A stretch of DNA of 64,000 bases. It comes from a bacterium (GTDB lineage: Bacteria; CAIWAD01). A program made the translations under genes and the position numbers. The stretch is taken from positions 62,001 through 126,000 of the forward strand of contig JAUXWS010000067.1 of the NCBI GenBank assembly GCA_030685015.1. Reading direction: 5' to 3'. Positions 1 to 64,000 of the stretch are shown in pieces (position 1 is the first letter of the stretch; the number at the start of each line of letters is the position of its first letter). A model generated the notes under the pieces. That model was not told where the DNA came from, did not search any database, and saw nothing but the letters and a program-made list of their open reading frames with translations.

Positions 1-2
1 CC

Positions 3-755
3 TGGCTGGACGCCCTGCGGCGCCGCTGGCGTCCGGAGCGCGCCCCCCTCCTCCTGACCAGCCGCAGCCATGCGATCGAGACGGTGGAGTTGCACCTCCA
101 CGTGGAGCCCGCCCTGCTCGAACGCCTGCGCCAGATCGGCACCGACCCGGCCTCCCTCGCCGCGGCGGGCCTGGGCGGCGACGGGCGCGCGCTGGCGCCC
201 GGACAGTCGGGCGTGGTGCGCGGCACCTGGTCCGGCGCCTGGTGGGAGCTGTCGGGCTGGCTGGAGCGCCTGGCCTGGGAGGAGGGCCTGCGGCCGGTCA
301 TCCATGTGGGCAAGCGCGAGGAACGCCTGGAGGACCTGGCCAACCTGCTGGGGGCCACGCTGGAGGTGCAGCCCCTGCCGGCCCTGCCCCGCGACGGGCG
401 CCTGACCACGCCGGACAGTCTCTGGCTGGATCTGGCCCTGCCCGAGGAGCTGGCCCGGCTGGCGGGAGGCTGGCGGCTGCTGGCCCGGCTGCCGGGGGCG
501 GACTACAAGATGGACGGCCATGGCTTCGCGCCGCCGGCGCGGCTGGCCGTGCCGCTGGCGGGCTTCACCCTGGTCCCGGGCGAGGCCCACTTCCGGCTGG
601 AGGTCGAGGATCGGCGCGGTCGCCTGCTGGCGGTGCGCGAGTTGAACGTGCCGGTGGTGCGCCGCGTGCGCAGCGTGCGGCTGAGCGAGCAGCCGGCCGG
701 GGCCGTGCCGCCCGGCGGGGTGGACGGCATCCGCATCCACCTGAGGGAGGAGTGA
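3..755 (+). CDS. Hypothetical protein, 5' end outside the window
   Basis: The reading frame is open from the left edge and stops with TGA at 753-755, so only the C-terminal about 250 residues are visible. The true start lies outside; the first internal GTG is at 84. The visible part is rich in Leu, Arg and Gly and ends in short beta-like segments. I recognise no family and see no membrane segment. It lies 73 bases before the ExbB-like gene on the same strand, so it may be the upstream member of that operon, but the gap is much larger than the 4-base overlaps that follow. Confidence 0.6.
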   Translation, partial: WLDALRRRWRPERAPLLLTSRSHAIETVELHLHVEPALLERLRQIGTDPASLAAAGLGGDGRALAPGQSGVVRGTWSGAWWELSGWLERLAWEEGLRPVIHVGKREERLEDLANLLGATLEVQPLPALPRDGRLTTPDSLWLDLALPEELARLAGGWRLLARLPGADYKMDGHGFAPPARLAVPLAGFTLVPGEAHFRLEVEDRRGRLLAVRELNVPVVRRVRSVRLSEQPAGAVPPGGVDGIRIHLREE

Positions 756-828
756 CCGCGCCGCCCGCGGGCGGCGGGTCGAGGACAAGCGCATGGACAA
801 TCACATCTGGAAGAAGAGGTGTCCGATC

Positions 829-1566
829 ATGCTGAACGACCTGCGTCGCGGCGCAAGGGCCGCCGGGCTGACCCTGGCGCTGGCGGGAGCGCCCGCCGCC
901 CTGGCGCAATCCCCCCTGGAGAGCGCGCCGGCCTCCACCATGCCCGTGCTGGAGATCCTGGCGATGGGCGGCTGGATCATGTGGCCCATTTACGCGGCCT
1001 TGGCCGCGGGGCTGGCCCTCAGCATCTCCCGCTTCCTCATGATCCGCCTGGACCAGGGGCGCGAGGCCCCGCTGCAGGAATGGAGCCCCTGCGCCAAGAG
1101 CGCGGCCGACGCCCTGCAGGCGCTGAAGGGCTTCGAGAGCGGCACGCTCAGCCGGGCCGCCCTCGACATGCTGACCCAGTTCCGGGCCACGCGCAACCCC
1201 GAATCCATGAGCGCCCAGATCGAGCGGCACCAGACGGTGCGCCAGGACTGGTTCAAGCCCTACCAGAACTGGCTCTTCTTCCTGAGCGAGAGCGCCGGGG
1301 CGCTGGGCTTGCTCGGCACCGTCCTGGGCATGTTCCAGACCTTCTTCGGGGGGACGCTGGACAAGGACAAGGTGCTCCACGGCATGGGCCTGGCCCTCAT
1401 CACCACCCTCACCGGACTGGTGGTCAGCCTCATCCTCAATTTCACCATGACCGTGGTGCGGAACTACTTCGACCGCAGCCTGGACCGCCAATTCCAGAAG
1501 CTGACGGAGATCCGCCAGGCCATGCTCGAGGCGGGCGCCCTGACGGAAACGGAGCGGAAGAACTGA
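829..1566 (+). CDS. MotA/TolQ/ExbB proton channel family protein
   Basis: Predicted inner-membrane stator subunit that, with ExbD/TolR partners, converts proton flow into mechanical work on periplasmic or outer-membrane partners. The 245-residue protein has an N-terminal signal-like segment (about residues 5-25, ending in Ala-Leu-Ala-Gln), a membrane helix near residues 45-68, then the conserved MotA/ExbB core with two helices at about 150-215 (Gly-rich LLGTVLGMFQTFFGG, then the LITTLTGLVVSL segment). An in-frame ATG at 793 exists, but ATG 829 is preceded by AGAGG at good spacing and begins the signal-like segment directly, so I chose it. A cleavable-looking N-terminus is typical of ExbB proteins with a periplasmic extension. 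It is followed 7 bases later by an ExbD-like gene. Confidence 0.9.
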   Translation: MLNDLRRGARAAGLTLALAGAPAALAQSPLESAPASTMPVLEILAMGGWIMWPIYAALAAGLALSISRFLMIRLDQGREAPLQEWSPCAKSAADALQALKGFESGTLSRAALDMLTQFRATRNPESMSAQIERHQTVRQDWFKPYQNWLFFLSESAGALGLLGTVLGMFQTFFGGTLDKDKVLHGMGLALITTLTGLVVSLILNFTMTVVRNYFDRSLDRQFQKLTEIRQAMLEAGALTETERKN

Positions 1567-1573
1567 GGATGCG

Positions 1574-1954
1574 ATGCTGCGCCTGATCGACATCGTGCTC
1601 ATCCTGCTCTTCGGGTTCATCTCGATCAGCCACTTCGACCGCGGGCTGGAGGTGGACCTGCCGCGGGCCGGCCATCTGCCGCGCCTGCAGGCGGATTTCG
1701 AGAATCTGGTCCTGATCAGCCTTGACGAGGCGGGCGGCATCGTCTGCGGCATGGAGCGCCGTCCCGCCGCCGGCGAGGAGGAGCTGCGCGCCTGGCTGGC
1801 CGGGGAGAAGGCGGCCGGCGCCGTCCAGGTGCGGCTGCGGGCGGACCGCGCCCGGCCCTCGGCCGAGGTGGCCCTGGTGCGCGACCTCTGCGCCGAGCTG
1901 GACTTGGGCCTGACCCTCGAGGTGATCCGCCAGCGCGAGGAGGAGCGGCCGTGA
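1574..1954 (+). CDS. ExbD/TolR-like protein (first copy)
   Basis: Small single-pass inner-membrane protein of 126 residues. The membrane helix starts almost at residue 1, and Asp6 in the LIDIVLILL context matches the proton-carrying aspartate of ExbD/TolR. The rest (about residues 25-126) is the periplasmic domain with the family-like pattern of a short strand, helix and strand. It should form a heteromeric channel with the preceding ExbB-like protein. Start ATG 1574 has GAGG five bases upstream. Its last four bases overlap the start of the next ExbD-like gene (GTGA), so the two are probably translationally coupled. Confidence 0.85.
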   Translation: MLRLIDIVLILLFGFISISHFDRGLEVDLPRAGHLPRLQADFENLVLISLDEAGGIVCGMERRPAAGEEELRAWLAGEKAAGAVQVRLRADRARPSAEVALVRDLCAELDLGLTLEVIRQREEERP

Positions 1955-2400
1955 CGCTGAAGCGGGGCTACATGACGCGGTTGATCGACGTCACGCTGAT
2001 CATCCTCATCGGCTTCCTCGCGGTGGCCGATCTGGACGACCGCGCCGCCCTCCAGCTGCCGCGCGGCATCAGCGAGGCGCTGGACACGCTGGACCTGGGC
2101 CAGCGCCGCCTGACGATCACGGCGGCCGGCCCCGCGCGCTTCCTGCTCGAGCTGCAGAGCGCCACCGGGCTCAACCGACCCCTGGGCGCCGTGAGCGGGG
2201 CCGACACCCTGCGCGCCGTGCTGCTGCGCCTGAAGAGCGAGCACGGCCTGGGCGCCGCCGACGTGGAAGTGCTGGCCCACGCCCCGGTGCAGACGGCGGT
2301 GGACGCCGTGGACGCCTGCGACCTGTGCGAGCTGCCGCGCGAGATCCGTTTCCAGCGCCGCTGGACGGAAGCGGCCGACGGGCAGGGGGAAGCGCCGTGA
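1951..2400 (+). CDS. ExbD/TolR-like protein (second copy)
   Basis: Second ExbD/TolR-type subunit, 149 residues. The helix follows a short basic stretch (MTLKRGYMTR) and carries the conserved Asp in LIDVTLIILIG; the periplasmic domain follows. GTG 1951 is preferred over ATG 1972 because a GGAGGAG ribosome-binding site sits six bases upstream and the start overlaps the previous stop by four bases. Two TolR-type proteins beside one TolQ-type protein recall the Myxococcus AglRQS gliding motor and some ExbB-ExbD-ExbD TonB systems. Which of these applies cannot be decided from sequence. The sequence is clearly diverged from the first copy, so this is not a recent duplication. Confidence 0.85.
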   Translation: MTLKRGYMTRLIDVTLIILIGFLAVADLDDRAALQLPRGISEALDTLDLGQRRLTITAAGPARFLLELQSATGLNRPLGAVSGADTLRAVLLRLKSEHGLGAADVEVLAHAPVQTAVDAVDACDLCELPREIRFQRRWTEAADGQGEAP

Positions 2401-3251
2401 CCGCCTGCGACCAGCGCGAGCGCCAAGTGCGCCTGGCGGGCTGGGGCACCAGCGGCGCCTTCATGCTCGTCCTCTGGCTGATCCTGGCCCAGCTCAGCGT
2501 CGACCGCCCGCGCCAGAGCGCGCCACCCACCGAGGAGATGCTGAGCTGGGTGCGCACCATCATTCCCACCCCGGCGCGGGACCAGGTCATGCGGCAGCGG
2601 GTCCGTGAACGGCTGGAGCGGCAGCTGACCCGGGTGGCGCCGCGCCCGCTGACGGAACCGGAGCGCGCCCTGGTGCGCCCCCGCCCCGACTTCGGCGGCG
2701 AGCGGACGGGCGGCGTGGAGCGCCGTGCCCTGGATCTGCCCAGCCTGCCCGGGCGCGAGGGTGTGCGCGGCCTCAGGCTGGAGCGGGAGTCGGGCGGACG
2801 GGCCCTGGCCCCGGAGCGGGAGGGCCTGCGCGGCGGCGGCGGCCTCGACCTGCGCACGGAAGCGGTGGAGCGTCCCCAGGTGCGGGTGGCGGCGGGGGCC
2901 GGTCCGCGCGAGCGGGCCCTGGCCATGCCGCGGCAGGGGCTGGACCCGGTGCTGGCCAATTTCCTGGGCTGCCCTTCCCGCGACCTGCCCGGGGCGATGC
3001 TGGCCCTGGCCGGCGGCAGTTGGCAGGCCTGGTTTTGCGGCGAAGGGGGCGGCTTGCGCGTCCTGCTGCGACAGGGGGATGATCTGCGGCTGCTGGTGCT
3101 GACGGGGGCCGATCTGCACCTGCAGGGCTTCCAGCGCGGCACCGTCTCCCGCGGGCGCGGCGACCTGATCGTGCAGTCGGAGCGGGCCCGGGCGGGAGAG
3201 GGGACGGGCCTGCGGGACGGCCTCCTCGAAGCGCTGGAGGAATGGCGATGA
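2397..3251 (+). CDS. TonB-like single-pass periplasmic protein
   Basis: 284-residue protein with a short cytoplasmic N-terminus, one membrane helix (about residues 17-33, GAFMLVLWLILAQLSV) and a long Arg/Pro/Glu-rich periplasmic linker leading to a compact C-terminal domain (about 180-284). This is the architecture of TonB/TolA-type force transmitters, and its place directly after ExbB-ExbD-ExbD supports that role. I do not see the YP-type motif of canonical TonB C-termini, so the assignment rests on topology and context. GTG 2397 gives a 4-base overlap with the preceding stop; a longer frame from 2325 would only add residues inside the ExbD gene. Confidence 0.65.
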   Translation: MTACDQRERQVRLAGWGTSGAFMLVLWLILAQLSVDRPRQSAPPTEEMLSWVRTIIPTPARDQVMRQRVRERLERQLTRVAPRPLTEPERALVRPRPDFGGERTGGVERRALDLPSLPGREGVRGLRLERESGGRALAPEREGLRGGGGLDLRTEAVERPQVRVAAGAGPRERALAMPRQGLDPVLANFLGCPSRDLPGAMLALAGGSWQAWFCGEGGGLRVLLRQGDDLRLLVLTGADLHLQGFQRGTVSRGRGDLIVQSERARAGEGTGLRDGLLEALEEWR

Positions 3252-4759
3252 ATGGGAAGAGAGCTCCCGCCTGGCTGCCGGCCCTGGCGGCCATCCTGCT
3301 GCTGGCGCTTGGCCCGCCGCCGGCCGCCGCCCAGACAGGCGGCCAGGGCGGTGGCGTGACCCGGCGCGTGGACGAGATCCTGGCGGGCAGCGAGGGGCAG
3401 GTGCCCCGCGTGGGCGCCAAGCGCCGCGCCGAGGCCCGGGCCCGGTTGAACGAAGCCGCCGAGCTGCGGCGCAAGTCGCAGGACCAGGCCTGGGTCGTCT
3501 GGCGCCTGGATTCCCTGCGGCGTGCCGGCCACACGGATTCCACCGCCTGGTACGACCTCTACGACCAGGCCCTGCGCCAAGTGCAGGGCGCCCTCAGCCT
3601 GACGGGCGACCGTTATCCGGGCGACATGTCGGCCCGGGAGCTGGCCGCCGTCAAGGAGTCCCTGCGGCGGCAGGCGGCCGAGGGCTATCGCCAGGCCCTC
3701 GCCACGCTGGAGGCGGCGCTGGCCGCCAACCCCTGGGACGACTCGGTGCTGGCCGCCATCGGCGGCGTGCTCGAGGACCTGGCCCGCCTCTACACCAGCC
3801 TCAATTTCCGCGACCGCGCCATCGAGCTGACCCAGAAACGCCTGGCCCTGGACGCCTCCAACTATTTCGCCCACTGGGACCTGGCGGACCTGCTGCGCGC
3901 CGCCGGCCGGCGCGAGGTGGCGCTCGAACGCTACCAGAAGGCCTGCCGCGCCCTGCGCGCCTTCGCCTGGGAGGACGAGGGTGGCAGCGAGGAGCGTCCG
4001 GTGGGGCGGCGCCGGCAGGATCTGATCCTGCTGCTGCGCGAGCGGGTCTCCCTGGCGATGGAGCTGCAGGACGAGGCGGAGTTCCGGCGGGCGGTGGGCG
4101 AGTGGGAGCCCCTGGCCGAAGCCTCCGACCAGAAGGAGCTGACCGAGCTGAAGCGCTGGCTGCAGCGGGGCGGCGGCAGCCTGGGCCAGGCCCTGCGCAT
4201 CGACCGCGCCTGGAAGCTGATCGAGCAGGGGCGCGGCATCGAAGCGCGCGAGCTGCTGCAGAAGGCGGTGGAGGAGAGCGGCAGCCCGACCGACCGCGCC
4301 CGCAACACCCTGGCCCTGGCCGATCTGGAGTTCAGCCGCCTCGACCTGCAGGAGGTTGGACTGGAGCGGGTGCGCTCCCTGTTGGCCTCCGGGGACCTGG
4401 GCCGGGGCGACAGCCTGCGCGCCGAGGCGCTGGACTCCCGCTCCCGCATGACCCTGGAGCTGTCCGCCACGCTGGAGGAGGAGGATCCGCAGCGCGCCTG
4501 GACCCTGCTCGAGGAATGCCTGGCCGAACCCGGGCGCTGGGAGGCGGCCCTGGCCCTGCGCCTGGCCGGCCTGCTGCTCAACCGGCCGGAGGAGGCCCTG
4601 GCCTGGCTGCGCCGGGCGGAGGCGGCCTGCCGCGGCGGCGCTTGCCGCGCCGAGGAGCAGGTCGAGCTCCATCACCTGCAGGCCGAGGTCTACCGTCGCC
4701 TGGGCCGGTCCGAGGAGGCCCGCGAGGCCATGCGCCAGGCGCGGGAGCTGAGGCCATGA
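3248..4759 (+). CDS. Exported tetratricopeptide-repeat protein
   Basis: 503-residue protein with a signal peptide (residues 1-28, ending PPAAAQ) and helical-repeat sequence throughout. TPR-like pairs are visible at about 145-235 (AIELTQKRLALDASNYFAHWDLA) and again at about 395-500, where the C-terminal repeats include DPQRAWTLLEECL and EAREAMRQARE. It is probably a periplasmic scaffold for the motor encoded upstream. ATG 3248 was chosen over ATG 3242 because GGAGG at 3236-3240 gives seven-base spacing and because 3248 makes an ATGA overlap with the previous stop. The downstream gene also starts by ATGA overlap. Confidence 0.8.
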   Translation: MNGKRAPAWLPALAAILLLALGPPPAAAQTGGQGGGVTRRVDEILAGSEGQVPRVGAKRRAEARARLNEAAELRRKSQDQAWVVWRLDSLRRAGHTDSTAWYDLYDQALRQVQGALSLTGDRYPGDMSARELAAVKESLRRQAAEGYRQALATLEAALAANPWDDSVLAAIGGVLEDLARLYTSLNFRDRAIELTQKRLALDASNYFAHWDLADLLRAAGRREVALERYQKACRALRAFAWEDEGGSEERPVGRRRQDLILLLRERVSLAMELQDEAEFRRAVGEWEPLAEASDQKELTELKRWLQRGGGSLGQALRIDRAWKLIEQGRGIEARELLQKAVEESGSPTDRARNTLALADLEFSRLDLQEVGLERVRSLLASGDLGRGDSLRAEALDSRSRMTLELSATLEEEDPQRAWTLLEECLAEPGRWEAALALRLAGLLLNRPEEALAWLRRAEAACRGGACRAEEQVELHHLQAEVYRRLGRSEEAREAMRQARELRP

Positions 4760-5460
4760 GCGGGCGGCGGCCTTGGCGTGGGCGGCCGGCGGCTCCGGCC
4801 CTGCTGGTCCTGGCGCTGCTCTGGCCCGCCGCCGTGCGCCCGCTGGGGGCGGCGGGGCCGCAGGTGGAGGCGCGCATGCTGCTGACGGCGCGGGTGGAGG
4901 ATCCCGTGCTGGTGGAGCGGATTCTTGACCAGCAATTGCTGGACCTGGCGGCGGACCGCGTCGACGCCCTCGAGTTGACGGACCTGACGAGCGACGGCTT
5001 CGGCGAGGGGGATCTCCTCGTCGCCCGCCCGGGCGGCCAGACACAGCTCCTGCGTCCCCTCAGCCGCGAACTGCGCGAGACCCTGGCCGGCTGGAGTTTC
5101 GCCTCCCACCATGAGATCCATGCCTCGGCCGGTGTGCGCGAGGAGGACCTGCGCCGCCTGGAGCAGCCCACCGCCTCCATGCTGGCCGACCTGCTGGCCG
5201 CGGCACGGCGCCATCTGGGCCTCTCCCGCTTCGAGTTGGCCCTGGACGTGGCGGAGGGCGGGCTCACCCTGCGCGTCTGGGATTATCCGGGAGACAGCCT
5301 CTACGCGCGGCCCGGCGGCGAGGGCCGGCGCGTGATGGACGTGGTGCAGATCCTGCGCCAGGATACCACCTACGTTGTCGATCGCGTGCTGCGCGACCTG
5401 CTCATTCTCGAGAGCCAGGTGGTGGACACCGTCTACCTGCAAGCCCGACCACGCCCATGA
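4756..5460 (+). CDS. Exported protein of unknown function in the motor operon
   Basis: 234 residues with a signal peptide (about residues 1-31, ending PLGAAGP). The mature part is mixed alpha/beta with alternating acidic and hydrophobic stretches; I recognise no family or catalytic motif. It starts at ATG 4756, overlapping the TPR gene by four bases, and its stop overlaps the next start by four bases. It is therefore almost certainly made together with the ExbB/ExbD/TonB-like proteins and probably acts with them in the periplasm. It could be an assembly or OmpA-like partner, but no peptidoglycan-binding motif is visible. Confidence 0.7.
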   Translation: MSGRRPWRGRPAAPALLVLALLWPAAVRPLGAAGPQVEARMLLTARVEDPVLVERILDQQLLDLAADRVDALELTDLTSDGFGEGDLLVARPGGQTQLLRPLSRELRETLAGWSFASHHEIHASAGVREEDLRRLEQPTASMLADLLAAARRHLGLSRFELALDVAEGGLTLRVWDYPGDSLYARPGGEGRRVMDVVQILRQDTTYVVDRVLRDLLILESQVVDTVYLQARPRP

Positions 5461-7466
5461 GCGCGCGAGCCGGCGCCCTGCTGCTCCTGCTGGGGATGGC
5501 GGCCACCACCCAGGCGGCCACAACCGTGCAGGTCCAGGGCTGCGACAGCCTGCGCCTGGTCGGGGCCCATCCCGGCTGGCAGTGGCTGGAGGCGGACGAG
5601 GGGGAGGGCTTCCTGCCCCTGGCCGACCTGCCCGCCGACGGCGCCTTCCGCCTGACCCGTCCGCTGCCGCCCCATGGCCGCACCATCGCCTGGCGCCCCG
5701 CCCGCCTGGACGCCCAGGGCCTGCCCGACTACGGCGACGAGGAACTCTGGAGCCGGCCCTTCCCGCCGCTGGAGGCCCGGCTCAACGGCGACCGCCTGAG
5801 CGGACGGGTGGCGGAGGACGGATCCTGCCCGCGGCCGGACCTGCTGCTGCGCATCGAGCGGGACGGGCGCGTGGTCGATCTGCTGCGCCTGCCCGCCGGT
5901 CCCGAGTTCAGCCTGAACCTGGCCGGCCGCGCCTACAGCGCCCTGCGCCTCTCCTGGAGCGGGCAGGATTGCGCCCTGCGCCTGGAGCGGCCCGGCCAGC
6001 CGCCGGCGGCGGCCTTGCCCTTCCTGCCGGCGGAAGAGACGCCGGCCGCCCCCGACCTGCTCGCCCTCGAGGAGGAGACCCTCCTGCTGGGCAGCGCCCT
6101 GCCCCTGGTCATCACCCAGGGGGAGGGGCGGCTCGAGCCGGCCGGAAGCGGGCGCTGGCGTCTGCGGCCGGGGCGCGGACCCCTGGCCGTCGCCGCCCAG
6201 GATGCCCGCGGCGTCCGCTCCCTGCCCTTCCTCTGGGAGGGCGAGTCCGATGAGGCGCGGCCCCTCGTCACCCGCAGCGGACCCGGCTCCCTCCATGTGA
6301 AGGCCCCCGCCGGGGCGGAGGGCCTCGCCCTCGCCTGGCTGGACGGCCGGGGCCGGCAGGGCCGCGCCCAACTGGAGGCGGAGGGATTGAGCCTGGAGGG
6401 CCTGGGCGGCCTCTGCCGCCTGCAGCTCCTGCGCGGCGATGAGCCGGTCTGGAGCCAGACAGTGGACCTGGAGTGGCCGGCGCCTCTCGGCCTGCGGCCC
6501 TCCTCTCGCAGCGACACGCTCCTCTTCCTGGAGTTGGAGGATCCCCGTGGCTGGAGCGCCAGCTGGGAGCTGGAATGGCGGGAGGACGGCACCCTCCGTC
6601 GGCAGCCCCTGGCCGCCTCGCACCAGCTGCGGCCTGGCGAGGCCGACCAGATCTGGCTGCGCTGGCGCGCAGGTTTGCCGCCCGCCCAGAGCCGCTGGTC
6701 GTCCTGGCACAGCTTGTCGCTGCAGCCCGATCCGCCCCGCGGCCTGCGGGCCCGCCCCGCCCCGGGGGGCATCGCCCTGGCCTGGGAGCCGGGTCCCTGG
6801 CTGCAGGACCGCCTGGAGCTGCAGCGGGTGGCGGCGGGCGACACGCTGCGCAAGGTGCTGCCCGCCCAAGCGGGACAGTGGCTGGACGCGGCCCCCGCCG
6901 ACCTGGTGGTCGAGTACCGCCTGCGTTCCCTTTGCCATCGCCGCGCCAGTGAGTGGAGCGCGCCCCTCCACGGCGCCCGCCCGCTGGAGTGGCCGGCCGG
7001 CGCCGGCCCCCGGCTGGCCCGCCGCGCCCTGTCGCTGGCCGAGTACCAGGCCTATGCCGACGAGACGGGGCGCGAGCTGCCGCCCATTGCGGAGATGGCG
7101 GAGGGCTGGTCGCCCTCGCTCCGGGCGGACCGGCGCCTGACCGGGCTAAGCCCGCGCGAGGCCATGGCCTACGCCAATTGGCTGAACGAGCGGCTGGGGA
7201 TGGACGGGCGTGGCGACCCCGCCACCGGCCGCTGGCTGCCCGGTCGACGCGGCGGCTATCGCCTGCCCCAGCACGAGGGCGAGCTGGGTGGCGGCGATGC
7301 CGTGGAGCGCTGCTGGCTGCTGGGTCCGGATGGTGCCCGCGCCCCGGGTCGCTCCCTGCTGCGGCCGGATGGATCCAGCCGGCGCCTCTACAGCCTGGAC
7401 GCCCGCCAGCCGGACGTGGGCGCGGCCTTGGTGCTCGACACCAATCCCCAGGGGACGGCTCCATAG
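5457..7466 (+). CDS. Large exported protein with divergent FGE/SUMF1-like C-terminal region
   Basis: 669 residues with a signal peptide (about 1-19, ending ATTQA). Residues 20-520 are beta-rich and probably form several Ig/fibronectin-like sandwiches; residues 430-515 look like a fibronectin type III module. Residues about 525-669 resemble a shortened formylglycine-generating-enzyme/SUMF1 fold: SLAEYQAYADE, SPREAMAYANWLNERLG and GYRLPQHEGEL parallel the AYANWL and YRLPTEAEWE signatures of that family. The Glu-Trp-Glu core and the C-terminal GFRL segment are missing, so catalysis is unlikely and a binding role is more plausible. It is the last gene of the operon (ATGA overlap upstream, convergent gene downstream). 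Confidence 0.65.
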   Translation: MSARAGALLLLLGMAATTQAATTVQVQGCDSLRLVGAHPGWQWLEADEGEGFLPLADLPADGAFRLTRPLPPHGRTIAWRPARLDAQGLPDYGDEELWSRPFPPLEARLNGDRLSGRVAEDGSCPRPDLLLRIERDGRVVDLLRLPAGPEFSLNLAGRAYSALRLSWSGQDCALRLERPGQPPAAALPFLPAEETPAAPDLLALEEETLLLGSALPLVITQGEGRLEPAGSGRWRLRPGRGPLAVAAQDARGVRSLPFLWEGESDEARPLVTRSGPGSLHVKAPAGAEGLALAWLDGRGRQGRAQLEAEGLSLEGLGGLCRLQLLRGDEPVWSQTVDLEWPAPLGLRPSSRSDTLLFLELEDPRGWSASWELEWREDGTLRRQPLAASHQLRPGEADQIWLRWRAGLPPAQSRWSSWHSLSLQPDPPRGLRARPAPGGIALAWEPGPWLQDRLELQRVAAGDTLRKVLPAQAGQWLDAAPADLVVEYRLRSLCHRRASEWSAPLHGARPLEWPAGAGPRLARRALSLAEYQAYADETGRELPPIAEMAEGWSPSLRADRRLTGLSPREAMAYANWLNERLGMDGRGDPATGRWLPGRRGGYRLPQHEGELGGGDAVERCWLLGPDGARAPGRSLLRPDGSSRRLYSLDARQPDVGAALVLDTNPQGTAP

Positions 7467-7528
7467 GAAGCGCGACCGGCCGGTGGTCGGGTGGGAAGAA
7501 TCTGCTTCCTGTTCCATTTCCTGGGGGA

Positions 7529-7999
7529 TCAGCCCTGCAGCAAGCGCCAGGAGCGCGCCGCGAGGTCCACGTAAAGACCCTGGCCGCGGGCGAGGCCCGG
7601 TGGCAGAACTCCCGGCAAGCCAACATGCTCGGCCAGCAGGGAAGGCAGGGTGGCGCAGATTTCGAGATGGGTGATCACGACCAGCAGATCCACATCACGA
7701 CCCCAGGCTTCCATGCGGTCAAGCAGCCACCATGGATCATTCTCCCAACTATCCGGCGCGCCGTCCGGTCCACTCCACAGGCGGCGTTCTTCCAGGGGCC
7801 CGGAAAGGCCCAGGAAGGAGCAGACTAGAGAGGCGGTCTGCCGGGCGCGGGGGGCCGGACTGGTCACCACCCGGGGCTGCCGCGGCGTCGGCTCCAGGTC
7901 GCGCAACTGGCGGCCCAGCGCCGCGGCCTGGCGCTCGCCCAGGGGGGACAGGTCGCGACCCGAGCTGTCTCCGTGGCGGAGGAGCGCCAGGCGGGTCAC
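7529..7999 (-). CDS. Histidine phosphatase family (SixA-like) protein
   Basis: 156-residue member of the histidine phosphatase (phosphoglycerate mutase-like) superfamily. The catalytic RHG motif is at residues 8-10 (LALLRHGDSS), a second conserved Arg lies in the SPAPRARQTA motif, and the second catalytic His lies in the VVITHLE segment near residue 120. Length and the short N-terminus fit the SixA type. GTG 7999 begins four bases before the end of the DUF1460 gene (GTGA overlap); a longer frame upstream would lie inside that gene. A phosphatase of small molecules or phosphohistidine are both possible; the substrate cannot be inferred. Confidence 0.8.
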   Translation of the reverse strand: MTRLALLRHGDSSGRDLSPLGERQAAALGRQLRDLEPTPRQPRVVTSPAPRARQTASLVCSFLGLSGPLEERRLWSGPDGAPDSWENDPWWLLDRMEAWGRDVDLLVVITHLEICATLPSLLAEHVGLPGVLPPGLARGQGLYVDLAARSWRLLQG

Positions 8000-8835
8000 T
8001 TCAGCCTCCCGGGTGATGCGGGGTCGTCCGCGGATGTGCCCGGGCCGGTCTGCCCGGGCAGACGGAAGACGAGGATCCCTCTCTTCCACGCAGGGTGCTC
8101 CGCCAGGGGCTCCAGGCGGACCCGCATGGCGCGGCTGGAGGCGTTGAGCAGCATGACGCGGCCCTCCTCGCGCACGATGATTCCCACATGGGTCACATCC
8201 AGCCCGGGCTTGGCCGCCCATAGGCCGATGAGGTCGCCGTCGCGCAGGCTGTCCAGGGTGCCGGCGGCGGGCGGCACCCACCACAGCTCCTGCCGGCGGC
8301 AGGGCAGACCCTTGACCCAGGGCTTGGCCGCCCCGCGGTTGAGATCAAGCACGCGCCGCTCGCTGCCGCGGAAGGAAGGGCCGGCGTCGACCAGGCGGGG
8401 GCCGGAGTCCAGCCAGTCCCCGAAGAAGTGGTGGCGCTCCAGATGGTTGGCGCGTCCGTGCCGGAAGCGCACCTGGAGCAGGGCGCGGGCCAGGCTGTCG
8501 GCCCGTCCCGCCCCCGGCCGTCCGGCCAGGGTGTTGCCGGCCAGCAGCCACTCGAGCAGGATCATGCAGTCCACCTGCTCGAGGCTGAGCACCAGCCCGG
8601 TGGCGGGATCCTTCGGTCCCCGCAGGGCGCCCTTCAGGTAAGGCGTTCCCAGCAGGCCGCGCCCCAACTCCACCAGCGTGGCGGGACCCGGTCCGGGCAG
8701 GGCGGCGGCGCGGGCGGCGAAGGCTTCCACCGAGGTCTCCGCGGCCAGGGCCGGCGCCCGGAAAGGCAAGAAGGCCGCCAGGCCCAGGAGGAGGACGAGC
8801 GCCGCCCGGGCGCCCGTCCAATGATCGATGTCCAT
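7996..8835 (-). CDS. DUF1460 domain protein (NlpC/P60-like fold, amidase-like)
   Basis: 279 residues with a signal peptide (about residues 5-27, ending APALAAE). The mature protein matches the DUF1460 pattern: LGTPYLKGAL, the nucleophile region VDCMILLEWLL, the HHFFGDWLDS segment, and the C-terminal GLDVTHVGIIV and LLNASS segments. DUF1460 proteins are related to NlpC/P60 cysteine peptidases and are thought to act on cell-wall peptides; here the Cys in VDC and the His in THVG would be the catalytic pair. ATG 8835 is eight bases after TAGGA; ATG 8844 is an alternative. It starts just after the M1 peptidase stop and overlaps the phosphatase gene. Confidence 0.8.
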   Translation of the reverse strand: MDIDHWTGARAALVLLLGLAAFLPFRAPALAAETSVEAFAARAAALPGPGPATLVELGRGLLGTPYLKGALRGPKDPATGLVLSLEQVDCMILLEWLLAGNTLAGRPGAGRADSLARALLQVRFRHGRANHLERHHFFGDWLDSGPRLVDAGPSFRGSERRVLDLNRGAAKPWVKGLPCRRQELWWVPPAAGTLDSLRDGDLIGLWAAKPGLDVTHVGIIVREEGRVMLLNASSRAMRVRLEPLAEHPAWKRGILVFRLPGQTGPGTSADDPASPGRLK

Positions 8836-8845
8836 TCGATCCATC

Positions 8846-11800
8846 CTACTGCAGCAGCATGAGTTTCTGCGTGGCCGCATGGCGGGCGCCGTCCCGCGTC
8901 TCCAGGACAAGGCGCGCCAAATAGAGGCCGCTGGCCAGGCCCGTCGGCTGCCAGCTGAGGGAGCCGCTTCCGGCGCCCACCTGGCGCGGCTCGAAACTCG
9001 CCACCCGCTGGCCGGCCAGGTTGAAGACCTCGCCGCGCAGGGAACCGGGCACGCGGCTTTCCCACACGAGGCGGGTCGTCGGGTTGAAGGGATTGGGCTG
9101 CGCCCCCGCCAGGCTGAAGAGGGAGCCGGGCCGCGCGAGGGCCGGCGGCTCGACGGAGGTCTCGCCGCGGCTCCAGGCAACGAGGCGCTCCAGGGTCTGG
9201 TTCAGGGTGAGGCCGTTGCCGATGGGAGCCACGCCCTCCAGGCCGAAGCCGAACACCATCAGCCCGCCGTCGCCGCAGAACAGCTCCTCGGCGGCGCTGC
9301 CCGTGGCCAGGTTGTGGTAGGTGGCCTGGGGCGCCATGCAGTCCAGCAGGCCGCTGATCACATCCATCTCGCTCTGGTTGCCGGCGCCGCCATTGAACAG
9401 GTATAAGGTCCGATCCGCGAAGATGCCGCCCGCCGTGCCCACCGCGGCGTTGTTGTCATAGGAGGGGTTGAGCACCTCCACGCCGCAGTGCGAGGCAAGG
9501 GCGGCCGCGTCCTGGGCGTCGGCGAAGTTCTGGCCGGTGAAGACGAGATGGCCGCCGCCGTCGACGTAGTCCGACACCACGGCCCATTCGCCAGCCGCGA
9601 GGGCGCGGCGGTTGTTTCCGGTCATCCACACGACCAGCCCGTAGCCGGTCAGGTCGGCGGGCAGCTCCTCCGTCGTCACCGTGACAAAGTCGATGGCGCC
9701 GCTCATGGCGTCCTCGAACCAAGTCTGGTAAGAGGCGCCACCGTCGTCGTCCACCAGCAGCACCTCGGGATGGCCGGCGGGGAAGAGCCAGGAACGGACC
9801 AGATCGCCTCCCTCCCAGGCGACGGAGAGGGCCACGTTCACCATGCCGCTGAGGCCGGCCTGGGTCGAACCCTCCACCAGGAAGGCGGCATTCGCGGCGA
9901 AGCCCAATCCCGGGTGGGCGGGAATGGGCAGGAACTCCACGCCGGGATGGGTCGATTGGACGCTGAGCTGCAGCGGCCCCGAGAGGGCGCCCATGTTGGC
10001 CAGCTCGAAAGCGAAGCGGAAGGCGCCGCCTTCCGGCAGGCGGTCCAGGGGCTGGCCGGCCCCGTCCTCCAGATGGCCGTTCGTGACGACGATCTGCGTG
10101 GGCGGCGGCGAGGCCAGCTCCGTGACCTGGCGCAGGATCCAGCGGTCGGGATCCAGATCCACGTCCACCGGGGCGGAAGGCAGCAGGAGCTGGAAGCTCT
10201 GCGCGGCGCGGTCGTTGAAAAGGACGAAGGTCTCGCTGCCGCCACCGGCAAAGGTGACGCGCAGGTCGATGGGCATGGTGAAGGTCTGGCGCGCCGGCAC
10301 CTGGGTCTGGACGAGGGCCACGGTGAGCAGCTGCCCGCCGCCCTGGGGCTCCACCGTCCAGTGGTAGGAGTAGTTGGGCCAGTACTCGCCCATGATCCAC
10401 TGGTCGAAGAACCAGGAGAGGTCGTCGCCGTGCTCGGCCTCCATGAAGGCGCGGAACTCGTCGGTGTCGGCCGTGCGGTGGAAGGCCCGCTCGTTGGGCC
10501 CCAGGTAGGCGTGGACGGCGGCCCAGAAGGCCTCTTCCCCCATCACGTGACGCAGCATGTGCACGACCCAGCCACCCTTGGCGTAGCTCAGGTTGCCGTC
10601 GAAGATGTTGTCCGTGTAGGGGTTCTCCACGAAGATGGTGCCCGGTCCCCAGTAGGCCTCGTAGCTCATGTACTCGTGGAGGGCGTCCTGGCCCAGGAAG
10701 TGTTCGAAGTAAAGGGCCTCGCTGTAGGTGGCCCAGCCCTCGTTGAGCCAGATGTGGTGGAAGGTGTCGCACGTGATCTTGTCCCCGAACCACTGGTGCG
10801 ACAGCTCGTGGGCGATGACCGCCTCGTTGTAGAAGCCCATGGAGCTGCAAGTCTGGTGCTCCATGGCGCCGCCCCAGGTGTACTGGGCGTGGCCGTACTT
10901 CTCGTTCCAGAAGGGATAGAGGCCATACCAGTCCGAGAGCGCGTCCAGGGCCATCAGCCCCGCCGCCAGCACCGTCTGCTGGTCCCCCGTGCTGAGGCCC
11001 CAGGACCAGTCGTGCAGGGGCATGCTCACCTCGTTCCAGGTCCAGGTGGTCTGCTGGTGGTTGTACTCCGTCACGCAGAGGGAGACGAGGTAGGTGACCA
11101 TGGGCCAGCCCTCGAACCAGGTCGCCGTGCGCGTGCCGTCGCCGTTGTCCACGTTGGAGCGCAGCACGCCGTTGCTCACCACGGTGTTGAAGTTGTTGGT
11201 GGTGACGCGGATGAGGGTGGAATCAGCCTTGTCGCGCGTGTCATCCTTGCAGGGCCACCAGCAGCGGGCGTCGAAGGGCTCGGCCTGGGTCGTGATGGTG
11301 TGGACGCCCTGGCCGGTCTGCACGTTGGTGCGCCAGGTGCTGAGCACGCCGCAGCCGCTGAACTGGGCCGTGTAGGCGATCTCCAGCGCGGTCGTCCCGC
11401 CCTCGTCCAGCACGTCGGCCAGCTGGACCGTCAGCACCTGGCCGCTGCGCGTGAAGGGAACCCCGACGTTGTCCTGCAGCACACTTGTGATGCTGAGATT
11501 GGAGGCGGCGTGGAGCAGCACCTCGGACAGGCCGTCCACGCGGCTGGCCAGGCGCAGGGTGACCACCCCGTTCAGGGCGGTGGCGCCCTGGAAGACCTCC
11601 AGGTCCAGCTCGTAGAAGGTGATGTCGGTCCAGGTGAAGGGGTCGTCCTCGCGGCTCGCCTCGGCCACGGGGTCGGACAGGTCGGGACGCAGGCCCTGCT
11701 TGCCGTGGATGCAGGCGTCGCGGGCGGCGCGCCGCTGTCCGGGATCTGGCAGGCGGGTACCGGGCGGGCTCCCCTGCCAGGAGACGTGCTCGGACGCGAT

Positions 11801-11893
11801 GAAAGGGGTGTCCGACGCCTGGGCGCGGACCGCATGGATGGGCATGGCCGCCGGCATGACGGCCAGGAGGACCAGCAAACGCAGGGTGGACAT
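8846..11893 (-). CDS. Secreted M1 family metallopeptidase with FlgD-like C-terminal sorting domain
   Basis: 1015-residue secreted aminopeptidase-type protein. Signal peptide about 1-23 (ending AVRAQA); beta-sandwich N-domain to about 280; catalytic domain with the GGAMEHQ exopeptidase motif and HELSH zinc motif at 362-366, plus the third ligand Glu385 in NEGWATY at the canonical spacing. Residues after about 560 contain a beta-rich stretch and a GATase-like segment (VLLVDDDGG near 750). The last 85 residues are a FlgD/T9SS-type tail with PNPFNP and a GLYLARL strand. ATG 11893 has GGAGG six bases upstream and starts the signal peptide. First gene of a three-gene minus-strand operon and divergent from hldD. 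Confidence 0.93.
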   Translation of the reverse strand: MSTLRLLVLLAVMPAAMPIHAVRAQASDTPFIASEHVSWQGSPPGTRLPDPGQRRAARDACIHGKQGLRPDLSDPVAEASREDDPFTWTDITFYELDLEVFQGATALNGVVTLRLASRVDGLSEVLLHAASNLSITSVLQDNVGVPFTRSGQVLTVQLADVLDEGGTTALEIAYTAQFSGCGVLSTWRTNVQTGQGVHTITTQAEPFDARCWWPCKDDTRDKADSTLIRVTTNNFNTVVSNGVLRSNVDNGDGTRTATWFEGWPMVTYLVSLCVTEYNHQQTTWTWNEVSMPLHDWSWGLSTGDQQTVLAAGLMALDALSDWYGLYPFWNEKYGHAQYTWGGAMEHQTCSSMGFYNEAVIAHELSHQWFGDKITCDTFHHIWLNEGWATYSEALYFEHFLGQDALHEYMSYEAYWGPGTIFVENPYTDNIFDGNLSYAKGGWVVHMLRHVMGEEAFWAAVHAYLGPNERAFHRTADTDEFRAFMEAEHGDDLSWFFDQWIMGEYWPNYSYHWTVEPQGGGQLLTVALVQTQVPARQTFTMPIDLRVTFAGGGSETFVLFNDRAAQSFQLLLPSAPVDVDLDPDRWILRQVTELASPPPTQIVVTNGHLEDGAGQPLDRLPEGGAFRFAFELANMGALSGPLQLSVQSTHPGVEFLPIPAHPGLGFAANAAFLVEGSTQAGLSGMVNVALSVAWEGGDLVRSWLFPAGHPEVLLVDDDGGASYQTWFEDAMSGAIDFVTVTTEELPADLTGYGLVVWMTGNNRRALAAGEWAVVSDYVDGGGHLVFTGQNFADAQDAAALASHCGVEVLNPSYDNNAAVGTAGGIFADRTLYLFNGGAGNQSEMDVISGLLDCMAPQATYHNLATGSAAEELFCGDGGLMVFGFGLEGVAPIGNGLTLNQTLERLVAWSRGETSVEPPALARPGSLFSLAGAQPNPFNPTTRLVWESRVPGSLRGEVFNLAGQRVASFEPRQVGAGSGSLSWQPTGLASGLYLARLVLETRDGARHAATQKLMLLQ

Positions 11894-12070
11894 GGAGCCT
11901 CCGGAAAGGGGGCAGGCCTGGGCCATCCGCCGGATCACCCGCCATCGGTCTGCCTGGCTTGAATGCGGGATCAGGATATGGAAGCCCGCCAGGATCCGCA
12001 AGGATTCCTTTCGGGGCGGACCGGTCAACTGCTACGTTGGGAACGCGGTTGACAGATGCGGGAGGACGCC

Positions 12071-13054
12071 ATGATCATCGTGACGGGCGGAGCCGGTTTC
12101 ATCGGCAGCGCCGTGGTGTGGGAGTTGAACCGCCACGGCGAGGACGACCTTCTCGTGGTGGACCGACTGGGTTCCACCGAGAAGTGGCACAACCTGGTCA
12201 ACCTGCGCTACCGCGAGTACCAGCACAAGGACCACTTCCTGCAGCGCCTGCACGCCGCCGGACTGCCGGCCGGTACGCGGGCCGTGCTGCACATGGGGGC
12301 CTGCAGCTCCACCACCGAGCGCGACGCCGATTACCTGATGGCCAACAACGTCCACTACAGCCGGGATCTGGCGCGGGCCTGCGCGGCGGCGGGCGTGCGC
12401 TTCGTCTACGCCTCCAGCGCCGCCACCTACGGGGACGGCGCCCAGGGCTACGGGGATGACGACGGGACGCTGGAGCGCCTGCTCCCCTTGAGCATCTACG
12501 GCTACTCCAAGCACCTCTTCGACCTGTGGATGCGGCGGGAGGGTTTGCTGACACAGGCCGTGGGCTTCAAGTTCTTCAACGTCTACGGCGTCAACGAGTA
12601 CCACAAGGGCGAGATGCGCTCCATGGTGCTCAAGGCCTTCCATCAGATCCGCGAACGCCACCGCGTGAAGCTTTTCGCCAGCCATCGGCCCGGCCATGGC
12701 GACGGTGACGAGCGGCGGGACTTCCTCTACGTCAAGGACGCCGTGGCGGCCGTGGTGCGCGCCCTGGAGCCGGACATCCCGGGCGGCATCTACAATCTGG
12801 GCACCGGGCAGCCACGCAGTTTCCTGGAGCTGGTCACGGCCGTCTTCGCCGCCCTGGGCCTGGAGCCGGAGATCGACTGGGTGGCCATGCCCCCCGAGCT
12901 GCGCGACCAATACCAGTACCACACCTGTGCCCAGATGGAAAAAGCCCGCCGCGTGGGGCTGCCCGTGCCGGCCACGCCGCTGGAGGACGCCGTTCGCGAT
13001 TACGTGGCAGGCTACCTGGTGCGCGGGCATGCCCATCTGGGTGACGAGGCCTAG
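12071..13054 (+). CDS. hldD: ADP-glyceromanno-heptose 6-epimerase
   Basis: Converts ADP-D-glycero-D-manno-heptose to the L-glycero form for the LPS inner core. The 327-residue protein has the Rossmann GGAGFIGS motif at residues 6-13, the HldD-specific MGACSSTTE segment near 75-83, YASSAATYG, the short-chain-dehydrogenase YGYSK catalytic motif, and FFNVYGVNEYHKG. These closely parallel E. coli HldD in order and spacing. ATG 12071 is chosen over ATG 12056 because GGGAGG lies six bases upstream. It implies that this organism makes heptose-containing LPS. It stands alone, divergent from the M1 peptidase operon. Confidence 0.95.
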   Translation: MIIVTGGAGFIGSAVVWELNRHGEDDLLVVDRLGSTEKWHNLVNLRYREYQHKDHFLQRLHAAGLPAGTRAVLHMGACSSTTERDADYLMANNVHYSRDLARACAAAGVRFVYASSAATYGDGAQGYGDDDGTLERLLPLSIYGYSKHLFDLWMRREGLLTQAVGFKFFNVYGVNEYHKGEMRSMVLKAFHQIRERHRVKLFASHRPGHGDGDERRDFLYVKDAVAAVVRALEPDIPGGIYNLGTGQPRSFLELVTAVFAALGLEPEIDWVAMPPELRDQYQYHTCAQMEKARRVGLPVPATPLEDAVRDYVAGYLVRGHAHLGDEA

Positions 13055-13207
13055 CAGCCTGACGAACGCGGCCGCCATCGCCCCGATGGCCCGGACCATC
13101 CGCAGCCTTCTGCACATGCAACCGGCATGCGATGCGGAATCCCCAGAACTGGTCTCGATCCGTACGCGAACCTCGTCATAGGCTGCAATCCGACAGACTC
13201 CAGTGGC

Positions 13208-13250
13208 GGCAATTCCTGCCAGGGTGTCCGACCATGGGTCGGACACCTGT
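13208..13250 (+). repeat. 43-base palindromic intergenic repeat, copy 1
   Basis: Contains an 11-base perfect inverted repeat, GGTGTCCGACC-ATG-GGTCGGACACC (13223-13247), preceded by a small GGCA...TGCC inverted repeat (13208-13220). Copy 2 at 13466 matches at 39 of 43 positions by eye, and a degenerate third copy lies inverted at 22215. The two-hairpin design resembles REP-type repeats. Confidence 0.75.
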
Positions 13251-13465
13251 TTCGCCAGCTTGACAATCCGCGTGTCGGTGGGCCGTCGTGTCAATCCAAT
13301 CACCCGCTGTTTCTGGCGGAGTCAGGGCGCCGGGGTCATTCAATGGAAAACGGAATACTCCCCCAGGGAGCACCTGCCGGCTGATCCGATTGAGGTGAAG
13401 GGGCAGGCGCTGTCTGGGGCGCACGCGTGGCGGCCGTCCAAGTCATCCATAACACGTCCGAACCA

Positions 13466-13508
13466 GGCAATGTTTGCCAAGGTGTCCGACCATGGGTCGG
13501 ACACCTGT
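13466..13508 (+). repeat. 43-base palindromic intergenic repeat, copy 2
   Basis: Same orientation as copy 1. Here the arms extend to 12 bases (13480-13506) around an ATG loop, and the leading small hairpin is perfect (GGCAA-TGT-TTGCC, 13466-13478). Conservation of both hairpins between the copies suggests a folded RNA or DNA unit rather than chance. Confidence 0.75.
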
Positions 13509-13586
13509 CCGGGCCGCTCGACACAGCTGATTGTCGGGTTCATCAGTTGGCGGACGTGTTAAGAAGTCCGACCTTTTTCACGACCC

Positions 13587-13680
13587 GGCTTCCTCCCGCT
13601 TTCCGGAGGAAGCCCGTATGCAAGCAAGGGATCACGCCCTCCCCTCACGCCGTCGCGCTGGGTGTGCGACGCGAGGGGAG
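13587..13680 (+). promoter_or_regulatory. Structured leader upstream of the serine module
   Basis: Two stem-loops precede the aminotransferase gene. The first is a perfect 10-base stem GGCTTCCTCC/GGAGGAAGCC (13587-13614) that contains a Shine-Dalgarno-like GGAGGA. The second is CTCCCCTC/GAGGGGAG (13639-13680) with an inner CGTCGC/GCGACG stem. Between them AGGG-ATCACG-CCCT (13627-13640) could pair alternatively with the second stem. There is no long U run. A cis-acting control of serine synthesis is an inference; a serC leader RNA motif is known in Alphaproteobacteria, but I cannot test similarity. Confidence 0.4.
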
Positions 13681-13713
13681 CGGCCCTGGCAAGGAGGTTC
13701 GCATGGCACATAA
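13618..13713 (+). CDS. Possible 31-codon leader peptide overlapping the aminotransferase start
   Basis: ATG 13618 lies seven bases after GGAGGA (13605-13610), which is buried in the first leader stem. The 31-codon frame runs through the second hairpin and stops with TAA at 13711-13713, inside the first codons of the aminotransferase gene in another frame. It has only two serine codons, so classical serine attenuation is not obvious; translational coupling is another possibility. It may also be chance. Confidence 0.25.
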   Translation: MQARDHALPSRRRAGCATRGERPWQGGSHGT

Positions 13714-14779
13714 GAAGCTCTTCATCCCCGGTCCGGTGGATGTCCGTCCCGATGTCCTGGCCGCCATGGCCACGCCCATGATCGGGCACCGCAGCAAGGA
13801 CGCCAGCGCCCTGCAGCGCGCCGTCTCCGAGAAGCTGCAGCAGGTCTTCCAAACCAGGGAGCAGATCCTCCTCTCCACCAGCTCCGGCAGCGGCCTGATG
13901 GAAGGCTCGATCCGCTCCTTCACGCAGAAGGGCGTCGCCGTCTTCAGCGTGGGCGCCTTCGGCAAGCGCTGGTACGAGATGGCGGTGATGAACGGCAAGA
14001 CGGCCGACCTCTACGAGGTGCCCCAGGGCCTGCCCACGCTGCCCGAGGTGGTGGAGAAGGCCCTGGCCACGGGCAAGTACGACACCTTCACCATCACCCA
14101 CAACGAGACCTCCAGCGGCGTGATGAACCCCGTCGCCGAGATCGCCGAGGTGCGCCGCCGCCACCCGGACGTCCTCTGGCTGGTGGACGCCGTCTCCTCC
14201 ATGGGCGGCGTGCCCATTCCGGTGGACGAGCTGGGCATCGACTGCTGCATCACCAGCAGCCAGAAGGCCCTGGCCCTGCCCCCCGGCCTGGCCTGCTGCA
14301 GCGTCACCAAGCGGGCCATCGAGCGCGCCCGCACCGTCAAGGAGCGCGGCTTCTACTTCGACATGGTCCAGCTCTACGACTTCATCTTCAAGAAGGACTA
14401 CCAGTATCCTTCCACCCCCACCCTCAGCCACATGTACGCGCTGAACCTGCAGCTGGACCTCATCCTCTCCATCGGCCTCGAAAGCTACTGGAAGCGTCAC
14501 CAGGAGAACATGCAGCTGACCCGCGACTGGGCGGCCAGGCACTTCCGCCTGCTGGTGGAGGATACCTACGCCAGCCGCACCGTCACCGTCGTGCACAACA
14601 CCCGGGAGATCAACGTCAGCGACCTCAACAAGGCCCTGGGCGAGCGCGGCTACCAGATCGCCAACGGCTACGGCGACCTCAAGGACAAGACCTTCCGCAT
14701 CGCCCACATGGGCTGGCGCACCAAGGAGGAGCTGCAGGGGCTGTTCGGCCACATGGAAGAGATCCTGGGCCTCAAGTAG
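13703..14779 (+). CDS. Class V PLP aminotransferase (AGAT type), probable phosphoserine aminotransferase
   Basis: 358-residue alanine-glyoxylate/serine-pyruvate-type aminotransferase. It begins with the family motif LFIPGPVDVRPDV; TSSGSGLMEG binds the cofactor phosphate; VDAVSSMGG carries the PLP-ring aspartate; the Schiff-base lysine is K188 in SSQKALALPPG. Adjacent serA indicates that it acts as the serine-pathway transaminase (3-phosphohydroxypyruvate to phosphoserine), as in Thermotoga and Bacteroides-like clusters that lack the classical SerC. ATG 13703 has AGGAGG five bases upstream; upstream in-frame extension runs through the leader repeats and is not coding-like. Glyoxylate transamination remains an alternative. 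Confidence 0.88.
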   Translation: MAHKKLFIPGPVDVRPDVLAAMATPMIGHRSKDASALQRAVSEKLQQVFQTREQILLSTSSGSGLMEGSIRSFTQKGVAVFSVGAFGKRWYEMAVMNGKTADLYEVPQGLPTLPEVVEKALATGKYDTFTITHNETSSGVMNPVAEIAEVRRRHPDVLWLVDAVSSMGGVPIPVDELGIDCCITSSQKALALPPGLACCSVTKRAIERARTVKERGFYFDMVQLYDFIFKKDYQYPSTPTLSHMYALNLQLDLILSIGLESYWKRHQENMQLTRDWAARHFRLLVEDTYASRTVTVVHNTREINVSDLNKALGERGYQIANGYGDLKDKTFRIAHMGWRTKEELQGLFGHMEEILGLK

Positions 14780-14789
14780 GAGCATCATC

Positions 14790-15704
14790 ATGGCACGCAT
14801 TCTGTTGAACGACGGCTTGGACGCGGCCGCCGTGCAGGCCTTGCGCGACAAAGGCCACGAGGTGGACACGGCCCATTACGAGGGCGATGAACTCAACGCC
14901 CGGCTGAAGACGGTGGACGCGGTGGTGATCCGCAGCGCCACCAAGCTGCGCGAACCCAACATCCAGGCCGCCCTCGAGACGGGCCGCCTCAAGCTGATCA
15001 TCCGCGGCGGGGTGGGCATCGACAACATCGACCACGTCTTCGCCCGCGCCCGGGGCCTCGAGGTGCGCAACACGCCCACGGCCAGCAGCGCCTCCGTGGC
15101 CGAGCTGGCCCTGGCCCACATGTTCGCCGTCAGCCGTTTCATCGCGCACGCCAACGTCACCATGCGCCAGGGCGAATGGAACAAGAAGCAGTACAAGGGG
15201 GTGGAGCTGGGCGGCGCCGTGCTGGGCATCGTCGGCATCGGCCGCATCGGCCAGGAGCTGGGCAAGCGCGCCCTGGCCCTGGGCATGACCGTCCTCTACA
15301 CCGACCTGCCCGGCGTTGAGTGGAAGCAGGCCGGCGCCACGCGCGTGGAGCTGGACGAGCTGTTGGCCAAGAGCGACTACATCAGCCTCCACGTGCCCTT
15401 CGACAAGGCCAAGGGCGCCCTGCTGGGACCGGACCAGTTCGCGCGGATGAAGGACGGCGTCCGCCTGGTGAACTGCAGCCGCGGCGGCGTGGTGGACGAG
15501 GCGGCGCTGCTGGCCGCCCTCGAGAGCGGCAAAGTGGCGGGGGCGGGCATCGACGTCTTCGCCGAGGAGCCCACCAGGAACCTGACCCTGGTGGGCCACC
15601 CCAAGGTCAGCGTCACCCCGCACATCGGCGCGGAGACCAAGCAGGCCCAGACGCGCATCGGCGCCGAGGTGGTGGCCATCCTGTGCGAACGGCTGGGGGG
15701 CTGA
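14790..15704 (+). CDS. serA: D-3-phosphoglycerate dehydrogenase, short form
   Basis: 304-residue 2-hydroxyacid dehydrogenase that would oxidise 3-phosphoglycerate, the first step of serine synthesis. The NAD site is GIVGIGRIGQE (about residues 148-158); the catalytic triad is the Arg in NCSRGGVVDE, the Glu in DVFAEEP and the His in TPHIGAET. The protein ends after the catalytic fold with no ACT or intervening domain, so feedback control by serine binding at an ACT domain is not expected. It lies 10 bases after the aminotransferase gene and one base before the DUF1015 gene, consistent with one operon. Other 2-hydroxyacids are possible, but the context favours SerA. Confidence 0.9.
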   Translation: MARILLNDGLDAAAVQALRDKGHEVDTAHYEGDELNARLKTVDAVVIRSATKLREPNIQAALETGRLKLIIRGGVGIDNIDHVFARARGLEVRNTPTASSASVAELALAHMFAVSRFIAHANVTMRQGEWNKKQYKGVELGGAVLGIVGIGRIGQELGKRALALGMTVLYTDLPGVEWKQAGATRVELDELLAKSDYISLHVPFDKAKGALLGPDQFARMKDGVRLVNCSRGGVVDEAALLAALESGKVAGAGIDVFAEEPTRNLTLVGHPKVSVTPHIGAETKQAQTRIGAEVVAILCERLGG

Positions 15705-15705
15705 G

Positions 15706-16956
15706 ATGGCGGTCTTCACGCCTTTCGAGGGTTTCCGGCCGCGGGCCGACCTGGCGGCCCGGGTCGCTTGCCGGCCCTATGACGTGCTGAGCAGCGCCGA
15801 AGCGCGGGAGGAGGCCAGGGGCAATCCCCACACCTTCCTGCACGTGGACAAGTCGGAGATCGACCTGCCGGAGGAGATCGACCTCTACGACAACCGCGTC
15901 TACGCCAAGGCGCGCGAGAACCTGGACCGCTTCATCGCCCAGGGCGTGCTGGTGCAGGACGATTGCGACTGCTTCTACATCTACCGCCAGCACATGGACG
16001 GCCGGGTGCAGACGGGCCTGGTGGGCTGCTGCAGCGTGGACGACTACCTCCAGGACGTCATCCGCAAGCATGAACACACCCGCGCCGACAAGGAGAAGGA
16101 CCGCATCCGCCATGTGGACGAGTGCGACGCCAACGTCGGCCTCGTCTTTCTCACTTACCGCGGCCAGGCCCGCCTGGACCAGGTGACGGAGCAGTGGACG
16201 ACCGGGCATGCCCCTGTCTACGACTTCGAATCGGGCGGCGTGCGCCACCAGTGGTGGGTGCTGGACGACCCGCGCCTGCAGGCGGAGATCGCGGCCGCCT
16301 TCGCCAAGGTGAAGCACCTCTACGTCGCCGACGGCCACCACCGCAGCGCCAGCGCCGCCAGAGTGGGCGAGCAGCGCCGGGCGGCCAATCCCCGGCACAC
16401 GGGTGACGAGGAGTACAACCGCTTCCTGGCCGTCTGTTTTCCAAGCGAGCAGCTGCACATCATGGATTACAACCGCTTGATCAAGGACCTGGGCGGCCGC
16501 ACGTCGACGCAGTTCCTGGCGGAGCTGGAGCGGGCCTTCACGGTGGAGCCGGCCGGGGAGCGGGGCCAGCCCTTCCGCCCGGAGGAACGTGGCCAGTACG
16601 GCCTCTATCTTGAAGGCCGGTGGTACCGGCTGTCGGCGCGGCCGGAGGTGGTGCCCGCCGACGATCCCGTGGGGCGCCTGGATGTGGCCGTGCTGCAGGA
16701 GCACCTGCTGACCCGGATGCTGGGCATCACCGATCCGCGCACGGACAAGCGCCTGGACTTCGTGGGCGGGATCCGCGGCCTGGGAGAACTGGAGCGCCGC
16801 GTGGAAGAGGACGGCTTCGCCTGCGCCGTGGCCATGCATCCCACCGCCATCGACGACCTGATGGCGGTGGCTGATTCGGGCCAGGTGATGCCGCCCAAGA
16901 GCACGTGGTTCGAACCCAAGCTCTACAGCGGCCTGGTGGTGCACCGCCTCGGTTGA
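15706..16956 (+). CDS. DUF1015 family protein, linked to serine synthesis genes
   Basis: 416-residue member of the DUF1015 family: the N-terminal PFEGFRP and RPYDVLSS segments, KHEHTRADKEKDRI near residue 130, and the YVADGHHRSASAA motif near residue 210 are family hallmarks. The biochemical role of the family is not established to my knowledge. Its genes recur next to serA and the phosphoserine transaminase in several phyla, which suggests a role in serine or phosphoserine metabolism. No phosphoserine phosphatase gene is seen in the window. It starts one base after the serA stop and ends before a strong hairpin at 16991. Confidence 0.85.
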   Translation: MAVFTPFEGFRPRADLAARVACRPYDVLSSAEAREEARGNPHTFLHVDKSEIDLPEEIDLYDNRVYAKARENLDRFIAQGVLVQDDCDCFYIYRQHMDGRVQTGLVGCCSVDDYLQDVIRKHEHTRADKEKDRIRHVDECDANVGLVFLTYRGQARLDQVTEQWTTGHAPVYDFESGGVRHQWWVLDDPRLQAEIAAAFAKVKHLYVADGHHRSASAARVGEQRRAANPRHTGDEEYNRFLAVCFPSEQLHIMDYNRLIKDLGGRTSTQFLAELERAFTVEPAGERGQPFRPEERGQYGLYLEGRWYRLSARPEVVPADDPVGRLDVAVLQEHLLTRMLGITDPRTDKRLDFVGGIRGLGELERRVEEDGFACAVAMHPTAIDDLMAVADSGQVMPPKSTWFEPKLYSGLVVHRLG

Positions 16957-16990
16957 CCAGGCATGCCTCCTCATGCATGAATGAATCGAA

Positions 16991-17018
16991 GGATCGGGCG
17001 CCGCGAGGCGCCCGATCC
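16991..17018 (+). terminator. Strong hairpin after the serine module
   Basis: Perfect 12-base stem GGATCGGGCGCC/GGCGCCCGATCC closed by a GCGA tetraloop (GNRA class), 35 bases after the DUF1015 stop. No U run follows, so it may act as a processing or rho-assisted end rather than a classical intrinsic terminator. Confidence 0.6.
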
Positions 17019-17232
17019 TGTCCCGCAAGGCCGGCCGCCTCCCGACGCGCCTTGCCGCGACTTTCCTGCCAGGGGTGGAAAAAGCCGGGTGCGGCGGTCG
17101 GGAACAGACACATTCCCCTCGCCGCCTGACGCATTGGCCGGGGACGCCGTGCACCGGCGCCGGGTCGCCCCCCGGGAAGACTTCCCGTCGCAGTCTATCC
17201 GTCAGGCGCTTCCTTTTTGATGGGTGTTCCAG

Positions 17233-18471
17233 ATGCCGCACTGCATGATGTCCTTGCTGATCCTGATGCTGATCCTGCCGGCGGGGGCCGATCTCCTGCC
17301 GTTGACCCGGGTGGTGCCGGGCGGCCTGTCCCCGGAGGACAGCCTCATCGTCGTCATGGACCGTTCCACGCCCGAGGGAAGTGGACTTGGGCGCGGCGAG
17401 CTGCTGATCCTCGCCCAGACCTGCCGCGGCGCCGTGGCCGGTACCTTGGCCACCCGCGGTTACACGCTGTTGTCGGAGGAGGCGACCCGCGCGGCCCGGC
17501 GCGGGTTGGGCCTGGAGGCGGATTCCTGCGGTGAGGAGGGCGAGCGGTTGCTGGCCCGGGAGCTTCAGGCGGATTGGCTGCTGACCCTGCGCGTGGATCA
17601 GGCCGGGCCGCACTGGAGCGTGCAGGTCACGCTGCGCCGGGTCGCCGGCTGGATCCAGGTGGACGAGCGGACACGCCGCGGCACGGCCCGGCGCGAACTG
17701 GGCCCCCTGCTGGAGGAGGCGGTGGGCGACCTCTTTGCCAGCCACCTGTTGCCAGGGGAGGACCGGGGTCGAGAATCCGTTGACCCTTCATTCGCGCGCC
17801 CCTTTTTCCGATCCCTGCTCGCCCGGCCCGACGCCGCCGGAAGCTCGTGGACCGGAACCGGCCGCCCCCCGACCAGACGCCGGCCGGGCCCTTCCGGCAT
17901 CCGCAACCAGATCTATCTGGAGGCGGGATTCAGCCCGACCTTCTTCTATCCGCGCCCCAAGACACAGCAAGCCACGGGAACCGTCGCCTGGGGCGGCGGC
18001 CTGCGTCTCGCCGATCCCACCCGCTCGCGCTACGACCTGGTGCTGGATTGGTGGCGCGCCGACGAGGACGAGCTGGGCTACACCATGCTGCGGGCCCTGG
18101 CGGAGATCACGCCCCTGCATGTGGGGCCCATCTATCCTTACGTGAATGCGGGCTACCAGGTCATCAAGACCAACACCCGGCAGGATGAACGCCTGCTCTT
18201 GGGCGGCGCCGGCCTCGAGTTCCGCACCCGCGGCATGCTGGCCGTCGCCGGCGGCATGGATTTCATGAAGGATCGCAAGAGCAAGATCCGCTTCAGCTCC
18301 GTCAACCGCTGCTGGCACGCGGAACTGGCCCTGGCGGGAGCCAACTTCGGCCTGGGGGTCGTGGGCCTCTTCGGCGCCGACATCCGCTCCAACGCCTCCG
18401 TCTCGGCTCGGCTGCGCGTCTTCCACCAACGTGGCACGGGCCTGCCGGGCTGGCTGGGGCGCGGGCGTTAA
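17233..18471 (+). CDS. Exported protein with beta-barrel-like C-terminal half
   Basis: 412-residue protein with a signal peptide (hydrophobic MMSLLILMLILPAGA). Residues about 45-175 form an alpha/beta domain resembling CsgG/FlgO-like lipoprotein domains (LATRGYTLLSEEATRAA, ELQADWLLTLRV), but this is only a fold-level impression. Residues 225-412 alternate in amphipathic strands (IYLEAGFSPTFFYP, GGGLRLADP, YDLVLDWWRA), as in an outer-membrane barrel. The start is uncertain: no Shine-Dalgarno is visible, and ATG 17233, 17245 and 17248 are all possible, as is GTG 17224. It stands alone between the serine module and the RCC1-repeat gene. Confidence 0.6.
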   Translation: MPHCMMSLLILMLILPAGADLLPLTRVVPGGLSPEDSLIVVMDRSTPEGSGLGRGELLILAQTCRGAVAGTLATRGYTLLSEEATRAARRGLGLEADSCGEEGERLLARELQADWLLTLRVDQAGPHWSVQVTLRRVAGWIQVDERTRRGTARRELGPLLEEAVGDLFASHLLPGEDRGRESVDPSFARPFFRSLLARPDAAGSSWTGTGRPPTRRRPGPSGIRNQIYLEAGFSPTFFYPRPKTQQATGTVAWGGGLRLADPTRSRYDLVLDWWRADEDELGYTMLRALAEITPLHVGPIYPYVNAGYQVIKTNTRQDERLLLGGAGLEFRTRGMLAVAGGMDFMKDRKSKIRFSSVNRCWHAELALAGANFGLGVVGLFGADIRSNASVSARLRVFHQRGTGLPGWLGRGR

Positions 18472-18554
18472 GTCGGGATCTGCGGCCTGACCAAGGGCCG
18501 CGGGCAGGGAGTTGATACATTGGGCCACCCCCCGCTTAGCGTCGAGGACCCGCC

Positions 18555-20603
18555 ATGACACGCCGAATCCAAGCTCTCGGAGCAGGGCTTTGCCTGCTTC
18601 TGGCCCCCCCCCTTGGAGCGCTTCCCGCCGGCCGCCTGGTCGGGTGGGGCGCCATGACCCAACCCATCGTGGAGCCAGGCACCCGCTACACGGCCGTGAC
18701 CGCCGGTCCAGTGGGTGGCATGGCCCTGGACCGGCAGGGGCGTCCCGTCGGCTGGGGACACTTGCCGCCGGATTCCCCGCCCACCGAGCCGCTGGTGGCC
18801 GTTTCGGCGGGCGGTCGGCATGTTCTGGGCCTGACCGCCGCAGGCCGCGTGGTGGCCTGGGGAGACGACGGTCAGGGGCAGTGCCAGGCGCCCTCCAGTT
18901 CTGATTTCGTGGCCGTGGCGGCGGGCGGATTCCACAGCCTGGCCCTGCGCGGCGACGGCAGCGTGGCGGCCTGGGGCAGCAACCTGGACATGTATGGGGA
19001 GCCTTCCGGCCAGTGTGACGTGCCGGCACCAAACATGGATTTCGTCGCCATCGCGGCCGGGGCGGTGCACAGCCTGGGGCTGAAGCGGGACGGCAGCATT
19101 GTCGCCTGGGGGGCGAACACGGGTGATTTCTACTACCCCATCGATGATCCCGGCCAGTGCCTGGTTCCGGAGCCCAACGAGGGTTTCGTGGCCGTGGCCG
19201 CCGGCCACTTCCACAGCATGGGGCTGAAACAGGACGGCTCCATTGTCACCTGGGGATACTTCGACAGCACGGTCCATCCCGTGCCTGCGCCCAACAGCGG
19301 TTTTGTTGGCATCGCCGGCGGCCTTTTCCTCAACTTGGGGCTGCGGGCGGACGGCAGCCTGGTGCAGTGGGACTGGGGTGGGATGCCACGTCCAGTGCCG
19401 GACCCGGGGCCGGGCTTCACGGCCATCGCCGCCGGCGAGAACCATGCCCTGGCCCTGCGCTCCGATGGAACCCTGGTCGCCTGGGGGGACAATACCTTGG
19501 GGCAGTCCATGATTCCCGATCCGGCCCCGTCCCTGGTCGCCGTGTCCGCCGGGGGATTGAACGCCCTGGCCCTGGGCGAGGATGGCATCCTGCGGGGTTG
19601 GGGCCAGGCCATGGATTGGGTCGGCGGTCGTGTGCCCATGCCGCTGCCCCAACCCAACCAGCAGATCCGCGCTCTGGCCGCCGGTCCCACCCACAATCTG
19701 GCCGTGGGCTTGGACGGGGTGGTGCGCTGCGGCGGCTGGGACTTTTTCGGCGAATGCAGCGTGCCGCCGCCCAACCAGGGCTATCTCGAGGTGGCGGCCG
19801 GCTGGCACTTCAGCCTTGGCCTGAGGGAGGGCGGCGTTGTTGAGGCCTGGGGCAACGACGATGAGGGGCAGTGCCAGGTGCCCGCCGCTGCCCAGAACGC
19901 CGTGGCCCTGGCGGCTGGCTGGGCCCACGGCCTGGCCCTGCGCGGCGACGGCTCGATTGTCGCCTGGGGCGATGACGGCAACGGGCAGGGCCGGCCGCCG
20001 GAGGACAACAGGGGCTTCACGGCCATCGCGGCGGGGGCGTGGCACAACCTGGCGCTGCGCGATGATGGCTCGATCACGGCCTGGGGCGCCAGCCATGCCG
20101 GCCAGTGCGCCGTGCCTGTACCCAATGAAGGGTTCGTGGCGGTGGCGGCCGGGGAGGACCACAGCGTCGGGTTGAAGGCGGACGGACGGGTGGTGGCCTG
20201 GGGGGCCAACGACCGTGGCCAATGTGCGGTGCCGGATCCCAGCGGCGGATACATGGCGATTGCGGCGGGCTGGGGCTTCACCGTGGCGCTGCGGGCGTCG
20301 GAGGCGGTGCCGCTGGCCCCGGTGACGGACCTGCGTGCCAGCTGGACGGTCGGCGGTCTGCGGCTGGACTGGTCGGCGCCGGCCACGGATGTCAATGGTG
20401 CGGCGCCGGTGGTGGTTGAAGGCTACGAATTGCACGCCTCCAGCAGCCCCTGGTTCACGCCGCAGGCAGCGACACGGCTGGTCGTGCTGGCGGAGCCCGG
20501 TTGTTGGCTTCCGGCCGGCGCCTCGGGGCCGCCGGCGCAGTTTCTGCGGGTGGTCGCCCTTGGCCGCGGTCCCTGGCTGTCCCGCGCCGCCCAAGCTGAA
20601 TGA
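18555..20603 (+). CDS. Secreted RCC1-repeat (beta-propeller) protein with C-terminal fibronectin type III domain
   Basis: 682 residues with a signal peptide (about 1-23, ending LGALPAG). About fourteen RCC1-type repeats follow, each with a variant of VAAGxxHSLGLKxDGSIVAWG and often ending GQCxVP, from about residue 28 to 580; this predicts one or two beta-propellers. Residues about 585-680 form a fibronectin type III-like domain (LRASWTVGGLRLDWSAP). No FlgD/T9SS tail is seen, unlike the proteases in this window. RCC1 propellers in bacteria are usually extracellular binding scaffolds; no enzymatic motif is visible. ATG 18555 is the only good start. Confidence 0.85.
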   Translation: MTRRIQALGAGLCLLLAPPLGALPAGRLVGWGAMTQPIVEPGTRYTAVTAGPVGGMALDRQGRPVGWGHLPPDSPPTEPLVAVSAGGRHVLGLTAAGRVVAWGDDGQGQCQAPSSSDFVAVAAGGFHSLALRGDGSVAAWGSNLDMYGEPSGQCDVPAPNMDFVAIAAGAVHSLGLKRDGSIVAWGANTGDFYYPIDDPGQCLVPEPNEGFVAVAAGHFHSMGLKQDGSIVTWGYFDSTVHPVPAPNSGFVGIAGGLFLNLGLRADGSLVQWDWGGMPRPVPDPGPGFTAIAAGENHALALRSDGTLVAWGDNTLGQSMIPDPAPSLVAVSAGGLNALALGEDGILRGWGQAMDWVGGRVPMPLPQPNQQIRALAAGPTHNLAVGLDGVVRCGGWDFFGECSVPPPNQGYLEVAAGWHFSLGLREGGVVEAWGNDDEGQCQVPAAAQNAVALAAGWAHGLALRGDGSIVAWGDDGNGQGRPPEDNRGFTAIAAGAWHNLALRDDGSITAWGASHAGQCAVPVPNEGFVAVAAGEDHSVGLKADGRVVAWGANDRGQCAVPDPSGGYMAIAAGWGFTVALRASEAVPLAPVTDLRASWTVGGLRLDWSAPATDVNGAAPVVVEGYELHASSSPWFTPQAATRLVVLAEPGCWLPAGASGPPAQFLRVVALGRGPWLSRAAQAE

Positions 20604-20667
20604 CGTGGTCCGGAATGATGGCGGGACTGCCGCCGCGCCCTCGCCTGCCACGAAACGGGAGATCCGC

Positions 20668-21234
20668 ATGCTGAGCTATCTGACCACGCGCCTACTGCCC
20701 TCCATCCTGATCTTCGCGGCGCTGCTGGGCGCGGCGCTGCTGGCAGACCTCCTGCTCCACTGGTCCGGCTTGGCCTGGGTCGGCCGCTGGCTGGGGCCTC
20801 TGGGCACGGGACTGCTGGCGGTCTCCTTCCTTCATTCACTCCGGCGCCGAAAACGGATCCGCATGGGCTCCCCCAAGGGCCTGTTACGGCTGCACGAGGT
20901 GCTGGGCTGGCTGGGCGGCCTGGTCCTGCTCGTGCATGGCGGGATTCACCTGAACGCAGTGATTCCCTGGCTGGCGCTGCTCGCCATGGTGGTCGTGGTG
21001 GCCAGCGGGCTCACAGGCAAGTTTCTGCTGGCAGAGGCGCGGGGCAGCGTGGCGGCGCGGCGCGGCGAGTTGGCGTCGCAGGGCCTCGAAGAAGCCGAGG
21101 TGGAGCGGCAGCTGATGGGCTTGGCCTTGTTGACGAGCGTCATGCAGCGCTGGCGAAGCATCCACATGCCGTTGACAATGACCTTCGCCGGCCTGGCCCT
21201 GGTGCACATCGTCCTCACCCTTTTGCTCTGGTGA
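20668..21234 (+). CDS. Membrane protein, probable diheme cytochrome b-like subunit
   Basis: 188-residue integral membrane protein with four or five helices (about residues 12-35, 42-58, 75-95, 98-118 and 160-188). Histidines sit in membrane helices in a heme-like pattern: LHEVLGWLGGLVLLVHGGIH and SIHMPLTMTFAGLALVH. This resembles cytochrome b561/ferric-reductase-type proteins that pass electrons from quinol to periplasmic cytochromes. The decaheme c-type cytochrome gene begins four bases after its stop, which supports a two-gene electron-transfer module. ATG 20668 is six bases after GGGAG. The family assignment is by pattern, not by a specific signature. Confidence 0.65.
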   Translation: MLSYLTTRLLPSILIFAALLGAALLADLLLHWSGLAWVGRWLGPLGTGLLAVSFLHSLRRRKRIRMGSPKGLLRLHEVLGWLGGLVLLVHGGIHLNAVIPWLALLAMVVVVASGLTGKFLLAEARGSVAARRGELASQGLEEAEVERQLMGLALLTSVMQRWRSIHMPLTMTFAGLALVHIVLTLLLW

Positions 21235-21238
21235 CCTC

Positions 21239-22102
21239 ATGAATCGCAGCTTGCTCACTTTCCTCCTGGTTCTGATCGCAGCGTCGATCTTCGCATGGAC
21301 GGCTCCGGGACCAGCTTTACAGCCCGGCCGGCTGCTGGCGGCCCACGCCAACCTGCGCAACGAGTGCTTGGCCTGCCACGCCATCGGTCGAGGCGTCCAG
21401 CGGGACAAGTGCGCAGCATGTCACGCGCCGGACGGCATCGGCCTGAGAAACGCAGCCGGCATGGTACTGGCAGTTTCCCGGCCTGCTGTGCAGGGCTTGC
21501 ACCAGCGCAGCGACAAGGTGTCGTGCGCCGTGTGCCATGCGGAGCACGCGGGTCGGCTGGGCGACAAGACCGCGGCACGCTTCTCCCATGACCGGCTTCC
21601 ACGCGATCTCGCCGGTGACTGCGCGGCCTGCCACAACGGGCAAATTCCAGAAGATGCCCTGCACCATGATGTTGGAGGCAGTTGCGGGGATTGCCACGGC
21701 ATGGCGTCCTGGTCGCCGGCAGACTTCGACCATGCCCTGCTTGGTGCCGCGCCCGCTTGTGGAACCTGCCATCTCGCGGACAAGCCGGTCGATGACCTTC
21801 ACCGCACATTGGATCCTGTTGCCAATTGCACACCCTGCCACCGGACCAAGGCCTGGAAGCCCGCCGACTATGACCACACACCCTGGTTCCGCTTCGACCG
21901 CAATCACCCGGCGCGCTGCGCGGACTGCCATATGCCGGGAAAGGGGTATCAGGACTACTCATGCACGGGCTGCCACATCCACAGCCCCGCACGTGTAGCC
22001 GCCGAGCACCGCAAAGAGGGCATCGTCGACTGGCGGAACTGCGTCGAATGCCACCGCAGCGGTGACGAGGACGAGGCGCGCGCCGCCAAGCATGACAGGT
22101 AA
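21239..22102 (+). CDS. Decaheme c-type cytochrome
   Basis: 287-residue periplasmic or secreted protein with an N-terminal signal/anchor (about residues 4-22) and ten CXXCH heme-attachment motifs (CLACH, CAACH, CAVCH, CAACH, CGDCH, CGTCH, CTPCH, CADCH, CTGCH, CVECH). It has no lipobox. The many additional His residues can supply distal ligands. It is probably an electron carrier between the membrane cytochrome encoded just upstream and an outer acceptor; respiration of inorganic or extracellular acceptors is possible, but the substrate is not shown. No enzymatic domain such as NrfA or Otr can be recognised. Confidence 0.88.
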   Translation: MNRSLLTFLLVLIAASIFAWTAPGPALQPGRLLAAHANLRNECLACHAIGRGVQRDKCAACHAPDGIGLRNAAGMVLAVSRPAVQGLHQRSDKVSCAVCHAEHAGRLGDKTAARFSHDRLPRDLAGDCAACHNGQIPEDALHHDVGGSCGDCHGMASWSPADFDHALLGAAPACGTCHLADKPVDDLHRTLDPVANCTPCHRTKAWKPADYDHTPWFRFDRNHPARCADCHMPGKGYQDYSCTGCHIHSPARVAAEHRKEGIVDWRNCVECHRSGDEDEARAAKHDR

Positions 22103-22214
22103 GGTGACAGGGAGGAAGGGCGCGATGACGACTGATCCCCTGCTGTTTATCAGAAGGATCCGTGATCGTGCGAGGTCTGCGTGGCATGAGATCGATCAGT
22201 GTATGGGTTCCCTG

Positions 22215-22257
22215 ACAGGTGTCCGACCCATGGGCGGGCACTACGGCGTTGGCTGCC
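22215..22257 (-). repeat. 43-base palindromic intergenic repeat, copy 3 (degenerate)
   Basis: In inverse orientation to the copies at 13208 and 13466. The CATGGGTCGGACACCTGT half is intact, but the opposite arm has changed (TGCCCGCCC), so the main hairpin is weakened. It lies between the cytochrome gene and the zinc-ribbon gene. Confidence 0.6.
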
Positions 22258-22271
22258 ACCCTCCGCCCACC

Positions 22272-22640
22272 CTACCCTTGTACGCGGCCATCGCCGCAGT
22301 GCGGGCAATTGTTCAAGCCGGGGGCCAGCCAGGAGCGGACGCCACAGGCGGGGCAACTGCCGCCCACCAGGCCACGCTCCGGCAGTGGGGATCCGATGGT
22401 ATCATCCTCTTGCCCGGCAAGGGATTCCACCAAGCCTGGGAGCTGCCCGAGGCAATCCTCGAGGGTGGCCCACATGGCCCAGACCTCCACTTCGTGGGAA
22501 ACCAGGGGCTGCAGTCCCCCGTGGGTCTGGCCGCAACCCGGGCAGTGCGGTCCGCCCCCGCCACCCGGATCGCCGTCGCCCTCCAGGGCGAAGCGGGTCC
22601 GGCAAGCCGGGCAGCGGTAAGCGATCAGACTGGTCGTCAT
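22272..22640 (-). CDS. Small double zinc-ribbon protein
   Basis: 122-residue protein with two predicted zinc ribbons: CPAC (residues 10-13) with CPGC (about 32-35), and a second pair CPAC with CPHC near the C-terminus. Between them lies a helical acidic segment (LEDCLGQLPGLVESLAGQEDD). No catalytic motif; a nucleic-acid or protein interaction role is the default guess. ATG 22640 has GAGG about six bases upstream and is preferred over ATG 22673. It is alone and faces the cytochrome gene. Confidence 0.7.
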   Translation of the reverse strand: MTTSLIAYRCPACRTRFALEGDGDPGGGGGPHCPGCGQTHGGLQPLVSHEVEVWAMWATLEDCLGQLPGLVESLAGQEDDTIGSPLPERGLVGGSCPACGVRSWLAPGLNNCPHCGDGRVQG

Positions 22641-22994
22641 GGGCCACCTCTCGACGCTGGGACGCGGAAGCAAGGTGGCGGGAGGCTGGGACGGCGGAGG
22701 TGATGGGCGTCACCATGGCTCGGTGAAGGTCAGCTTGGCCCATCTTCCGGCCAAGCTGTCGAGATCAGGCCGCGGGCCGCAGCGGCCCGGCGGGAGGGCG
22801 TCGATCGCCGAAGCGGCCCTGTGCGACGGGGAGGAAGCCTGCCCCCCAATCCGCGGCTCAGACGCGCAGGTCCTCCGACCCGCCATGCCTCCTTCGTCAA
22901 TTCATTTGCCTACCCACATTGCAGTTATTGCACAGCAAAGTTCAAGCTCGGCCGACTCAAGAATCAAGTACAAAACTCATCGTAAGGTGTTGCC
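22641..22994 (+). other. Gene-free stretch upstream of the IS30 remnant
   Basis: No gene recognised. It holds the upstream region of the zinc-ribbon gene, GC-rich imperfect inverted repeats near 22765-22800, and an unusually AT-rich patch (about 22895-22985) that leads into the IS30 remnant and may be part of the original insertion. Confidence 0.4.
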
Positions 22995-23199
22995 ATGGAA
23001 AGGACATACCAGCATCTTTCGCCTGAAGAACGCACCGTCATTTCCTGAAGCGTTCAGAGGGCAAAGGTCCTCGGGCCATTGGCCGAGTCCTGCACCGCGA
23101 TCCCGGCACGATCAGCCGGGAGCTGAAGGGGAACACCTGGCTGACAAGCCCTATGACGCCAGGCGTGCGGGGCTGCGCGCATCGCCGGGACTTTGATGC
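22995..23199 (+). pseudogene. Degenerate IS30-family transposase, N-terminal remnant
   Basis: Translated in pieces, this gives the N-terminal HTH region of IS30 transposases: MERTYQHLSPEERTVI in one frame, stopped by TGA, then KGPRAIGRVLHRDPGTISRE in a second frame, then YDARRAGLRAS in a third. At least two frameshifts and a stop break it, and the DDE catalytic part is absent. It lies 55 bases before the DGR target gene, so an insertion sequence once adjoined the retroelement. Confidence 0.7.
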
Positions 23200-23253
23200 T
23201 GACATGAGTTGAGACTTGGGTTGGGAGTTGCACTGACCAAGGTTGGGGGTTGT

Positions 23254-24174
23254 ATGCGGATGACCATGCGCACGGTGTTGCCAACTGCCCTGCTGGGCGC
23301 CCTGCTCGCGGGATGCGGAGGGGGATCCTCCGAAACGAGCGCTCCGATCCTTGGCTTTGCTTCGAGCGAGCGCGGACCCCTGCCGGGCATGCGCTTCGTC
23401 AAGATCAAAGCGGGATCCTTCATGATGGGCAGCAGCAATGAAGAGATCGCCTACTGGCAGGCCCATCCCCCGGTGGAGGAGCTTGCATTCTTAAAGGTGA
23501 CCCCTGCGGATTGGCGTACATGGGTGGCGGTCGAGGGACCACAGCATGAAGTGCGCGTCAGCACCTTCCAGCTGATGACGACGGAGGTGACGCAGGCCCA
23601 GTGGCAGGCCTTGATGGGCGACAATCCATCCTTCAACAAGGGTGGCGACTTGCCGGTGGAGCAGGTCAGTTGGCAGGATGTGCAGGGCTTTTTGGCTGAG
23701 ATCAACCGTCGTGATTCGTCCTTTCACTATCGCCTGCCCACGGAGGCGGAGTGGGAGTACGCTTGCCGGGCGGGGTCGACCGGCTCCTGGAGCTGCGGCA
23801 ATGACGAGGAGTCGCTGAAGGACATTGCCTGGTATTGGAGAACCAGTGGTGATGTGGTGCTGGGCGGCAACTGGGACGTAGGCCGCATCCGGTCCAACAA
23901 CCCCCGGACCCATCCCGTGGGGGCCAAGTCGCCCAATGCCTGGGGTCTGTACGACATGCACGGCAATGTCTGGGAGTGGTGCGCGGATTGGTACGGGCCC
24001 TACGCGGCGGAGGCGCAGCGGGATCCCACCGGCCCTTACAGCGGCTCCCGTCGCGTCTATCGGGGCGGCGACGCCGCCAGTGGCGCGGCGGGTCTGCGCG
24101 CAGCCTACCGCGACTTCCGGGGTGCCGAGCGACCGCGCCGGTGGCCTGGGTTTCCGTCTCTGCAGGACCGTTAA
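23254..24174 (+). CDS. DGR target: lipoprotein with FGE/C-type-lectin-like fold, variable C-terminus
   Basis: 306-residue lipoprotein: signal with lipobox LLAGC, Cys21 as the lipidation site. Residues about 45-306 are a formylglycine-generating-enzyme-sulfatase (SUMF1) fold, a C-type-lectin relative used as scaffold by many DGR targets: MRFVKIKAGSFMMGS, TEVTQAQWQALMGDNPS, VSWQDVQGFL, YRLPTEAEWEYA and WGLYDMHGNVWEWC. The last 44 residues are encoded by the variable repeat. One extra G in the GGGG run at 24119-24122 shifts the frame, so the protein ends WPGFPSLQDR instead of the canonical GLGFRLCRTVNP, which the adjacent frame would give (stop 24179-24181). ATG 23254 is a few bases after a GGGGG run. 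A surface-displayed binding protein is the expected role. Confidence 0.88.
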   Translation: MRMTMRTVLPTALLGALLAGCGGGSSETSAPILGFASSERGPLPGMRFVKIKAGSFMMGSSNEEIAYWQAHPPVEELAFLKVTPADWRTWVAVEGPQHEVRVSTFQLMTTEVTQAQWQALMGDNPSFNKGGDLPVEQVSWQDVQGFLAEINRRDSSFHYRLPTEAEWEYACRAGSTGSWSCGNDEESLKDIAWYWRTSGDVVLGGNWDVGRIRSNNPRTHPVGAKSPNAWGLYDMHGNVWEWCADWYGPYAAEAQRDPTGPYSGSRRVYRGGDAASGAAGLRAAYRDFRGAERPRRWPGFPSLQDR

Positions 24175-24175
24175 C
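24041..24175 (+). repeat. DGR variable repeat (VR)
   Basis: 135 bases aligning to the template repeat at 26147-26280. Between the shared 5' segment GCGGCTCCC and the shared 3' segment starting at 24146, I count by eye 18 substitutions opposite template adenines, three opposite other bases (two T to G, one C to G), and one inserted base. It encodes the C-terminal 44 residues of the target lipoprotein. Confidence 0.92.
24146..24165 (+). other. Putative initiation-of-mutagenic-homing (IMH) segment
   Basis: Twenty bases identical to 26251-26270 at the 3' end of the TR, starting CTGGGTTTCC. The following base differs (G in VR, C in TR), as expected for an IMH/IMH* pair that makes retrohoming directional. 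It would encode GFRLC in the template frame. Confidence 0.7.
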
Positions 24176-24220
24176 CCTTAGCTCTCTTACCCTCTTACCC
24201 TTTGCTGCGATGGGCGGGGT

Positions 24221-24278
24221 GGTCGACCGGGCGCCGCCCGCCCGAGCGAAGCCGGGGCGAGGTGGCGCCCGGTCGACC
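24221..24278 (+). repeat. Inverted repeat downstream of the VR
   Basis: Perfect 15-base inverted repeat GGTCGACCGGGCGCC (24221-24235) and its complement (24264-24278) around a 28-base spacer, 45 bases after the VR. In studied DGRs a hairpin or cruciform just after the VR promotes homing; this is farther and larger. It could equally be a terminator for the target gene. The polypyrimidine stretch 24176-24206 with a tandem CTCTTACC lies between VR and repeat. Confidence 0.6.
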
Positions 24279-24318
24279 GCGCGGGTGGACAGGATCGAGC
24301 TTTTCTTAGGAGTGACGT

Positions 24319-24834
24319 GTGACCGTGCGCATCATCACGATTCCCTTCGACCGGGAACGAGGGATTTTTCCAGAGGAGGAGTTGAATCGCTTCTGCGCGG
24401 CTCGCCAGGTGCTGCACAAACGGCCGGAGTTTTTCTCGCACCAGGGGCGTGCCTGGTGGACGGTGTGGTTGGAGGTCGAGGAGGTCGAACCGGGTCAATC
24501 GATTCCGGAAGGGCTGAATGCGGCCCAAGCAGGTATTTTGAAACGGTTGCGCGAGTGGCGCATGCAGGTCGCGGACAAGGCGGGTCTGCCCGCCTACGTG
24601 GTGTTGACCAACCGGGAGCTTGAAGAGGTGGCCCGACGAAAACCCGGCACCCTGGAGGCGCTACGCGGCATCCATGGCTTGGGTCAGAAGAAGCTGGCCC
24701 GTTACGGCAAGGCCATCCTGGCCCTGGTGTCGGAGACGGGTCCGCCCACGCTCGAGGTCACGCAGGCAATGGACCGTGAACCGCCTGCTGAAGCTGAGCC
24801 ACCCGCTGCCACGGAGACGGCTGAGCATGCATGA
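24319..24834 (+). CDS. HRDC domain protein, DGR accessory gene
   Basis: 171-residue protein. Residues about 73-146 form an HRDC domain (helicase and RNase D C-terminal; LREWRMQVADKAGLPAYVVLTN, then LEALRGIHGLGQKKLARYG), a small helical nucleic-acid-binding module. The N-terminal 60 residues (IITIPFDRERGIFPEEELNRF) are typical of the HRDC proteins found beside DGR reverse transcriptases. HRDC genes are a known but less common DGR accessory class, sometimes instead of avd; here both are present. GTG 24319 is six bases after TAGGAG. Its end overlaps avd by 8 bases. Confidence 0.85.
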   Translation: MTVRIITIPFDRERGIFPEEELNRFCAARQVLHKRPEFFSHQGRAWWTVWLEVEEVEPGQSIPEGLNAAQAGILKRLREWRMQVADKAGLPAYVVLTNRELEEVARRKPGTLEALRGIHGLGQKKLARYGKAILALVSETGPPTLEVTQAMDREPPAEAEPPAATETAEHA

Positions 24835-25168
24835 GGCCGCGCCGCTTCTGGAGCATTGGAATCGCTTCCTCGACTGGCTGCTGGATCGCCTGGAGCGCTT
24901 TCCCCGGGATGCGCGCTTCACCATCAGCCAGCGCATGGCCAACTTGGCCCTGGACGCCTTGGAGGCCATCATCGAGGCGGCCTACACCAAGGACCGTGTG
25001 CCCATTCTGCGCCGCCTGAATTTGATTCTGGAGAAGCTTCGCGTGATGGTGCGGATCAGCCATCGACGCCGCTACCTCAGCACGGACCAGTACGAACATG
25101 CTGCCGAGAACCTGCTCACCATTGGCCGCATGGTCGGCGGTTGGTTGCGACATGCTGCCGCAGGGTGA
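24827..25168 (+). CDS. avd: DGR accessory variability determinant (Avd)
   Basis: 113-residue helical protein, of the usual length for Avd (four-helix bundle, S23-like fold that forms a basic pentamer and binds the RT and TR RNA). Helices are visible at about 2-22 (LLEHWNRFLDWLLDRLERFP), 27-48 (ISQRMANLALDALEAIIEAAY), 53-80 and 84-110 (TDQYEHAAENLLTIGRMVGGWLR). Start ATG 24827 lies inside the end of the HRDC gene, and the RT start lies 17 bases before its stop, so the three proteins are probably made together in set ratio. It lies in a region where other frames are also open, but this frame gives the family pattern. Confidence 0.88.
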   Translation: MHEAAPLLEHWNRFLDWLLDRLERFPRDARFTISQRMANLALDALEAIIEAAYTKDRVPILRRLNLILEKLRVMVRISHRRRYLSTDQYEHAAENLLTIGRMVGGWLRHAAAG

Positions 25169-26228
25169 TTTGTTTAACCAGCTCGCGTCCTTCGCCTGGC
25201 TGCTGGAGGCATGGCGTCGAGTGCGGCGGGGAGCCGGCAAGACACGGGTATCCGTGGAATTCGAGTTCAATTTGGAGCAGGAGCTGCTCGACCTGCGCGA
25301 TGAGCTGCGCAGCGGCACATGGAAGCCCGCAGGGTATCGTTACTTCACGATCAAGGAACCAAAGGAACGCTTGATCGCCGCGGCGCCCTTGCGCGACCGC
25401 ATCGTACACCACGCCGTGGTCGGGCTGCTGGAACCGATTTATGAGGAGCGTTTCATCGAAGACTCCTACGCGACGCGCAAGGGAAAGGGTATGCACCTGG
25501 CAGTGTGCCGCGCCCAGGAGTTGGTGAGGCGGCATCGCTGGCATTTGAAGGTCGACATTCGCCAGTATTTCCCCAGCGTTGATCTGGATCGTCTCGGCCT
25601 GCAACTGCGCCAAGACATTGGTTCGGATCCCATCATCGATGTCCTGGAGCGCATCCTGCGCTGCGATCCGAGTCGACCCGGCCTGCCCATCGGCAACCTG
25701 ACCAGCCAGTTTCTCGCCAACGTCTACCTGAACGGGTTTGATCACTGGGTGCAGGATGAACTGCGTCCGGCAGGCTATGTGCGCTACATGGACGACATGG
25801 TCTTCTTTCATGACGATCGGTCCGCGCTGAAGAAAATGTTGCCGGAGGCGAGCGGGTGGTTGACCATGCAGCGCGGTCTGCGCTTGAAGGAATCGGCCAC
25901 TCGAATCAACCAGCGGAACCACGGCCTGGGCTTCCTGGGTGTCAGGATCTTCCCGGAGTTGATCCGGGTGCGGAGAGAGAGCTTGCGTCGGTGTCTGCAG
26001 CGATTGTCGCGACGCGAGTGGCAATATCAATCAGGGTGGCTGTCCGAGGACGAGCTTGCCGTCTGTGCGCAGAGCGCCGTGGCGCACCTCGCACACTGGA
26101 ACAGCCATGCATTACGACGATCGATCTTCAAGGGCGATCATCATCGGCGGCTCCCATCGCGTCAATCGGGGCGGCGACTACACCAATGCCGCGGCGAATC
26201 TGCGCGCAGCCAACCGCGACAACAATGA
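25152..26228 (+). CDS. DGR reverse transcriptase
   Basis: 358-residue reverse transcriptase that would copy TR RNA into adenine-mutated cDNA. Seen directly: DLFNQLASFAWLLEAWRR start, the catalytic Asp135 in LKVDIRQYFPSV, the DGR-specific IGNLTSQ motif at 180-186 (other RTs have QGxxxSP), and YMDD at 212-215. C-terminal thumb to about residue 330 (LAHWNSHALRRSIF). ATG 25152 gives a natural start and 17-base overlap with avd. The stop codon at 26226-26228 lies inside the TR, so about the last 27 codons (from 26147) are TR sequence; that tail is Arg-rich and not conserved-looking. No maturase or integrase domain. Confidence 0.93.
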   Translation: MLPQGDLFNQLASFAWLLEAWRRVRRGAGKTRVSVEFEFNLEQELLDLRDELRSGTWKPAGYRYFTIKEPKERLIAAAPLRDRIVHHAVVGLLEPIYEERFIEDSYATRKGKGMHLAVCRAQELVRRHRWHLKVDIRQYFPSVDLDRLGLQLRQDIGSDPIIDVLERILRCDPSRPGLPIGNLTSQFLANVYLNGFDHWVQDELRPAGYVRYMDDMVFFHDDRSALKKMLPEASGWLTMQRGLRLKESATRINQRNHGLGFLGVRIFPELIRVRRESLRRCLQRLSRREWQYQSGWLSEDELAVCAQSAVAHLAHWNSHALRRSIFKGDHHRRLPSRQSGRRLHQCRGESARSQPRQQ

Positions 26229-26280
26229 GCCGAGCAACCGCGACAATGACCTGGGTTTCCGTCTCTGCAGCACCGTTGAC
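26147..26280 (+). repeat. DGR template repeat (TR)
   Basis: 134-base template for VR diversification. Eight AAY codons in the target reading frame provide 16 of its 26 variable-segment adenines, 18 of which differ in the VR. Read in the target frame it gives a canonical ending, RGGDYTN...NRDNNEPSNRDND-LGFRLC. Its first 82 bases overlap the RT coding sequence in another frame. The 3' end 26251-26270 is identical to the VR end. Confidence 0.92.
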
Positions 26281-26290
26281 GGGCTGATTC

Positions 26291-26310
26291 GCAACCTCCA
26301 TGGATGTTGC
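26291..26310 (+). other. Near-palindrome just after the TR
   Basis: GCAAC-CTCCATGGAT-GTTGC with only one mismatched pair around a CCATGG core, 10 bases after the TR. It may fold in the TR transcript, where flanking RNA is known to bind Avd and RT in the studied Bordetella element; here that is inference. Confidence 0.35.
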
Positions 26311-26386
26311 GACCGTGTGGCTTGACCACGTTCCACCAGCGGTCCCGATGATCGTCCCGCCCTGCTGACATAGGCAGGCAAAGAGA

Positions 26387-26419
26387 GGCACCGGCTCTCA
26401 ACATCAGAGGGTCGGTGCC
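26387..26419 (+). terminator. Possible bidirectional terminator between TR and purB
   Basis: Stem GGCACCG/CGGTGCC with an inner CTCT/AGAG helix. On the plus strand it is followed by GATTTCCTCTC, on the minus strand by TCTCTTTGCC, so it may end both the DGR transcript and purB. A smaller stem CCTGC/GCAGG lies at 26361-26378. Confidence 0.5.
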
Positions 26420-26486
26420 GATTTCCTCTCAAGGGTGTGCTCCAAGACCTGCTTGGTCCCGGTTGAGAACCTTCTGCAATCAGGGT

Positions 26487-27929
26487 TTACACCCTCAGGT
26501 CCTCCTCCTCGCCTTCCAGCGCCTCCCGATTGGCGTCCAGCAGGGGCTGGACCTCGCGGCGCAGGTAGTCCTCCACCTGGCCGGCGGCCCGGCCGGTGAA
26601 GGTGCGGGGATTGCAGAGCACGCGCAGGTCGGTCAGGGTGAAGGGAATGCTGGTGTCCTCGGCCAGCAGCTCGAGCAGGTTGTTGTCCAGCCCCTCCTCC
26701 TTGACCCGCCGGGCGGCGCGCATGGAAAGCTGGCGGATCGCCTCGTGCAGCTGCTGGCGGTCGCCGCCGCGCTTGACCCCCTCCATCAGGATGGTCTCCG
26801 TCGCCATGAAGGGCAGTTCCGCGTCCAGGCGGCGGCGGATCACCTCGGGGTAGACCACCAGTCCGCTGAACACGTTCTCGAGGATGAGCAGGACGGCGTC
26901 GGCGCACAGAAAAGCCTCGGGCACGACCAGCCGCTTCTGGGCGCTGTCGTCCAGGGTGCGCTCGAACCATTGGGTGGCGGCGGTCATGCCCACGCCCTGC
27001 GGATAGGCCATCAGCACCTTGGCCAGGCTGGCGGCCCGCTCGCAGCGCATGGGATTGCGCTTGTAGGCCATGGCGCTGCTGCCGATCTGCTCCTGCCCGA
27101 AGGGCTCCTCCACCTCCTTCAGGTGCTGCAGGAGGCGGATGTCCCCCGTGATGCGGTGCACGCTGCGCCCCAAACCGGCCAGCCAGTCCAGGATGCGGGC
27201 GTCCTCCTTGCGCGGGTAGGTCTGGCCGCACACGGCGTAGTCCCGGGGGAAGTCCATGCGCTCCAGGATGAGCTGATCCAGCTGGCGCACCTTCTCCTCG
27301 TCGCCGTCGAAGAGGGCCAGGAAGCTGGCCTGGGTGCCGGTGGTGCCTTTGCAGCCCAGGAAACGCAGGGTGGCGAGCCGGTGCTCCAGGTCCTCGAAGT
27401 CCAGCATCAGGTCTTGCAGCCAGAGGGCGGCCCGCTTGCCCACCGTGACGGGTTGGGCTGGCTGGAAATGGGTGAAGCCGAGGGTGGGCAGCTCCTTCCA
27501 GCGGTCGGCGAAGGCGGCGAGGCGGGCAATGACCCGCAGCAGGCGGCGTCGCAGCAGGCGCAGGGCCCCGCGCAGCTGGATGAGATCCGTGTTGTCGCCC
27601 ACGTAGGCGCTGGTGGCCCCCAGGTGGATGATCCCCGCCGCCGCCGGACACTGCAGTCCCCAGGCGTGGACGTGGCTCATCACGTCGTGGCGGGTGACGC
27701 GTTCCCGGGCCTCGGCCACCTCGTGGTTGATCTCCTCCGCGGTGGCGCGCAGCTCCTCCAGTTGCGCCTCCGTCACGGGCAGCCCCAGCTCCCGCTGGGC
27801 CTCGGCCAGGGCGATCCACAAACGCCGCCAGGTGCGGAACTTGGTCTCGGGACTGAACAGGCGGCTCATGGCGGCGCTGGCGTAGCGCTCCAGCAGCGGA
27901 TTCTCGTAGCGGTCGCGCGCCCTCTCCAT
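26487..27929 (-). CDS. purB: Adenylosuccinate lyase
   Basis: 480-residue lyase of the fumarase/aspartase superfamily that acts twice in purine synthesis (SAICAR to AICAR, and adenylosuccinate to AMP). The signature loop GSSAMAYKRNPMRCE is intact; THFQPAQPVTVGKRAALW carries the conserved TxxQxAxP-type motif, and RHDVMSHVHAWG the substrate-binding His. The SSAMAYKRNPMR form is closer to the eukaryote-like PurB branch. ATG 27929 has a GGGGG run six bases upstream and begins the family N-terminus (YENPLLERYAS). It converges on the DGR; nothing suggests it is part of it. Confidence 0.95.
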   Translation of the reverse strand: MERARDRYENPLLERYASAAMSRLFSPETKFRTWRRLWIALAEAQRELGLPVTEAQLEELRATAEEINHEVAEARERVTRHDVMSHVHAWGLQCPAAAGIIHLGATSAYVGDNTDLIQLRGALRLLRRRLLRVIARLAAFADRWKELPTLGFTHFQPAQPVTVGKRAALWLQDLMLDFEDLEHRLATLRFLGCKGTTGTQASFLALFDGDEEKVRQLDQLILERMDFPRDYAVCGQTYPRKEDARILDWLAGLGRSVHRITGDIRLLQHLKEVEEPFGQEQIGSSAMAYKRNPMRCERAASLAKVLMAYPQGVGMTAATQWFERTLDDSAQKRLVVPEAFLCADAVLLILENVFSGLVVYPEVIRRRLDAELPFMATETILMEGVKRGGDRQQLHEAIRQLSMRAARRVKEEGLDNNLLELLAEDTSIPFTLTDLRVLCNPRTFTGRAAGQVEDYLRREVQPLLDANREALEGEEEDLRV

Positions 27930-28205
27930 CTGCAGCCCCCGTTTCTGGTCCAGTGCCTTGGCGTGCCGCGGCCTCTCCGTTCCACTCCCGGCGGGAAGGG
28001 GGCGTGAGGCCCGTTCAAGTTCGAAAACCCGGCGCAGAGGAGGGATGCCCGGGTGGGGGAAACTGGGGGGCGATGCGGTCGCGTGCACAAAGGAGGCGCC
28101 CAAGGGGACAATCCGACCCTTCGCATTTGCCCCGCCGATGGGACTTTCTGACCTTTCATCCCGCTGTCATTCCATGGTTTCGCCATAGCTCGGGGGATTC
28201 CCTTG

Positions 28206-29865
<1,660 letters not shown>

Positions 29866-29866
<1 letters not shown>

Positions 29867-30240
29867 TGAACCGCATGCAGCGCGTCAAGCAGGCGCTCGC
29901 CTTTCTCCTTGGCCGGGCCGGAGGGGGGCGGGCGCCCCTGTCGCCGGCCCTGGGGCGAAGCTTGCTGGCCCTGGCGGCGGCGGGGGCCCTGGTGTGGTTC
30001 GTCCTGCGCGACCACGGCCTCCTGGATCACGCCCGCCTCCGCCGTGCGCTGGATTCACTGGATGCCCGCTCGCGGCACCTGGAGACGCAGATCGTCTGGT
30101 ACCGCGAGCGCAACCGCCTGCTGCAGGCAGGCGATCCCTTCACCCTGGAGGAGGAGGCCCGCCGTCTGGGCATGGGCCGGCCGGGAGAGGAGCTGTTTCG
30201 CGTCGTGCTGCCGGAGGACACGGCCACCGCCAAGGAGTGA
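29866..30240 (+). CDS. FtsB/DivIC-type septum formation initiator
   Basis: 124-residue single-pass membrane protein of the cell-division FtsB/DivIC family: a cytoplasmic N-terminus, one helix (about residues 32-48, SLLALAAAGALVWFVL), then a periplasmic coiled coil (ARLRRALDSLDARSRHLETQIVWYRERNRLLQ) and the short C-terminal segment EEEARRLGMGRPGEELFRVV typical of the family. It should pair with FtsL and FtsQ at the septum. ATG 29866 overlaps the enolase stop (TGATG), and the DUF502 gene begins three bases after its stop. Confidence 0.85.
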
Positions 30241-30243
30241 GAC

Positions 30244-30903
30244 ATGGTCAAGCGCCTGCGCAACATCTTCATGACCGGCGTGCTCACCATCACGCCGGTG
30301 GCCATCTCGGTCATGGTGCTGGTGGGCATCTTCAACTGGCTGGACCAAGTGCTGGGCCAGATCATCCTGCGCATCCTGCGGGACATGGGCCTCCCCTACA
30401 TCCCGGGGCTCGGATTCATCCTCCTCGCCCTCCTCATCCTCCTGGTCGGCCTCCTGACCCAGCACTACCTGGGCCGACAGGTGCTCCGGCTGGGCCAAGC
30501 CGTCGTCGAGCGCATCCCCTTCCTCAGCAAACTGGTGCGAGCCGTGCGCCAGATCATGGACTCCTTCGTCACCTCGAAGAGCGAACTCTTCCGCCAGGCC
30601 GTCCTGGTGGAGTATCCACGCCGGGGGACCTGGTGCGTCGGCTTCCTGACCCGGCGGGCCGGGGGCGAGGTGCGCGAGAAGCTGCGCCCGCAGCAGGACA
30701 ACCGGCTGCTCTCCCTCTTCATCCCCACCACGCCCAACCCCACCAGCGGCGTGCTCATCTTCGTGCCCGAGGAGGACACCATCCTGCTGGAGATGAGCGT
30801 GGAGGAGGCCGTCAAGCTGGTGGTGTCGGGCGGCGCCCTCTTCAAACCGACGGGCTCCGATCCGGTGGGCCGGCGCGCCGCGGCCCCGCCACCGCAGGTG
30901 TGA
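30244..30903 (+). CDS. DUF502 family membrane protein
   Basis: 219-residue protein of the DUF502 family. Two membrane segments: about residues 8-32 (FMTGVLTITPVAISVMVLVGIF) and 57-75 (GFILLALLILLVGLLTQ). The conserved soluble part follows with IPFLSKLVRAVRQIMDSF, AVLVEYPRRGTWCVGFLT and FIPTTPNPTSGVLIFVPE, all typical of the family. Function is not established. The position after an FtsB-like gene suggests an envelope role, by context only. The start lies three bases after the preceding stop. Confidence 0.88.
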   Translation: MVKRLRNIFMTGVLTITPVAISVMVLVGIFNWLDQVLGQIILRILRDMGLPYIPGLGFILLALLILLVGLLTQHYLGRQVLRLGQAVVERIPFLSKLVRAVRQIMDSFVTSKSELFRQAVLVEYPRRGTWCVGFLTRRAGGEVREKLRPQQDNRLLSLFIPTTPNPTSGVLIFVPEEDTILLEMSVEEAVKLVVSGGALFKPTGSDPVGRRAAAPPPQV

Positions 30904-32840
30904 GCCGGACGGTGGGTCTCACGGCCAGCTCCCCCACGTCCGCACCTGCCACCGCGCCCTTGAGCCCGCGGCGGACGACCGGCCACGCGCCCACTCGATA
31001 CCAACCCACTCGGCGTGGCTGGCTGCCCGGCCTGCTGCTGGCGGCCCTGGCCGGACTGGCCAGCAGCCGCCTGCCAGCCCTGGAACTACAGCACCAGGCC
31101 TTGCGGGGCCTGGAGGACCACAGTTCGCGCCTTATCCTCGGACACGCCCTGGCCGGACCCCGCGACAGCCTGCGGCTTGATCTGCGCGCCGAATGGCGGG
31201 GGGGCTACCGCGACTACAACCGGGACAGCCGCCGCCTCCTCGAGCAGGCCTCGCTGGACGGCACCCGCCGCCTGGACGGACCCTGGCGCCTGCGCTGGGC
31301 GGCCCGCCAGGCCCTCTTCAATGAGCGTCGCTCCCTGCGCGAAACGGTCTCCTCCTCGCTGGACCTCGGCCTGCGCCACGCCGGCCTCCTGGACGCCGAA
31401 GCGCTGGGAGGCTGGATGCAGGATCGCCGCCAGACCGGCTTCGACAGTGGCCCCCGTCTGCGCCTGGGACTGGGCGCCACCAGCCCGGGTGAGGACGCAG
31501 GCCTGTCCGGGCGTGGCGACTGGCAGCTGGAGGCGCCGGGCCGGCGACGCAATCAGCGGCTGGATCTTGCCCTGCGCAGTGATTGGCAGGGTCAAGACGG
31601 CACCGTCCATGAGGCGCGGCTGGCTCTGCGCGACCAGCGTGAGGACACCTTCCCCGATCCCTTGCGGGAAAGGCTGGAGCGCCGGCGCGGCCTGGAGATC
31701 ACGCTGGAGGACCGCTTTCGGGGGCGGTTGGGCCGGCAGGCTCGTCTCGCCGCCGATCTGCGGGCCTGGAGCCGCAACCAGGATCGCCGGCCGCGGACGG
31801 CGACCGACTCCCTCCTGGACACGCGGGGCTCGTTGCTCGACCGCGGCCTGGAACTGCGCACCGAGCCCTCTCTCACGCAGGGCGGCCTGGAATCAAGCAT
31901 CGCCTACACCTTCCAACGCCAGCAACAGGATACCGAGTACGGACCCCTGAGCCGTCTCAGCCGCACCCTGAGCGACATCGCCCTCAACCGGCTGGAGGCG
32001 CGCCTGCTCTGGAGTCCGGCGGCGGACAGCCTGCTGGCCAGGGGCGCCGTGGAACTCCGGCGCCGCGACACGGATTTCACCGGCCCCGTGCGACGCGATC
32101 CCGACTACATGGACCAGGCCCGTCGCGAGGGTCACCTGCGCTGGAGCCACGCCCTGGGGGGCGGTTCCCTGGTTGCCCTCGAAGGCGGCCTCACCCTGGC
32201 CATCGAGCGGCACCAGCAATCGAGCCGCAGTCGGGCAAACTACCTCAACCGCACTTGGCGCAGCGCCGCCGAGCACCGCCTGGCACTGGGCGACTGGCGC
32301 CTGGCCGGGCGGGGCGTGCTGGTGGCCGACTACCGGCTTTACGATTTCGATGATCCCCTGCAACCGCGCAGCTGGATCCAACGGCGGCTCCTGCTGACGG
32401 AGCGCGCCCGTCACCCGCTGCCCGTCCCCGACCGCCTGGACGGCTGGCGCCTGGCGGGCGAGCTGGGTGGGCGCTGGATGGAGGAGGACGGCGGCAGCTT
32501 CCTGCGCCAGGACGGCCGCGAACGCCTCTCCGATTCGGCGCAAGAGTGGCAGGCGGGGGGAGCGCTGGAAGGGCGGCGCGGCCGCTGGACCCTCAAACCG
32601 GGCTGGGATTGGGTGGAGCGGCGGGACTGGCGCTGGTCGGCGGCCGAGGGGCGGCGGACAAGCCACCTGGTTCGGCATCTGCGGCGCCAGGGGCCGCTTC
32701 TCGCCGTGCAGCGTGTCGCCCCGGGTGGCCGCCTGGCCCTCAATCTGCAGTGGGAGTGGGTTCGCGACGGTGCGGGAGAGACGGTGCGCAGCCGCCGCAA
32801 TGTGTGGGGTCGACTGGATTGGAGCTGGCATGGGCGCTGA
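30900..32840 (+). CDS. Predicted outer-membrane protein, unknown family
   Basis: Up to 646 residues. The sequence is dominated by alternating polar/hydrophobic strands rich in Arg, Asp and Leu (LRLDLRAEWRGGYRDYNRDSRR, LDLGLRHAGLLDAEALGGWM, RLALRDQREDTFPDP) and ends in aromatic RLDWSWHGR, as in large beta-barrels. The N-terminus is uncertain: GTG 30900 overlaps the DUF502 stop, but a signal-like segment (GWLPGLLLAALAGLASSRLPAL) starts about 38 residues later, so either a later non-AUG start is used or the signal has a long n-region. I recognise no family. It is the last gene of the eno transcript. Confidence 0.6.
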   Translation: MSRTVGLTASSPTSAPATAPLSPRRTTGHAPTRYQPTRRGWLPGLLLAALAGLASSRLPALELQHQALRGLEDHSSRLILGHALAGPRDSLRLDLRAEWRGGYRDYNRDSRRLLEQASLDGTRRLDGPWRLRWAARQALFNERRSLRETVSSSLDLGLRHAGLLDAEALGGWMQDRRQTGFDSGPRLRLGLGATSPGEDAGLSGRGDWQLEAPGRRRNQRLDLALRSDWQGQDGTVHEARLALRDQREDTFPDPLRERLERRRGLEITLEDRFRGRLGRQARLAADLRAWSRNQDRRPRTATDSLLDTRGSLLDRGLELRTEPSLTQGGLESSIAYTFQRQQQDTEYGPLSRLSRTLSDIALNRLEARLLWSPAADSLLARGAVELRRRDTDFTGPVRRDPDYMDQARREGHLRWSHALGGGSLVALEGGLTLAIERHQQSSRSRANYLNRTWRSAAEHRLALGDWRLAGRGVLVADYRLYDFDDPLQPRSWIQRRLLLTERARHPLPVPDRLDGWRLAGELGGRWMEEDGGSFLRQDGRERLSDSAQEWQAGGALEGRRGRWTLKPGWDWVERRDWRWSAAEGRRTSHLVRHLRRQGPLLAVQRVAPGGRLALNLQWEWVRDGAGETVRSRRNVWGRLDWSWHGR

Positions 32841-33316
32841 GTCCTGGTGGCCCCGCCGGGGCCTCTCCCGGCGCCGGGTTATCTAAGTTGAGCGCCCCGC
32901 TGCCAAGTGGTTCGCCCGGGTGCGAGGCTGCCTGGACATGAAGGGGGGCGGAATGCGAGGCGGCGGACCGGCTGTGGTCCGCAGGGTACACCGCTTCGAA
33001 GAAGTTTCCCCGCGTGGCCCTGTACGGGGATCTTTCTGGAGAACCCAGCATTAACCCCGGGCGGGAGGGGGGCGGTGGGAGGGAATACCAACAAATTTCG
33101 GAAAACAGTAGACTGGAGTTCGTCGATAGTGGGAGCCAGGCCATCCATTCCGCCTTCAGCGGCCCGCATCCAAGACAGGATGCGTGCCCATCCCACAAGG
33201 ACCCGCCGGGGGATCTCCCCGGCTCCAGCAGCGCGATGGATGCAAGCCCCCGCAGCAGCTAGGGCCCGACAGGTCCCGGCAGCGGGAAGATCCGCCGGTC
33301 GCGACGAGGGAAGGGG
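32841..33316 (+). other. Gene-free stretch before the cysteine desulfurase gene
   Basis: Apart from the terminator at 32849-32878, it holds an AT-rich patch near 33088-33112 and small hairpins such as CCGGGG-GATCT-CCCCGG near 33207. No gene or known RNA was recognised. A long 5' leader for the desulfurase-mnmA transcript would fit but is unproven. Confidence 0.35.
32849..32878 (+). terminator. Double-hairpin terminator after the eno operon
   Basis: GGCCCC-GCC-GGGGCC (32849-32863) followed by the 12-base palindrome CCCGGCGCCGGG (32867-32878) and then TTATCT, eight bases after the last stop codon. The second hairpin with a short U-rich tail could act as an intrinsic terminator. Confidence 0.55.
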
Positions 33317-34468
33317 ATGAGAAAGGTCTTCCTCGACCACGCCTCCACCACGCCCCTGGATTCCCGCGTCCTGGCGGGCATGCTGCGCCTGGCCGGCGAA
33401 GCCTTCGGCAACCCGTCCAGCGGGCACCTCTTCGGACGGCGGGCGCGCGCCCTGCTGGACGACGCCGCCGATCAGGCGGCGGGCGTGATCGGCGCGGCGC
33501 GGCCCGAGGAGATCGTCTTCACAAGCGGCGGCACCGAGGCTGACAATCTGGCCTTGCGCGGTGTCCTGGCCGGCCTGCCCGCGGCCAGCTCCCTGGTCGT
33601 CTCCGCCGCCGACCATGCCGCCGTGCTGGACACGGCGGCGGACCTCGAGGCGGAGGGCCGGAGCGTGATCCGCCTGCCGGTGGACGGGCGTGGGCGGGTG
33701 GATCCCGAAAAGTTGGCGTGGGTGCTGGAGCAGGGGGGCGTGGGCCTCGTCAGCATCATCTGGGCCAACAACGAGCTGGGCTCCATCAATGAGCTGCCGG
33801 CCCTGGCCGGGCTGTGCCGACGGCACGGCGCGCCCTTCCACACCGACGCCGTGCAGGCCCTGGGACGACTGGCCGTGCGGGTGGACGAAGTCCCCATCGA
33901 TCTGCTCAGCGGCAGTGCCCACAAGTTCGGCGGCCCCAAGGGCGCGGGCTTCCTCTACGTGCGGCGCGGCACCGCCCTGCGGCCCCGGCAGACAGGGGGC
34001 CTGCAGCAAGGGGGGCGGCGCGGCGGCACCGAGAATGTGCCGGGCCTCGTCGGGCTGGGTCTGGCCATCGAGCTGGCCGAGAGCGGCCGCGTCGAGGCGG
34101 GGGTGCGGCTGCGCGCCCTGTCCCGCCGCCTGGGCGCGCGCCTGGCGGGGGCGCCCGGTCTGCGCCTCCTGGGCGACGGCGCCGCCGCGGACCAGCTGCC
34201 CGGCCATTTCTCCCTCTGCTTCGAGGAGGTGGAGGGCGAGGCCCTGCTCCTCTCCCTGGACCTGGACGGCATCGCCGTGAGCAGCGGCAGCGCCTGCCAC
34301 ACCGGCAGCATCGAGCCCAGCCATGTGCTGCTCGCCGCCGGGCTCAGCCGACGCCAGGCCAAGGGCACCATCCGCCTGGTGCTGGGACGCGATACGACGG
34401 AGGAGGATCTGGACTACGCCGCCGCCCGCCTTCTGGAGCACGCCGCCCGCCTGCGGGGAACCCAGTGA
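33317..34468 (+). CDS. Cysteine desulfurase (NifS/IscS family)
   Basis: 383-residue PLP enzyme that removes sulfur from cysteine. Motifs: LDHASTTPLD N-terminus, SGGTEADNLAL phosphate site, HTDAVQALG with the ring-contacting Asp, the PLP lysine K203 in SAHKFGGPKG, and the catalytic Cys327 in SSGSACHTGS. The SGSAC context is that of the class I (NifS/IscS) group. Overlap by four bases with mnmA suggests its main job is to supply sulfur for tRNA 2-thiouridine; Fe-S assembly is also possible. No IscU-like scaffold gene lies nearby. Confidence 0.93.
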   Translation: MRKVFLDHASTTPLDSRVLAGMLRLAGEAFGNPSSGHLFGRRARALLDDAADQAAGVIGAARPEEIVFTSGGTEADNLALRGVLAGLPAASSLVVSAADHAAVLDTAADLEAEGRSVIRLPVDGRGRVDPEKLAWVLEQGGVGLVSIIWANNELGSINELPALAGLCRRHGAPFHTDAVQALGRLAVRVDEVPIDLLSGSAHKFGGPKGAGFLYVRRGTALRPRQTGGLQQGGRRGGTENVPGLVGLGLAIELAESGRVEAGVRLRALSRRLGARLAGAPGLRLLGDGAAADQLPGHFSLCFEEVEGEALLLSLDLDGIAVSSGSACHTGSIEPSHVLLAAGLSRRQAKGTIRLVLGRDTTEEDLDYAAARLLEHAARLRGTQ

Positions 34469-35562
34469 GCCGCCGGGGGCGCGTGGTGGTGGCCATGTCC
34501 GGCGGGGTGGACAGCGCCGTGGCCGCCGCCCTGCTTGTGGAGCAGGGCCACGAGGTGGTCGGCCTCACCATGAAGCTGCACGGTCATCTCGACACGGGAA
34601 CCGTGACGGCCGAGCGGGGTTGCTGCGACCTGCGCGCCTACAGCGACGCCCGCCGCGTCTGCGACCGCCTGGGCATTCCCCACCAGGTGGTCGATCTGTC
34701 CGCCGAGTTCCGCCGCGACGTGATGGACGTCTTCGCCTCCGAGTATTTCGCCGGCCGCACGCCCAACCCCTGCGTCCTCTGCAACACGCGCCTCAAGTGG
34801 GAGCACCTCTGGCAGAGGGCCGCGCAGGTCGAGGCGGAGGCGATCGCCACCGGCCACTACGCCCGCGTGGAGCGGGAAGGGGCGGCTTGGGTCCTGCGGC
34901 GCGCCGCCTCGCGCGACAAGGACCAGAGCTACGCGCTGTGGGGCATCCAGCGGGAGCGTCTCGCCCGCACCCTCTTCCCGTTGGGCGGGCTGGAGAAGGC
35001 CCAGGTGCGCGATTTGGCGCGCGGCCTGGGTCTGAGCGTGGCCGACAAGGCGGAGAGCCAGGACATCTGTTTCGTGCCGGACGGCGACCATGTCCGCTTC
35101 TTGCGCCACCACGATCCGGTGGCCGCCGCTGCCGCCGGCGGCGGCGAGGTGGTGGGGCCGGACGGCGCGGTGCTGGGCCGCCACGACGGGGTGGCGGCCT
35201 ACACGGTGGGTCAGCGGCGGGGCCTCGGCCTGGCCTTGGGCCGGCCCCACTATGTCAGCCGCATCGATGCCGCCACGGGGCGTGTCCACTTGGCGAAGGA
35301 GCAGGATCTTTACCAGTCGATGCTCACGGCCGACGGTCTCAACTGGCTGGTGCAAGAGCCGGGCGGGGAGCTGTCCTGCCAGGCCGCCATCCGTTACCGT
35401 GATCCGGGCAGCCCCTGTTTGGTGAGGGTGCGGGAAGGCGTGGCCGAGGTGCGCTTCGCCCGGCCGCGGCGGGCCATCGCGCCCGGGCAGTGTGTGGTGT
35501 TCTACCAGGGCGACCAGGTGCTGGGCGGCGGCTGGATCCGCTCCGCCCGGGACTCCGCCTGA
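34465..35562 (+). CDS. mnmA: tRNA-specific 2-thiouridylase
   Basis: 365-residue ATP-dependent enzyme that thiolates U34 of Glu, Gln and Lys tRNAs. The PP-loop SGGVDSAVAA is at residues 12-21; catalytic cysteines are Cys103 in NPCVLCN and Cys202 in SQDICFVPDG; DKDQSYAL and YTVGQRRGLG are also conserved. Length matches the family. GTG 34465 makes a GTGA overlap with the desulfurase stop; the frame upstream of it lies within that gene. The pair forms a two-gene sulfur relay without visible TusABCDE genes. Confidence 0.95.
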   Translation: MSRRGRVVVAMSGGVDSAVAAALLVEQGHEVVGLTMKLHGHLDTGTVTAERGCCDLRAYSDARRVCDRLGIPHQVVDLSAEFRRDVMDVFASEYFAGRTPNPCVLCNTRLKWEHLWQRAAQVEAEAIATGHYARVEREGAAWVLRRAASRDKDQSYALWGIQRERLARTLFPLGGLEKAQVRDLARGLGLSVADKAESQDICFVPDGDHVRFLRHHDPVAAAAAGGGEVVGPDGAVLGRHDGVAAYTVGQRRGLGLALGRPHYVSRIDAATGRVHLAKEQDLYQSMLTADGLNWLVQEPGGELSCQAAIRYRDPGSPCLVRVREGVAEVRFARPRRAIAPGQCVVFYQGDQVLGGGWIRSARDSA

Positions 35563-35573
35563 GGGAGGTTGCG

Positions 35574-36386
35574 ATGTCGAAGGAAGGACGGGGCCGCGCC
35601 CTCACCACCACCGGCCTGCGCCGGATGAAGGAAAAGGGCGAGCGCATCGTCGCCCTCACCGCCTACGACGCCCTCTTCGCGCGGCTGGAGGACCAGGCCG
35701 GCGTGGACCTCATCCTGGTGGGGGACAGCGTGGGCATGGTTTACGGCGGGCGCCCCGACACCCTGGCCGTGACCGTCGAGCAGATGGTCTACCACACGGC
35801 CTGCGTGCGCCGCGGCGTGGAGCGGGCCCTCCTTGTCACCGACATGCCCTTCCTCAGCGTGCAGGGGAACGCGGACGAGGCCCTGCGTCACTGCGGCCGC
35901 ATGCTGGCCGAGGGCGGGGCCCAGGCCGTCAAGGTGGAGGGCTGCCGCCCGGTGCTGGAGACGATCCGCCGCCTGGTGGACTGCGGCATCCCCGTCATGG
36001 GCCACCTGGGGCTGATCCCCCAGAGCATCCACCGCCTGGGCGGGTGGGGGCAGCGCGGCCGGGGCGCCGCCGAGGCGGAGCGGCTCTTCAAGGAGGCGCG
36101 CCTGCTGGAAGAGGCGGGCTGTTTCTCCCTGGTGCTGGAGAAGGTGGAACCGGGCCTGGCCGCCCGCATCACGGCCTCCCTGGCCATTCCCGTCATCGGC
36201 ATCGGCAGCGGATCGGATTGCGACGGCCAGGTGCTGGTCAACATGGACATGCTGGGGCTCTATGAGGAACTGCAGCCTGCCTTCGCGCGCCGCTTCGCTT
36301 CCCTGGCCGCCGAGGTGCGCGCCGCGGTGGAGGCCTACGGCCTGGCGGTGCGGGAGGGGAACTTCCCGGGACCGGAGGAGATTTGA
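35574..36386 (+). CDS. panB: 3-methyl-2-oxobutanoate hydroxymethyltransferase
   Basis: 270-residue enzyme that makes ketopantoate in pantothenate and CoA synthesis. Motifs: LTAYDALFARLED, the Mg-binding LVGDSVGMV with the Asp, KVEGC, MGHLGLIPQS with the conserved Gly-His, LEKVEPGLAARIT with the catalytic Glu, and GIGSGSDCDGQVLV. ATG 35574 has GGGAGG six bases upstream; the longer open frame starts inside mnmA. It is followed, 75 bases later, by panC. Confidence 0.95.
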   Translation: MSKEGRGRALTTTGLRRMKEKGERIVALTAYDALFARLEDQAGVDLILVGDSVGMVYGGRPDTLAVTVEQMVYHTACVRRGVERALLVTDMPFLSVQGNADEALRHCGRMLAEGGAQAVKVEGCRPVLETIRRLVDCGIPVMGHLGLIPQSIHRLGGWGQRGRGAAEAERLFKEARLLEEAGCFSLVLEKVEPGLAARITASLAIPVIGIGSGSDCDGQVLVNMDMLGLYEELQPAFARRFASLAAEVRAAVEAYGLAVREGNFPGPEEI

Positions 36387-36461
36387 GGGCCTTCGCCGGA
36401 CGCGACGGCCGTCCGCCGGAGACCCACGGGCAGTTGGGATGACCAGGCAAGGGAGCACGCG

Positions 36462-37358
36462 GTGGAGCTGCTGACCAGCATCCGGGAGATGCAGAGCCAC
36501 GCCGGTGGACTGGAGCGCCAGGGCCGGCGCATCGGCCTGGTCCCCACCATGGGCTATCTGCACGAGGGCCACCTCTCCCTGGTGCGGGCCCTGCGCGGGC
36601 GCTGTGACAGCCTGTGGCTGAGCAGCTTCGTCAACCCCGCCCAGTTCGGGCCCGCCGAGGATCTGGAGCGCTACCCACGCGACCTGGAGCGCGACCTGGC
36701 CCTTTGCCGCGAGGCGGGCGTGGACGGCGTGCTGGCGCCGGCGGCGGCCGAGGTCTACCCGCCCGGCTTCTCCACCTGGGTGACGCCCGGTCCCGTCGCC
36801 GACCGCTACTGCGGCGCCACGCGGCCGGGCCACTTCCGCGGCGTGCTCAGCATCGTGCTAAGGCTCTTCCTGTGGACGCGCTGCCGGGTCGCCGCCTTCG
36901 GGGCCAAGGACGCCCAGCAGCTCTGGCTGATCCGGCGCATGATCCGTGACCTGGATCTGGAGGTGGAGGTGGTGGAGGGCGCCACCCTGCGCGAGGCGGA
37001 CGGCCTGGCCATGAGCAGCCGCAACGTCCACCTGGGACCGGAGGATCGCCGCAGCGCCCTGGCCATCAGTCGCGCCCTGCGCCTGGGGCGCGACGCCCTC
37101 GCGGCCGGGGCCGGGGCCGGGCACGCCCTGGATCTGATGAGGGCGGAGCTGGACCGCGAAGCCGCGCTGACCCTCGACTACCTGCATGTGGCCGACTGGT
37201 CGACCCTGGGCTCCCTGGCCGGGGTTCCGGAGCGGCCCCAATGGCGCGAGGCGCCGGACGGAGGCGGGGAGCGCGAACTGGTGCTGCTGGCGGCGGCCCG
37301 GGTGGGCGCCGTGCGCCTCATCGACAACATGCGGGTGACGACCAAGCACGGGGATTGA
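36462..37358 (+). CDS. panC: Pantothenate synthetase (pantoate-beta-alanine ligase)
   Basis: 298-residue nucleotidyltransferase-fold ligase that joins pantoate and beta-alanine with ATP. Conserved: VPTMGYLHEGHLSLV (HxGH motif), SSFVNPAQFGPAEDL, FRGVLSIVLRLF, the FGAKDAQQLWLIRRM motif and the KMSKS-like AMSSRNVHL. GTG 36462 has GGGAG about six bases before. With panB it gives a pantothenate pair; panD and panE are not seen here. The C-terminal dimerisation domain is complete. Confidence 0.95.
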   Translation: MELLTSIREMQSHAGGLERQGRRIGLVPTMGYLHEGHLSLVRALRGRCDSLWLSSFVNPAQFGPAEDLERYPRDLERDLALCREAGVDGVLAPAAAEVYPPGFSTWVTPGPVADRYCGATRPGHFRGVLSIVLRLFLWTRCRVAAFGAKDAQQLWLIRRMIRDLDLEVEVVEGATLREADGLAMSSRNVHLGPEDRRSALAISRALRLGRDALAAGAGAGHALDLMRAELDREAALTLDYLHVADWSTLGSLAGVPERPQWREAPDGGGERELVLLAAARVGAVRLIDNMRVTTKHGD

Positions 37359-37377
37359 AAGTCAGGAAAGGAAGGCC

Positions 37378-38148
37378 GTGGCACTGGAACTCTCGGTCAT
37401 CGTCCTCGCCGCCGGCAAGGGCACGCGCATGAAATCGGACCTGGCCAAGGTGCTGCACCCCTGCCTGGGCCGGCCCCTCATCGACTGGGTGCTGGACCAG
37501 GCCGACGCGGTGGGGGCCCGCCATCAGGTGGTGGTGGTGGGGCATCAGCGGGAGGCGGTGATGGCCGCCGTGGGCGCCCGGGGGGTCACCTTCGCCGTCC
37601 AGGCGGAGCAGAGGGGCACGGGACATGCTGTACAGATGTGTCGGGAGGCCATGGCCGGGCACGGGGGGGATGTCCTCGTTTTGTCGGGAGACGTGCCCCT
37701 GCTGGGGGCCGACACCCTCCGGGCCCTGCGTCGGCACCACGAGGACGGGGGCTGCGCCGCCACGGTCCTGACCGCCATCTTCGCCGATCCCACCGGCTAC
37801 GGACGCATCCTGCGCGACGCCGCCGGCCGCGTCGCCCGCATCGTGGAGCACAAGGACGCCAGCGAGGAGGAGCGTGGCGTGTCCGAGATCAACTCGGGCA
37901 TCTACCTTTTCAACACGGAGCGCCTCTTCGCCTGCATCGACCGCCTGCGGCCGGACAACGCCCAGGGGGAATTGTACCTGACGGACATCATCCGCTTCCT
38001 GGTGGAGGACGACCTGCCCGTCTCCGCCCTGCCGACGGAGGATCCGGCCGAGATCCATGGCATCAACACAGTGGAGCAGCTGGCCGCGGTGGAGGCCGAG
38101 CTGAGGCGCCGCGCCGGCGGCGGGAACCGTCAAAAAGCGCTATCATGA
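37378..38148 (+). CDS. Nucleotidyltransferase, GlmU N-terminal (pyrophosphorylase) domain only
   Basis: 256-residue protein with the GlmU-type uridylyltransferase fold: LAAGKGTRMKSDLAKVLH (residues 10-27), QRGTGHAVQ, LSGDVPLL with the metal-binding Asp, GYGRILRD, VEHKDASEEE, NSGIYLFN and the YLTDII motif. It matches the first half of GlmU (usually about 450 residues) and stops before the left-handed beta-helix acetyltransferase domain, which is absent downstream. It probably makes UDP-GlcNAc or a related nucleotide sugar, with acetylation done by another protein. GTG 37378 is preceded by AAGGAAGG. Confidence 0.88.
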   Translation: MALELSVIVLAAGKGTRMKSDLAKVLHPCLGRPLIDWVLDQADAVGARHQVVVVGHQREAVMAAVGARGVTFAVQAEQRGTGHAVQMCREAMAGHGGDVLVLSGDVPLLGADTLRALRRHHEDGGCAATVLTAIFADPTGYGRILRDAAGRVARIVEHKDASEEERGVSEINSGIYLFNTERLFACIDRLRPDNAQGELYLTDIIRFLVEDDLPVSALPTEDPAEIHGINTVEQLAAVEAELRRRAGGGNRQKALS

Positions 38149-38174
38149 ACACTGTCAACGAGAAGGAGTTCCGC

Positions 38175-38657
38175 ATGACCGGTCAGAACATCATGCGGGG
38201 CCTGCTGGTCGCGCTGTTGGCGCTGGCCGCGCACGCCCAATTCAAGGATCGGGCCGAGGTCCAGCCCCTGGCGGGCATGGTCCTCCAACCTGGCGTGGGC
38301 CTCAACCTGCAGGGGCCCTTGCTCGACCCGAACCGCCTGCAGATCCGCCAGTCCGTCGAGATGGGTTTTGCCAGCGGCGGAGGCGGCGCCGTCGGCGCCG
38401 GCCTTTACCTCAACCAATTGGACTATCAGCTGTCCAGCACCCTGGACATGAGGGTCGAGGTGGGGGTCAACAGCATCTTCCACAACAGTGTGATGCCCGG
38501 CGCCACCGGCCAGAACCTGGTGGGCGGGGCCGAACTGCGCTGGCGCCCCACCGACGACCTGGAGATGCGCCTGTCCGCCTCGCGCGGGCTGGCGCCGCGC
38601 CGCTCCTGGCCGGGTGGCTGGTCCTCGCCCATGGACGGCTGGGGCTTCACCGAGTGA
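38175..38657 (+). CDS. Small exported protein, probably outer-membrane associated
   Basis: 160 residues with a signal peptide (residues 1-20, LLVALLALAAHA before QF). The mature part is strand-rich (LYLNQLDYQLSSTLDMRVEVGVNSIF, LVGGAELRWRPTDDLEMRLSASRG), consistent with a small barrel or barrel fragment. I recognise no family. ATG 38175 has AAGGAG six bases upstream; ATG 38145, which overlaps the previous stop, would add ten residues before the signal. The next gene starts 24 bases later. Confidence 0.65.
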   Translation: MTGQNIMRGLLVALLALAAHAQFKDRAEVQPLAGMVLQPGVGLNLQGPLLDPNRLQIRQSVEMGFASGGGGAVGAGLYLNQLDYQLSSTLDMRVEVGVNSIFHNSVMPGATGQNLVGGAELRWRPTDDLEMRLSASRGLAPRRSWPGGWSSPMDGWGFTE

Positions 38658-38681
38658 TCCAGCGCACGAGAGCCTGATTCC

Positions 38682-39347
38682 ATGTCCATCCGTCGTACCG
38701 CCGCCTCTTCATCCGGCTCCCACGGTGCGGGGGGAGCTTTTTGGACCTCCCTTGCCGCCTGGAGCGCCCTGGTGATCGGCCTGGCCAACCTCGCCTTCAT
38801 CATGTTCCTGTGGAACCGATTGCCCGTCAAGGATCTGGAGGACGAGGCGGGAGACCTGCTCCAGCGTGGGCAGGCCATGGTGGAGGACGTGGCGGATCGC
38901 TTGCCGGAGTCCGCCCCGGAGAGGGGGGGGGAGCCGGCCCCGGCCGTCGCCACAGGGACATTGGCCGGCCGGGAGGAGCCCCTCAGCCCGGCGCCGCCCA
39001 CCGAGGCGGAGGCCCAGGCCCAGGCGGCCCCCGAGGACGCCCGTCCGGGCATCCGCCTGCAAGTATTGAACGGAACCGGCGTGCGGCTGGTGGCGGCCCA
39101 GGCCGCCGATGGCCTGCGCCGCTTGCGCTACGACGTCCGCGAGACGGGCAACGCCCGCGAGCCATTGGACAAGACGCGCATCGTCAGCCGGGTGAAGGAT
39201 CCGGCGCCCTCCCTCCGGCTGGCCCAGGACCTGGGCCTCTCCTCCGCCCGGATCAGCTATGCCGCCGATCCCAACCTGGTGGACGTGGATCTGACCCTGA
39301 TCATGGGAGCCGACTACCGCAAGCTGCCCGTCATGGGCAAACGATGA
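38682..39347 (+). CDS. LytR_C domain membrane protein
   Basis: 221-residue single-pass protein: an N-terminal Ser-rich stretch, a membrane helix (about residues 24-46), an acidic/Ala-Pro-rich linker (55-122), and a C-terminal LytR_C domain at about 124-215 (IRLQVLNGTGVRLVAAQAADGLRRLRY, TRIVSR). LytR_C domains are usual at the C-terminus of LCP cell-wall ligases or as stand-alone proteins such as this, and are thought to bind envelope components. It precedes rsfS by 10 bases, a neighbourhood seen in other phyla. Confidence 0.8.
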   Translation: MSIRRTAASSSGSHGAGGAFWTSLAAWSALVIGLANLAFIMFLWNRLPVKDLEDEAGDLLQRGQAMVEDVADRLPESAPERGGEPAPAVATGTLAGREEPLSPAPPTEAEAQAQAAPEDARPGIRLQVLNGTGVRLVAAQAADGLRRLRYDVRETGNAREPLDKTRIVSRVKDPAPSLRLAQDLGLSSARISYAADPNLVDVDLTLIMGADYRKLPVMGKR

Positions 39348-39357
39348 GGACCAGGAC

Positions 39358-39795
39358 GTGAAAGGCATCCACCTGGCGCGACGCATCGCGCGGATGGCGT
39401 GGGCCAAGAAGGCCGAGGACGTGGTGATCCTGGATCTGCGGGGCCTGACGGACACGACGGATTTCTTCGTGATCTCCACCGGCCAGGTGGGCATGCACGT
39501 GCGGGCGATCACCGACTTCGTCATGGACCAAGCCCGCGACCTGGGCGAGCGGGCCCATGTCTCGGAGAAGGACTCCGACGAGTGGATGGTGGTCGACTTC
39601 GTGGACGTCATCTTCCACTGCTTCCAACCGCAGAAGCGCCGCCACTACAACCTGGAGCGGCTGTGGTGCGACGCCCTGCGCCTGGAGGTGGACCCCGCCT
39701 CGGGCACGGCCGGCACCCTCAAGGCGGCGCGCGAGGATCTGGAGCGGCGCCGCAGCCAGCCCGCGCGCAAGCGCCAGCCGGCCCGGCGCGCCTGA
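39358..39795 (+). CDS. rsfS: Ribosomal silencing factor
   Basis: 145-residue RsfS (Iojap-like) protein that binds uL14 and blocks subunit joining when nutrients are scarce. Conserved: AEDVVILDLRGLTDTTDFFVIS, GQVGMHVRAITDFV, and WMVVDFVDVIFHCF with the family Asp-Phe-X-Asp-V pattern, then RRHYNLERLW. A basic tail (RRRSQPARKRQPARR) extends past the domain. GTG 39358 follows AGGA by a few bases. Confidence 0.93.
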   Translation: MKGIHLARRIARMAWAKKAEDVVILDLRGLTDTTDFFVISTGQVGMHVRAITDFVMDQARDLGERAHVSEKDSDEWMVVDFVDVIFHCFQPQKRRHYNLERLWCDALRLEVDPASGTAGTLKAAREDLERRRSQPARKRQPARRA

Positions 39796-39849
39796 GCCCG
39801 GCCGCCCTTCCCTGCAATCACCAGGCAATCAGTCCGGCCGGGAGATGAC

Positions 39850-40764
39850 ATGCCGCAGGAGATACTGGTCGTTGGCTCCACCGCCCTGGACAGCATCGAG
39901 ACGGCCCATGGCCGCGTCCAGGAGGTCCTGGGCGGCAGCGCTTTCTACTTCGCCGCCGCCGCCGCCCGCTACGCGCCGGTCCTGGTGGTGGGCGTGGTGG
40001 GGGAGGATTTCCCCCGGGCCAGCCTGGAGCCGCTGAGGGAGCTGGGCGTCTCGCTGGACGGCCTCGAGAACGTGCCCGGCCGCACCTTCCGTTGGGGCGG
40101 GCGCTATCACGACGACCTGATCGGCCGCGACACGCTCTTCACCGAGCTGGGCGTTTTCCAGGAGTTCCGGCCGCGCATCCCGGCCGCCGCCCGGCGCCGC
40201 CCCGTGCTCTTCCTGGCCAACATCCAGCCCAGCCTGCAACTGGACGTGCTGGATCAGATGGAGGCCCCCGCCCTCGTCGTCACCGACACGATGAACCTGT
40301 GGATCGACATGGCCCTGCCCGACCTGGTCCGCGTCATCGCGCGCAGCCACATCCTCATTGTCAACGACGAGGAGGCCCGCCAGATCACGGGCCGGCGCGC
40401 CCTCCTGCCCGCCATGCGGGCCCTGCAGGCGATGGGGCCGCGCACGGTGGTGGTGAAGAAGGGCGAGCACGGCGCCCTCATGGGGCACGGGGAGCGCCTC
40501 TTCGCCGCCCCGGCCCTTCCCCTCGAGCAGGTGGTGGACCCCACGGGGGCGGGCGACACCTTCGCCGGCGGCTTCGTCGGCTCCCTGGCCGCCGACGGAC
40601 GGGTGGACGACGAGACGCTGCGCCGCGCCGTCATCCGCGGCTCGGCCCTGGCCAGCTTCAGTGTCGAGGCCTTCAGTCTCGACCGTCTGCTGGCCGTCAC
40701 CCCCGGTCAACTGGCGGAGCGCCTGGCCCGCTTCACCGACCTCACGAGCTACTCGCTGACGTGA
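39850..40764 (+). CDS. PfkB family sugar/nucleoside kinase
   Basis: 304-residue ribokinase-fold kinase. The N-terminal substrate motif is VLGGSAFYFAAAAARY and the C-terminal PfkB signature DPTGAGDTFAGGFVG includes the catalytic Asp; NDEEARQITG and VVKKGEHGAL are also conserved. The substrate is not determined by sequence. The TGA overlaps the ATG of mtnA, so a role in methylthioadenosine, adenosine or ribose-phosphate salvage is suggested by context. Start ATG 39850 is six bases after GGGAG. Confidence 0.88.
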   Translation: MPQEILVVGSTALDSIETAHGRVQEVLGGSAFYFAAAAARYAPVLVVGVVGEDFPRASLEPLRELGVSLDGLENVPGRTFRWGGRYHDDLIGRDTLFTELGVFQEFRPRIPAAARRRPVLFLANIQPSLQLDVLDQMEAPALVVTDTMNLWIDMALPDLVRVIARSHILIVNDEEARQITGRRALLPAMRALQAMGPRTVVVKKGEHGALMGHGERLFAAPALPLEQVVDPTGAGDTFAGGFVGSLAADGRVDDETLRRAVIRGSALASFSVEAFSLDRLLAVTPGQLAERLARFTDLTSYSLT

Positions 40765-41837
40765 TGGAAGCGCTGCATTGGCGGGACGGCGCCCTCGAGA
40801 TCATCGATCAGCGCCTGCTGCCCGACCGCCGGGAGAGCCGCCGCCTGGAGACGGTGGCCGCCCTGGCCGAAGCCATCGCCGTCCTGGCCCTGCGCGGCGC
40901 GCCCGCCCTGGGCCTGGCCGGCGCCTGGGGCGTGGCCCTCGCCTGCCGCGAGGCCGGCTCCGGCACCCGGCCCGACTATCGGCAGCGGGTGCGCGACTTG
41001 GCCCGGCAGGTGGCGGAGGCGCGCCCCACCGCCGTCAATCTGGCCTGGGGCGTGGCCCAGGTCCTGGACCGGCTGGAGGGACGGCCCGCGCTCGAGTGGG
41101 CCGGGCGGGCCGAGGAGGAGGCGCGGCGCCTGCACGAGGCGGACCGCGCCGCCGGCCGCGCCATGGGACGGCTGGGCGCCGATCTCATCCGTCCGGGGGG
41201 CCGCTACCTGACGCACTGCAACGCCGGACCGCTGGCCACGGGCGGGGTGGGCACGGCCCTGGCCGTCTTTATCGAGGCGCGCCGCCGCGGCCTGGATTTC
41301 GAGGTGCTGGTGGACGAGACGCGACCCCTGCTGCAAGGCGCCCGCCTCACCATGCCGGAGCTGGCCGAGGCGGGGGTGCGCGCCCGTCTCATCGCGGATT
41401 CGATGGCGGCCTTCGCCATGCGTCGCCTGGGGGTGGACGGCGTCTTCGTGGGGGCGGACCGCATCGCGGCCAACGGGGACACGGCCAACAAGGTGGGCAG
41501 CTATGGCCTGGCGCTGGCGGCCAAAGCCCACGGCGTGCCTTTCCGGGTGGTGGCTCCCCTTTCCACCATCGACCCGGCCTGCCCGGACGGGGAGGCCATT
41601 CCCATCGAAGAACGGGATGGGGCCGAGCTGCTGGGCCACGGGTCCTGCCGCTGGGCGCCGCGGGACGCCGCCACATGGAACCCCGCCTTTGATGTGGTGC
41701 CCGCGGACTTGATTCAAGATATTGTGACGGAAGCCGGCCTGCTGCGCGCGCCCTTTGCCGGAAGCATCCGGGACGCGCTGGACACGCAGCGACGGGCGGC
41801 GGCCGATGGCACCTGTGCAAGGGAGACGGATTCATGA
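40764..41837 (+). CDS. mtnA: S-methyl-5-thioribose-1-phosphate isomerase
   Basis: 357-residue eIF2B-like isomerase of methionine salvage. Conserved: LALRGAPALGLAGAWG (residues about 34-49), THCNAGPLATGG with the catalytic Cys, LVDETRPLLQGARLT, and GADRIAANGDTANKVGSYGLA with the catalytic Asp. Ribose-1,5-bisphosphate isomerase is a close relative and cannot be fully excluded, but the length and motifs favour MtnA. ATG 40764 overlaps the kinase stop; its own stop overlaps the next gene start (ATGA). Confidence 0.92.
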   Translation: MEALHWRDGALEIIDQRLLPDRRESRRLETVAALAEAIAVLALRGAPALGLAGAWGVALACREAGSGTRPDYRQRVRDLARQVAEARPTAVNLAWGVAQVLDRLEGRPALEWAGRAEEEARRLHEADRAAGRAMGRLGADLIRPGGRYLTHCNAGPLATGGVGTALAVFIEARRRGLDFEVLVDETRPLLQGARLTMPELAEAGVRARLIADSMAAFAMRRLGVDGVFVGADRIAANGDTANKVGSYGLALAAKAHGVPFRVVAPLSTIDPACPDGEAIPIEERDGAELLGHGSCRWAPRDAATWNPAFDVVPADLIQDIVTEAGLLRAPFAGSIRDALDTQRRAAADGTCARETDS

Positions 41838-43024
41838 GAAAGCATATGGTCCCGGGCGTCCTGGCGACGCTCCTGGCTCTGTTGTTGATGAACTGCGCGG
41901 CGATGGCGGGCAAATCCATGGAGCTGCGCAGCGCCAACACCTACTTCAACCAGGGGGACGTCAAGCAGGCCCTCGATTGGTACGAGAAGGCGGATGCGAA
42001 GGGCACGGGCGAGGCTCAGGTCTACGCCCGCCTGGTGGAGATCTACGCCGAACAGAAGCGCTGGCCGGAGATGAGCCGCGCCTTCGCCAAGATCGACCAG
42101 TGCCTTGACAAGGAGAAGGACAGGAGCAAGTACAAGGAAGAGGCCTCCATCGTCATCGACCAGCTGTGGATGGGCCTGTGGAACGGATCCATCGAGCAGA
42201 CGCATCTGGCCGAGGAGAACCTGGCGGCGGGGGACAGCGCGGCGGTGGTGGACCATTTCCGCCAGGCGCGCGACCGCATCGCCACGGCGCTGGAGATCCT
42301 GCCCGACCACGTGGAGTTCCACAAGCGGATGGGGGATCTCTACATCACGGAGTTCAACTCCCTGCACGCCGACCAGGAAGGCTTCCCCCTGCTGCAGAAG
42401 GCCGCGGAGTCCTACGCCCAGCTGGTGGCGGCCTACCCGGACTCGGTCGATTACGCCATCGTCCTGACGCAGCTGCACTACAACTCGCGCCATTACGACC
42501 AGGCCCGCGCCACGGTCGACGAGGCGCTGCGGCACAACAAGGGCAACGCCGACCTGCTCAATTACGCCGGCAAGGTGCGCATCCAGCAGGGCCTGGCCCT
42601 CAAGGACGCCGAAGGAGCTGTCCCGCCCGAGGGGCGCCGCCTCATGAGCGAGGCGATCACCTTCCTGGACGATGCCATCGAACTCGACCCGAACGATCCC
42701 ATGCTGGTCTACAACCTGGCCCTCCTCTATCGGGACATGGAGGAACCCCACCAGGCGATCAAGACCTTCAACCGCATCGAGGCGCTGGCCGGAGACCGCC
42801 CGGACCTGCTCTTCGACAGCTGGTACTCCATGGCCGTCCTCTATTTCCAGGATCTGCCGGAAGAGGAGCAGGATCCCGCCAAGGCGGCGGAATACTTCGA
42901 GAAGTGCCTGGGCCTGCAGCCGGACAACGCCGGTCTCAAGTTCAACCTGGGTGTCTCCCTGATCCGCACGGGCGACAAGGACAAGATCGTCCGGGGCAAG
43001 GCCTTGATGTCCGACGGTCAATAG
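41834..43024 (+). CDS. Exported TPR protein
   Basis: 396 residues with a signal (residues about 5-26, LLALLLMNCAAMAG); the cysteine at residue 21 could be a lipobox Cys, but Asn precedes it, so ordinary cleavage after AMA is also possible. TPR units are evident at 30-60 (ANTYFNQGDVKQALDWYEKA), 140-165, 185-235 (YAIVLTQLHYNSRHYDQARATVDEA) and 270-390 (AITFLDDAIELDPNDPMLVYNLALLY). It is a probable periplasmic scaffold. It starts by ATGA overlap with mtnA and precedes uppS by 81 bases. Confidence 0.82.
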   Translation: MRKHMVPGVLATLLALLLMNCAAMAGKSMELRSANTYFNQGDVKQALDWYEKADAKGTGEAQVYARLVEIYAEQKRWPEMSRAFAKIDQCLDKEKDRSKYKEEASIVIDQLWMGLWNGSIEQTHLAEENLAAGDSAAVVDHFRQARDRIATALEILPDHVEFHKRMGDLYITEFNSLHADQEGFPLLQKAAESYAQLVAAYPDSVDYAIVLTQLHYNSRHYDQARATVDEALRHNKGNADLLNYAGKVRIQQGLALKDAEGAVPPEGRRLMSEAITFLDDAIELDPNDPMLVYNLALLYRDMEEPHQAIKTFNRIEALAGDRPDLLFDSWYSMAVLYFQDLPEEEQDPAKAAEYFEKCLGLQPDNAGLKFNLGVSLIRTGDKDKIVRGKALMSDGQ

Positions 43025-43105
43025 ACAGGAACCACAGGCGGAAGCGGCGCGGCACGGCGGGAGGACCGCCGGCCGCGCATCCGCGTTGAAGAGGTGCCGT
43101 CACCC

Positions 43106-43837
43106 ATGACGCCCCGCGCCGGCCGCGCATCCCAGCGGCCCGACCTTCCCCGCCACGTGGCCATCATCATGGATGGCAACGGACGCTGGGCCCGCACCCG
43201 GGGCATGAACCGGGTGGCCGGCCACCGCGAGGGGATCCACTCCGTCCGCGAGGTGGTGGAGGTCTGTGGCGAGCTGGGCATCCAGGTGCTCACCCTCTAC
43301 ACCTTCAGCTCCGAGAACTGGCGGCGCCCGCCCATGGAGGTGCGCGCCCTGATGAGCCTCCTCATGCGCACCATCAGCGCCGAGGCGGACCGCCTCCACG
43401 CCAACAAGGTCCAGGTGCGGGCCATGGGCTGCCTGGAGGACCTGCCGGTCCGGGCGCGCCAGGGCATGGAGCAGGCCATCGCCCTCACCCGCCACAACGA
43501 GGGGCTCATCCTCAACCTGGCCCTCTCCTACGGCGCGCGGCAGGAGATCCTCCGCGCCGTCAACCGCCTGTTGGCGGAAGGGGTCGAGACGGTGGACGAG
43601 GCGGCCTTCGCCGCGCGGCTCTTCACGGCCGGCCTGCCCGACCCCGACCTGCTCATCCGCACGGGCGGCGAGTACCGCCTCTCCAACTTCATGCTCTGGC
43701 AACTGGCCTACACCGAGCTCTACATCAGCGACAAGCTCTGGCCCGAGTTCCGCCGGGAGGAACTGGAGCGGGCCCTGGCCGCCTATGCCGGTCGGGAGCG
43801 GCGCTTCGGCCGCACTTCGGAGCAGCTTCAGCCATGA
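43106..43837 (+). CDS. uppS: Di-trans,poly-cis-undecaprenyl-diphosphate synthase
   Basis: 243-residue cis-prenyltransferase making the C55 lipid carrier for peptidoglycan and LPS. Conserved: HVAIIMDGNGRWA with the Mg-binding Asp (about residues 15-27), GHREGIHSVREVV, LTLYTFSSENWRRP, LNLALSYGARQEIL, and DLLIRTGGEYRLSNFMLWQLAYTELY. ATG 43106 is 11 bases from GAAGAGG, a long spacing; GTG 43094 would be an alternative. The stop overlaps the TamB-like gene by four bases. Confidence 0.95.
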   Translation: MTPRAGRASQRPDLPRHVAIIMDGNGRWARTRGMNRVAGHREGIHSVREVVEVCGELGIQVLTLYTFSSENWRRPPMEVRALMSLLMRTISAEADRLHANKVQVRAMGCLEDLPVRARQGMEQAIALTRHNEGLILNLALSYGARQEILRAVNRLLAEGVETVDEAAFAARLFTAGLPDPDLLIRTGGEYRLSNFMLWQLAYTELYISDKLWPEFRREELERALAAYAGRERRFGRTSEQLQP

Positions 43838-46800
43838 GGCCACGGCGCTGGATCCTGGTCCTGGCGCTGGTTCCCGCACTAAGCATCCTGGGATTTCTGG
43901 CCGCCTGGCACCTGCTGGATCTGGACGAGCACCTGCGGCGGGACCTGCTCGCCCGCCTCGAGGCGCGCGGACTGGAGGACGTGGCGCTGCGGGAGCTGCA
44001 CCCCGCCTGGGTGGGGCTGGACCTGCGCGGCCTGGCCTTCACCTTGCCGGGAGGCGGTCTGCGCCTGGAAAGCCGCTCGGCCCGCCTGCGCCTGGGGCCG
44101 CTTTCCTGGCTCAAATCGCCGGCCCGCCTGCTGGCCGCGCTGGAGTGGGTGGAAGTGGCGGACTTCTCCCTCCGGGCCGACAGCCTGCTCCTGGCCCGGC
44201 GGGAGGCCGCCCCCGGCCAAGCCGACTGGCTCCCCTGGCTGAAGCAGCACGCCTCCACCCTCGCCCAGTTGCCGGAGATCCGGCTCCGTGGGGGAAGGAT
44301 CCTCTGGCAGGGTTCCGCCGGGGATGATCTGGTCCTGGTGGAGGATCTGGAAGGCCTGGTCATCCGCCGCGGCCAGGTGCAGGAGCTGCTGCTGCGCAGC
44401 CGCCTGCTCGGCAACCGCCACCAAGCCTTCCACGCCGGCATGGAGCTGGACCCCGCCGCCCTCGACGGCAGCTTCCATCTCACCCTGGACAGTCTGCGCC
44501 AGTCGACGCGGCCCTCCGCCTGGCTGCCCGGCGTGGAGGAGTTCACCTGGCGCGGCTCGCTGGACATGGGCGGACGGCTGCGCGCCGGGAGCTTGGATTC
44601 CCTGGCCGGCCACGGCGACCTGGTGTTGGAGGAGATGCGGCTGGCCGCGGGCGGCACCCTGCGGGGGGCGTGCGCCTTGCAGGTCGGCGCCGACAGCCTG
44701 CGTCTCAAGGATGGGCGGCTGGTCTGGCAGGAACAGGACTTTGAGTTCCAAGCGGCCCTGCCCTGGCGGCTGGAGGGATCCGCCGGCTGGCTGCGCGCGG
44801 CGGGCCTGGACCTGGGCCGGATGGGGGCCGGGGCGGGCATCACCGCGGCGGGCGCCTGGCCCGCGCTGGACGGACAGCTGGACCTGCTTGCCCGCGGTCG
44901 CTGGCAGAAGGAGCCCCGCGTGGAGCTGGCCTTGCGGGCGCGGGGTCTTGGACTGGCGGGAAAGGCCTTGGGCGAAGCTGAGCTGGACGGCAGCTGGGTG
45001 CCCGGCCGCCTGGTCCTGGACCGGCTGTGGTGGCAGCACGGGCCGGGTCTGCAGGCAAGAGGCAGGGCCGTCCTGGCGGGTCGGGGCGACGCCCTGGCCG
45101 TTGAACTGGGGGCGAGCCTGGCCGTTGAGCTGGACAGCCTGCCGCGCCTGCGCGGCCTCCTGGCCGACAGCGTGCGGGCCGACCTGCGCCTGGACCTGCG
45201 CGCGGAGCGGGGCGGAAAAGGGTGGCGGCTGAGCTCGGGAGGCACGACGGGCGGCCTCAGCCGGGCGGGCTTGCCCTTGCTCGATGTGCAAGGCGGGCTG
45301 GTCGCGGGTCAATTGATGGACGGCCACCTGCCCGAGGGCGAACTCGACTTGAGGCGGCCGGGAGGCGGATCCCTGGGCCGCCTGCAGTGGCTGGACGGCG
45401 CGGCACGCCGCTGGGAGGCGGAGCTGGCCGTGCAAGGCGGCATCCTGGGTGGGCTGCTGGGATTGCGCACCTTCCAGTTGCCGGAGGACCTGGCGGGCCT
45501 GATCCGCCTGGAGGGCGCCGGGCTGCAGACGGAGGCCCACGCTGATCTGGCGCTGCGTGGCCGGCGCGCCGTGCTGGATGGACAGCTGGCCTGGTCGGAC
45601 AGCCTCCGCACGCTGGAGGCCGACCTGGCGCTGGAGGGCTGGCGCGGCAGCCGGCTGGAGGGCCGCCTGCGGGCGTCCCTGGCGGGCCGGCGGCTGGACT
45701 TGCTGGTCTTTCGCCTGGAAGGCATGGACCTGAGCGGCTGGCTGGATCTGGACGAGCGGCGCTACATGGCCGAGCTGGTGGCGGACGATCTGCCGCTGGC
45801 CCCTTTCTGGGACTTGCTCATGGAGGATCCCGCCCCGGCGGATCCGGGCATCCTTAGCCTGCTGGCCGCCGGCGAGGGCAGCCTGGACAGCCTGGGCTTC
45901 CGGGGCGGCCTGGAGTGGCGCCAGCGTCTGCTGGACCGCCATGGCCGGCTGTGGGCGGACCTGACGGTGGACCGCCAGGTGGCCCGCCTGGAACGGGGCA
46001 GCCTGAGCCTGGACGGCGTGGAATGGGCCAGCCTGGACCTCTTCTGGAGCCTGGGCCAGGGGCCGCGCGAACTGCTGCTGCAGTTGTTGAATCGCGACCT
46101 GGGCGAACTGGGCGCGGCCGGCCGGCCCTTCTGGCTGAGGGGAAGAGCCACCGGCCACCTGCGGGTCGATTTCGCGGCGGGCCGCAACAGGGGGCTGGAA
46201 GGCAGGCTCCAGGTGGCGGAGCCGCGACTGGGCGGTCTCACCTTCGACGAGCTGAGCCTCAGCCTGTCACGCGGGACCACGCCCGGACGCATTTCCCTGG
46301 ACAGCCTGGTGCTGGCCCGCGGCGGCGCGGCTCCGCTCCGGCTGGACCTGCGGGGCGACCTGCCCTTCGGCGCCGGCGAGCTGGACCTGGACCTGTCCAT
46401 CGTCGGCGATCTGCTCCATCCACTGACCGTCACCTCGTCGGGCACCCCGTCCCGCTTTTTCCACCATGCCTCGGGACGGGGAGATCTGCGCCTGGGCCTG
46501 GGCGGCGGCCTGCTGGAGCCGCAGATACGCGATGGGCGCCTCGAACTGCGCCGGGGCAGTCTGGGGATGGCCTCGGTCTTCCGGCGGGTGCGCGACCTGG
46601 AGGCCCGCCTGGAGATCCAGGGTGGCCGGCTGGTGATCGAGCGCTGCGATGCGAGGGTGGGCGACACGCGCCTGCGCATCGGCAACACCTGGGAAGCGGT
46701 GGCGGACGGACATGCCCTTGATTCCTGGGCGCTGGAGCGGCCTGAGCTGGATCTGGGGGTGCTGGTGCTGGAGACCCTGGATCCGCGCGGACAACCGGGA

Positions 46801-48027
46801 GCCATTGAGCTGAACCTGCCGGGATTGATGGAGCCGGACTGGAGCGCCCGGGTCGTCCTGCTGGGTGCGGCGGCGGGCGAACGATTCTTCGTGGCCGGAC
46901 CGATGGAGCGGCCCCAGGTCCGCGGCCGGGCCCAGGTGGACCACGCCGAGTTCACCTATCCCTTCATCAAGGGCGACGAAGCGCCCACCCCCCTGCTGGC
47001 CGCCACCATCTCCCTGCTCAACTCCATCGAGTGGGACCTCGCCCTGCAGGGCGGACGCAACATCAACTACTGGCGCAAGCTGCAGGGCTTCGACGACACG
47101 CCCGTGATGGACCTGGTCAAGGGCTATCTGGACCGCATCACGCTGGACCTCTATCTCGATCCCACCATCCAGCCCCTGCGCATCACGGGACAGATCGACG
47201 ACGAGAGCTTCCGTCTGGCGGGCGACATCACCTGCTCGCGCGGCACCGTCCTCTTCCTTGACAAGGATTTCGAGGTGGAGGAGGCCGGCCTCAGTTTCGA
47301 CGCCTCAACCCTGTTGCCCGTGGTCTGGGGCCGGGCCGTGCACAACGTGATGCGGGCGACGGACGACCCCGGCCTGCAGTCCCTCTTCAGCCAGGATGCC
47401 CGCCAGGTGGGCCTCCAGTTCAGTGCCGAGGACGAGTTGGGCAACCGCCAACTGCGCGGACGATGGGACGAGATCCGGGTGGAGCTGGTGGGCGGGCAGT
47501 CCCAGGGCCAGGATGTCTTCACCCGCGGCCAGGAGGAATTGCTGGTGGAGATGGGGCTCAACCCTTATGATCCCGGCGCCTCCATCGAGTCCCTCCTGCC
47601 CGATGTGGTGGCCGGATTCTGGGAGATCCCGCTGCGCCCGATCGAGAGCCGCATCCGTCGCCGGCTGGGGTTGGACGAGGTGCGCATCTTCCTGCCCGTG
47701 TTGCGCAACACGGTGGAGGAATTGCTCTCGGCCCAGAGCACGCAGGAGCGGGTGAGCCAATCCTACCTCGACTATCTGCAGGGGACGCGCGTCATCCTGG
47801 GCAAGACGGTCAGCCGGCGCACCTTCGCCAGCTGGACGGGGCAGCTGGTGGCCTCGACCCCGGTGGAGGGACGCAGCCTGGTGCGGGTCTTCCAGCGCTG
47901 CAACCTGAACTACGAGGTGAGCCGCAACCTCAGCCTCACGGGGGAGCTGGTCTTCGACCCGCTGCGCGAGGCGGGGGCCCTGCGTGGGGATCCCCGCGTC
48001 CTTCTGCACTACCGGCAGCGCTACTAG
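43834..48027 (+). CDS. TamB/AsmA-like translocation and assembly module protein
   Basis: 1397-residue envelope protein. An N-terminal membrane helix (about residues 5-25) anchors a very long beta-repeat rod (LDLRG-, LRLE-, GxLxLDxLxLxR repeats) and the C-terminal DUF490/TamB domain at about 1080-1397 (LRITGQIDDESFRLAGDITCSRG, FLDKDFEVEEAGLSFD, NPVYD-like NPYDPGASIE, SYLDYLQGTRV). TamB-type rods bridge inner and outer membranes and help lipid transport or outer-membrane protein assembly. A BamA/TamA partner is not encoded here. ATG 43834 overlaps the uppS stop, linking lipid-carrier and envelope assembly genes. Confidence 0.9.
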   Translation: MRPRRWILVLALVPALSILGFLAAWHLLDLDEHLRRDLLARLEARGLEDVALRELHPAWVGLDLRGLAFTLPGGGLRLESRSARLRLGPLSWLKSPARLLAALEWVEVADFSLRADSLLLARREAAPGQADWLPWLKQHASTLAQLPEIRLRGGRILWQGSAGDDLVLVEDLEGLVIRRGQVQELLLRSRLLGNRHQAFHAGMELDPAALDGSFHLTLDSLRQSTRPSAWLPGVEEFTWRGSLDMGGRLRAGSLDSLAGHGDLVLEEMRLAAGGTLRGACALQVGADSLRLKDGRLVWQEQDFEFQAALPWRLEGSAGWLRAAGLDLGRMGAGAGITAAGAWPALDGQLDLLARGRWQKEPRVELALRARGLGLAGKALGEAELDGSWVPGRLVLDRLWWQHGPGLQARGRAVLAGRGDALAVELGASLAVELDSLPRLRGLLADSVRADLRLDLRAERGGKGWRLSSGGTTGGLSRAGLPLLDVQGGLVAGQLMDGHLPEGELDLRRPGGGSLGRLQWLDGAARRWEAELAVQGGILGGLLGLRTFQLPEDLAGLIRLEGAGLQTEAHADLALRGRRAVLDGQLAWSDSLRTLEADLALEGWRGSRLEGRLRASLAGRRLDLLVFRLEGMDLSGWLDLDERRYMAELVADDLPLAPFWDLLMEDPAPADPGILSLLAAGEGSLDSLGFRGGLEWRQRLLDRHGRLWADLTVDRQVARLERGSLSLDGVEWASLDLFWSLGQGPRELLLQLLNRDLGELGAAGRPFWLRGRATGHLRVDFAAGRNRGLEGRLQVAEPRLGGLTFDELSLSLSRGTTPGRISLDSLVLARGGAAPLRLDLRGDLPFGAGELDLDLSIVGDLLHPLTVTSSGTPSRFFHHASGRGDLRLGLGGGLLEPQIRDGRLELRRGSLGMASVFRRVRDLEARLEIQGGRLVIERCDARVGDTRLRIGNTWEAVADGHALDSWALERPELDLGVLVLETLDPRGQPGAIELNLPGLMEPDWSARVVLLGAAAGERFFVAGPMERPQVRGRAQVDHAEFTYPFIKGDEAPTPLLAATISLLNSIEWDLALQGGRNINYWRKLQGFDDTPVMDLVKGYLDRITLDLYLDPTIQPLRITGQIDDESFRLAGDITCSRGTVLFLDKDFEVEEAGLSFDASTLLPVVWGRAVHNVMRATDDPGLQSLFSQDARQVGLQFSAEDELGNRQLRGRWDEIRVELVGGQSQGQDVFTRGQEELLVEMGLNPYDPGASIESLLPDVVAGFWEIPLRPIESRIRRRLGLDEVRIFLPVLRNTVEELLSAQSTQERVSQSYLDYLQGTRVILGKTVSRRTFASWTGQLVASTPVEGRSLVRVFQRCNLNYEVSRNLSLTGELVFDPLREAGALRGDPRVLLHYRQRY

Positions 48028-48126
48028 CAGCCTGTCGGGCTTGGACCTTCAGCTGGTGGCAAGCGGGGCGGGCGATGGCATCCGCAGCCACGCTGTCAAT
48101 GGGAATCAAAAGGAAGGGGATGACGG

Positions 48127-48366
48127 ATGAACCATCACGGACCGATCCGCCTGGAGCTTGAAGAGAAGACCTACGCCTTCTGCACCTGCGGGCGCAGCCA
48201 GAACCTGCCCTTCTGCGACGGCGCCCACAAGGGCTCGGAGGACCGCCCCCTGCTGCACGCCTGCGAGCGCGCCGGGGCCGTGGTCGTCTGCGGCTGCCGA
48301 CGGAGCGGCAAGTTCCCCTGGTGCGACGGCAGCCACCGCCCCGCCGGCGCTACCCCGGACGTCTGA
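48127..48366 (+). CDS. CDGSH iron-sulfur domain protein (two domains)
   Basis: 79-residue protein with two CDGSH-type [2Fe-2S] modules in tandem: CTCGRSQNLPFCDGAH (residues 19-34) and CGCRRSGKFPWCDGSH (56-71). Each has the three Cys and one His ligand pattern of mitoNEET-like proteins. Tandem forms are usual in bacteria; redox or Fe-S transfer functions are proposed. It lies 99 bases after the TamB-like gene and ends before a terminator that it shares with the convergent lipoprotein gene. Confidence 0.92.
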   Translation: MNHHGPIRLELEEKTYAFCTCGRSQNLPFCDGAHKGSEDRPLLHACERAGAVVVCGCRRSGKFPWCDGSHRPAGATPDV

Positions 48367-48387
48367 GCGGGTCCACCTCGAATGAGC

Positions 48388-48408
48388 GGGGGGCCGCCGC
48401 GGCCCCCC
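48388..48408. terminator. Hairpin between convergent genes
   Basis: GGGGGGCC-GCCGC-GGCCCCCC, an 8-base perfect stem between the CDGSH gene and the lipoprotein gene. It is followed by TGATTGTG on the plus strand; it could serve both directions. Confidence 0.6.
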
Positions 48409-48423
48409 TGATTGTGCTGCCGG

Positions 48424-49230
48424 CTAGTTGCGCGTGATGTCCACCACGCCGTTTGTGACCTGCACCGTCTGCATCGTGCCCACGTTCATGGCGGTGAAAC
48501 TGAAGGTGCCTGCGATGTGGGTGGCCGTGACCGTGGAGAGGGTCAGCGTGCCCTCGGCCAGGGCCATGACTGTGGTGAACAGGACGGTGGGCGTGGCCGT
48601 GTCCGGCACGTAGATGGCCATGTTGCTGGTGCCCAGCGGATAGGTCCCGGGCTGGTCGCCCATCACGTTGAACTGCAGCTGGCGGGTGCCGCCGTTGCCC
48701 CAAAAGGCCAGGATGCCGCTGTCGCTGCCGCCGTAGATGAAGGTGCTGAACGTCATCGCCGTGCCTCCCACGGTGGCGCTCAGCGTGCCGCTCCAGAGAT
48801 CGCCCGTGCCGCCGAAGTCGTAGTCGTCGCAACTGACCATGGCATTGATCCGCGTGTAGGCGGTGGGGCCGCCCTGCGGATCGATGATGGTGAGGGTATT
48901 GCCGCTGTGGGCGTAGGCCATGACCCAGGTCAGGCTGCCCATGGTGCTGTGGATGCTGTCCTCGTCGGCCGTCCAGGACCCGTTGAAGCTCATGCACTCC
49001 TCGTCCACGTAATCCGCCATCACGTTGACCCAGGTGCCATTGCTGTTGATCTGCAGGGTCTGTTGGGAGACAGTCGTGCTGCCCTGCATCTCCGTGTACT
49101 GCCAGACGCCCGTCGGTGCGCTGCCGCCGCCGTTGTCGTCGTCGCTGTCGCTCTCGCAGCCTGCCAGGAGCAGGCTCGTCACCAACAGCAAAGTGCCGAC
49201 GCCCCTGCCCAATCCCTTCAAGAGTTCCAT
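48424..49230 (-). CDS. DUF6252-like lipoprotein
   Basis: 268-residue lipoprotein with a lipobox LLLAGC (Cys at about residue 24) followed by an Asp/Ser-rich linker. Residues 35-140 are a lipocalin-like or copper-binding-like beta domain (GVWQYTEMQGSTTVSQQTLQINSNGTWVNV). Residues about 155-268 are a beta-sandwich ending THIAGTFSFTAMNVG-TVQVTNGVVDITR, which resembles DUF6252. Function is unknown. ATG 49230 has GGAG five bases upstream; the longer frame upstream is not coding-like. It stands alone between terminators. Confidence 0.75.
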   Translation of the reverse strand: MELLKGLGRGVGTLLLVTSLLLAGCESDSDDDNGGGSAPTGVWQYTEMQGSTTVSQQTLQINSNGTWVNVMADYVDEECMSFNGSWTADEDSIHSTMGSLTWVMAYAHSGNTLTIIDPQGGPTAYTRINAMVSCDDYDFGGTGDLWSGTLSATVGGTAMTFSTFIYGGSDSGILAFWGNGGTRQLQFNVMGDQPGTYPLGTSNMAIYVPDTATPTVLFTTVMALAEGTLTLSTVTATHIAGTFSFTAMNVGTMQTVQVTNGVVDITRN

Positions 49231-49503
49231 GATGGCTCCATGATCTGGTGTGTGGTGCTTGCCCCCACGTGCTTCGTCCACGGGGTGGCCATGGGTCATT
49301 GTAACTCAGGTCGATGACACCGTCCATCGGCTGGACGCCCACAACTCCCGGCTTGCGCCGGTGCTGCCGAAGATGTTGTCGTCCCCGTCGACCAGGGTCG
49401 CGATGAAGGCGAAGCTCGCGTTCCCCGTCCGGTTCCACACCCTGGCCGCCATGTCACCTATCGGCAGGTCTCGTCCCTGCGGCACGGGACCCGCGGGGAG
49501 ATG
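49231..49503 (-). other. Gene-poor stretch with a possible protein remnant
   Basis: No intact gene. On the minus strand, 49503-49306 is an open frame with ordinary-looking composition (DMAARVWNRTGNASFAFIAT and onward) ending at TGA 49306-49308, without a start matched to a ribosome-binding site. It could be the decayed end of a lipoprotein gene related to its neighbours, or chance in GC-rich DNA. Confidence 0.25.
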
Positions 49504-49530
49504 AAAAGGCCGCCCCTGCGGGCGGCCTTT
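49504..49530 (-). terminator. Intrinsic terminator of the first C25 gene
   Basis: On the minus strand, AAAGGCCGCCC-GCAG-GGGCGGCCTTTT: a perfect GC-rich stem with a T run, 23 bases after the stop codon at 49554. This is the best-formed intrinsic terminator in the window. Confidence 0.8.
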
Positions 49531-49553
49531 GGCGAGTTGCCGTCGGAGGATGG

Positions 49554-52500
49554 CTATTTCATCAACATCAGCTTCAGTTCGTCGCGCGTACCGCCCGCCT
49601 CCAGCACGGCCAGGTAGAGGCCGGAGGCTTGCCGTCCCGCATCCCAGGCGGCCTGGTGCTGGCCGGCGGGAAGAACGGCGCCGTTGATGAGGCGGGCCAC
49701 CTCCTGCCCCAGCAGATTGTACAAGGTCAAGCGCACCGGGCCGGCCTGGGCCAGGCTGAAGGAGATGCGCGTGCCGGGGTTGAAGGGGTTGGGCCAGGCG
49801 CCGGCCAGGGCCGTGCTCAGAGGCTGCTCGCCTCCGCCCGCCACCTCGTTGCCACTGACCTCCATCGAAACCGGGATCGTCACCTGCATGTTGTCCAGGT
49901 CGTTGCAGGTCAGAAGCAGGCCAGTGCTGTAGACGCCGTTGGGCAGCGGGAAGCCCGGCACGGTGGTGAACTGGAAGTGCACATAGGTGGAATCCCCACC
50001 CGCCACCAGTCCGTTGGTCGGACCCAGGGTCTCCACCCAGGCCGGGGGTGTCAGGCGCACGGCCCAGGGAATGCTGGCCGAGACATCCTGGTCATGGATG
50101 AAGGTGAAGCCTTCCACGCCGGCCTGGCCTTGCAGACCACAAGTGCCGCTCTGATTGTAGGGGTAGATGCCACCGCCCACGTGGCCGATCTGGATGGTCA
50201 CCTCGCCGTTCGCCTTCATCACGATCTGGGCCTTGATCGGACCCCCGCTGATGAAGGGGTTGAAGTGGGGCACCATGTCCCAGCCGACGATGAGCGAATC
50301 CTGCTGGTTGGTCCAGTACCACACCGCCATGGGATTGTTCGGGTCCGGCTTGAGGTCGTCCCACCAGGCCGCCACCATGTGGGCGGGGGCGGCCAGGGCG
50401 GGCAGTTCGATGTTGCCGGAGCCGGCCGACTGCGCCCCGAAGACGATGAAGCCGTTGGGGCTGACCCGCACCTGGTCGAAGGACGCGCCGTACAGGTACT
50501 GGAGGTAACCCAGCGGGAGAGACTCGCTCATGGTGTCGTGGTCGACGAAGGTGATGGGCATGCGCTGGTCTGGCGACAGCCAGTTGTAGACGGGGCCGCC
50601 GTCCTCTGTGTTGTCCTTCCAGATGTAGCCGAAGGCGTCCGGCCCGCCCGTGTCGCGGCTGGCCAATCCGCCGTCCACCAGCGCGGCGCTCCAAATGAGG
50701 GGCAGCTGCCCGTCGTTGCGGATGAGCAGGCTGTCGGCGCCGGGAGTGCCCGATTGCAGCTCCACCATCACTTCGGCGGCACCCAGGACCAGTTCGGGCG
50801 GCGTGAGGGAGCTGGCCGCCGAGGTGGTGAAGAAGACGGCCGTGCCGCTGGCGGGGGTGCGCATGGTGGAGGCGTTGTTCTGGACGTTGCGCAGGGTCAT
50901 GCCACGAAGGCTGGTGTGGTCCTTGATGCCGATGGAGCAGTAGTCGAAGTCCGTGCCGGCGCTCTGATTGTCGTTGAAGGTGTTGTACTGGAAGAGGAAA
51001 GGCCCGTCCCCCGTCATCGTGGGATGGAAGAGGGGATCGAGCAGGATCAGCTGGAAGGTGTTGGGCCCGCCGTTGTTGGGGTTCATGGGCAGGTTGTGCC
51101 AGGTGATGACGAAGCGGTGGTGGACCTCGTCGAACCAGGTCCAGACGCCCGCCGCGCCCGTGGTCAGGTGGTCGTCCCACATGGGGGCGATCATGGCGTC
51201 CGGCCCCATGCCGCTGGGCAGGTAATGGTTGCGGAAATCCACCTCGCCGAACCCGCTGTCATCGAAACTGATGAATCCGTTGGAGCAGACCATCGCCGAG
51301 GTGTAGGTGAGTCCGTAGTAGGTGAAGGGGAAGGGCAGGTTCACTCGACGCGACTGGTCCTGCTCGTTGCCGTTGTCATTGAGGGGGACCTCGATGCCCT
51401 GGCCGCCCTCGGAGGGGACGATGGGCACCCAGCTGTAGGTGGGCGCCATGTCGTAGGTGTTGTCCAGGTTCTCGAAGGCCCAATAGCCGTAGCCGTCCGG
51501 GCCGGTGGGATCGCCCAGGGCGGGAGTGCCCACCACGGCCAGCAGCTCGCTGCTGCCGGTGGCGCCGTCGGAGGTGCTCCAGGTCAGGCCCAGGGGCAGT
51601 TGGTAGCCGATCATGGTGGTCGTGTTCACCAGGATGTTGAAGTCCACCGTGGCCGTGCCGCCGGGCGCGAGATCGCCGGCCGCCTGGGGCGGACTGGCCA
51701 CCTGGCCGTAATAGGCGTTGTTGCTGGCAAGGCCCACCAGCAGATCCTCCGCCGTGCGCGAACCCACGTTCTGCAGGTGCAGACGCAAGGGGCGGGTCTC
51801 GCCTGGAGCCAGCGGCCCGCCCGGCGTGCTGGTGGAGACCAGCGAAGGCAGCGGCGCCGCCACAGGCAGCCAGGCCGAGCGCGTCAGGCTCACTGGTCCC
51901 GTCAGGGTCAGCATGAGCGGAACCAGGTCGCCGTCGGTCAGGCCGGAGGCGGGGCTGAGGGCGATGCCCTCGATCGTGGTCAGGGCGCCGGGCGCCAGGT
52001 TCGGCAGGGTCTGGGGCGGAGCCACCAGCGAGCCGAAGCGCGGGGCCAGGCTGAAGGTGATGGTCTCGCCGTTCAAGGCCTGGGTGCCGACGTTGGTCAA
52101 GGTGAGGGAGACCGCCTGATTGGAAGCTCCCGGAAGCAGGGTACCGGGCCCGGAAATGGAATGGCCGGTGACGGCCAGGTCGGTGTCGACCTGGGCCACC
52201 GTCAGGTCCAGCAGCTGGGGCACATGGCGATGGTGCGTGGCCGTCACTTTCAGCACACCGACCTGCAGACCGGTGAGGGGCAGGAGGACCTGGCCGGCCG
52301 CATCGGTGAGCAGGGCGATTTGCAGCAGCTGCCCACCGCCCTGATTCTGGTACGCGCAGAGGGCCACGTCCTTGACTGGCTGCCCGCCCGAGGTGACGGT
52401 GAGCGCCAGGTGGTCCGTGCCGACGCCCAGCGTGGAGGGCAAGCCGGCAACGGCGAGGGGGGCCGGCACGCCGGCCCATTGGCAGGTGCCGGGGTCGCCC

Positions 52501-54194
52501 ATCAGGTTGCCCCAGTTGGCGAAGTTGGAGGCGCTGCCCTGGTCGCCGGGGGGCAGGGTCTGGTACAATTCGTACTTGCCCTGGAGCAGGCAGGCGCCGA
52601 TCTCCGGGATGTCATGCTCCAGCAGGCCGGAGTAATAGCCGCCCACCACCACGTTGTTGTAGCGGGTGTGGGTGCTGGCCGTGGCGAAGCCCATGGCGGC
52701 CACGGCGCCGCCCGGCGTGGCGGCGCTGCCCGCCATGAGGAAGACCTCCGAGGCGTCGTCGGCCCCACCGTTGAAGTCGCCCGTGGAGCAGGTGAAGATG
52801 GTGGCCACCGGCGTACGCGGCCCCTGGGACAGGTTGAGGACGGCGTTGTAGTCCAGCCCGTCCATCCCGATGTAGCCGCGGTAATTGTAGAAGCTGATGC
52901 CGGAATTGAACCAGCTGATGATCTGCGAGGAGTTGACGCAGAAGTTGGTGTCGATGTCGTCGTAGCCGCGCCGGCTGACCAGCTCGGCGGCGATGTTGCG
53001 GCTGAGGATCTTCATGGAGAGGGCGCAGAAGCTGGCCCCCACGTGCAGGCTGGCGTGGGTCAGCCAGCTGTCGTTGTCCAGGTAGGGCGTGCTCTCGTAG
53101 GTGACGATCTTGTTGCAGATGGCTGAAAGCTGCGCCGCGTTGTCGCAGGTGAGGCGGCCCACCGCCACGTCGCCCAGGATGTCGTTGCCCACGATTTTGG
53201 CGTAGTAGTGGTCGTAGGAGCCGCTGTCGGTGGGCAGGGCGTAGGTGCCGTCCGTGTCGCCCACCAGCAGGACGAAGTCCACCGGGTCGGCGCCGTTGTA
53301 CTCGGCGATGATCCGGTTGCGGATGCTGGTCGTGTTGAAGGTGATGTCCGCGCTGCTGACCACGGTCACCTTGTGCCCGCGGCGGCGCTTCCACTCGATC
53401 AGGTTCTGCAGTGCCGCCACGCCCAGGGCCTGGGTGTTGGCGAAGACGAGGTAATGGCCGGGCAGCCGGCCCGGATTGAAGGCGGTTACCTCCATCGCTT
53501 CCACGTCGTCGGCAAGGGCGGAGATGAGCTGGGGCCGGATCATCTGCTGGAGCACGGGAGTCGGGTCGTTGAGCGGACCGCTGCCCGCGTTGACCAGGTT
53601 CTCCCCCTCGAACTCGAAGCGGACCCGCAGGTGGCGCAGATAGCGGCCCTCGCCGGTCAGCGGGTTGACCTGGACCGGGTAGAAGCCGGCCTTGACCACG
53701 CGGGCGTCCCGCATGAGCATGGGCTCGTCCAGCTCCCACAAGCGGCCGGGGAACTCGGCGTCCACCTGGTAGACGTCCTCGTCCTCGAGCCAGGCCAGGG
53801 GCAGCTCGGAGCGGGTGTCATGGAAGCGCTCCTGGTTGGGCATGGGATTCAGGCCGTGCAAGGGCACGAAATCCGCCTCCAGCACCGTCACCTGCACATC
53901 GCTGCGGTCCGGAATGCGGATCAGTTTGTAGTAGGCGGGGAGATCGGGCGCGCCAGCCAGGCCGACAAAACCCGAACCCGGCATCTCAAGCCTGTCCCAA
54001 TCAACCCGGCCCAGTCTCTCGCGGCTCAGCTCGAGCGGGGGGAAGTCCAGGTCGACAATCAGGCCACCTTGCTCACTTCGGGTGGAACGGGCCTGGACCC
54101 CGGCCAGGGCCTCAGAGTAGATCCCGACCAGGAGCAGGACCGCCGCCAGGGCCGCGATGCCGCGGCCCAACACAGTGCGGGCGCACAAGAACAT
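49554..54194 (-). CDS. Secreted gingipain-like (C25 family) protein with FlgD/T9SS-type C-terminal tail
   Basis: 1546 residues. Signal peptide about 1-33 (ending SEALAG). Residues 80-230 are a propeptide-like region; 240-530 match the C25 catalytic fold (LPGHYLVFANTQALG, DFVLLVGDTDG). Cys469 in FTCSTGDFNG is the presumed nucleophile, but the Gly-His-Gly of gingipains is replaced by NYRGY near 440, so activity is uncertain. Then come Ig-like repeats (550-900), two WD-like laminin/MAM-type modules opening with DPTGPDGYGYWAFENLDN and GPDAFGYIWKDN, and an 85-residue FlgD tail with PNPFNP. ATG 54194 has GGAG five bases upstream. Confidence 0.9.
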   Translation of the reverse strand: MFLCARTVLGRGIAALAAVLLLVGIYSEALAGVQARSTRSEQGGLIVDLDFPPLELSRERLGRVDWDRLEMPGSGFVGLAGAPDLPAYYKLIRIPDRSDVQVTVLEADFVPLHGLNPMPNQERFHDTRSELPLAWLEDEDVYQVDAEFPGRLWELDEPMLMRDARVVKAGFYPVQVNPLTGEGRYLRHLRVRFEFEGENLVNAGSGPLNDPTPVLQQMIRPQLISALADDVEAMEVTAFNPGRLPGHYLVFANTQALGVAALQNLIEWKRRRGHKVTVVSSADITFNTTSIRNRIIAEYNGADPVDFVLLVGDTDGTYALPTDSGSYDHYYAKIVGNDILGDVAVGRLTCDNAAQLSAICNKIVTYESTPYLDNDSWLTHASLHVGASFCALSMKILSRNIAAELVSRRGYDDIDTNFCVNSSQIISWFNSGISFYNYRGYIGMDGLDYNAVLNLSQGPRTPVATIFTCSTGDFNGGADDASEVFLMAGSAATPGGAVAAMGFATASTHTRYNNVVVGGYYSGLLEHDIPEIGACLLQGKYELYQTLPPGDQGSASNFANWGNLMGDPGTCQWAGVPAPLAVAGLPSTLGVGTDHLALTVTSGGQPVKDVALCAYQNQGGGQLLQIALLTDAAGQVLLPLTGLQVGVLKVTATHHRHVPQLLDLTVAQVDTDLAVTGHSISGPGTLLPGASNQAVSLTLTNVGTQALNGETITFSLAPRFGSLVAPPQTLPNLAPGALTTIEGIALSPASGLTDGDLVPLMLTLTGPVSLTRSAWLPVAAPLPSLVSTSTPGGPLAPGETRPLRLHLQNVGSRTAEDLLVGLASNNAYYGQVASPPQAAGDLAPGGTATVDFNILVNTTTMIGYQLPLGLTWSTSDGATGSSELLAVVGTPALGDPTGPDGYGYWAFENLDNTYDMAPTYSWVPIVPSEGGQGIEVPLNDNGNEQDQSRRVNLPFPFTYYGLTYTSAMVCSNGFISFDDSGFGEVDFRNHYLPSGMGPDAMIAPMWDDHLTTGAAGVWTWFDEVHHRFVITWHNLPMNPNNGGPNTFQLILLDPLFHPTMTGDGPFLFQYNTFNDNQSAGTDFDYCSIGIKDHTSLRGMTLRNVQNNASTMRTPASGTAVFFTTSAASSLTPPELVLGAAEVMVELQSGTPGADSLLIRNDGQLPLIWSAALVDGGLASRDTGGPDAFGYIWKDNTEDGGPVYNWLSPDQRMPITFVDHDTMSESLPLGYLQYLYGASFDQVRVSPNGFIVFGAQSAGSGNIELPALAAPAHMVAAWWDDLKPDPNNPMAVWYWTNQQDSLIVGWDMVPHFNPFISGGPIKAQIVMKANGEVTIQIGHVGGGIYPYNQSGTCGLQGQAGVEGFTFIHDQDVSASIPWAVRLTPPAWVETLGPTNGLVAGGDSTYVHFQFTTVPGFPLPNGVYSTGLLLTCNDLDNMQVTIPVSMEVSGNEVAGGGEQPLSTALAGAWPNPFNPGTRISFSLAQAGPVRLTLYNLLGQEVARLINGAVLPAGQHQAAWDAGRQASGLYLAVLEAGGTRDELKLMLMK

Positions 54195-54355
54195 ATCCAC
54201 TCCGGCTGCTTGGGCTCCCACCCCGGTTCCGGGCGGGAGGGCTAGTGTGCTGTCAGCCTGTACCGCAGGCTGGGGCTTGACGCCACGAAGTTGGCAAGCG
54301 ATCGCAAGAATCGTACCATGCCCCGCGCTTTGTTTTGAACTTGACAGGAGTATTC

Positions 54356-55195
54356 ATGATTTCGACATGGCTCTACGCCGTGGGCAGCGTGCTGGTGGTC
54401 AGCGGCGTCTCCCTGGTGGGCGTGTTGACCCTGGGCCTGGGGATGGCCCGGTTGCGAAAACTGCTGCTGATCCTGGTCAGTTTGTCGGTGGGCACCCTGT
54501 TCGGCAGCACCTTTTTCCACCTGCTGCCCGAGGCCTTTGCCAACCAGGGTTTTGGTCCCGCGGTGCCCGCCTGGACCATCGCCGGCATCCTCCTCTTCTT
54601 CATCCTGGAGAAGTTCATCCACTGGCGTCATTGCCACGTGCCACCCTCGGCGGACCACCCGCATCCGGTGGTGTTCATGAACTTCGTGGGGGATGCCCTG
54701 CACAATTTCGTTGACGGCATCCTGATCGGGGCCGCCTTCCTCGTCTCCGTCCCCACCGGCATCACCACGAGCGTGGCTGTCCTGGCCCACGAGATCCCCC
54801 AGGAGATCGGAGACTTCGGCACCCTCGTCTGGGGTGGCCTGAGTGTGAAAAAGGCATTGATATTCAATTACTTAAGTGCATTGTCGGCCTTGCTGGGGGT
54901 GGTCCTGGTCCTGACCCTGGGGCCGCATGTGCAAGGCATCGAGGCGCAGATCCTGCCGTTGACGGCGGGCGGCTTCATCTATATCGCCGGCAGCGACCTC
55001 ATCCCCGAGCTACACAAGAATGCAGGGGGACGCGCCTCGGCCATGCAATTGGCGGCCATCGTGGTCGGCCTGGCCATCATGTTCGCCCTCACCCATTTCC
55101 TGGGGCATCAGCATACGCATTCGATCGATTGCGATCACGATCACGGTGCCCTGATGCTTCATCCCGTCATGACGGTTAACCAGCTGAACTGTTAA
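54356..55195 (+). CDS. ZIP family metal transporter
   Basis: 279-residue membrane protein with about eight helices, importing zinc or related divalent metals. Signature helices IV and V are intact: DALHNFVDGILIGAAF and VLAHEIPQEIGDFGTLVWGGL, with the binuclear-site His, Asn, Asp and Glu residues. A His-rich loop (HWRHCHVPPSADHPHP) and a His/Asp-rich C-terminus (HQHTHSIDCDHDHG) could bind metal. ATG 54356 has AGGAG five bases upstream. It is divergent from the C25 gene; no metal-regulator site was recognised between them. Confidence 0.93.
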   Translation: MISTWLYAVGSVLVVSGVSLVGVLTLGLGMARLRKLLLILVSLSVGTLFGSTFFHLLPEAFANQGFGPAVPAWTIAGILLFFILEKFIHWRHCHVPPSADHPHPVVFMNFVGDALHNFVDGILIGAAFLVSVPTGITTSVAVLAHEIPQEIGDFGTLVWGGLSVKKALIFNYLSALSALLGVVLVLTLGPHVQGIEAQILPLTAGGFIYIAGSDLIPELHKNAGGRASAMQLAAIVVGLAIMFALTHFLGHQHTHSIDCDHDHGALMLHPVMTVNQLNC

Positions 55196-55413
55196 GAGAG
55201 CCTGACAGCCTGTTGCCTACACGGGACGGGACATGGCGGCAAGCCTGCCTTGCGGTCGGTTCCGGAAAGATCCTACGCAGCCGGTGGACGCTTTTGGAAC
55301 TGGCAAGGTCCGATTATCTTGCCCCGCGCTGGCATGATGGATGCTGGCCCCTGGCCGCTTCGCATGTGAAGGTATCCTCAACTGGTCCGGCTGATCGGTG
55401 GAAAGGAGCAGCC

Positions 55414-58400
55414 ATGCCTCGTCGCCTGCTGGTTCGGGTCTTGTCCGGCACCTTGCTTCTGCTGGCCGGACACAGCGCCGTCGAGGCGGATGTCGACGGG
55501 CCCTTCCCGGCCCGCTGGGTGGCGGGTCAGGCCGCGGGTCCCGCCCTGACCTGGGATCTGCTGGCCGAGGATGCGGCCGGCCTCACTCTGCGGCTGGACA
55601 TCCACTGGGTCGACCTGCGCGCCGGGGAGGCGGGCGCCTCCTTCCACATCCCGGGCGAAGGCTGGTCGGGCGGACCGGGCGATCCGGACCTGCCCGCCCT
55701 CAGCCGCCTGCTGGCCGCTCCCGGCGACGCCGCGGCGGAGCTGCAAGTGCTGGACCTGGCCACCGTCAGCCGCTTCGACCTGCGGCCGCTTCCCCGTCCC
55801 GCCCCCCGATCGGAGCATCCCGAGGCCTTGCCCGAGGCGGCAGGCGTCCTCTCCGCCGTCCATGCGGAGGGCCAAGCCTGGCCCCCCCACTGGGTCCTGG
55901 CGGGTGAGAGCCATCTCTGGCTGGGCCAGCGCGTGCAGGCCCTGGATGTCCACCCCCTGCGTTGGCATCCAAGGGAGGATCGCCTGGAGCTGCTGCAATC
56001 CTTGACCGTGCGGATCGCCTGGCAGCGTGGCCGGCTGCCCGCACCCGCTCCCCGCCCTAATTTCCCCGAGGCGGAGCGTCTCCTGCGGGGACGGACCCTC
56101 AACCCGGACAGCCCCTGGCTGGAGAGGGCCGATCGCATGGGTGGGGACGGACGGCCCGGCAGCTATCTGGTGGTCGCGCCCGACGCGGCCCTGCCCTATC
56201 TGGCGGAGTGGATCCTTTGGAAGCGTCGCCAGGGACACGAGGTACGCGTGCTGGCCGAGAGCGCCATCGGCGGCCAGGAGACATCCACCGCCCAGCTGCG
56301 CGCCGCCATCCAGGCGGAGTTCAGCGCCGCGCCCTTCGAGTACCTGCTGCTGGTGGGGGACACCGACCGCTATCCTGATTCCACCGAACTGTCCTGGAAC
56401 CTGGCCACCGATTTCGTGGCAGGCGGACAGTACGCCGAGAGCGGGTGGGCCGGCCGCTGCGGCGGCAGTTATTGCATCGCCACCGACCACCCCTTCTCCC
56501 TGCAGGAGGGCAGCGACTACTTCGCCGACCTGCTGGTGGGCCGCTGGTCGGTGGACACGGCCAACGACCTGGCCAAGATCGTCCGCCGCTCCGTGGACTA
56601 CGAGGCGGCCCCCTTCCTGGATTTCGGTCCGGATTGGCTGCAGCGCGGCCTGATGATCTACGACGTGGCGGACGCCGCCAGCCGGCGCGAGACCAAGCTG
56701 GCCATCCGCGACCTGCTGGAGCAGGAGTTGGGCTACACCCAGGTGGACACCATCCGCAACCACTATTGGGACGCCCCTGTCTCGCCGGAACTGGTCCGCC
56801 AGCGGGTCAACAACGGCGTGGGCATCATCAATTACCGGGGCTATGGCTTCCGCCACCAGTGGTACGGACCGACCTTCGGCACCAGCCATGTGGCCACCTT
56901 GAACAATGTGGGGCGCTGGCCCCTCGTCTGCTCCATCGTCTGCGGCGGCGGTGATTTCGCCTCCGTGGGCACCGACCCCAGTTTCGGCGAAGCCTGGCTG
57001 CGCGCCGGCTCCAATCCCAGCGAGCCCACGGGGGCGATCGGCTTCATCGGACCCACCGAGCTGGACACGCACACGGAATGGAACAACGCCATCGACGAGG
57101 GCATCTTCAACGGCCTTGCCCGACAAGGCCTGCGCAGCCTGGGGGCCTTGCTGGACGCGGGCAAGCTGGAGCTCTGGCGCGCCTATCCCAACGCCCGCAA
57201 CTGGGGCCAGCCCACCTACAGCGTGCCCTTCTACTTCCATGCCTACAACCTGCAGGGGGATCCCGGCCTGCAACTGCGCACGGCGCCGCCGCGCGCGCTG
57301 GCCTGCCAGACCCCCGACACCCTGGCGACGGGCCTGGCCGGCTGGGAGCTGGAGGTGGCGGCGGCGGACGGTCATCCCCTGGAGGAATTGCGCGGCTGCC
57401 TCCATCATGAGGAGCTGGATCTGGCCCTGACGGCGCGCGCCGACGAGGCGGGCCGCCTGCGCTTCGCCATGGACCACCTGGCCGAGGGTCTGCCCGCCGG
57501 CGTCTGGACGCTGACCTTGTGGGGGGAGGATCTCCTGCCCCTGCAGCGGACCTTGATCGCCGCGGTCCGGCCCAGCCTGCTGCGCCTGCTGACCTGGTCG
57601 GTGGCCGAGGAGGTGGAGGACGGCCTCTTCCGGCCGGGGGAATGGCTCGCCCTGCGGCCCCGCCTGGTGGAGAACGGCAGCGCGGGTTGGCCGGAGACGC
57701 GCCTGCTGGAGCTGGCCACCCCCGCCGGCGGCCTGGAGATCCTGGGCGCCGGCGCCCCCATCGGGCCCACGGCGCCGGGACAAGTGCTGGAACCACTGGC
57801 GGGGCTGGAATTCCGCCTGGAGGAAGGCACGCCCTTCGGCGAGTCGCTGCCCATCGACCTCAGGTTGGACGGTCAGCTGCTGGGGCGAGTGGCGGTCCTG
57901 CCCTCGCGCCCATCCTTCCAACTGACGGCCCTGGAGGTGGTGGAGGGCTCGCTGGAACCCGGTGCCACCGGCCAGCTGCGCCTTCAGCTGCGGGGCCAGG
58001 GCCTGCCCTTCGCCGGCACCTTGCGCGCCCGCCTCGGCTGCTTCCACGACGCCGTGGGCGTGACGGCGGACTCCGCCCTCCTGATCGCCCCGGCCCCCGA
58101 CAGCAGTGCCTGGGTGGAGGGATTCCAGGTGGTGGTGGATGCCGCGGCGCGACGGGGAAGCCTCGCCACCTTTGAACTGGGTCTCTGGCCGGAGGGGCCG
58201 GGGCGGATGGTCGAGCTGCTGCACGGGCAATTGCCCCTGGGCGACCTGCGTCTGGTGGATCCGGTGGGACCGGACGCCGGCGGCTACCTGGCCATCCACA
58301 GCGGCGACGAGCACGAGCAGGCGCCCCTCCACATCTGGGAGAGCATCTCCGCCACCGGGCAGGAGCTGGCGGTGGCGGACTGGTCCGATCCGTGGACGGA

Positions 58401-59259
58401 CAATCCCGACGGCGTCTCCCGTGTCCTGCCGCTGCCCTTCCCCTTCCGCTACTACGGGGAGGAGTTCACCGAAGCCACGGTCTGCACCAACGGCTGGCTG
58501 GCCTTGGGCGACCAGGCCCACCTCTACACGGCGCTCAACACGCCCATTCCGGCGGCGCAGGGGCCCTCCGCCATGATCGCCCCCTTCTGGACCGACCTGG
58601 TGAACTCCAACGGCGGCGCCCAGCTCTTCGGCCGCCTCTACCATGAAGCGCGGCCGGAGGAGGGCCTCTTCATCGTTGAATGGAACCATTTCCGCCCGGT
58701 GGGCAGCTCGTCCAACCTGGACTTCCAGCTCGTCCTGCGCGATCCCGCCCTCTGGCCCACGGCCAACGGCAACGGTGAGATCCTCGTCCACTACCGCGAC
58801 ATCGCCCTCGTCAGCGACCACAACGGGGTGACGGTGGGCATCGAGGCGCCCGACGAGCAAAGCGGCCTGCTTTATGGCTGCAACAACCAGTGGGCGGCGG
58901 GAGCGCAGCCGCTGGCGGACGGCCACTCGCTTCTCTTCACGCCGGCGGTGCTGGACCAGAACACGGTGGCGGCGCCGCACCCCGCCTCGCCCCTGCTCCT
59001 GGGCGTCCATCCCAATCCCTTCAACCCGGTGACGCGGCTAAGCCTGGAGCTGCCCGTCGCGGCGCAGATCCGCTGGCGCCTGAGCAACCTGCGGGGGCAA
59101 ACCGTGCGGGAGCAGGCCTGGGAGGCCCGCCCGGCGGGGCGGCTGGAGGCGGTGATCGATGGCGCGCGCCTGGCCAGCGGCGTCTACCTGCTGGAGGCGG
59201 AATGGCGGGCGGGCGGCCAGGGAGGCCGGGTGGCGGAGAAGCTGCTGCTGCTGCGCTGA
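55414..59259 (+). CDS. Second gingipain-like (C25 family) protein with FlgD-type C-terminal tail
   Basis: 1281 residues: signal peptide (about 1-25, LLLLAGHSAVEA), propeptide-like region to about 240, C25 fold about 245-650 (GSYLVVAPDAALPYLAEWILWKRR, FEYLLLVGDTDRYPD). Cys510 in CSIVCGGGDFA corresponds to the presumed nucleophile; NYRGYGF at 473-479 again replaces Gly-His-Gly. Then Ig-like domains, a module with DPVGPDAGGYLAIHSGDEHEQ (as in the first C25 protein), and a FlgD tail (HPNPFNPVTRL ... LASGVYLLEA). ATG 55414 has AAAGGAG six bases upstream. A weak TTTTGG-N17-TATCTT promoter-like pair lies near 55290-55320. Confidence 0.9.
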   Translation: MPRRLLVRVLSGTLLLLAGHSAVEADVDGPFPARWVAGQAAGPALTWDLLAEDAAGLTLRLDIHWVDLRAGEAGASFHIPGEGWSGGPGDPDLPALSRLLAAPGDAAAELQVLDLATVSRFDLRPLPRPAPRSEHPEALPEAAGVLSAVHAEGQAWPPHWVLAGESHLWLGQRVQALDVHPLRWHPREDRLELLQSLTVRIAWQRGRLPAPAPRPNFPEAERLLRGRTLNPDSPWLERADRMGGDGRPGSYLVVAPDAALPYLAEWILWKRRQGHEVRVLAESAIGGQETSTAQLRAAIQAEFSAAPFEYLLLVGDTDRYPDSTELSWNLATDFVAGGQYAESGWAGRCGGSYCIATDHPFSLQEGSDYFADLLVGRWSVDTANDLAKIVRRSVDYEAAPFLDFGPDWLQRGLMIYDVADAASRRETKLAIRDLLEQELGYTQVDTIRNHYWDAPVSPELVRQRVNNGVGIINYRGYGFRHQWYGPTFGTSHVATLNNVGRWPLVCSIVCGGGDFASVGTDPSFGEAWLRAGSNPSEPTGAIGFIGPTELDTHTEWNNAIDEGIFNGLARQGLRSLGALLDAGKLELWRAYPNARNWGQPTYSVPFYFHAYNLQGDPGLQLRTAPPRALACQTPDTLATGLAGWELEVAAADGHPLEELRGCLHHEELDLALTARADEAGRLRFAMDHLAEGLPAGVWTLTLWGEDLLPLQRTLIAAVRPSLLRLLTWSVAEEVEDGLFRPGEWLALRPRLVENGSAGWPETRLLELATPAGGLEILGAGAPIGPTAPGQVLEPLAGLEFRLEEGTPFGESLPIDLRLDGQLLGRVAVLPSRPSFQLTALEVVEGSLEPGATGQLRLQLRGQGLPFAGTLRARLGCFHDAVGVTADSALLIAPAPDSSAWVEGFQVVVDAAARRGSLATFELGLWPEGPGRMVELLHGQLPLGDLRLVDPVGPDAGGYLAIHSGDEHEQAPLHIWESISATGQELAVADWSDPWTDNPDGVSRVLPLPFPFRYYGEEFTEATVCTNGWLALGDQAHLYTALNTPIPAAQGPSAMIAPFWTDLVNSNGGAQLFGRLYHEARPEEGLFIVEWNHFRPVGSSSNLDFQLVLRDPALWPTANGNGEILVHYRDIALVSDHNGVTVGIEAPDEQSGLLYGCNNQWAAGAQPLADGHSLLFTPAVLDQNTVAAPHPASPLLLGVHPNPFNPVTRLSLELPVAAQIRWRLSNLRGQTVREQAWEARPAGRLEAVIDGARLASGVYLLEAEWRAGGQGGRVAEKLLLLR

Positions 59260-59306
59260 GGATTCAGGCGGGAGGAGCCGCCCCGGGAGCGTCCTGCGGG
59301 CTCCGC

Positions 59307-59527
59307 CTAGTGGACCGATTCTCGTGAGATGACGGATGATGAAGTGCAAAGGCCGTCCAGCGCAAGGCGCCCGCGCCGCTGGCGCAGTGGGGCTGCGTCA
59401 AGGCGCGGCAACGCAGCGATGGGCGGCCTGGGCGCTTCCCGTAGGGTTTGCGAGGTTACCGACGTTCCATCTCCCATGCATTTTGCAGCAAACAGCATCC
59501 GGCAGATCACGGGAATTGGTCCACTAG
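59307..59527. mobile_element. MITE-like element with 22-base terminal inverted repeats
   Basis: 221 bases bounded by CTAGTGGACCGATTCTCGTGAG and an inverted copy matching at 19 of 22 positions (59506-59527). No transposase is encoded inside; short open frames appear spurious. The right end lies 14 bases before the adenosyltransferase start. CTAG at both tips could mark the target. Interior holds GC-rich sub-repeats (GCGTCAAGGCGCGGCAACGC). No second copy is seen in the window. Confidence 0.55.
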
Positions 59528-59541
59528 CGGGAGACTAGGTC

Positions 59542-60156
59542 TTGGTACGCTTGACCCGCATCACGACCAAAGGCGGCGACGCCGGCCACACCAGCCTGGG
59601 TGACGGCCGGCGCGTGCCCAAGCACGACCTCCGGGTGGAGGCCTACGGCGAGGTGGACGAAGTCAACGCCGTGCTCGGCCTCGCCCTGATGGAGCTTGAA
59701 CGGGACACGTCCCTGCCCTCGTCCCGCCGCGAGGCCCTCATGGAACACCTGAGGCATCTGCAGAACGACCTCTTCGATCTGGGGGCCGACCTCTGTGTGC
59801 CGGGGGCGGCCGGCGAGCGGCTGCGCATCCCGCCGGACCAGGTGGCCCGGCTGGAGGGCTGGATCGCCGCATGGAACGCCGAGCTGCCGGCCCTGGCCAG
59901 TTTCGTCCTGCCGGCCGGACCGCCCGCCACCTGCCAGCTGCATCACGCCCGCACCGTCTGCCGACGGGCGGAGCGGGCCTTCCATCGCCTGCGGGAGAGC
60001 CTGGAAGCCGCTGCAACACCGGGCGCCGGGCAAGTGCATGAAGTGGTGAACCCGTTGGCGGGGGTCTACCTCAACCGCCTCTCGGACCTGCTCTTCGTCA
60101 TGGCGCGGGCCGCGGCGGGGGCGGAGGGCGAACGGCTCTGGCGGCCGGGGGGGTGA
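59542..60156 (+). CDS. PduO-type cob(I)alamin adenosyltransferase
   Basis: 204-residue ATP:corrinoid adenosyltransferase that makes adenosylcobalamin. The PduO/MMAB signature is intact: TRITTKGGDAGHTSLGDGRRVPKHD at the N-terminus, AYGEVDEVNAVLGLA (about residues 32-46), LHHARTVCRRAER with the ATP-contacting Arg residues, and YLNRLSDLLFVMAR near the end. The start must be TTG 59542 (or later) because an in-frame TAG lies at 59536; GGGAG lies eight bases upstream. The MITE-like element ends immediately before this site. No other cobalamin gene is nearby. Confidence 0.92.
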   Translation: MVRLTRITTKGGDAGHTSLGDGRRVPKHDLRVEAYGEVDEVNAVLGLALMELERDTSLPSSRREALMEHLRHLQNDLFDLGADLCVPGAAGERLRIPPDQVARLEGWIAAWNAELPALASFVLPAGPPATCQLHHARTVCRRAERAFHRLRESLEAAATPGAGQVHEVVNPLAGVYLNRLSDLLFVMARAAAGAEGERLWRPGG

Positions 60157-60189
60157 TCCGCGTGGACAGGCTCCCCGCCAGTCCGCCGC

Positions 60190-60903
60190 TCACTCCGGCA
60201 GGTGGATGCGCAGCCCGCCCGCGGCCAGGGTGTCCAGCCCGAGCGGACCGCTGGCGGCCAGCCAGCCGTCTGTCCCCGCCACATGGACGCGCACGCGCCG
60301 CTCCAGCTCCCAGCTGCCCAGGGTCAGCCCGGCCGGATTGACCAGGGTGAAGGTCAGATCGTGGCGGAAGGGAAGCTGGCTCTCGGCGATCTGGAAGGAG
60401 CCGTCGGCCGCCGTCACGGCCTGCACGCGCCAGGGTGCGCCGGCTTCGTGGGGATCGGGATTGACCAGCGATAGATAGCCGAAACGCTGGCCCAGCGCCA
60501 CCAGGCTGAGCAGGTAGACATCCGCCGGCAGCAATTCGCCCGCCCGGTCCCGCAGGTCCCACTGGATGGTGTTGAGGCCCGCCGGGCGCAGGGTGTCCAG
60601 CAAGGTGTCCAGCACGACGCCGCTCTCCGCCTCGTGGACCGTGATGATGGCGTGGCCGGCGGCGGGCAGGTGGAAGCGGATGGGCGAGGAGCTGCCGCCG
60701 GCGGCGTTGGCGATGAGCGTGTCGCCCGCTTCACTGGGATAGGGCAGTTCGAGGCTGACCAGGATTCCCAGCCCGGCCGCGCCTGCGCCGTCGGCGGTCA
60801 GCACCCGGCCCTGGATGGCGGGGGCGGGCGGCGACAGGGCCTCATCCTCGCAGGACAACAACAGGATGGTCAGCGCCAGTGGCAGGAGTCGTCCCAGGCC
60901 CAT
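60190..60903 (-). CDS. Lipoprotein with FlgD-like Ig module
   Basis: 237-residue lipoprotein with lipobox ILLLSC (Cys at about residue 17). A carboxypeptidase-regulatory-like strand set (IQGRVLTADGAGAAGLGILVSLELP) is followed by a FlgD-like Ig module at about 65-125 (ITVHEAESGVVLDTLLDTLRPAGLNTIQWDLRDRAGELLPADVYLLSL), which differs from the protease sorting tails in being internal. The C-terminus is beta-rich. Function unknown. ATG 60903 is four bases after GGGAGG; ATG 60915 is possible. Converges on the adenosyltransferase gene. Confidence 0.75.
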   Translation of the reverse strand: MGLGRLLPLALTILLLSCEDEALSPPAPAIQGRVLTADGAGAAGLGILVSLELPYPSEAGDTLIANAAGGSSSPIRFHLPAAGHAIITVHEAESGVVLDTLLDTLRPAGLNTIQWDLRDRAGELLPADVYLLSLVALGQRFGYLSLVNPDPHEAGAPWRVQAVTAADGSFQIAESQLPFRHDLTFTLVNPAGLTLGSWELERRVRVHVAGTDGWLAASGPLGLDTLAAGGLRIHLPE

Positions 60904-60938
60904 GCATCCTCCCATCCGATTTGCTCCATGGACCAGGA

Positions 60939-61844
60939 CTATCGATCCAGATACTGGTCCTGGAAGGAGGCGGGTTCGTCCAGGGGCTCCAGATGCGTGA
61001 AGACCGTGCTGCCGGTCAGCACGGCGCGGATCTCGGCCTCGATCTCCTCCACCAGTTCGTGCCCCCGACAGACGGTCCAATGACCGGGCACGAGGACGTG
61101 GACGCTGATGAAGCGCCGCCCGGCCGCCTGTCGGGTCAACAGGGCGTGGAACTGGAAGCCCTTCGCCTCGTAGCGGGCCAGCACCTCCAGGATCCGCTCC
61201 CGCTCCTCGGTGGGGATGACCCCGTCCATCAGACCCAGGATGGCGCCATGGAGCAGTTTGTAGCCGGTCCACAGGATGTTGGCGGCCACGGCCAGGGCCA
61301 GGAGGGGGTCCAGCACGCGCCAGCCGGTGAGCGCCACGGCGCCCACGCCGACGATGACGCCGACGCTGGTCCAGACATCGGTCATAAGATGCTTGCCATC
61401 GGCCTCCAAGGTGATGGATCGATGCACACGGCCGGCCTTGAGCAGCACACGCGCCACCGCCAGATTGATGCCCATGGCCACCGCCGAGACGAGCAGGCCG
61501 GCGCCCACCAGCTCCAGGTCGCGGGGCGCCAGCAGACGCAGCACCGCCGCCCAGCCGATGGCCAGGGCCGCGCCCGTGATGAGCAGGCCCTCCACGCCGG
61601 AGGCGAAGTACTCGGCCTTGCTGTGCCCGTAGTCATGGTGCTCGTCGGGGGGGAGGGCGGCAACGCCCAGCATGATGAGGGCGAAGATGCCGCCCGCCAG
61701 GTTGACCAGGGACTCCAGCGCGTCGGACAGCAGACCGACGGAGCCGGTCAGTTTCCAGGCGACACCCTTGATCAGGATGGTCGCCACCGCCGCGGCGATG
61801 GAAAGCCACGCGTAGCGCTTCAGGTGGCGGCGGTCAGCGCTCAT
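60939..61844 (-). CDS. Cation diffusion facilitator (CDF) family transporter
   Basis: 301-residue efflux transporter for Zn, Mn, Fe or Co. Six helices are visible; metal-site residues occur in LLSDALESLVN (helix II), HHDYGHSKAEY (helix II-III loop) and EADGKHLMTDVWTSVGV (helix V, HxxxD). The C-terminal cytoplasmic domain (about 210-301) carries VHVLVPGHWTVCRGHELVEEIE and ends FTHLEPLDEP, as usual. The metal is not predictable. ATG 61844 follows GAGG by about ten bases. With the ZIP gene at 54356 the window encodes both uptake and efflux of divalent metals. Confidence 0.92.
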   Translation of the reverse strand: MSADRRHLKRYAWLSIAAAVATILIKGVAWKLTGSVGLLSDALESLVNLAGGIFALIMLGVAALPPDEHHDYGHSKAEYFASGVEGLLITGAALAIGWAAVLRLLAPRDLELVGAGLLVSAVAMGINLAVARVLLKAGRVHRSITLEADGKHLMTDVWTSVGVIVGVGAVALTGWRVLDPLLALAVAANILWTGYKLLHGAILGLMDGVIPTEERERILEVLARYEAKGFQFHALLTRQAAGRRFISVHVLVPGHWTVCRGHELVEEIEAEIRAVLTGSTVFTHLEPLDEPASFQDQYLDR

Positions 61845-62130
61845 CGGGGACGGAATCCTCGGCTTGACGGGTTGGCGCACTCGGTCCAGCCTGCGCCAAG
61901 GTGACGATTTTCCCTTGGTCGCGCCCGTCGCCGCAAGCCTGGCCGCTCCGCCGGGCGGCGCCCATGATCCGCGGCTTCGACACCAGGCCGGCCCGCGCCG
62001 TGATGGATGGCGCTTCCGGTCAACCAGGCCAAAGGCCGCCACCTGACATAGACGTGGATCTCCCGGGGCGGCGGATCCCCATCTTGGCCGCCGTCTGATC
62101 CAAAGCCCGACGGGGCGGAAGGGAGGCCTC

Positions 62131-62874
62131 CTGAGCCTGGAACACTCACAGCGGCAGTTCCGGCAAGCCCTGACCCGCTACGAGACGGATCCCTTCTACC
62201 GCCGCCTGGGCCATCTCGTCTCCGGCCTTGTGCTGGCCGGGCAGGCGGCCCTGCTGGCCCACACGCTGGCCCGGCCCCTGGACTGGGCCGGGGGCCTGGC
62301 CGCCTTCCTGCTCGCCTATGTGCTGGCCGACCTCCTCAACGGCCTCATCCACCTGGCCATGGACCATTGCGCGCGCTACTCGGGCTGGACCGGACCGCTC
62401 GTGGCCGCCTTCCACCTCCACCACCGCACACCGCGCTACCAGGACAAGGCGCTGTGGCGCGTCTATGTCCATGAAAGCGGTTTCAAGCTGTGGTTGCCCG
62501 CCTTCCAGGCAGGGATCCTCCTCCTCATTTGGAACCCCGGCCTGCCGCCCTTCCTGCTGCGCGTGCTGGCCCTCTGCGCCGTCCTCTCCAGCTGGGCGGA
62601 GCTCTCCCACTATCTGTGCCACAACCGGCGCGGTCGCCTCTTGAATCTGCTGGCGCGCTGCGGCCTGCTGCTGGACATGCGCCGCCACGCCCGCCACCAT
62701 CGCGAGGACAACTGCTCCTACGCCTTCCTCAACGGCTGGACCAATCCCCTCATCGACCTGGTGGCCCGCCGCTGCTTTCCCGGCTACAAACAGGGCACGG
62801 ACCTGCATTACCAGGACAGCGGGCAAGGTGGCGCCCCGGTCCGTGAAATGGATGGACCGCCCGGGGGCGGCTGA
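62131..62874 (+). CDS. Kua/CarF-like lipid desaturase (plasmalogen-type)
   Basis: About 247 residues if the frame starts at CTG 62131, or 214 from GTG 62230. Four membrane helices and the histidine clusters of the lipid desaturase domain shared by Kua, TMEM189/PEDS1 and myxobacterial CarF: HLAMDH, HLHHRTP, ELSHYLCH and RHARHH, followed by NGWTNPLID. CarF makes the vinyl-ether bond of plasmalogens. No ATG, GTG or TTG exists in frame between the stop at 62044 and GTG 62230, yet the intervening frame looks coding (RYETDPFYRRLGHLVSG), and GGGAGG lies four bases before CTG 62131; a CTG start is therefore preferred. Confidence 0.8.
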   Translation: MSLEHSQRQFRQALTRYETDPFYRRLGHLVSGLVLAGQAALLAHTLARPLDWAGGLAAFLLAYVLADLLNGLIHLAMDHCARYSGWTGPLVAAFHLHHRTPRYQDKALWRVYVHESGFKLWLPAFQAGILLLIWNPGLPPFLLRVLALCAVLSSWAELSHYLCHNRRGRLLNLLARCGLLLDMRRHARHHREDNCSYAFLNGWTNPLIDLVARRCFPGYKQGTDLHYQDSGQGGAPVREMDGPPGGG

Positions 62875-62892
62875 GCCGGGGCCGGCCTACGC

Positions 62893-63999
62893 CTATTTCG
62901 CCACCACCACGCGTCGGATCGCCTGGGCACCGGTGTCCAGGTGCCGCAGCCGCGCCAGGTAGACGCCGGAAGCCACGACGGGCGTCCAGGGCAGGTGATG
63001 GCGGCCCGCGCCCAGCATGCCCTGGTGGAGCGTGGCCACCCGCTGGCCGAGCAGGTTCAGCAGATCAAGTTCCACCTGGCCGGGGAGGGCGAGGTCGAAG
63101 GAGAGGGTGAGGAGGGGGTTGCAGGGATTGGGCCAGGCCGCCAGCGCCCACTGGGGTTGACGCTCCCGGCGCGGCGGCAGGCTGGTCTCCTGGGGGATCA
63201 GATCGACGATGACGCCCTCCAGCACGGTCAGGTTGTAGGGCATCTCGTCGGGCAGCAGGTACCAGCCGTCGTAAGGGCCGCCCCAGCCGAAGTTGAGGTG
63301 GAAAAAGCCGTCCGAGTTCCAGCCGTCCACCACCACGTTGTGGCCGGCGTTCCAGGTGGGGGTCACCACCGCCAGATGGGCCGGATGGCCGTTCATCATG
63401 TTCTGCGCCAGGATGCTGTAGACGGCCGCGTTGGACGGACCCAACAGCCGGGCCTCCCCGTAACCGAAGCGTTGCCACGCCGTGAAGGCCTGGTTGACGC
63501 CGAAGGTCCCCGAGCCCTGCGGGTGGTAGACCTGGCGGGCCGCCACGCCGCAGGCGAAGACAAGGGCCGCCTTGTCGGTGACGGTCAGGCTCGTGCCGGC
63601 GGCCCAGTGGGCGTCCAGCGTGTCCAGGTGCGTGTTCAGGTCGGGGAAGCGGGGGAAGTCGTAGCTCTCCCAGGCGTCGTCGATCCAGTACTGATTGCCG
63701 CCGTAGTTGTGGTAGTAGCGGTCGCCCGCCTCGAAGCGCGTGCCACGCGTGTCGCGATGCAGGGTGAGCAGCTGGGCCATGGCCACGGCGGGGCAGCCGG
63801 CCACGCTGCGATTGCCGGACACGGCGTCCAGCGGGCAGAATGCGTTGTAGGGAGCCCCCTGGCCCCAGCGGACCTCGATCCAGCCGCCGGTGGAGGTGCT
63901 GCCCTCGGGCGGCCAATAGTCGGTCCGTTCCCCCTCCCGCGCCGCACCGGTGCGCAGCCGCTGCCACTCCGCCCGCCGCGCCCGCCGGACCGGCTCCGC
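62893..63999 (-). CDS. C10 family (streptopain-type) protease with FlgD-like tail, 5' end outside the window
   Basis: At least 368 residues; the frame is open to the right edge, so signal peptide and propeptide are missing. The C10 pattern is clear: RWGQGAPYNAFCP, then the nucleophile Cys in AGCPAVAMAQLL, HNYGGNQYWIDDAWESYD, and the catalytic His in GHNVVVDGWNSDGFFHLNFGWGGPYDGWY. The last about 80 residues are a FlgD-type tail, with WPNPCNPLLTL in place of PNPFNP, and GVYLARLRHL. It is the fourth secreted protease-type protein with such a tail in the window. It converges on the desaturase gene. Confidence 0.88.
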   Translation of the reverse strand, partial: AEPVRRARRAEWQRLRTGAAREGERTDYWPPEGSTSTGGWIEVRWGQGAPYNAFCPLDAVSGNRSVAGCPAVAMAQLLTLHRDTRGTRFEAGDRYYHNYGGNQYWIDDAWESYDFPRFPDLNTHLDTLDAHWAAGTSLTVTDKAALVFACGVAARQVYHPQGSGTFGVNQAFTAWQRFGYGEARLLGPSNAAVYSILAQNMMNGHPAHLAVVTPTWNAGHNVVVDGWNSDGFFHLNFGWGGPYDGWYLLPDEMPYNLTVLEGVIVDLIPQETSLPPRRERQPQWALAAWPNPCNPLLTLSFDLALPGQVELDLLNLLGQRVATLHQGMLGAGRHHLPWTPVVASGVYLARLRHLDTGAQAIRRVVVAK

Positions 64000-64000
64000 C

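Follow-up and report, generated by a model that had tools for sequence, protein, structure and literature searches.

The 64,000-nucleotide stretch of DNA analysed here (the window) contains a chromosomal diversity-generating retroelement (DGR) that very probably (probability about 0.93) diversifies a predicted lipoprotein gene at its 3' end by mutagenic retrohoming, as in Bordetella phage BPP-1. The complete element, including both of its hairpins, occupies window positions 23254-26312, all on the + strand. An earlier note had proposed a target gene with VR, an HRDC gene, avd, a reverse transcriptase (RT) and TR in that order on one strand. All are present on the + strand at 23254-26281, and both the FGE-fold lipoprotein nature of the target and the IGNLTSQ and YMDD motifs of a DGR-type RT were recovered. 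The features are:

23254-24174, + strand: target gene, predicted lipoprotein with lipobox LLAGC and a C-terminal FGE / C-type-lectin fold (PF03781, 1.4e-42)
24043-24173, + strand: VR1 (alignment to TR1 and adenine statistics)
24221-24278, + strand: target-site DNA hairpin (DNA fold z -5.3)
24319-24834, + strand: HRDC-domain accessory gene (PF00570, 4.8e-22)
24827-25168, + strand: avd, accessory variability determinant (NF033474, 2.6e-29, above cut-off; PF22296, 5.2e-21; PHROG Avd, 1.6e-24)
25152-26228, + strand: DGR reverse transcriptase RT1, motifs IGNLTSQ and YMDD (PHROG RT, 3.2e-100; tree)
26149-26281, + strand: TR1 (repeat match to VR1)
26289-26312, + strand: conserved RNA hairpin directly 3' of TR1 (covariation; covariance model match 26268-26360)

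The reading frames of all three cassette genes (HRDC, avd and RT1) are open. The RT gene runs into TR1 over its final ~80 nt; this overlap, the frameshift in VR1 and the cis elements at 24221-24278 and 26289-26312 were absent from the earlier note. The solved structure nearest to the target protein is the T. denticola variable protein 2y3c (TvpA; 5.7e-24). DGR1 lies next to a multihaem cytochrome-like gene, purB and enolase, and no sign of a prophage was found around it.

The match between TR1 and VR1 is beyond chance, with a blastn E of 8e-34 within the window and 9e-32 genome-wide. Within the window the next matches to TR1 after VR1 are at chance level only, and in the whole genome TR2, the template of a second cassette, is the sole other significant match. 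From TR1 to VR1, 18 of the 27 template adenines are changed, as against 3 of 95 other positions (Fisher p 3e-12). If VR1 is taken as the template instead, 0 of 9 VR adenines differ; adenine specificity is seen only with 26149-26281 as template. The conserved 20-mer CTGGGTTTCCGTCTCTGCAG is found in VR1 at 24146-24165 (IMH-like) and in TR1 at 26251-26270 (IMH*-like), and the base right after it is G in VR1 and C in TR1. An identical C-to-G difference past the 20-mer distinguishes CTGCAGCACC, found in both TRs of the genome, from CTGCAGGAC, found in all three VRs. In BPP-1 the IMH/IMH* difference sets the direction of transfer, and the C-to-G difference is a candidate equivalent.

The genome is a draft metagenome-style assembly of 3.6 Mb in 105 contigs. 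A second HRDC-avd-RT-TR cassette (DGR2), with an RT (RT2) that is 61% identical to RT1, is located on contig C86, and its TR2 matches VRs on two other contigs (C88:30580-30704 and C52:3218-3344). The changes between TR2 and the C88 VR affect 26 of 37 adenines and 1 of 88 other bases (p 4e-17); for the C52 VR these values are 22/38 and 10/91 (p 8e-8). Three TR-VR pairs of this genome clearly show the adenine bias, in the direction from TR to VR, which supports the interpretation in the earlier note. The gene on C52 encodes a subtilase-FGE fusion, with a Peptidase_S8 domain (5.9e-27) followed by an FGE domain that has the VR at its end. The C88 VR is followed on its 3' side by a truncated HRDC copy that is 95% identical to the C86 HRDC gene, and a segment of target site and HRDC has therefore been duplicated. 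Contig C86 stops a short way upstream of HRDC, and C52 breaks off within a second FGE gene; the two contigs are presumably neighbours with an unassembled VR between them. FGE genes on C105, C94 and C46 gave no match to TR1 or TR2.

VR1 forms the 3' end of the FGE-fold target gene, and the present allele is frameshifted there. The earlier description of the element as complete therefore holds in that all named parts are present, but with the qualification that the assembled target gene carries a frameshift. Beside a mutated AAC, VR1 carries one extra base (+1 nt; TR1 has GAC-AACAATGAG, VR1 has GACTTCCGGGGTG), and because of this shift the target ORF ends in WPGFPSLQDR* rather than GFRLCRTVNP*. 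Another frame ends in GGLGFRLCRTVNP*, which is the usual end in the FGE family. In the C88 VR, 4 nt are missing beside mutated adenines, which also shifts the frame, and the C52 VR is in frame. The two cognate-style alleles for which a downstream hairpin is known are VR1 and the C88 VR, and both are frameshifted. Among relatives, 8 of 81 TR-VR pairs contain indels, 5 of them frameshifting, and 8/8 lie at or beside mutated adenines. Indels at adenines fit a model in which the mutagenic RT slips, which is also discussed for BPP-1 (PMC12875486), but they could also be consensus artefacts of mixed populations.

These frameshifts bear on two other readings of the locus. The DGR could recently have gone out of use, with RT, avd and TR still intact and the cognate target reduced to a frameshifted pseudogene. 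The +1 insertion in VR1 and the remote C88 VR, with its 4-nt deletion beside a truncated HRDC gene, would be in agreement with such disuse. However, the three cassette proteins are open, the RNA and DNA hairpins both retain pairing, the non-adenine positions of VR1 have changed at just 3 of 95, and the C52 VR is in frame. Frameshifting indels at adenines are moreover also present in 5/81 VRs of relatives, as would be the case with an RT that produces them, and disuse appears rather unlikely. It is somewhat easier to imagine, although still less probable than its opposite, that the VR indels are assembly artefacts, produced when a population with many VR variants was merged into one consensus. 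Hypervariable sites assemble poorly, the assembly is a fragmented draft, and both C86 and C52 break off close to VR sites. Against this, the indels are located at mutated adenines or next to them, not only in this genome but also in all eight cases among relatives. Against the preferred reading, a DGR that diversifies this gene and may still be active, stands that DGR1 is read here only with a frameshifted target allele and not with an intact diversified lipoprotein, and that the same-genus and same-family genomes lack a DGR RT.

A group II intron or retron-type RT standing beside a chance repeat would be a third explanation, and the weak NCBIfam relatives of RT1 are indeed a group II maturase and retron RTs. 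The scores for these families were 135 bits against a cut-off of 300 for the group II maturase TIGR04416 and 60 bits against 235 for the retron St85 RT, and both assignments were rejected. RT1 carries IGNLTSQ instead of QGGxxSP, the avd gene scores above its cut-off and the repeat differences are adenine-specific. A search of species genomes returned 80 related loci and a viral scan 17. A tree of 102 RTs separates DGR RTs from QGGxxSP group II-type RTs with 100% SH-aLRT on the separating branch. RT1 falls inside the DGR RT clade, as the earlier note would have it, and together these results make the intron or retron explanation extremely improbable. RT1 and RT2 group as sisters (100%), and the clade that contains them has 26 rows (100%). 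All 24 scored loci with HRDC genes belong to this clade, with two changes on the tree; judged from this distribution, HRDC marks one RT clade.

Downstream of VR1, by about 55 nt, lies a DNA hairpin (24221-24278) with a stem of ~25 bp and a GCGAAGC apex. This apex motif is confined to three sites of the genome (in the window, C86 and C88), each just 5' of HRDC, and the stem sequences of these target-site hairpins diverge while pairing is preserved. Among related DGRs, 15 of 86 VRs are followed by a stem of 7 bp or more with a GNA or GRNA loop, compared with 14 of 2461 control segments, in scans for near-perfect stems that missed the window's own VR hairpin due to a mismatch near its apex. A hairpin 3' of VR is needed for efficient homing in BPP-1, where the loop sequence matters and the stem sequence does not (PMC3240598). 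The phage VR hairpins have stems of 7-10 bp located 4-34 bp from VR (PMC3240598), with a 4-nt loop in BPP-1. The hairpin in the window is longer and farther from VR than these phage examples, but belongs to the same class of element.

The second hairpin lies in the RNA directly after TR1. In a sequence-only alignment of 20 TR 3' flanks from the HRDC clade, columns 44-53 of a gap-free block pair with columns 58-67, with 93.5% of the cells paired and compensatory changes in 9 of 10 pairs. None of 500 shuffles was as good, all slid controls gave 45-52%, and RNAalifold recovered this helix unprompted. A sequence-only alignment of 20 held-out TR flanks from non-HRDC DGRs again gave a helix with 93.5% paired cells and 9/10 pairs. 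In its own genome the covariance model found only TR1 and TR2 below E 0.1. For held-out loci with the hairpin after TR, the model matches start -10 to +16 nt from the TR end. At L118, L120, L129, L130, L135, L137, L141 and the viral contig L181 the matches instead end 83-133 nt before TR, and RNAalifold gave the same helix in the bacterial loci with the hairpin upstream of TR. In alignment A5 two rows (L144 and L156) without the motif weaken the pair counts. Folded as single sequences, the TR flanks showed no significant RNA structure (z -0.9 and -0.7); the helix became visible only by alignment. A search of Rfam 15 with the window returned only sub-threshold chance matches.

In BPP-1 the spacer 3' of TR folds, recruits bRT-Avd and primes cDNA (PMC12875486), and for this reason the hairpin at 26289-26312 is most likely the counterpart of that scaffold by functional analogy and presumably the core of the spacer RNA. 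BPP-1 has a predicted UACG-loop hairpin at a similar place. Also with the filters switched off, RNA model R1 gave no match to the BPP-1-type spacer; homology to the BPP-1 hairpin is therefore a lead, taken from the predicted fold of BPP-1. At slightly less than even odds, DGR RNAs of many phyla could share an undescribed RT-Avd-recruiting scaffold module, consisting of (G)CCAGA, a 10-bp hairpin with a UU-YACG-GA apex, and CCGUG ... GUCCAG. It would usually lie right after TR, and ~80-130 nt before TR in a clade of Omnitrophota, Elusimicrobiota and Chloroflexota. Since the scaffold follows TR in most loci and precedes it in one clade, template and scaffold would be separable, re-ordered modules. 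This conserved, re-ordered hairpin, not present in Rfam 15, is the feature of the DGR with the best chance of being new.

The proposed mechanism follows the work on BPP-1. The sequence itself shows the parts and their order, the adenine-specific changes, the TR-VR matches in trans and the two hairpins; the assembly of RNA and protein, priming, homing and what the VR hairpin does are carried over from BPP-1. An RNA across TR and the 3' hairpin would be bound by RT-Avd, and the cDNA made from TR would gain random bases opposite template adenines. The mutated cDNA would then take the place of the homologous VR, with the 3' sequence CTGGGTTTCCGTCTCTGCAG that both share and the hairpin downstream of VR as guides. 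The HRDC protein perhaps handles, opens or resolves a hairpin or cruciform at the target. The altered Asn/Asp-type codons are located in the last ~45 residues of the C-type-lectin/FGE fold, and the product would therefore be a set of displayed binding proteins that are variants of a predicted surface lipoprotein.

Comparison with known elements shows the same parts in different arrangements. Like the element in the window, BPP-1 has Avd and RT, mutates adenines, and carries an IMH and a hairpin 3' of VR (PMC3240598), as well as a spacer RNA 3' of TR that recruits bRT-Avd (PMC12875486), but it has no HRDC gene and its TR precedes RT. The Treponema denticola DGR has FGE-fold lipoprotein targets (TvpA) and an HRDC accessory gene (PMC4891356). 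Its gene order differs from that in the window because HRDC sits between TR and RT (PMC4891356). Closest in layout is the DGR on plasmid pPAES01 of Prosthecochloris aestuarii DSM 271 (NC_011061, L188), which has the order FGE target, HRDC, Avd, RT, together with an Asn-rich, TR-like repeat, the conserved RNA hairpin downstream of RT, and an RT of the HRDC clade. It differs in being on a conjugative plasmid, in having a second FGE gene downstream, and in its RT, which is about 42% identical. Cyanobacterial and Thiohalocapsa PB-PSB1 DGR sets resemble this genome in having more than one DGR and trans targets per genome. Peptidase-CLec fusions are reported there; those named are orthocaspase-like, kinase or STAND NTPase, whereas the fusion in this genome is an S8 subtilase. 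RT, avd and architecture thus match known DGRs, in line with the earlier view that the component families, and hence the kind of system, are known. The suggestion that element and host combination may be undescribed stands in part, as the individual element in this phylum is probably new but FGE-HRDC-Avd-RT is a widespread architecture (24 scored loci) that occurs on the annotated plasmid pPAES01 too.

The genome has 93 matches to T9SS C-terminal sorting domains, which is consistent with the FCB-type host proposed earlier. Its phylum is sparsely sampled (5 genomes in the set compared). The four other genomes of this set have no DGR-like RT, one of them carrying a 29%-identical RT with a group II-type motif, and a DGR RT was found neither in the same-genus nor in the same-family genome. 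In the sister species (G001) an orthologous FGE gene ending in GFRLCFTP* lies between the same neighbours (the cytochrome-like gene and purB) and is followed by an ATPase-like ORF, with no DGR part at the locus. Either a resident FGE gene of the present lineage gained the DGR on its downstream side, or G001 lost the DGR.

The finding extends DGRs to a phylum with 5 genomes in the set compared. It also provides a comparative case with two diverged cassettes, three VRs, one of them part of a subtilase fusion, and a sister species that has the target ortholog without a DGR, so that the effect of DGR gain or loss on a resident gene is open to study. The greater gain lies in the RNA. The importance of the spacer RNA is established for BPP-1; a covariation consensus that recognises it across DGR clades would help to find template RNAs without a VR and would make recognition of the scaffold by RT-Avd testable.

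The conserved RNA hairpin of these retroelements is located 83-133 nt upstream of the template repeat (TR), after avd and not after TR, in six loci of one clade and in L181. The loci with this arrangement represent the Omnitrophota/Elusimicrobiota/Chloroflexota clade of reverse transcriptases (RT), plus one viral contig.

L118:2112-2215, RNA hairpin upstream of TR
L120:5606-5706, RNA hairpin upstream of TR
L129:654-755, RNA hairpin upstream of TR
L135:5644-5706, RNA hairpin upstream of TR
L137:5623-5722, RNA hairpin upstream of TR
L141:2598-2698, RNA hairpin upstream of TR
L181:4709-4784, RNA hairpin upstream of TR

The variable repeats (VRs) of five related elements (L097, L106, L121, L126, L128) carry frameshifting indels of 1-2 nt, each at or beside mutated adenines, which is a possible signature of RT slippage.

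Directly upstream of the target gene in the window lies the degraded start of an IS30-type transposase (22996-23200; HTH_38, 8.7e-9). A 682-aa ORF (18555-20603) is made up of RCC1-like repeats (VAAGxxHSLALRxDGSVVAWG), as judged by eye only. The orthologous locus of the sister species also has an FGE gene (L196, G001:C172:70000-77000). What comes after this gene there is not a retroelement but an ATPase-like ORF encoded on the opposite strand.

Two other contigs of the source genome carry FGE genes with a VR.

C88 (L080:2327-5157), in this order: tyrosine recombinase gene; FGE target, frameshifted and carrying a VR; target-site hairpin; truncated copy of HRDC
C52 (L081:280-3354), S8 subtilase-FGE fusion of 1024 aa

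The C-terminal VR of the fusion matches the template of the genome's second retroelement, and the protein may be a protease whose binding domain is diversified.
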